A stretch of 21,786 bases of DNA from a virus: positions 1 to 21,786 of the IMG/VR virus record IMGVR_UViG_3300013297_000015, one strand, 5' to 3'. Positions 1 through 21,786 of the stretch are shown in pieces; the stretch's first letter is position 1, and each line of letters starts with the position of its first letter. The position numbers and the translations under genes were made by a program. Below the pieces are notes generated by a model, which saw nothing but the letters and a program-made list of their open reading frames with translations, made no database searches and was not told the DNA's origin.

Positions 1-80
1 CCGACCGTCCCCTGCCCTGCTCATCGGCACAGACTATCGCGGTTTGCAGCCCATGCAATCCACGCTAACGCGACACGTGG
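1..80 (+). other. Host-like flank upstream of the tRNA-Arg fragment
   Basis: No convincing reading frame is seen in these 80 bases. They precede the exact 5' end of a tRNA, so they probably hold the chromosomal tRNA promoter. A weak candidate is TTGCAG at 44-49 and TAACGC at 66-71 with a 16-base spacer, ending about nine bases before the tRNA. Both hexamers are poor matches and the call is only positional. That this is host rather than phage DNA is inferred from the intact tRNA 5' end. Confidence 0.3.
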
Positions 81-121
81 GCGCCCGTAGCTCAGCTGGA
101 TAGAGCACATGCCTTCTAAGC
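81..121 (+). tRNA. tRNA-Arg(UCU), 5' half only
   Basis: The sequence reads as a tRNA from its first base: acceptor arm GCGCCCG (81-87), TA, D-stem GCTC/GAGC (90-93 and 103-106) around an AGCTGGATA loop, anticodon stem CATGC (108-112) and loop CTTCTAA (113-119) with anticodon TCT at 115-117. The 3' anticodon strand starts correctly with GC (120-121). It then runs into CTCGCTGATT, which pairs neither with CATGC nor continues as a variable loop. No T-arm or matching CGGGCGC acceptor strand follows. The gene is therefore cut inside the 3' strand of the anticodon stem. The likely cause is prophage integration, with the 3' half now at the other end of the prophage. It cannot give a tRNA from this copy alone. 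Confidence 0.88.
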
Positions 122-123
122 CT
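108..123 (+). other. Probable prophage attachment junction (att) in the tRNA anticodon arm
   Basis: The tRNA-Arg sequence ends at about base 121, and the first phage gene, transcribed toward this point, ends at 213. Many tyrosine-recombinase phages recombine within tRNA anticodon arms, and the break here falls just after the anticodon loop. The exact core cannot be defined because the partner junction is outside the window. Bases 108-123 are given as the region that should contain the crossover. The 5' tRNA half stays on this side, so either the phage supplies a replacement 5' half at the far junction or the tRNA is disrupted. Confidence 0.5.
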
Positions 124-161
124 CGCTGATTACGGCAAATCAAAGACTTAGCTGGCGCTTT

Positions 162-201
162 CATTCAGACGACGGCCCTTTTTTACCCTGTCGTCTGAAT
201 G
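162..201. terminator. 12-bp perfect inverted repeat after the last late gene; possible terminator
   Basis: CATTCAGACGAC at 162-173 is exactly complemented by GTCGTCTGAATG at 190-201, with a 16-base loop. The loop holds a run of six T on the plus strand (A on minus). It lies 11 bases past the stop of the SGNH tail gene and would fold in the late transcript just before the tRNA. A run of U does not follow the stem on either strand, so it is not a textbook intrinsic terminator. It could instead be a 3' RNA-stabilising hairpin, or a protein-binding site next to att. Confidence 0.45.
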
Positions 202-212
202 TCCGTAAGAGA

Positions 213-2828
213 TTAGGCGATCAACACCTGGTCCGGCTGCACGTTGCCCACGTCGGCCGCCGCGCTGAACCTCCACAGATGCTGCAGATATTGCTCGCTA
301 CCCGTGAGGGGGGTGGACGGCGGATTGACGTTCGAGCCGACCGGATCAGTATAGATCGGCTCGCTATACAGGCCGACGTCCAGAATTCCCGCCGTGCCGT
401 CGAAAAAGCTGACGCCCCCGTTTAGCGGGGCAACGTTGATACCCAGGGCCGGTGTCGAAAAGAGTGCCGTCATGTGGGTAGCACCGATGCGAAGCTGGGT
501 TGCGGTGCCCGCCGTCAGATCCTTGTAATAGAACCAGACCTGATCGCCGATTACGGTGACCGCCAGCCAGTAGACATGGCTGAGCGCCGCCGCCGAAGCA
601 GTTGTGATGCTCGACGTCAAGGCGCTTGCCTGAATAGTTCCTGTCGTCTTGTTGAAGGTGAAGTTATAGCTTCCATATACGAACATATTGACATTCTGCG
701 ACGGGATCGATGCAGGCATTTTAGCGCGCATGACCAACGTCTGACCCAGAGACGAACCGGTAATTATGGCATGCTGACTGTTCACCGTCTGAAGCTTTCC
801 AGCCCCGACACCTCCGATCATGGCGCGACCGAACCCGATTAGTTCTGGATATTCTGCCCCGGCATAGGTCGGCGTCGTGAGCGTCTGGAACGCATTCGTG
901 ACGAAGGTGATGTCGTGCATCGAGTAGGGCGCGACATAGGTGGGCACGTTGGCGTTCGGCGACTTGGCCACGCCGGTGTTGAGGGCCGCGACGGAAACGG
1001 CCGTAAGGCTCGGCATGAAGCCTCGACCGACACCGCTGATGCTGTCCGTTCGATCGTCGCGGATCATGTGTCCGGACATGTCGCTGAAGGGATCGGCATC
1101 CCATGCCGGCCCGAGCCACAGATCGAAGGCATCGCCATCGGTCGGCGGGTTCGGCGAGCTTTGCAGGTGCAAGCGAACCTGATTGGCAGACACGCCGGTC
1201 TGGTCGCCCCCCGTGATCGTCCAACGGCTGTTGGTCGAACCAGCGATATAGGCCACGAAGCGCAGCCACCAGCTACCCGTGAGGACCAGGTTGCCTGTGA
1301 GGCTGAGCGTCGCGATGATGTCGTTATGATTCGACGGGTCGCGGATCGCGCTGACAAGCGAGGGGCCGAGATTGTCGGACGTGGCGGCACGTACCCAGCT
1401 CTTGGCCGCTTCCACGCCACCGATCGCGGTCGGGTGGACGAGGCCGGCATCGAGTTGCAGGCTCTCGATCGCAACATGGACAGCGCCAGGGGTCGCGGTG
1501 ACCCAATCATAAGCGCCCTTGCGGATTTCGGTCTGCCAGTTCGACGGCCCGTAGTAATAGGGGCCGATCAGCATGTTATTGATCGTGCTGACGAGGTAGC
1601 GAACGCCGCCGTTGCGCGAGGTCAGGCCGGTTGTCGGGTCAACATAGCTGTTGAGCGCCGCGAGGCCGCCCGTTGTGCCCGGTCCTGTGAGGGCGCCGAA
1701 CATGTGATAATTGAGGTCTTTGGTGTAATGCTTGCCGAGGATATTGCCTGCGGCATCCGCCTGACCTTGCCACCACATGATGTAGCGATAGCTTCCGCCC
1801 GTAACCGCGATGATGTTGTTGAGCCGGGTGACGTTGACGTTGCCGCCAAGGGGCTGCCAGCTTGCCTGGTTCGTTCCACCGACCGCATGGGAGGACATCG
1901 CCTGATTGCGCCCGCGGATCTGCGCCATCTTGGAAAGGTACATAGCGTGACCGGGGCCGACATGGTTGGCCGTGCCCGGCTGCTCCCAGACGACGCCGAC
2001 AAGCGACGCCTGACTATAGGCGTCCGAGGTCGCGAACGTCCGGCAATAGGCCAGAGCGTTGATGTCCGTGGTGGACAGGCCGGCGGCGGAAAGTGTCGTG
2101 CCCGTCGTGAAGATAAAGTTCGCCATCAGGCTTTGGCCGGAGGCAAGCGTCTGATCGCCCGCGCCGATCGATAATGAACCTGCAAAGGTCGCCCACGTCG
2201 AGGCGTCCGTCGACATATCGACGTAGCCCCAGCCAAGGCGGCCGGGGACATCGAAAGGGATGGATGTCGTTGCCGTCGTGACTGAGTAAGCCGCAATCGG
2301 GCCAACCGCGAGGCCGGTGGTCTTGTCGCGCAGACGCGCCCAAATCCAGCCGTTGGCCGTGACGGTGACAGGATAGTTGACGGTCGCCTTGCCGAGCCCG
2401 AACACCGATCCGGTTTCCGTGTCGCATTGGTATGTATGATCAGCGAGGATGTTGGTCGGCTGATCCGTCGGCCGCGTGAAGGTGGCCGCCGCGATCGTCG
2501 GCGCTGTGATCGTGTTGGACACGGCGGGGGAGCTTGGCCCGATCGCGTTGGACGCGATTTCCTCAACGGTAATATTCGCGCCGCTGTCGGCGGGAACATA
2601 GGTATATGTCGTGCCGGTCGCGCCCGAGATGGCGACGCCGTTACGCTTAAATTGATAGGTGCGGCCGGTTATTGGGCCGTTGGTGAAGGTGCCAGGCGTG
2701 ACTGTCAGCGGGCTTAGGGTGGTGCCGCTGCCGGCAATTACCGGAGCGACCGTGTTAACGGGAACGGCGGGAGCGCCACTCGCCGCCGCCTGCGCCTCGT
2801 CCAGCGACAGCACCAGGTCCAGGTTCAT
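213..2828 (-). CDS. Tail-associated SGNH/SASA-like hydrolase, putative receptor-binding or glycan-deacetylating protein
   Basis: The protein has 871 aa, starting at the ATG that overlaps the preceding stop as ATGA. An in-frame extension upstream to 2912 lies inside the preceding gene and is not needed. Residues ~22-110 resemble the Ig-like 'APVI...TYQFKRNG...Y' repeats of phage tail proteins. A central domain has SGNH/SASA esterase landmarks: GQS with Ser233 (block I), WWQGQAD at 352-358 (block III-like) and D460-x4-H465-P (Asp/His pair). Residues ~690-871 look like a beta-rich, lectin-like (concanavalin-type) domain. Such esterases on tails remove acetyl groups from surface polysaccharide. 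This substrate is inferred. The gene is the last of the late run, beside the attachment site, and looks less GC-rich than its neighbours, which suits an exchangeable host-range gene. Confidence 0.78.
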   Translation of the reverse strand: MNLDLVLSLDEAQAAASGAPAVPVNTVAPVIAGSGTTLSPLTVTPGTFTNGPITGRTYQFKRNGVAISGATGTTYTYVPADSGANITVEEIASNAIGPSSPAVSNTITAPTIAAATFTRPTDQPTNILADHTYQCDTETGSVFGLGKATVNYPVTVTANGWIWARLRDKTTGLAVGPIAAYSVTTATTSIPFDVPGRLGWGYVDMSTDASTWATFAGSLSIGAGDQTLASGQSLMANFIFTTGTTLSAAGLSTTDINALAYCRTFATSDAYSQASLVGVVWEQPGTANHVGPGHAMYLSKMAQIRGRNQAMSSHAVGGTNQASWQPLGGNVNVTRLNNIIAVTGGSYRYIMWWQGQADAAGNILGKHYTKDLNYHMFGALTGPGTTGGLAALNSYVDPTTGLTSRNGGVRYLVSTINNMLIGPYYYGPSNWQTEIRKGAYDWVTATPGAVHVAIESLQLDAGLVHPTAIGGVEAAKSWVRAATSDNLGPSLVSAIRDPSNHNDIIATLSLTGNLVLTGSWWLRFVAYIAGSTNSRWTITGGDQTGVSANQVRLHLQSSPNPPTDGDAFDLWLGPAWDADPFSDMSGHMIRDDRTDSISGVGRGFMPSLTAVSVAALNTGVAKSPNANVPTYVAPYSMHDITFVTNAFQTLTTPTYAGAEYPELIGFGRAMIGGVGAGKLQTVNSQHAIITGSSLGQTLVMRAKMPASIPSQNVNMFVYGSYNFTFNKTTGTIQASALTSSITTASAAALSHVYWLAVTVIGDQVWFYYKDLTAGTATQLRIGATHMTALFSTPALGINVAPLNGGVSFFDGTAGILDVGLYSEPIYTDPVGSNVNPPSTPLTGSEQYLQHLWRFSAAADVGNVQPDQVLIA

Positions 2829-3241
2829 AGTTTCGGCCTCTTGTGGAACAGCCCCCAGGCGAAGCCGTGCGGCGTCACCGCGGCGATCGCGCGCGCGTTG
2901 CGCGCCTCGCACAGCTGCAGGATCTGCAGCGCGCCCGCTTTCTCGGCGTTCGCCTTGTCGAGCTGGCCCGTCTGCGCATCGCCGAACGCGCCGATCTGGC
3001 CGACCGTCAGGGCCTGGCCGGGGTCAGTGAGCGTCGGATGGTCCATGATCGCCGCGATCGCCGGCGGCGGCGGCGCCGGCGGGGTCGCCGTCAGCAGGCC
3101 CGATGCCTGGATCAGCGGGGCGCACGCCGGCGCAACCGCCGTAAGATCGATATGCGTCCCGCATGCAGTAAGCGCGAGCGAGAGCAACGGCCATGCCGGG
3201 ATCGGCCGCCGCCGATCCGCCGGGCGCGGTAAGGATCGCAT
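2825..3241 (-). CDS. Rz1-like outer-membrane spanin lipoprotein
   Basis: The protein has 138 aa. A basic N-terminus (MRSLPRPADRRR) is followed by a short hydrophobic stretch and a lipobox ALTAC with Cys27, predicting lipid attachment in the outer membrane. A Pro-rich stretch, TPPAPPPPA (residues ~53-61), is typical of Rz1 proteins. The C-terminal half (~80-120) is Ala/Gln-rich and probably helical. The gene begins inside the Rz-like gene in another frame and overlaps it by 218 bases, the classic nested Rz/Rz1 layout. Its stop overlaps the next start as ATGA. The expected role is joining the inner-membrane spanin to disrupt the outer membrane at lysis. At 138 aa it is long for Rz1, so its extra C-terminal part may have another role. 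Confidence 0.72.
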   Translation of the reverse strand: MRSLPRPADRRRPIPAWPLLSLALTACGTHIDLTAVAPACAPLIQASGLLTATPPAPPPPAIAAIMDHPTLTDPGQALTVGQIGAFGDAQTGQLDKANAEKAGALQILQLCEARNARAIAAVTPHGFAWGLFHKRPKL

Positions 3242-3545
3242 GTTCGTTCCCCTTGGTGATGACGTCGATCGTGAGCTTGTGCCGGTCGACCTCGCCCTTG
3301 ACGCGCAGCGCGTCGCCGGCGTTGAGCGTGCCCGCCTGCGCCATCGTCGTTTCGACGTGGCCCTGCGCGACCGCGCGCTTGAGCTGGGCCGGATGGATGA
3401 AGATCCACCAGAATGCGAAGACGATCGCGGCGATCGCGACGGCAGTCAGGATCGAAACCACCAGGATTTTGGCGCCACGCAGCGCTGGGATGGCGTTTTC
3501 GGCCTCGACCTCCACAACTGAGGCTGCTTTCGAAAACGCGCTCAC
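3024..3545 (-). CDS. Rz-like inner-membrane spanin with an extended C-terminus
   Basis: The protein has 173 aa from a GTG start that overlaps the holin stop as GTGA. One strong transmembrane segment lies at ~27-50 (ILVVSILTAV...FWWIFI), after a short cytoplasmic N-terminus. The periplasmic part (51-~138) is charged and helical-looking and ends in a Cys-bearing stretch, YCMRDAYRSYGGC. Residues ~102-173 are encoded in DNA shared with the Rz1-like lipoprotein. The last ~35 residues are Gly/Ala/Asp/Pro low complexity and may simply be whatever the lipoprotein frame allows. The role is inferred from position after endolysin and holin, the single N-terminal TM and the nested lipoprotein. The periplasmic part is shorter and less clearly coiled-coil than lambda Rz. 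Confidence 0.62.
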   Translation of the reverse strand: MSAFSKAASVVEVEAENAIPALRGAKILVVSILTAVAIAAIVFAFWWIFIHPAQLKRAVAQGHVETTMAQAGTLNAGDALRVKGEVDRHKLTIDVITKGNEHAILTAPGGSAAADPGMAVALARAYCMRDAYRSYGGCAGVRPADPGIGPADGDPAGAAAAGDRGDHGPSDAH

Positions 3546-3808
3546 GGCGCGTTTCCGGGCAAATCGGGCGCGCTCGCATTCTTCCCGCGCGCGATCGCCA
3601 TGAGCACTTCCTTGCCGCCCGTCGCGCCGGCGCCGCCGCCCAGGATCAACAAGGCGCCGGTGGCATGCTCGACCGGCGTGAAGCTCGCGCGCTGCGACCA
3701 GGTCAGCACGATGTAGTTCACGCAGAAGGTCAGCCACACCAGCCGCGCCGGATCGACGCGACCGCCCAGCCCGGTCACCATATGGCCGATCCAGTTGAGG
3801 CCCTTCAT
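3542..3808 (-). CDS. Small membrane protein, putative holin
   Basis: The protein has 88 aa, with its ATG overlapping the endolysin stop as ATGA. A clear hydrophobic segment lies at ~22-38 (RLVWLTFCVNYIVLTW). A weaker Gly/Ala/Leu-rich segment at ~48-64 (HATGALLILGGGAGA) could be a second membrane pass. The C-terminus is short and polar with a few basic residues (ARGKNASA). Position between the M15 endolysin and the spanin-like pair, size and hydrophobicity suggest a holin that releases the endolysin. No specific holin family is recognised with certainty. A general phage membrane protein is the alternative. Confidence 0.6.
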   Translation of the reverse strand: MKGLNWIGHMVTGLGGRVDPARLVWLTFCVNYIVLTWSQRASFTPVEHATGALLILGGGAGATGGKEVLMAIARGKNASAPDLPGNAP

Positions 3809-4320
3809 GGGTGCAGTCCCGGCAACGCCGCATTGCCGCGCCCGGTCGGGATCGTCAGGATCTGGCGCCGCTGCGGGCCGCCCGGCTTGCGGCTGACATG
3901 GACCCAGCCCGAAAGAGGCTGGCCCGGATGATAGGCCTCCAGGATCAGCTGGTCGAAATCGAGCGTCGACGCGGCGATATGCTGCGCCAGCTTGTAGCGC
4001 GAACCGCCGTCGTTGATGTCGGCCGCCATGCCCTGGACGTGCTGGCTGCCGTCGCTGCTGCCGACCAGGCGATTGACCTGCAGGCAGCGATAGCCGCTGG
4101 TCAGCACGATGGCGCGGCCGAGCTCGGCGCGCAGCGGCTCGAGGATGTTCATGCACAGCGACCGCGCATTGGCGAGCTGCATCGGCCCCATCACGTTGAC
4201 GATGCCGTGCGCGATCGCGGTATCGCTATGCTCGAATTCCGCGCGCGAAAAATGCGAGCTGAGCATTTCGCCGCCGGCCGGCGCGGCGCCGCTGCCGGTC
4301 GGATCGAGGAACGCCGTCAT
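3805..4320 (-). CDS. Endolysin, peptidase M15 family (D-Ala-D-Ala carboxypeptidase-like)
   Basis: The protein has 171 aa, starting at the ATG that overlaps the preceding stop as ATGA. The reading frame extends further upstream, but that part lies in the previous gene. M15 landmarks are visible: SGYR at 75-78, the zinc-ligand pair H94-x6-D101 in QHVQGMAAD, a conserved Glu128 in FDQLILEAY, and WVHVS at 139-143 with the third ligand His141. The length fits single-domain phage M15 endolysins. The enzyme should cut peptide stems or cross-links in peptidoglycan. There is no signal peptide, so it depends on the neighbouring holin for release. The upstream TM/coil gene and downstream holin and spanins complete the lysis cassette. 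Confidence 0.85.
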   Translation of the reverse strand: MTAFLDPTGSGAAPAGGEMLSSHFSRAEFEHSDTAIAHGIVNVMGPMQLANARSLCMNILEPLRAELGRAIVLTSGYRCLQVNRLVGSSDGSQHVQGMAADINDGGSRYKLAQHIAASTLDFDQLILEAYHPGQPLSGWVHVSRKPGGPQRRQILTIPTGRGNAALPGLHP

Positions 4321-4670
4321 CCGATATCTCCCATTTCGGCCAGCAAGGTGGTGAACTCGTCGGGCGTCTCGACCTGCGGATCGTAGGATTGACGCAAAAG
4401 GTCGGCGACATTGCCGAGCGCGGCGTTGCGCGGATCCACGCGCCGCAGCGCGTTGAACAGGATCCGCACCGCGATATGGTCGCGCCGCACCTCGAACATC
4501 AGCTTGGCGACCAGCTTCTGGTCGTTCTCGCGATGCTTTTCGCAGTCGTCGACCTTGGCTTCCGCCGCCGCGATCCTCTTGTCCATTCGACGCAAAAGCC
4601 AGGCCACGCCACCTCCTGCCGCGGTAAGAAGCGGCACCAGCGCCGTGACCAACGAAGCGAGGTCGCTCAA
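4317..4670 (-). CDS. TM plus coiled-coil protein of the lysis cassette, function unknown
   Basis: The protein has 117 aa if it starts at TTG 4670, which overlaps the tailspike stop as TTGA. No ATG gives a full-length product, and the frame further upstream is tailspike DNA. An N-terminal hydrophobic segment (residues ~5-26, LASLVTALVPLLTAAGGGVAWLL) is followed by a charged helix (RRMDKRIAAAEAKVDDCEKHRE...) likely to form a coiled coil to ~60. A C-terminal region rich in D/N/P follows. One-TM plus coil proteins are common beside phage endolysins and have been proposed as spanin-like, antiholin-like or holin partners. The sequence does not decide between these. Translation is probably coupled to the tailspike. 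Confidence 0.72.
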   Translation of the reverse strand: MSDLASLVTALVPLLTAAGGGVAWLLRRMDKRIAAAEAKVDDCEKHRENDQKLVAKLMFEVRRDHIAVRILFNALRRVDPRNAALGNVADLLRQSYDPQVETPDEFTTLLAEMGDIG

Positions 4671-6940
4671 TTGAAATTGCCCTGCGCGAGGCAGGTGCCG
4701 GCGAACGCACCCGCCACGGTGATCGACGTGCCGTTGTTGCTCAGCTTGATCCCGCTCGCGCAGGAAGCGGGATCGATGCCCGACACGTCGAACGTGCAGC
4801 TCGTCGACGTCGTGCCGACGATCCGAATGCCCGGGCCGAACACGCCGGCGCCCCCGATGATCTGCGGTGCGACAATGATCCGGACGTTGGTGCCACTCAT
4901 GTCGATCGCACCGGCGCCGGAGGTGCCGACCGTGGGGTTGTTGATCCGCGGCGCCACGTAGCAGTTGGACGCTCCGCTGATCTGGACCGGGGCGCGGCAT
5001 TCGCGGATCAAGGTTCCACGGATGTTAACGCCGCTTGACCCATTGATCTTGATCCCGACATCGCCGGTGGTGGCGAGGCCGCCCAGGATCTGACCGCCAT
5101 CGATATCAACCAGGCCGGCGACGTTTTCGATGTCGATCGCCGCGACCGCGGTGGTGGAGCCGGTATTCAGCGCCGCATAGGGATTGGTGATGTTGACGAT
5201 CGTCTGCGCGCCGCCGCCCATCATTTTTATGCCGGAGATCAGGCATTGATCGAAGACGGCGTCGGCGACTTTGATGTCCTGCGTGCCGGTGCCCGAGGCG
5301 CCGGTGCCGTCGAGCACCATTCCGTATTGCGTGCCCGCGCTTTCGGGTCGCTCGATAAACCAGTCGGTATAACCAAGCTGGCCGTAGCTGTGTGCCGAAA
5401 TGGTGAGAGCGGGCGATCCGCCGACCGTCGTGTTGCAGTCGACTTCATAAACGGATGCATTGCCGCCGGCGAGACCGATCGCAGCTGATCCATCATAGAA
5501 GAAGCCGAAGAACGGATCATGCGCCGGGTCGGTGCCCGCCAATGACCGGAAGGAGAAGATCTCCTTGACCCGCGTCTGTACGCAACCAGAAAAAATCACG
5601 CCGATGCTGTGCTCGGTCGACCAGATATTTTCCGCGCTGCAATAGAGCGTATATTGCATGCGGATGCCGGCGGGGCAGTTCTTGTACGTCGCGTTGCCCG
5701 TCAGCGTCGGGCCGCGCACGATCGAAAGATCGCTGATGTGAACTTCCTGCAGAAAGAAGTTAGGGCCGCCCACCGGCTTGGTGTCAGGGCCGATCTGGAC
5801 CGCATCGGCGGTCGCGGACATCTGAACCAGCCGCGTGCTCTGGCCGCCGCTGCTCCAATGCTTGCTGATCCCGCGCAAGGTGCGGTGCGGCGTGTTGATC
5901 TTGAGCGTCTGGTTGAAGAAATAATCGCCCGCCACGAAATCGACCCGCGCGCACGCGGCAACTGCGGCGCCAACTGACGCCAGGTTTGCATTCATAGCCC
6001 CGGTCGAGCTGTCGTTGACGATCGCGCCCCACCATTCCGAAAGGGCGATCGTGGGCGAGACAGGGTCGAACACGATTATCCCGCCCAAGGACGTATCGAA
6101 GCATTTGCGATAAAGCGATCGGAACGCGCCCTTGATCGTGATCGTTACGCCGTTGGCCGGCTTCAGGATCCCACCATTCATGAAAACGTCGGTCAGAGTG
6201 ACGCTCGAACTGACCAGATAGGTTCCGTTGGGAACGACCATTTGCTTACCGGTGGCGTTCGCCGCCACCAGCGCCGCGGTGCAATCCGCCGCGCCATTGC
6301 GGTTGGCGGAGAAAGGCGGGTCGGTGATGCAGGCATCCTGCGCCAGCCGGTCCGCGACGCTGCCCGGCAAGCCGGGATCGGAATAGCTGAAGCCGACCAG
6401 CGCCGAGCCGATCGCGGACGCCAGGTCGGTGCGCAGCGCCGCGTCCGCGCCCCCCATGGTGAGGAACAGCAAGGCGCCCGCCGCGCCGACGCCGAGCACC
6501 GTGCCAAGATTGAGCGCTGGATCCGGTACCGGCGGCGCGGTCACGCCCGTCGGCACGCGCAGCGCGCGCGCATCGGTTTCGCCCTGCGCGGCATCGGCCT
6601 CCTGGCTGATCAGCATCTGGCGATCGAGCGCACGTTCGTGGCTCTCGGCCGGGAAATCATCGCCCACCACGTAGGCCATCTGCTGTTCGCGAGGCGTCTC
6701 CCTGCGGATCCGCAGCGTCGCGCCGTTCGTCGCCACCAGCCGCGTGATGCTGCCCCCGGTCGGATAGTCCGCTCCGCTGACCGTATAATCCGCCGACAGG
6801 CTGAGCGGAGTGGCAACTCCGCCTGCAACCCGTTCGACCACCAGGTCCGCATCCGCCAGAAACCGGAACGGCACCGGAAAGACGGTGGTAACGCCGTCCT
6901 CGATATAGCTGACCCGGCTGAGTGTGGTGGTGACCGTCAA
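4667..6940 (-). CDS. Tailspike: T7-tail-fibre-type N-terminus with beta-helix (pectate-lyase-like) body
   Basis: The protein has 757 aa from TTG at 6940, giving MTVTTTLSRVSY. This start has a GAAGGG ribosome-binding site nine bases upstream and matches how such tail proteins usually begin. An alternative TTG at 6961 adds seven residues but has a poor site. Residues 1-~125 (GVTTVFPVPFRFL... DYTVSG ... RETP ... FPAESHERALDRQMLISQEAD) are the virion-attachment domain of T7-like tail proteins. After a Pro-rich linker (~128-150), residues ~185-757 have the NGAADCTAALVAAN and G-T-Y-L-V-S pattern and repeated I/V-x-G-N strands of a right-handed beta-helix. Such bodies bind or cut surface polysaccharide. 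The substrate cannot be read from sequence. The gene follows a 200-base regulatory gap and starts the lysis run. Confidence 0.83.
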   Translation of the reverse strand: MTVTTTLSRVSYIEDGVTTVFPVPFRFLADADLVVERVAGGVATPLSLSADYTVSGADYPTGGSITRLVATNGATLRIRRETPREQQMAYVVGDDFPAESHERALDRQMLISQEADAAQGETDARALRVPTGVTAPPVPDPALNLGTVLGVGAAGALLFLTMGGADAALRTDLASAIGSALVGFSYSDPGLPGSVADRLAQDACITDPPFSANRNGAADCTAALVAANATGKQMVVPNGTYLVSSSVTLTDVFMNGGILKPANGVTITIKGAFRSLYRKCFDTSLGGIIVFDPVSPTIALSEWWGAIVNDSSTGAMNANLASVGAAVAACARVDFVAGDYFFNQTLKINTPHRTLRGISKHWSSGGQSTRLVQMSATADAVQIGPDTKPVGGPNFFLQEVHISDLSIVRGPTLTGNATYKNCPAGIRMQYTLYCSAENIWSTEHSIGVIFSGCVQTRVKEIFSFRSLAGTDPAHDPFFGFFYDGSAAIGLAGGNASVYEVDCNTTVGGSPALTISAHSYGQLGYTDWFIERPESAGTQYGMVLDGTGASGTGTQDIKVADAVFDQCLISGIKMMGGGAQTIVNITNPYAALNTGSTTAVAAIDIENVAGLVDIDGGQILGGLATTGDVGIKINGSSGVNIRGTLIRECRAPVQISGASNCYVAPRINNPTVGTSGAGAIDMSGTNVRIIVAPQIIGGAGVFGPGIRIVGTTSTSCTFDVSGIDPASCASGIKLSNNGTSITVAGAFAGTCLAQGNFN

Positions 6941-6949
6941 GGCGCGCTG

Positions 6950-6955
6950 CCCTTC
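6950..6955 (-). promoter_or_regulatory. Ribosome-binding site deciding the tailspike TTG start
   Basis: The minus strand reads GAAGGG here, nine bases before TTG 6940. The upstream alternative TTG at 6961 has no comparable purine run at a proper distance. The downstream start also places the shared 15-mer (6975-6989) 34 bases before the start, nearly the same as the 32 bases before the capsid ATG. Confidence 0.55.
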
Positions 6956-6974
6956 GTCCAAGGATTGCCTGGAT

Positions 6975-7121
6975 CGAAGGGCTAGGCGGTCAGCGAAAGA
7001 CCGGGCCTCTCTGGCGCTGTCGGGCGCGTCGCCGGCGGGTCCACCGCATGGGCCGGGGCGGTGTCCCCGCTAGGCCGGCCGATCGCATTTGTGCCATGGA
7101 ACCGCGGGCGCCGTCAATGCG
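6975..7121 (-). promoter_or_regulatory. Intergenic module B, upstream of the tailspike; homologous to module A before the capsid gene
   Basis: This non-coding stretch shares colinear blocks with 19896-20053. In plus-strand coordinates these are the 15-mer CGAAGGGCTAGGCGG (6975-6989), CCGGGCC (7001-7007), CGCGTCG (7025-7031), TCCACCG (7040-7046), CCGGGGC (7053-7059), the 11-mer GCTAGGCCGGC (7069-7079) and the 10-mer CCATGGAACC (7094-7103). Offsets from the first block are 26, 50, 65, 78, 94 and 119, close to module A except at the ends. On the transcribed strand the two CTAGGC blocks read GCCGGCCTAGC and CCGCCTAGCCCTTCG. Position before the tail gene, as with T7 promoter phi17, suggests a late promoter or processing region. 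No known promoter consensus is recognised. Confidence 0.6.
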
Positions 7122-7145
7122 TTGCGCAGCTTCGGCGCATCCCGA

Positions 7146-9707
7146 TCAATGGACGGTCGCGCCGTCCGCCATCTGCGGCGCGCGCGCCGGCGCCGGCTGC
7201 CCCTGGTCCCACCAATAATCCTGCCCGCCTTGCCGCGCGCGCGCATCTGCCCGGCGCCAGCTGTCGGCATAATGCGGGTCGATCTGCATCTGCATCTGGT
7301 CCCACACCAGCCGGTCCATCGCGAGCCGCGCATACCAGAGCGTCGATCCCGGCGCGTAGCTCTTGGCGAACTTGACCAGGTCGCGGCCGAGATGCGGATC
7401 CTTGCCGCGAACAGCCGTCGCGGCATTGCCCACCGTCAGCGCGCCCAGATCGGTGCCGAGCCCCACCACCGGCCCCGCCAGCGCATCGCCGAAACTGCCC
7501 TGCCCGCTCGCGCGATCGCTGGTCGCCTGGCTCAGGAAATCGCCCATGATGCCGAAGCCGCCGCCCTGCATCGCCGCCGCGCCCCAGAATTGGAGCGCGT
7601 GCCGCGGCGACAGGCCGGTCATCGGCTGCGCATCCTCGCCCTTGGCGATCTGCTTCATCTGCATCGCCATCGCGCCCAGCAAGGTTGTGCTCACCACGAG
7701 CCCGGCCGCATAGGCCGCCTTGTTCCAGCCCTGCAGCTGCATGAAGCGCTGGCCGTGCGTCATCAGCATCGACACGCCGAAGCTCTTGAACAGCCCAGCA
7801 TTGCGGCTGAATTCGCCGGCGAGACTGCCCGGTCGGCCGAAGGTCATCAGGCTGCGCGATCGCACCGTCGCCTCGGGCACCGCATAAGCGGTTTCGGTAT
7901 GGACCATGCGCAACAGCCGGTCGCCCAGCGCCTGATCGGCCACGTCCTGCGGCCGGAGGAATTTCGAGCCTTCATGATCGTAGAGGTCGGTCGCGCGGAT
8001 TGCGTCCCATTCCTTCGCGCCGATCCCATAGCGGCCGAGCGTGCGCGCGATCGCCGGATCGAGCTTGTCCAGCGCCATGCCGACCTGGTCGCCCAGATGG
8101 CCGAGCAGCTCCATCCCGAACGCCCAGCGTCCCGCTTGCGTCCACACCGACACGCCCGACATGCGCAGCACGCCCTCGGCCAGCCGTGCCGCCACCTCGC
8201 CCGATACCGACTCGCCCAGGAAGCGCTGCTGCGCGGAGCTGATATGCGAGGCCTCCTGCGCGATCAGCCCCAGCCGCACCGCGACGCGCCGATCGGCGCC
8301 ATTGGCCGGGTTGAGCAGCTTGAAATAATCGGCCAGCGCATGCGTGATCGGCAGCCCGTTGAAGGCGCGCGTCACCGCCTGGAAGCCGACGTCCGTGATC
8401 GCCGACAGCGTCGATGCGCCCAGCTTGGCCGCCGTCATCAGCGACCGTACTGTCCCGAACGCATAGGCGACCTTAGGGTTGACCGGCGAGGCGAGCGCCC
8501 CGCTCGTCGCCTCGTACATCTGGCCGACGCGGAACGACGCATAGAGCGCCTTCGCGCGCTGCGACCCCGTCGTATCGGGCCCGATCGCCGCCGCCTTGTT
8601 GAGGCCGTCCTGCAGCCAGCGCACCGTTGCGGCCGGATTGGGCCCGAGCACCTCCATATGTGCGATGTCGCGCGCCATGCCCGATAAATGCCCCATCATC
8701 GTGTCGTACGCGTCACGCGATCCGAACCGGTCGGCATAGGCCATCCAGTCGTCGGCCGACTTGAAGATGAGGAAGCGCGGATCCGCGCGGCGGTTGGCAA
8801 GCTTGCCTTGGCCGGCCTGGCCGCCCGGGTTCATCTGGTTTAGCCCGTCCGACCGGATCGTGTCGAACACGTCATGCAGCGCCGCGTCGAGCCCCTTCGC
8901 GCTGAACGGCTGGCCGGTATATTTGTCGATCATTCGCGCCGGATCGAGCCGGGGCAGGATCGCGTCGCGCCAATTCTCGAACGCGACCTGGTTCATCTCC
9001 TTCTCGATCGCCGGCCGTTCGGTGCCGGTGGCGGTCGCGTAGCGCGTCCTGAGCTCGGCCATGCGCGGATCCGCGTCGCCGGCGGCGCGCACCTTGTCGC
9101 TGTCGTGCGACTGGGGCAGCCCCCAGTCCTTCAGCTGCTCGATCGCGCCGCCGGCCTGGTTGAAGCGACGGCGCAGCATCTCGGCCGCGCGCGAAAAGGC
9201 CTCGGCCAGTTCCTTCGCGGATCGGTCGCCCGTATCCTCCCCGTGCAGCTCGCGCACGAGATTGTCGAGGCCCGCCGGGTCGCGCACCACCCCCATCAGG
9301 TTGCGGCTATGCTTGAACAGGATATCGGTGATCATCGCATGTGCGCGGCCGACGATCGCCTTACGCTGCGCCTCGACGTTCATATAGGGCGCGCGCCCGT
9401 CATGGTCGAACACCGCCAGCGCCGCGGCGCCAGGATGCTTGCCCGATCCGCCATCATAGGATGCGGTGTCGGCCAGGATCCGCTGCTGCACCTTCAGCTG
9501 CAGCAGTTTCTGCAGTTTCGCCAGATTGGCGTCGCGCTCAAGCCCCTTGACCGCGTCCTCGCTCGCCAGCGCCTCGGCCGCGGGCCGCCCCATCGTCTTC
9601 TCGTAATGCGAGACCAGATCGCCATAGACCGCCTTTGCGCGCTTGCCCTGCTCGGGCGTCAGCTTGCCGGTCGCGACCAGGTTCGGGATGCAGCGTTCAA
9701 GGCTCAT
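7146..9707 (-). CDS. Large internal virion / DNA-ejection protein
   Basis: The protein has 853 aa from ATG 9707, which overlaps the preceding stop as ATGA. A 15-residue in-frame upstream extension lies in the previous gene. It begins MSLERCIPNLVATGKLTPEQG and continues as a long, mostly alpha-helical protein without recognised catalytic motifs. Helical, Lys/Gln/Ala-rich stretches include LAKLQKLLQLKVQQRI at ~60-77. A hydrophobic segment at ~665-690 (AAYAAGLVVSTTLLGAMAMQM) could insert in a membrane. Size, position as the last of the core block and adjacency to gp14-, gp15- and transglycosylase-like proteins indicate an ejected core protein, perhaps covering part of what T7 gp16 does. The assignment is by context and general resemblance. 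Confidence 0.68.
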   Translation of the reverse strand: MSLERCIPNLVATGKLTPEQGKRAKAVYGDLVSHYEKTMGRPAAEALASEDAVKGLERDANLAKLQKLLQLKVQQRILADTASYDGGSGKHPGAAALAVFDHDGRAPYMNVEAQRKAIVGRAHAMITDILFKHSRNLMGVVRDPAGLDNLVRELHGEDTGDRSAKELAEAFSRAAEMLRRRFNQAGGAIEQLKDWGLPQSHDSDKVRAAGDADPRMAELRTRYATATGTERPAIEKEMNQVAFENWRDAILPRLDPARMIDKYTGQPFSAKGLDAALHDVFDTIRSDGLNQMNPGGQAGQGKLANRRADPRFLIFKSADDWMAYADRFGSRDAYDTMMGHLSGMARDIAHMEVLGPNPAATVRWLQDGLNKAAAIGPDTTGSQRAKALYASFRVGQMYEATSGALASPVNPKVAYAFGTVRSLMTAAKLGASTLSAITDVGFQAVTRAFNGLPITHALADYFKLLNPANGADRRVAVRLGLIAQEASHISSAQQRFLGESVSGEVAARLAEGVLRMSGVSVWTQAGRWAFGMELLGHLGDQVGMALDKLDPAIARTLGRYGIGAKEWDAIRATDLYDHEGSKFLRPQDVADQALGDRLLRMVHTETAYAVPEATVRSRSLMTFGRPGSLAGEFSRNAGLFKSFGVSMLMTHGQRFMQLQGWNKAAYAAGLVVSTTLLGAMAMQMKQIAKGEDAQPMTGLSPRHALQFWGAAAMQGGGFGIMGDFLSQATSDRASGQGSFGDALAGPVVGLGTDLGALTVGNAATAVRGKDPHLGRDLVKFAKSYAPGSTLWYARLAMDRLVWDQMQMQIDPHYADSWRRADARARQGGQDYWWDQGQPAPARAPQMADGATVH

Positions 9708-12244
9708 GCGGTCGCTCCCGGTGCCGGCAAGCAGGATCGCAGCTCGCCCCACGCCTGTTCGTCCGCGTCGAGATCCGCCATCACCTCCGCGAGCGTTGTC
9801 TCGGGGCCCTCCGCGTCAAGGCGAAACGGCATATCGCCGGTCCCGCTTTCCTCGATCTCCATCCGCAAATCATGTTCGAGGCTTTCGACCTGCACGCGCA
9901 GCCCGTCGCCGGCGGGATCCGCGAACCGTTCTAGGCGGGCGGTGTCGCCGGCGGCTTGTCCTGCCAGCTCTGCCAGGCCCGCAGGTTCGACGATGCCCGG
10001 GCCGCCTTCGCCCGCGTCTCCGTAGTCAGGTCCGGGTGCGTGCTCGCCTGGTCCATGGCCGCTATCATGCGCGTCAGGCCAGCCGGGTTCGTCGGCAAAT
10101 CCGCCATCATGAAAATCGCCTTCCTCGAAAATGGGGTGATCGAGCTCGGCCGAGGCGTCGAGGCCGACATCCTCGAAGCCGCGCGCCAGCGTGCGCGCCA
10201 TCGCCGTATCCCACGGTACCCCGTCGACCACCTGCTGCGCGGCATGGTCGAGCTCCTCGTCGTCGAAGCGCAGGTTGCGCGCTTCGGATTGCTGCGCGAT
10301 GAAATCGCGCGCCTCGTCCAGCGCGGGCGGCCGCGCTGCCTGTTCGACCGCGGCCGCGTCGGCCATGCGTGCCGCATCGTCGGGATGATAGACCTTGCCG
10401 CCTTTGGTCTGTTCCAGCAGGTCGAGCACCTGCGCCACGTCGGGCCGCGGCGTCACATCGGGCGGCCCGAAATATCCGTGATCCCAGAGCAATTCGCCGG
10501 CGGCGTCGAGCGGCATGCCGGTCGGCCGGATCAGCTTGCCCGCGCCGGGCACGATCTGCTGAAGGTTGCGCCCCTCGACCAGCTGGTGCGCGGGCTGCCC
10601 GGTCCTGTCGCTGATCTCGTCGACGATCCCGCCGCGATCGGCGAGGAAGGTCGCGACGTCGATCGGGCCCCGGCGCTGGCGCGGCGCGCGCGTCGGGACG
10701 TCGGTACCGGGCGCCGATGCGGCGGCTTCGTCCTCCGCGATCGACGCGCGCCGATCGGCCTCGGCCGCGATCGCGGCTTCGTTCTCGGCCGCGTAGCGCT
10801 GCAGCTCCACGTCGTTCGCCGCCGCCTGCGGATCCGCCGCGACGCGATCGGCGAAGGTCGTCGGCGTCATCGCGCCGCCGGCGCGGCCCGCCATGTCGCG
10901 CACGAGCTCGCCCGCCGTCTTGCCCTGCAGCAAGGCGCGGTTCGCCTCGATCGCCTTGCGTGGCAGCAGCGCCTCGACCGGGGTCGACGCATCCGCGCGC
11001 AGCACGTCGAGCCCCTTGGGGCCGAGGAAGTGAAGCAGATAGAGATTGCCCGGCGTCGCCGGCGCGCCGATCGCGCCCAGCGACTTCGCATAGGCCTGCA
11101 ACGCATGGTCCATCACCGCCTCTTGCGCGGCGGGATCGCTCTTGAGCGCCATCAGGTCGGCATCGGATTTGCCGGGAAACACCTCGCGCGCGAAACCGCC
11201 CTTGCGGCTACCATCGGGCTGGAGAGTGCCGGCCCAGCTTCCATCGGTGAACTGGTACCGGCCTGTCGCGCTCGAGTGCGGATTTGGGGGCGGCGTGTAG
11301 CTGTTCCCGCTTTCATGCGCGCCGATCGCCGCCTTGACCGTCTCGAGCGACGGCGCCGCGCTCGCATCGCCGGCCGCATGCGCCGCGCTGTCCGCGCCGA
11401 TCGGCGGCAACGGCGTGCCGTCGAGGATCGCGGACATCGTCGCCGACAGGCGCACGCCATGCTCGGCGTCGCCCGCCGGCCCCGGCTGGAATGGCGAGCT
11501 CGCGCGCGTCAGCGCCGCATCGGCGATCACATGGCCCGCCGCGCGCTCGTCGGGCGTCATCCGGTCGGGCGTGATATCGGGCGGCATCGCGGCGATCGTG
11601 TCGGCCGCGCCCTGCTCTGCCATCGTGCGGCCCGATCCGGTCGGGATCCGGTCGACCGCCCAGCGGCCCGGCGCCATCAGCACGCGGCCCATCGCGGTTT
11701 CGGTGTTGAGCGTCGCGCCCAGCCCGAAGGCCAGCGCGGTCCGGCCGGGATTGACATGGCCGGTCTGCACCAGGTCCTGCCCGGTCTGTATCCCGGCATT
11801 GAGGCTGCCGGCGAGCGCCGCCGCCTTCCAGCCCGGCAAGCCCGGCCGCAGGAACATCGCCTGCGGCGCGACCGAGCCGGTGAAGCTCGCCCAGGGATGC
11901 TGGCTTTCGTCGGCCGCAAGCGTCGCATTGTCGAGGCCGGCCGCCTTTGCGAGATCGGGATGCGCCTGCAGGAACGCATCCTGCGCCTTGTCGGTCAGAT
12001 AGGAGCCGCCGAGCGCGCCCGCGACGCCGCCGATCAGCGTGCCAACCCCGGGAAGCACCGAACCGCCCAGCGCGCCCACGCCGGCACCCGCGAGCAGGCC
12101 GCCCCCGGTCGGCGCGACCGATCGCAACGCATGGTGACCGAAGGCGCTCGCCGCGCCATTATCGGGCGCGATCGGCATGCCGTAGCGCACGCTGCCCGAT
12201 GGCAGGCGATCGGGCTCGAACAGGTCGTAAAAACCGGTCGCCAT
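9704..12244 (-). CDS. Internal virion protein with lytic transglycosylase-like domain
   Basis: The protein has 846 aa. Its ATG directly follows the previous TAG with no spacer. The N-terminal ~45-82 is Gly/Ala/Val-rich and membrane-like (GGGLLAGAGVGALGG...). A muramidase/transglycosylase-type domain occupies ~300-430: catalytic-position Glu311 in GAHESGNSY, then ATGRYQFTDGSW (326-337) and LYLLHFLGPKG (401-411). The C-terminal third is strongly acidic and Gly/Asp/His-rich (for example DAHDSGHGPGEHAPGPDYG). In T7, gp16 carries a comparable activity that locally opens peptidoglycan for DNA entry, so the same role is inferred. It sits between the gp15-like gene and the large core gene. Confidence 0.8.
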   Translation of the reverse strand: MATGFYDLFEPDRLPSGSVRYGMPIAPDNGAASAFGHHALRSVAPTGGGLLAGAGVGALGGSVLPGVGTLIGGVAGALGGSYLTDKAQDAFLQAHPDLAKAAGLDNATLAADESQHPWASFTGSVAPQAMFLRPGLPGWKAAALAGSLNAGIQTGQDLVQTGHVNPGRTALAFGLGATLNTETAMGRVLMAPGRWAVDRIPTGSGRTMAEQGAADTIAAMPPDITPDRMTPDERAAGHVIADAALTRASSPFQPGPAGDAEHGVRLSATMSAILDGTPLPPIGADSAAHAAGDASAAPSLETVKAAIGAHESGNSYTPPPNPHSSATGRYQFTDGSWAGTLQPDGSRKGGFAREVFPGKSDADLMALKSDPAAQEAVMDHALQAYAKSLGAIGAPATPGNLYLLHFLGPKGLDVLRADASTPVEALLPRKAIEANRALLQGKTAGELVRDMAGRAGGAMTPTTFADRVAADPQAAANDVELQRYAAENEAAIAAEADRRASIAEDEAAASAPGTDVPTRAPRQRRGPIDVATFLADRGGIVDEISDRTGQPAHQLVEGRNLQQIVPGAGKLIRPTGMPLDAAGELLWDHGYFGPPDVTPRPDVAQVLDLLEQTKGGKVYHPDDAARMADAAAVEQAARPPALDEARDFIAQQSEARNLRFDDEELDHAAQQVVDGVPWDTAMARTLARGFEDVGLDASAELDHPIFEEGDFHDGGFADEPGWPDAHDSGHGPGEHAPGPDYGDAGEGGPGIVEPAGLAELAGQAAGDTARLERFADPAGDGLRVQVESLEHDLRMEIEESGTGDMPFRLDAEGPETTLAEVMADLDADEQAWGELRSCLPAPGATA

Positions 12245-14362
12245 CTAGCGGATGCCGCCGCCGGCCGCGATCGCGGTCATGTCCGGTTCGGAGCCGCGTT
12301 GGGCCGGTGCGGGCCCGTCCGCCAGCCGGTGCACGTCGAACACGAAGGGTCGCCCGTCCTTCGCCGCGACGAAGGCATTGCCCGACCGCAGGCCGTACAG
12401 CCCCCGATGCGGATCGATCGCGACCGGAATATAGCTGCGCAGCTCAGCGGCTGTCGCCGCGCGCCCATGCTCGCCATCGCCTACCCAGGCGGGCGAGCCC
12501 GCCGCCGCAGCCGCGATCGACGTCGCGCGCGAAAGGCGGCGATCGAACTCGCCCTGCCCCATATCGTTGGGAAGCAGGATCTGCTGGCCGTTCCAGGTCC
12601 CGAGGCCGCCCGCGTCCGCGCCATTGACCTTGCCGCCGCCAAGCGCGAACCGGAACGACCGGCCGAGCTCGTCGGGCTTGAAATCGTGCCAGCCCATCTT
12701 GGCCGCGCTGCCGGCATAGAGGTTGTAGGTATTCGCGCGCAGCACCGCCTGGGTCGCCGCCGGCAGCCCCGCCAGCGCGGGCGCATAGCTGCCCCACAAT
12801 TCGTCGCGCGTCGGCCCTAGCGGCTTCTTCTCGTCGTCGACCTGGCGCGTCCACATCTCCTTGTTGGCCTTTTGCGCGTCGATCCCCTGCAGCGCGAGCC
12901 GCATGCGTTCTCCGCCGTCGTTGAACGAGGCCAGCGTCGCGGTCGCACGCAAGCCCTCGTCGCCCTGGGTCAGCGTGTCGAGCGTCTGTCTCGCCGCCGG
13001 CCCGGGCAGGCGCGTGATCGTCTGGAACAGCCCGATCTTCTGGTCGACCGTCCCGCTCTTGATCACTTCCTTGATCGGCGCTTCCTCGCCGGGCAGCAGG
13101 AAATCTGGCGCGCCTCCGTAGGTCGATCTGGCGCTCAGCCAAATTGCGGTCCTCTGCTGCACCTTCGCGGGATCCGACCAATCCGAGGCTGTTGCCAGTG
13201 GCGGCACGGATCGGCCTGTCGCATAGGCATAACGTCCGATACCCGGGAGACTGTTGACGTAATTCTGCTGCCCCTGCAGCCCCTTGAGCTCGGCGCCCTC
13301 CTCTGCCGTGCGTGTCGGCTTTGCGGCCAGCTCGGCGATGCGCGCCTGCCGCTCGATCGGCGATGCGCCGCGATATTGCTCGCTTGCGCCAATCTCGACG
13401 CTTTGCTGCTGCCAGGTCTGCGCCTTGAGCTCGGCGGCGGTTCGCTTTTCGGGTGTGGGCGCAGCCGCGGCGAGCGCGGCATAGGAGGCCGCCATATCCT
13501 TGGCCTGATCGAAGCTCGGCCGGCCCTGCTGATATTGCTGCGCCTGCAGCTCGAGCGCGCCCGACTTCGTCTCGAAATCGACATTCGCCGCGGCCTTGGC
13601 CTGGCTCCTGACCCGGTCCGCCGCGACCCGCGTTTGCGTGGTCAGCGCATCATATTGCTCGGGCGGCAACGCCGCCTGCACCTCGGGGCGGCTCAACCAT
13701 GCCGCCGCCGACGTCGGATCGTTCGAATTGTTGAGCGCCTGCACGCCGCTCGAATAGATCTGCGCATGCAGATGCTGGCGGAACTTCTCCCGCTGCGTCG
13801 GATCGAGCTGGTCGAGACTGCCGGCAAGATGGTCGGCCTGGTCGAGCGAGGCGCCCAGCGTGGCAACGTCGGGGTTCGCCGCGACCCGGTTGGCGATCCC
13901 GTTGGAGGCCGCCGCCGCATTGTTGACCTGCTGCCCCGCCAGCGCGCCGCGCTGCATCACGTCGAGCCGGTCGGCCAGTTCGGCGCGCTGCTGCGCGATC
14001 ATCACGTCAAAGCGCTGCGCCGCCTTGGGATCGGTCGGGCGCAAGCTCTGGGTGCGCTCGTCCCAATCGTTCAGCCCATATTCCGCGATCTTGTCCGGCG
14101 CGGCCGTCTTGGGCAGATCGCGCACGAACGCGTCATTCTCGGAAGAGGCCTTCGCCAGATCGGCCTGTGCGCCCAGCAATTGCGTCGTGCGGTTCTGCTC
14201 GACCTCGATCCGTTTCGCCTGGACCGCGGCATGGTCGAGCTCGTGGCCCGCATGCTCGAGCGCGCTGCCGATGATCCCGCCCATCGCATCGGCGCTCACG
14301 CCCTCGATCTGGGGCGATCCGCCCGGGCCGACCTGCGGCTGATAGACGCCCGGGATCGCCAT
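12245..14362 (-). CDS. Internal virion protein, T7 gp15-like
   Basis: The protein has 705 aa from ATG 14362, with a one-base overlap with the preceding stop (TGATG). Composition is Ala/Gln-rich and overwhelmingly helical (for example AQADLAKASSENDAF, RFDVMIAQQRAELADRLDVMQRG, KSGALELQAQQYQQGRPSF). There is no signal peptide, long transmembrane stretch or catalytic motif. Its length is near that of T7 gp15, and its place after a gp14-like gene and before a transglycosylase protein is the T7 order. It should form part of the core ejected into the periplasm during DNA entry. The identification rests on order, length and character rather than a diagnostic motif. Confidence 0.72.
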   Translation of the reverse strand: MAIPGVYQPQVGPGGSPQIEGVSADAMGGIIGSALEHAGHELDHAAVQAKRIEVEQNRTTQLLGAQADLAKASSENDAFVRDLPKTAAPDKIAEYGLNDWDERTQSLRPTDPKAAQRFDVMIAQQRAELADRLDVMQRGALAGQQVNNAAAASNGIANRVAANPDVATLGASLDQADHLAGSLDQLDPTQREKFRQHLHAQIYSSGVQALNNSNDPTSAAAWLSRPEVQAALPPEQYDALTTQTRVAADRVRSQAKAAANVDFETKSGALELQAQQYQQGRPSFDQAKDMAASYAALAAAAPTPEKRTAAELKAQTWQQQSVEIGASEQYRGASPIERQARIAELAAKPTRTAEEGAELKGLQGQQNYVNSLPGIGRYAYATGRSVPPLATASDWSDPAKVQQRTAIWLSARSTYGGAPDFLLPGEEAPIKEVIKSGTVDQKIGLFQTITRLPGPAARQTLDTLTQGDEGLRATATLASFNDGGERMRLALQGIDAQKANKEMWTRQVDDEKKPLGPTRDELWGSYAPALAGLPAATQAVLRANTYNLYAGSAAKMGWHDFKPDELGRSFRFALGGGKVNGADAGGLGTWNGQQILLPNDMGQGEFDRRLSRATSIAAAAAGSPAWVGDGEHGRAATAAELRSYIPVAIDPHRGLYGLRSGNAFVAAKDGRPFVFDVHRLADGPAPAQRGSEPDMTAIAAGGGIR

Positions 14363-14832
14363 CAGGCGCCCGCCGCCGCATAATCGGCGCCGGCCGAGAA
14401 GGCCGAGCTTGCCGCTTCGGTCAGGCCGCTGACGAAACCGGCTGTGCCCGTCGCCTTCGCCGACCAGGCCTGATTGTCGTAATCGATCCCCTTGAGCGTC
14501 GATTTGCGCCGCAGGGCCATTGCGTCGAGCTGCGCATTGACCGCGCTTTCATGCAGCACGTCGAGCGCGGATCCGGTGCCGAGATCCATTCCGCTTGCGC
14601 CCTGGCTCGCGATCTGCTCGCCCATCGTCTGGCGCGCCATGTCGCGGATCTGCTGCTGCTGCGCGACGCTGTCGCTGAGCATCTCGGCCTTGTTGAAGCG
14701 CGCTACCTTGGCGTTGAACTTGCCCGCCTCGTACGCGCCGATCCCCTTGATCAGCGATCCGCCCCCCGCGATCGCGGTGCCGGTCCCGTGTAGCGTGTCG
14801 GCCTGCTGCTGGCTGGTGCCGCTATCCTGCAT
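14362..14832 (-). CDS. Internal virion protein, T7 gp14-like
   Basis: The protein has 156 aa from ATG 14832, overlapping the end of the gp13-like gene by 11 bases. The longer frame upstream is that gene's shadow. It begins MQDSGTSQQQADTLHGTGTA, has a Gly/Ala hydrophobic segment (~18-35), then a long helix typical of gp14-type core proteins (NAKVARFNKAEMLSDSVAQQ). A segment GASGMDLGTGSALDVLHESA and a second helix precede a Gly/Ala/Ser-rich C-terminus. T7 gp14 inserts in the outer membrane during ejection. The same role is inferred from character, size and order. Confidence 0.75.
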   Translation of the reverse strand: MQDSGTSQQQADTLHGTGTAIAGGGSLIKGIGAYEAGKFNAKVARFNKAEMLSDSVAQQQQIRDMARQTMGEQIASQGASGMDLGTGSALDVLHESAVNAQLDAMALRRKSTLKGIDYDNQAWSAKATGTAGFVSGLTEAASSAFSAGADYAAAGA

Positions 14833-15295
14833 CGTTGATCCTCTCGAACAGGATGACCGTCTCGCTCGCCGCCCCGAAATTTCGCAGCACATGGCCGAGC
14901 GAAAAGCCCAGCCGCAGCGCCCACAGCATCGGCTTGCGCGATTTCTCGACCAGCATCTCGATCCGTCGATACGGTGCCGCCGCCACCCGGCGCATCGCCT
15001 CGCGCGTGATCGCGAGATGCGCGGCGCCCAGATCCTGCGCCAGCGCCGCCCATGCCACCGCCTGCACGCCCGGATAGGTCTCGCGGAAGCCGGCGCACCC
15101 GAGGATCCGCCCATCGCGCGCGACCGCGCTCCAGGCATTGCCGCACGCCTCGATCCCGCGCGCTTCCTCGATCGACATGTCCGACCGGTCGAGCCCGAGC
15201 TCGATCCGCTGGCTGTGCTGGATCACCAGGTCGAGCGCATCCCGCGCCACGAATGGCCGGAAGGATACCAGCGGGCTGTTCCGGATGTTACTCAC
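14822..15295 (-). CDS. T7 gp13-like internal virion protein with GNAT acetyltransferase fold
   Basis: The protein has 157 aa from GTG 15295, overlapping the nozzle stop as GTGA. The sequence has the order of a GNAT fold: N-terminal strand and helix (FRPFVARDALDLVI), WSAVARDGRILGCAGFRE beta hairpin, a helix TREAMRRVAAAPYRRIEMLVEKSRKPMLWALRLGFSLGHVLRNFG, and a closing strand ETVILFER. The canonical acetyl-CoA Q/RxxGxG/A loop is not obvious, so enzymatic activity is doubtful. Proteins of this type at this position belong to the phage gp13 family, required for a proper internal core. Its place between nozzle and gp14-like genes fits. Confidence 0.72.
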   Translation of the reverse strand: MSNIRNSPLVSFRPFVARDALDLVIQHSQRIELGLDRSDMSIEEARGIEACGNAWSAVARDGRILGCAGFRETYPGVQAVAWAALAQDLGAAHLAITREAMRRVAAAPYRRIEMLVEKSRKPMLWALRLGFSLGHVLRNFGAASETVILFERINDAG

Positions 15296-17541
15296 CGGTC
15301 GCTAAGCTCCCATCGCGGCATCAGCGCCGCCACCACGCAATTGGTCGGCGTATCATGCTCCAGTTCGATCTGCCCGGCGCGGTCCCACGTCCCGCCGATC
15401 GAGCGATCCTCGGTGTCGCCGTCGAACAACGGCACCGGCGCGTCCATCCGCTCGCCCGCATTGCGATAGATCAGCGCGTCGAGCGTGCGTCCCGCACTTC
15501 CCCCGACCAGCCCGACCCCGCTCGCAATCAGCCGCGCGGTCGCGGTCACCAATGGCTTGAGATTGCCCTGCGCCGTGCCGGTGCGCATCTGCGCCTCGAC
15601 CCGCATCGATACCAGCCGCGCGGTGTAGGCGAGCCCGACCGTCACCACCGTTGCCGGGCGCGGAAGGTCGAAGCTGCCGTCGGCCTCGACCGTGATGCCG
15701 GCAACGACCGCGCCGTCGGCCAGCACTGCCACCGGCTTGCCCGCCAGCCAGGTCAGGCCGGAAACGTGCGTCGCCGGAGAGCCGAAGGTCGCGGTCAGGC
15801 CGCTGTCCACGAAATATTGATCGGTCTGCGCGTCCTCGTCCTCGTCGAAGAAGGGCTGCATCTGCTCGACCGAGAGGTTGCCGGCGCCGTCATCGACCAG
15901 CGCCCACGCCTCGTCGTCATTGCCGTCCTCGGCCGGGATCGTCTCCAGCGACACGATCCGGCCGCCATACGCCGACGCGCCGTGGATCCGGCGCGACCAG
16001 CCGCGCACCTGCTGATCGGGGCTATAGGCATGCGCCGCAACCTGGCCATCATTCCGCAACGCGAACAGCAATTCCTCCGGCTGCTGCATATAGCTGATCT
16101 GGCGGACGCCGCTGCGCGTCATCTGCCGGCACCAGATCGTGCTGTTGGGGGCGACGATTGCGTCGCGCGTGAAATCATATTGCGCCTCGCGCACGCGCCG
16201 CGCGCCGCGCTGCACGAAATTGAGCAGGTTGCCGATCTGGATCGGCCACACCAGGCTCGACCCGTAATTGCTCGGCCGGCCGATCACGCCCAGATTGCCC
16301 GGCCCGGCCGCCGCTCCGCTGTTGAGCGCGCCGATCGGATATTCGCCGCTCGCGGTGCCGACCAGCATATATTTGCCCGCATCGGCCGCCCACAGGATCG
16401 GATCGGGCGCGGACAGCCGGTAGCGGAACGCCATGTCGGCCGCCAGCTGGCCGCTCGAGGTGAAGGCCGCGAAGTTGAGCGTATCGCCCGAAACGCCGCC
16501 GAAAATGTCGAGGTCGCGGATCAGGATCAGCCGCTCGTTCCATTTGAGCACCACGTTGGGATAGCCGCGCGTGTCGCTGAACGCGCCGAAATTCCAGCGC
16601 CAGGTCGGCACGCTGGTGACGCTGTCGGGGATACGGCGCAGCACGGTCGCGGTAACGGTGGTGCTGTTGGTGAAGCCCGTGATCCGCACGATCCCGAAAT
16701 GATCGTGGCGATAGGCCCATTGCACGCCGTACGGACCCTTGCCGTTCACGTCCGTCGCGCCGCCCGCGGCATTGCCGTCCCATTCGCTGCCTTCGCTGTG
16801 CGTCGGGGGCACGGTGCCGGTCCGGCCCGTGGTTAGTGCGGTATAGGCCTTGCCGTCGCTGCGCTGGATGTCGCCGGCGTTGACGCCGGCAATCCCGACC
16901 TGCCACGCCTGGATCGTCGAGAAATCGAGCGCCTGCACCTGGAACAGGCCGCCGACGTCGGTCGCCGCGAAGATCGGCGCGCTCGCGGTCAGCGTTACCG
17001 TTCCGCCGATCGTCGTCGTTCCCGCGACCGTGATCGTCTTGCTCTCGTCGATATTCTGATCCTCGAACGGGCCGTTGACCAAAGCGAGTGCGGCATAGCT
17101 GAACGTCGTCGCGGAGGTGCGCGACAGCGCCGCCGGCGGATATTTGCGATGCGCCAGATATTGGCGATCCTTGCTCTGCTGGCGGCTCACCGCCGACGCC
17201 TCGGCCGCCGAATAGGGCACCGTCACCTCATAGGGCGTGACCGGGTCGCTCTCGATCCTGCCGCCATTGGTGTAGAAGCGGATCGTCCCGTCGCTATGCT
17301 CCAGCAAATAGGACTGGGTGCGCGAGAAGACGAACTTGCTGAGCCAGGCCGCGCCGGCGCGCGCGGCGCGGATATAGCGGAACCCCGGCGCCTTGATGAT
17401 CGGCCCCTCGACCGACAGGACGAAATTCTCGATCTGCGCGGCGCCGATCTTGTAGATCGCCGTGTCGACCCGCCCTTCCATCCGGCGCGACAATTCGCCG
17501 CCATTGAAGCTGGTCAGGACGTCGGTGAAGGTCTGGCTCAC
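15292..17541 (-). CDS. Tail tubular protein B (nozzle), T7 gp12-like
   Basis: The protein has 749 aa from GTG 17541, overlapping the adaptor stop as GTGA. The open frame continues upstream through the adaptor gene but that part is a shadow. The N-terminus has the nozzle signature FNGGELSRRMEGRVD followed by ENFVLSVEGPIIKAPGFRYI (~39-57), equivalent to the 'GPL.RRPGT' motif of podoviral tail proteins. The middle is beta-rich with many Trp/Tyr/Gly strands, including FNAAFTSSG-like and EYPIGAL segments. Length is close to T7 gp12. The protein should form the hexameric tip of the short tail and contact the fibres. Confidence 0.85.
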   Translation of the reverse strand: MSQTFTDVLTSFNGGELSRRMEGRVDTAIYKIGAAQIENFVLSVEGPIIKAPGFRYIRAARAGAAWLSKFVFSRTQSYLLEHSDGTIRFYTNGGRIESDPVTPYEVTVPYSAAEASAVSRQQSKDRQYLAHRKYPPAALSRTSATTFSYAALALVNGPFEDQNIDESKTITVAGTTTIGGTVTLTASAPIFAATDVGGLFQVQALDFSTIQAWQVGIAGVNAGDIQRSDGKAYTALTTGRTGTVPPTHSEGSEWDGNAAGGATDVNGKGPYGVQWAYRHDHFGIVRITGFTNSTTVTATVLRRIPDSVTSVPTWRWNFGAFSDTRGYPNVVLKWNERLILIRDLDIFGGVSGDTLNFAAFTSSGQLAADMAFRYRLSAPDPILWAADAGKYMLVGTASGEYPIGALNSGAAAGPGNLGVIGRPSNYGSSLVWPIQIGNLLNFVQRGARRVREAQYDFTRDAIVAPNSTIWCRQMTRSGVRQISYMQQPEELLFALRNDGQVAAHAYSPDQQVRGWSRRIHGASAYGGRIVSLETIPAEDGNDDEAWALVDDGAGNLSVEQMQPFFDEDEDAQTDQYFVDSGLTATFGSPATHVSGLTWLAGKPVAVLADGAVVAGITVEADGSFDLPRPATVVTVGLAYTARLVSMRVEAQMRTGTAQGNLKPLVTATARLIASGVGLVGGSAGRTLDALIYRNAGERMDAPVPLFDGDTEDRSIGGTWDRAGQIELEHDTPTNCVVAALMPRWELSDR

Positions 17542-18137
17542 ACGCCGAACCTCGCCATGATCCAGTCGCTTTCGACCTGCGCTTCGGGCGGGTTCTCGAT
17601 CGCATCGACCTGATTGGCCGCCGCGCGCTTGTTCGTATAGATCTGCCAGGCGCGCGCTTTGCGGTCCTGGTCGCCGGTCAGCACGCCGCAGATCATGAAA
17701 CCCAGATGCCAGGCGAAGGCGTCGGTGAACTGGCTGTCCCAGTCGCCGGGATTGGGGCGGTCGACGATGCAGCGCACGCGCAGGCCGCCCGACGTCTTGG
17801 TCAGGATCCGCCCGCTCTCGATCTGGAAATCGGTGCCCGACGGAAACGGATCGAGGATATCGCGGAAACGCAAGCTCTCGGCCGGCAGCTTGTAGGCGTT
17901 GAGATAGGGATAGATCTTGTCGGCGCTGGGGTTCCTGTCCTGCCCGAGCGCGAGCGCGGCGAGCAGGAAGCGTTCTGTCGCGCAATTCCAGTTTCCCCCA
18001 CGCAAGGTCGCGAGCCGCACCTGGTCCCACACCGCATCGATCTCGCGTGCGGGCTTGGTGTCGTCGCTGGGCGAGCTGATCCGGTCGTTGACGTCGATGC
18101 AGCTCAGCGCGAAATTGGAAACCTGGGTGCGGTCCAC
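17538..18137 (-). CDS. Tail tubular protein A (adaptor), T7 gp11-like
   Basis: The protein has 199 aa from GTG 18137. An AAAGGGG run 11 bases upstream is the likely ribosome site. The sequence pattern is that of gp11-type adaptors: N-terminal helix MDRTQVSNFALSCID, a conserved REIDAVWDQVRLATLRGGNWNCATERF region (~31-57), YPYLNAYKLPAESLRF, and C-terminal helices from FTDAFAWHLGFMICG. Its size matches T7 gp11 (196 aa) closely. It should bridge the portal and the nozzle. Its stop overlaps the nozzle start. Confidence 0.82.
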   Translation of the reverse strand: MDRTQVSNFALSCIDVNDRISSPSDDTKPAREIDAVWDQVRLATLRGGNWNCATERFLLAALALGQDRNPSADKIYPYLNAYKLPAESLRFRDILDPFPSGTDFQIESGRILTKTSGGLRVRCIVDRPNPGDWDSQFTDAFAWHLGFMICGVLTGDQDRKARAWQIYTNKRAAANQVDAIENPPEAQVESDWIMARFGV

Positions 18138-18162
18138 GGGCGGGGGTTCCCCTTTCTACAGG

Positions 18163-18357
18163 TCAGAGCGGGAACCACTTGCCCTGGGTGATGGCGATTT
18201 CGAGCTCCTCGATCGCCTTGAGCAGGTCGCCCTGCGTCATGTTGGTCGCGTCGACGTTGAGGCTGATCACGTCGGTGCCGACCGTGTCGCCCGCGCCGAC
18301 CGTGACGTCCTTGTGCGTCTGCCCGCGCGAGATCGAATATTTGAACCTGGTCGCCAT
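18163..18357 (-). CDS. Small phage protein of unknown function (64 aa)
   Basis: A complete small gene with an excellent ribosome-binding site (AAAGGAG about seven bases before ATG 18357). The product MATRFKYSISRGQTHKDVTV... is polar and has beta-like N-terminal strands, a helix (MTQGDLLKAIEELEIAI) and the ending GKWFPL. No domain is recognised. It lies between a putative decoration protein and the tail adaptor, 25 bases before the latter. A GC-rich hairpin immediately precedes it. A virion assembly or head-completion role is possible from position only. Confidence 0.7.
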   Translation of the reverse strand: MATRFKYSISRGQTHKDVTVGAGDTVGTDVISLNVDATNMTQGDLLKAIEELEIAITQGKWFPL

Positions 18358-18379
18358 CGCTCACTCCTTTCGAGAATTT

Positions 18380-18414
18380 GCGGCGGCGGGAGACCGCCCA
18401 GCCCCCGCCGCCGC
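18380..18414 (-). terminator. 11-bp GC hairpin in the head-tail gap; possible attenuator or processing site
   Basis: GCGGCGGCGGG (18380-18390) is exactly complemented by CCCGCCGCCGC (18404-18414), around a 13-base loop. It lies between the 147-aa and 64-aa genes. On the transcribed strand it is followed by AAATTCTCGAAAGGAG, which contains the next ribosome site, so there is no proper U-run. It could be a partial terminator, a transcript-stabilising hairpin or a ribosome-access element. Confidence 0.4.
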
Positions 18415-18430
18415 CCGTCGATCGCGGGGC

Positions 18431-18874
18431 TTAGGCCGCGACGCGGAAGTTGAGCTCGACCACCAAAGTGCCCGATGCGGGCAGGTTGGCGGTGGCGATC
18501 GTCACGAAGACGTCCTCGGGCGCGGTCAGCGCCGCCTGCGCCTTGGCCGCGGCGGGCCCGAAGCCGGTCGGCGTATCGACCGCGGTGAAGGTCGCAGCCG
18601 CCCGATACTTGGCCGGGCTGCCCGCGCTGCCGACCGATACGGTCGACGTGCCGAGCGAGACCGAACTGTCGAGCGTGACGCTGTCGAAATATGCGCCGAT
18701 CGGAAGGCGACCAACAAAGAGCACGTCGCCGCTCGCGAAGGTCGCAGTCGAAAGATCGAAAATCTCGGTGATGCGGCGCAGCTTGGCGCCGTTCTTGCCG
18801 CCGTCCACCTTGGCGGGAGGCGTGGTGCTGTCCGCGAAAGTGCCGGTGAAGGTCGAACCGTAGCGAGTGGTCAT
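18431..18874 (-). CDS. Putative capsid decoration or head-associated protein
   Basis: The protein has 147 aa from ATG 18874, with an AGGGA site eight to nine bases upstream. It is Thr/Ser/Ala/Val-rich and mostly beta: RYGSTFTGTFADSTTPPAKVDGG, then GDVLFVGRLPIGAYFDSVTLDSSVSLG, and a closing strand GTLVVELNFRVAA. Such small beta-rich proteins right after the major capsid gene are often decoration or head-fibre proteins. No family is named with certainty, so the role is from position and composition. Confidence 0.6.
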   Translation of the reverse strand: MTTRYGSTFTGTFADSTTPPAKVDGGKNGAKLRRITEIFDLSTATFASGDVLFVGRLPIGAYFDSVTLDSSVSLGTSTVSVGSAGSPAKYRAAATFTAVDTPTGFGPAAAKAQAALTAPEDVFVTIATANLPASGTLVVELNFRVAA

Positions 18875-18936
18875 CGTTCTGTTCCCTAATTCCGAGGGTC
18901 AGAAGGCGGCGAGGCGAGCGCCCCGCCACCCCCGGA

Positions 18937-19863
18937 TCATGCCTCGCTGTTGAGGATGTAGCCGCACTTGGCGTTGTCGGTCCGCGTGCAGGCGATCGCG
19001 GTGCGCGCGTAGATCTGCGCGCTGTCGCCCTTGTCGTGCCGGATCGACAGCGAGGAATACATATCCTCCCACGGCACCGCGCGGACGCCCGACTTGGCCC
19101 AGAACGGGTTCTTTCGGTAGTTCGAAGAATCGAGCGTGAGGCCCGCATTGTCGAACAGGGTGTTCGACAATTCGATCTCGACGAAGGTGAAGCCGGCGAG
19201 GCCGAGCAATTGCTTGCCGTCGGACGACCAGCGCGGCTTGACCGTGCCGGCATAATCGCTGCTCAGAACCAGCACCTGGCCGGTGAGATCGTCGATCTGC
19301 TCGGCGGTGAATGCCGCATACCATTCCTCGTTGGGATCGACGAAGCCCTTCATCAGCAGCTTACGTGCCGCGCGCAGCTTCTCGACGTTCATGCGCGCCG
19401 CCGACGCCGCGCCGGTCGCGACAGGAACGACCATCGAACCCGAAAAGGCCGTGTTGGTGGTACCGTTCTTGCCGGTCAGCATGTTGCCATAGAAGCCTGC
19501 CAGCCACGCATCATCCTTGGCGCGCGCGATCATGCCGGCATTCGCCATGACGTAGGCCGACTGCAACTGAATGCCGCTCTCGAGCTGGTCCATCGTGTCG
19601 ACGAGGAAGCCGTTGTCGATCGGATCGGGCGCGACCACCCACACGCGATCGTGGGTCGCGTCGGTGATGTTCGTGTCCTGGTTGCGTGTCGCGCGCTTCT
19701 GGCCCTTCACATTGCCGACGATGTCGTCGAGCTTGACCTTTTCGCCGACACCCTGCGTCGTCGGGCACAGGCTGTAGAGGCGGCTTTCCTGCTGCTGCAG
19801 CGCAAGGCGCATGCTGTCTTCATATTTGACGATGAAGCTATTCGGGATCTGACTGATGGCCAT
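18937..19863 (-). CDS. Major capsid protein
   Basis: The protein has 308 aa, starting at ATG 19863 (MAISQIPNSFIVKYEDSM). GGAGGG lies four bases upstream; an in-frame TTG five codons earlier falls on that site and is rejected. The sequence has hallmarks of the HK97-fold capsid family common in podoviral prophages: helical N-terminus (RLALQQQESRLY), E-loop-like KGQKRATRNQDTNI, VWVVAPDPIDNGFLVDTMDQLESGIQ, and a C-terminal P/A-domain region with FTAEQIDDLTGQVLVL, GFTFVEIEL and RKNPFWAKSGVRAVPWEDM. It lies after the scaffold-like gene and before small head genes. The 206-base gap upstream contains the shared module A, suggesting separate strong transcription. Confidence 0.87.
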   Translation of the reverse strand: MAISQIPNSFIVKYEDSMRLALQQQESRLYSLCPTTQGVGEKVKLDDIVGNVKGQKRATRNQDTNITDATHDRVWVVAPDPIDNGFLVDTMDQLESGIQLQSAYVMANAGMIARAKDDAWLAGFYGNMLTGKNGTTNTAFSGSMVVPVATGAASAARMNVEKLRAARKLLMKGFVDPNEEWYAAFTAEQIDDLTGQVLVLSSDYAGTVKPRWSSDGKQLLGLAGFTFVEIELSNTLFDNAGLTLDSSNYRKNPFWAKSGVRAVPWEDMYSSLSIRHDKGDSAQIYARTAIACTRTDNAKCGYILNSEA

Positions 19864-19867
19864 GGGG

Positions 19868-19873
19868 CCCTCC
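19868..19873 (-). promoter_or_regulatory. Strong ribosome-binding site of the capsid gene
   Basis: The minus strand reads GGAGGG followed by CCCC and ATG at 19863. It fixes the start at the sixth codon of the longer frame and fits the high expression expected for a capsid gene. Confidence 0.75.
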
Positions 19874-19895
19874 AGCAAAAGGTTGAGACCGATTG

Positions 19896-20053
19896 CGAAG
19901 GGCTAGGCGGGGCAATCCCCGGGCCGCCTCTAGCGATTTACGTCCGCGTCGACGACGGCTTCCACCGTGGGGACCGGGGCCGATTAAGGCTAGGCCGGCT
20001 CTTGAAACGATTAGCGGGCGGAAATTCCCATGGAACCCCGCCCGCTGTCAAGC
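19896..20053 (-). promoter_or_regulatory. Intergenic module A, upstream of the capsid gene; homologous to module B before the tailspike
   Basis: The shared blocks in plus-strand coordinates are CGAAGGGCTAGGCGG (19896-19910), CCGGGCC (19919-19925), CGCGTCG (19945-19951), TCCACCG (19961-19967), CCGGGGC (19974-19980), GCTAGGCCGGC (19989-19999) and CCATGGAACC (20028-20037). The same blocks occur in the same order at 6975-7103. The proximal 15-mer lies 32 bases before the capsid ATG. On the transcribed strand the CTAGGC elements read GCCGGCCTAGC and CCGCCTAGCCCTTCG, about 90 bases apart. Late phage promoters, RNA processing or terminator-promoter units are all possible. The T7 parallel is promoter phi10 before gene 10. 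Confidence 0.6.
20013..20046 (-). terminator. 9-bp hairpin between scaffold and capsid genes; possible terminator
   Basis: AGCGGGCGG (20013-20021) pairs exactly with CCGCCCGCT (20038-20046). An inner TTCC/GGAA pair could extend the fold within the 16-base loop. It is 24 bases past the scaffold stop. On the transcribed strand the stem is followed by AATCGTTTC, only a weak U-run. The stem arms are not preserved in module B even though the loop motif CCATGGAACC is. Confidence 0.4.
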
Positions 20054-20069
20054 GTTCGCGTGATCGCCT

Positions 20070-21083
20070 TCAGGCGGTGGCGCGTCTGCCCTGTGCCGCA
20101 TCCATGTCGTTTGCGATAACCTGGTTGAGCCGGTCGAGCCGAGCCGTCGCCACCGGATCCTTATCGCGGATCTTCTTCGACTGCTCGGGATCCGCGAACA
20201 TGCGATCCTTCTCCGCCTTTGCCTCCGCCGGCGTGATCCCGAATTTGCCCTTGCCGCCGTCATGCACGAACGCATCCTCCGCCAGCCCGTTGCCCAGCTT
20301 GAGCATCAGGTCGAGCGTGCGGCCTGCGCCGAGCCCGCGCTGGATGTCCGCCACCGCCTGCCGGTCGAGCCCGAGCTGCGCAGCCGCGCGGTTGCACATC
20401 GCGAGATTTGCATCCTTCGCGCCGCCCCATTCCTTGAACTTGGCCTGCGTCTCGTCGTTGCGCGACTTGACCACGGACGCGTCGAGATCGAGCTGCTGCT
20501 CGAGATACCATTTGCCGAGCGCTTCGGCCGATCCCGCCGGGATGCCCGCCGCGTGCGCCGCTGCGCGGAAGCTGTCGACAAACGGCGTGTTGAGCTGATC
20601 TTCGGTCACGCCATCCGGCAAAGCGATCTTGTAATCCGCCGCCGTCGCGGGCACGCCGATCGCGGTGCGGAATGCCGCGACCTGCTCCGGCGTCGCGCCC
20701 TCCTTGGGGATTTCGATCCTGTTGCCGTTCTGCCCGCGCCACTTTTCGAGCTCGCGATAGGATTTGGCGACATCGTCGAGCGTCTTGTGCCCTTTTTTCG
20801 CCAGCCAGTCGCGGTGCGAGGGCTCCTCACCAGCAGCCTCGGCCGAGAAATTCTCAAGCCAGGCGGGCGGCGTGCCGCCATCTCCGCCGCCGCCATCGCC
20901 ATGATCACCGCCACCGCCACCGGCTGCAGCTGCCGCCGCGGCTGCCGCCGCGGCCGCGGCGTCGTCCCCGCCGCCGAACACATCGCTTACCGCGCCGCCG
21001 CCGCCGCCTTCGCCGCCCGATCCATCGTCGGCCGAGCACAGGAAAAGACGGGTCGAAAATCCTCTATTCGCGTTCATCAACAT
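20070..21083 (-). CDS. Capsid assembly scaffold-like protein with Ala/Gly low-complexity stretch
   Basis: The protein has 337 aa from ATG 21083. GGAGG is 12 bases upstream and the start overlaps the previous gene by 20 bases; a second ATG two codons later is possible. Residues 17-70 are low complexity: acidic/Gly runs, 13 consecutive alanines (42-54) and Gly/Asp runs. The remainder resembles phage scaffold or head-assembly proteins: PPAWLENFSAE, HKTLDDVAKSYRELEKWRGQ, IPKEGATPEQVAAFRTAIGVP, ADYKIALPDGVTEDQLN, and a charged helical C-terminus. The position between portal-side genes and the capsid gene fits a scaffold. It should guide capsid assembly and leave before DNA packaging. Confidence 0.78.
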   Translation of the reverse strand: MLMNANRGFSTRLFLCSADDGSGGEGGGGGAVSDVFGGGDDAAAAAAAAAAAAAGGGGGDHGDGGGGDGGTPPAWLENFSAEAAGEEPSHRDWLAKKGHKTLDDVAKSYRELEKWRGQNGNRIEIPKEGATPEQVAAFRTAIGVPATAADYKIALPDGVTEDQLNTPFVDSFRAAAHAAGIPAGSAEALGKWYLEQQLDLDASVVKSRNDETQAKFKEWGGAKDANLAMCNRAAAQLGLDRQAVADIQRGLGAGRTLDLMLKLGNGLAEDAFVHDGGKGKFGITPAEAKAEKDRMFADPEQSKKIRDKDPVATARLDRLNQVIANDMDAAQGRRATA

Positions 21084-21369
21084 AGTCGCTCTTGACCTCC
21101 ACTAGGCGATTAACCTCCGCATCCGAGAGGTTGAGGAAATATTGGATGCGCAGCCACACTTCGCGCTTGCCCGCGCGAAAGGCCGCCATGTGCGGATCGG
21201 GATCGAACGTGCTCGCCTCCGCCCGGCAGAAATCGCGCAGATCCGCGAGCACGCGCTCGACGTCGCGGCCTCGATCGCCGCTCAGATCGAAAACCGACAG
21301 GAAGTGACGTCGGCGTGCTTGCAGGATCGTCGCCTGCAGCCGCTTCACCGCGTCATTCAGATAGCTCAT
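21064..21369 (-). CDS. Bbp19-like small phage protein
   Basis: The protein has 101 aa from ATG 21369, which overlaps the portal stop as ATGA. The sequence MSYLNDAVKRLQATILQARRRHFLSVFDLSGDRGRDVERVLADLRDFCRAEASTFDPDPHMAAFRAGKREVWLRIQYFLNLSD resembles the family named after Bordetella phage BPP-1 Bbp19. Features include DLRDFCRAEASTF, a short DPDPH segment and a GKREVWLRI segment. The molecular role is not known to me. It is regularly beside the podoviral portal and scaffold genes, so a head-assembly role is inferred. Confidence 0.72.
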   Translation of the reverse strand: MSYLNDAVKRLQATILQARRRHFLSVFDLSGDRGRDVERVLADLRDFCRAEASTFDPDPHMAAFRAGKREVWLRIQYFLNLSDAEVNRLVEVKSDYVDERE

Positions 21370-21786
21370 GCCGCAGCTGCCTGTTGCGCCTTGGCGAGGT
21401 TGAGCACCGATTGCGTCGCCGCCGGTGCGCCCTCGATCAGCGTCTGCTGTTGCTTGGCCTGCGCACGTGCCTCGCGTTTCGCCGCGACCTGGTCCGGCGT
21501 CGCGACCCAGCTTGGCCGCACGCCAAGCACGTCCGCCAGTCCGCGCGCGCTGGTCTCGACGTCGACCAGGTCGATCACGTCCTCGTCGAACGGCGCCAGT
21601 TCGGTCAGCACCTGGACCCAGCGCGTGAAGCCCGCCGCCTCCTCCGCCCGCGCCATGCGTGACATCGGATTGTCGTAGATCACCTTGATCCCGGCCTGCC
21701 GCGCGCGCGTCGCCTCGCGCAGTTCGGGCGGCGGCGGCAATATCTGGCCGGACCGCAATCCGATATCGAGCTCGCGCGCGATCAGC
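21366..21786 (-). CDS. Head-tail connector (portal) protein, C-terminal part
   Basis: The gene is cut by the right edge of the window, leaving the last 139 codons. The frame is open to base 21786, reading L-I-A-R-E-L-D-I-G-L-R-S-G-Q-I-L-P-P-P-P-E-L-R. The C-terminus contains IKVIYDNPMSRMARAEEAAGFTRWVQVLTELA, FDEDVIDLVDVETSARGLADVLGVRPSW and an Ala/Gln-rich tail (KREARAQAKQQQTLIEG). These are typical of the C-terminus of podoviral head-to-tail connecting proteins. An apparent internal TTG start at 21758 is not the real start. The stop overlaps the next gene as ATGA. The portal forms the dodecameric DNA channel. Confidence 0.82.
   Translation of the reverse strand, partial: LIARELDIGLRSGQILPPPPELREATRARQAGIKVIYDNPMSRMARAEEAAGFTRWVQVLTELAPFDEDVIDLVDVETSARGLADVLGVRPSWVATPDQVAAKREARAQAKQQQTLIEGAPAATQSVLNLAKAQQAAAA

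Follow-up and report, generated by a model that had tools for sequence, protein, structure and literature searches.

The only two intergenic gaps of more than 150 nt in the window (the whole stretch of DNA analysed here, a 21.8-kb virus contig fragment in which no host DNA was seen) measure 206 and 205 nt according to our gene calls, as an earlier note on this sequence had stated. Each lies directly before a gene encoded on the minus strand. The major capsid gene (18937..19863) matches the major head protein family phrog_3437 (2e-40) and is 44% identical to its counterpart in MT835618. The second gene (4667..6940) encodes a tail fibre or tailspike with a T7-tail-like N-terminus (phrog_1640, 1e-28; PF03906, 3e-5, just below the cut-off) and has a likely TTG start. 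Further assignments are phrog_376 for the tail and phrog_684 for a virion protein. Judged by the sequences of its capsid and virion proteins, the phage is of the HTVC010P/phiV10 podophage kind and not of the T7 kind.

Close relatives are Sphingomonas prophages and viral contigs (L numbers in the following). The contig L005 (IMGVR_UViG_3300013296_000104) carries a capsid gene 100% identical to that of the window and extends the phage upstream of this gene. Two unannotated 'human fecal' records (L007 and L008; MT835618 and MT835534) are Sphingomonas-type podophages with the leader described below, and possibly represent contaminants or food-borne phages. The window gene at 213-2912 shows a weak SASA esterase domain (3.6e-4, below the curated cut-off) and an N-terminus like that of a phage structural protein; it possibly encodes a polysaccharide-modifying tail protein.

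The two gaps are homologous, in agreement with the earlier note. Local alignment of 19864-20069 (before the capsid gene, copy A) with 6941-7145 (before the tail-fibre gene, copy B) gave a score of 60, compared to 18.2±3.0 (maximum 32) for 1000 dinucleotide shuffles, a check the note had proposed, and 29.5 for the highest-scoring stretch elsewhere in the window. The shared blocks it had listed are present: the 15-mer CGAAGGGCTAGGCGG is identical at 6975-6989 and 19896-19910 and has no further site in the window with up to 3 mismatches allowed, the 11-mer GCTAGGCCGGC occurs in exact copies at 7069-7079 and 19989-19999 only, CCATGGAACC is common to both regions, and the block order is kept. Taking TTG (6940-6938) and ATG (19863-19861) as the start codons agrees with the spacing of 34 and 32 nt given in the note. 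The placement ahead of the capsid and tail-fibre genes holds as well, but the blocks had been listed in the reverse of their functional order, since both genes, and hence the element, are located on the minus strand.

Homology continues upstream, where TTGAC and TTCCATGG are found in both copies. The former is part of the -35-like hexamers TTGACA (20046..20051, minus strand) upstream of copy A and TTGACG (7112..7117, minus strand) upstream of copy B. TTGAC is also common upstream of related leaders, with a clear -10 in some only; none was found near the TTGACA of copy A, and a sigma-70 scan of the window gave nothing above chance. Going by these motifs, a host-type promoter may lie just upstream of the leader, and promoter and leader were possibly duplicated together. 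L012-L030 exhibit a conserved TTGACGCGCGAGTCG...TATGA about 200-260 nt before the capsid ATG, promoter-like with a short spacing, and L037, L042, L043 and L063 contain sigma-70-like pairs upstream of the first conserved helix, P1.

Fold and covariation of the leader RNA

Both copies are structured RNAs read on the minus strand, each spanning about 140 nt (P1 up to the start codon). When the sense strand was folded, the shared 15-mer paired with the Shine-Dalgarno (SD) sequence in a hairpin in both copies. Leaders of related capsid genes exhibit the same SD hairpin with other letters and the same series of hairpins further upstream. From 5' to 3', the fold comprises an optional variable hairpin, P1, P2, P3, P4, P5, the SD and the start codon. 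P1 contains an internal loop of 4 bases opposite 1 (CCUA/C in the window), the P2 loop reads UGGA in leaders of the Sphingomonas type and is GAAA-like elsewhere, P3 is an H-type pseudoknot whose loop pairs with a segment just downstream, and the 3' arm of P5 carries the SD. A further helix, P4x, has one strand in common with P5; the two are mutually exclusive and define an SD-open and an SD-closed fold, respectively. Unguided RNAalifold on twelve leaders returned P1, P2, P3, P4 and P4x on the anti-SD strand.

The model R3, built from nine Sphingomonas-phage leaders with the window sequence excluded, detects copy A (19864..20002, minus strand; 103.8 bits, E=2.6e-26) directly before the capsid gene and copy B (6945..7082, minus strand; 46.0 bits, E=4.4e-11) directly before the tail-fibre gene; the next best value in the window, 0.029, is not convincing. 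On L005, R3 detects copy A only. All helices given here are on the minus strand. In copy A, P1 (GCCGG-CCUA-GCC...GGC-C-CCGGU, 19973..19999) has covarying pairs, includes the 11-mer and contains the internal loop CCUA/C at 19994-19991. It is followed by P2 (ACGG-UGGAAG-CCGU, 19955..19968), with 4/4 pairs changed on both sides across relatives, and by P3 (CGUC-GACGCG-GACG, 19933..19954), which covaries and forms a pseudoknot of only 3 bp (GCG:CGC), the permutation test for which is given below. P4x (GA..GGC with GCC..UC, 19897..19930; found unprompted by RNAalifold and backed by pair counts) belongs to the open-SD fold and encloses P4 (CGGGG:CCCCG, 19921-19908) with a second CCUA/C internal loop (CCUA at 19907-19904). 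The closed-SD fold contains P5 (GCCCUUCGCAA...UUGCUGGAGGGC, 19867..19903; pair counts), in whose 3' arm the SD GGAGGG (19873-19868) is paired with P=1.00 (z=-3.5).

In copy B, the inner stem of P1 (GCCGG-CCUA-GCGG...CCGC-C-CCGGC, 7052..7079) differs from that of copy A by compensatory changes. P2 (GCGG-UGGAC-CCGC) and P3 with the pseudoknot GCGC:GCGC span 7014..7047 (covariation, pseudoknot test, R3), and P4x and P4 (CGGUC:GACCG), with CCUA at 6986-6983, span 6976..7011 (covariation, R3). P5 (GCCCUUCG:CGAAGGGC, 6949..6982; SD paired with P=1.00, z=-4.2) keeps an SD stem of 8 bp, and the likely SD GAAGGG (6955-6950) lies within it.

Covariation supports every helix of the leader. The alignment A5 (25 distinct rows) was fitted to the P1-P5 structure, so that its figures for the core (except P4x) and for P5 lean towards this structure; in it, 89.7% of the cells of core and P4x were paired, 21/27 pairs showed two-sided changes, and the covariation score was 0.470, compared to 0.142±0.013 for shuffled alignments and a maximum of 0.102 for slid ones. 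P4x alone, which lies outside the model that made A5, was 79% paired (slid at most 43%), with two-sided changes in L015, L016, L030 and others, and P5 was 81% paired with two-sided changes in 8 pairs. A plain MAFFT alignment agreed with this, at 87.6% paired, 16 two-sided pairs and a score of 0.381 (0.134±0.018 after shuffling). The pseudoknot pairing within 24 hand-parsed leaders scored 270.5 compared to 146.5±19.3 after permutation (0/20000), where the permutations ignore relatedness and the hand parsing of pseudoknot and loop segments could somewhat favour own pairs. The SD is located in a paired arm in 32/36 leaders (median z -3.0).

These data retain part of the earlier note's main proposal. 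A duplicated regulatory module does precede the capsid and tail-fibre genes, but its main content is not a late promoter or transcription-factor array, since the shared blocks are RNA helix arms and internal loops with compensatory changes.

Concerted change of two internal loops

Within a phage, the loop strand of P1 agrees with that of P4x/P4, whereas between phages it differs. CCUA, CCAA, ACAA, AUAA, GGAA and GAAA were observed, as well as CAUC, CACC and UUUC in another group. Among the hand-assigned loop letters, 89/104 were alike between P1 and P4x, compared to 42.4±5.9 in permutations that ignore relatedness (0/20000); permuting within groups only gave 3/20000. Loop pairs that do not match occur, for example in L016, L030, L045 and L009. 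L085 and L013 have nearly identical leaders, which differ by a U-to-A change from CCUA to CCAA at both loops. By contrast, the prophages L085 and L084 show about 80-82% identity overall, and the capsid of L013 is identical to that of L084. In L008 and L085, the capsids are 97% identical and the loop letters differ (CCUA, CCAA), which makes the capsid protein doubtful as the reader of the loops.

The CCUA motifs might pair with one another directly, as CUAG is palindromic; this was rejected, since ACAA, AUAA and AUCC lack that property. The 11-nt GAAA tetraloop receptor also contains CCUA; its partner strand UAUGG is absent here, and we do not claim such a receptor.

Occurrence of the leader in other phages

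In dozens of phages of the podovirus type, the major capsid gene is immediately preceded by this leader. A model trained on Sphingomonas-type leaders (R1) matched before the capsid genes of divergent relatives outside the training set (L035, 2.5e-5; L020, 4.6e-5; L029, 4e-4; L044, 1.6e-3). With the model R2, 21 matches were obtained, nearly all directly before the capsid start, including L091 (1e-10), L034 (4e-5), L025, L037 and L058 and, more weakly, L036, L053 and L027. An exact DNA pattern search of all viral contigs returned the overlapping contig L005/L010 only, since the fold persists through sequence divergence. The element was present in 5/299 genomes of a Sphingomonadaceae survey, as a single copy in each, and a class-level survey of 289 genomes with stricter filters matched only the known centre genome.

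phiV10 has no gap ahead of its capsid gene, and the leader of a Vibrio phage is different by eye. In the Pelagibacter phages HTVC010P (L105 2880-2995) and Lederberg (L106 2880-2992), a reduced leader seems to precede the capsid gene, by inspection and not by statistics; R2 gives these two no score. It comprises AGAAGGAATAGACTCT (the letters of P2 in L053), a P3-like hairpin, UUAAA, P4 and an SD hairpin. The P4 letters of the two phages differ yet pair.

A second copy is uncommon. Among 28 whole records a second strong copy was found only in L022 and in the L086 host genome (Sphingomonas sp. Ant H11), that is, in one other prophage type. There it follows inserted genes including an anti-repressor (phrog_130) and precedes the gene for an internal head protein. 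P1-P4x and the upper part of P5 are kept (124.6 bits); the SD-pairing stem is lost and no clear SD is present, so that SD sequestration is not seen in this copy. Since position and neighbours differ, the duplications in the window and in L086/L022 look independent. The Sphingomonas prophage has the anti-repressor cargo inserted into its late structural operon (L086 15100-17450 and the equivalent in L022), and a 29-aa GTG ORF behind the second copy overlaps the start of the next gene (TGATG). L006 exhibits a different hairpin with a GGGGGA SD before its tail gene (12600-12785); SD sequestering at tail genes may be more general.

Possible role and relation to known systems

The location of the SD in a covarying arm, together with a competing upstream helix and a pseudoknot, makes translational switching the best reading. 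We propose that the leader may be a cis-acting structured RNA that serves as a translational switch on capsid and tail-fibre synthesis, a reading which we regard as about evenly poised with a slight lean in its favour. The mRNA of the capsid (copy A) or of the tail fibre (copy B) would carry the leader at or near its 5' end. With the fold closed, the GCCCUUCG strand would be paired with the SD in P5; with the fold open, this strand would pair upstream (P4x), the SD would be freed, and the asymmetric internal loop of P1 (CCUA opposite C) would be rebuilt beside P4. Two hallmarks of such a switch, sequestration of the SD and an exclusive anti-SD helix, were found. In the cell, a trans-acting partner that we infer, most plausibly a phage protein, would recognise both like loops together with the pseudoknot and shift the balance of the folds in one direction or the other, setting the synthesis of the capsid, and here also of the tail fibre, at translation. 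The likeness of the loops suggests one partner binding twice. By nearest-neighbour energy, the closed fold of copy A is favoured by 7 kcal/mol (the estimates for many other leaders are unreliable, as the alignment misplaces the SD arm). These calculated energies do not show a balanced switch; with the closed fold as default in copy A, opening would need the partner or folding during transcription. More broadly, the leader class might sense a phage protein (e.g. the virion assembly state) through the pseudoknot and the two loops and so set capsid translation, and a phage could bring another virion gene under this control by copying the module; this wider version we consider possible, if rather improbable.

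The main rival is a put-like antitermination RNA: the leader would bind the emerging host RNA polymerase, which then ignores the terminators of the late operon, and two copies would serve two transcription units like putL and putR of HK022. We think this unlikely, although the two put RNAs of HK022 are indeed similar, follow two promoters and act in cis without a phage protein (PMC9378689), and the copies described here likewise follow TTGAC elements and precede long structural operons. The second copy in L086/L022, which follows anti-repressor cargo and retains the core fold but no SD stem, agrees poorly with a role in translation only, and better with antitermination. However, nearly all genomes have a hairpin with the SD at the capsid start codon, for which antitermination has no need, and loop letters that vary among phages of one host genus would be odd for a conserved host polymerase. 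Furthermore, put comprises about 70 nt in two hairpins, whereas the leader is twice as long and pseudoknotted.

Alternatively it might be that the leader stabilises or processes mRNA, no switch being involved: the pseudoknotted 5' end would shield the capsid mRNA, or cleavage would yield a separate capsid transcript. Among late products, the capsid is usually made in the largest amount, its transcript may begin with the element, and the hairpins of the element are stable (median z -3), but two exclusive covarying helices, the concerted loop change and the position of the SD would be left unexplained, and we judge this distinctly improbable. Very little speaks for a duplicated DNA element consisting of a host promoter and transcription-factor sites, with incidental RNA folding: TTGAC upstream of both copies and of many relatives agrees with it, whereas compensatory changes throughout, the pseudoknot test and the success of covariance models with remote members, recognised by position, argue against it. 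Hardly conceivable, finally, is a late promoter used by a single-subunit RNA polymerase of the T7 type, as raised by the earlier note because of the position before capsid and tail genes (phi10 and phi17 in T7). The phage RNA polymerase domain PF00940 was found in none of about 20 related records (16 records and five named relatives; the window itself is only a fragment), whereas the T7 control gave 1e-110, and the HTVC010P-type pelagiphage Skadi was reported without an RNA polymerase gene (PMC10504331). As the relatives have HTVC010P/phiV10-like proteins and lack PF00940, the analogy to T7 is limited to gene position.

Capsid dosage in tailed phages without their own polymerase is poorly understood, and the leader, read as a translational switch, would offer a concrete, testable control point, common to Sphingomonas prophages, many environmental podophages and possibly pelagiphages of the HTVC010P type, which are very abundant. 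That two internal loops lying apart change in concert is unusual as an evolutionary signature and marks the first sites for mutation.

Rfam 15 contained nothing near the gathering score for the window, eight related leader loci and one pelagiphage. The best hit on the leader was ncS011 (18 bits, cut-off 48), upstream of the core; known families of riboswitches, ribozymes and frameshift elements were rejected, as none came near threshold. Like riboswitches and ribosomal-protein leaders, the leader has an anti-SD strand common to two exclusive helices and a conserved upstream fold; unlike them, it matches no Rfam family, and its variable loop letters argue against an invariant small-molecule pocket. 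The phi29 packaging RNA, a phage structured RNA connected with capsids, is of similar length, but acts in trans as a separate molecule, whereas the leader forms one molecule with the start codon and SD of the capsid gene. No description of the leader was found in the open literature, and the authors describing Skadi found no ribonucleotide switches (PMC10504331).

Like the leader, the put RNAs of HK022 (PMC9378689) are two similar structured RNAs per genome in which internal bulges matter, and each is placed between a promoter and a long operon; unlike it, they belong to early genes and have no tie to an SD. A put RNA measures roughly 70 nt and forms two stem-loops; for the leader, the figures are about 140 nt, five helices and one pseudoknot. 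The T4 gene 32 operator consists of a pseudoknot of about 28 nt and a less structured ribosome site with UUAAA repeats, bound by gp32 (PMC535899). As in gene 32, where it controls the translation of an abundant phage protein, the pseudoknot of the leader lies upstream of the start codon; unlike there, the ribosome site is not open, as the SD itself is paired, and the fold extends to five hairpins with a pair of like internal loops and alternative pairings. The kind of element, a cis-acting structured phage mRNA leader, is thus known from T4 gene 32 (PMC535899), whereas the family appears to be new, as do its fold and its association with the major capsid gene.
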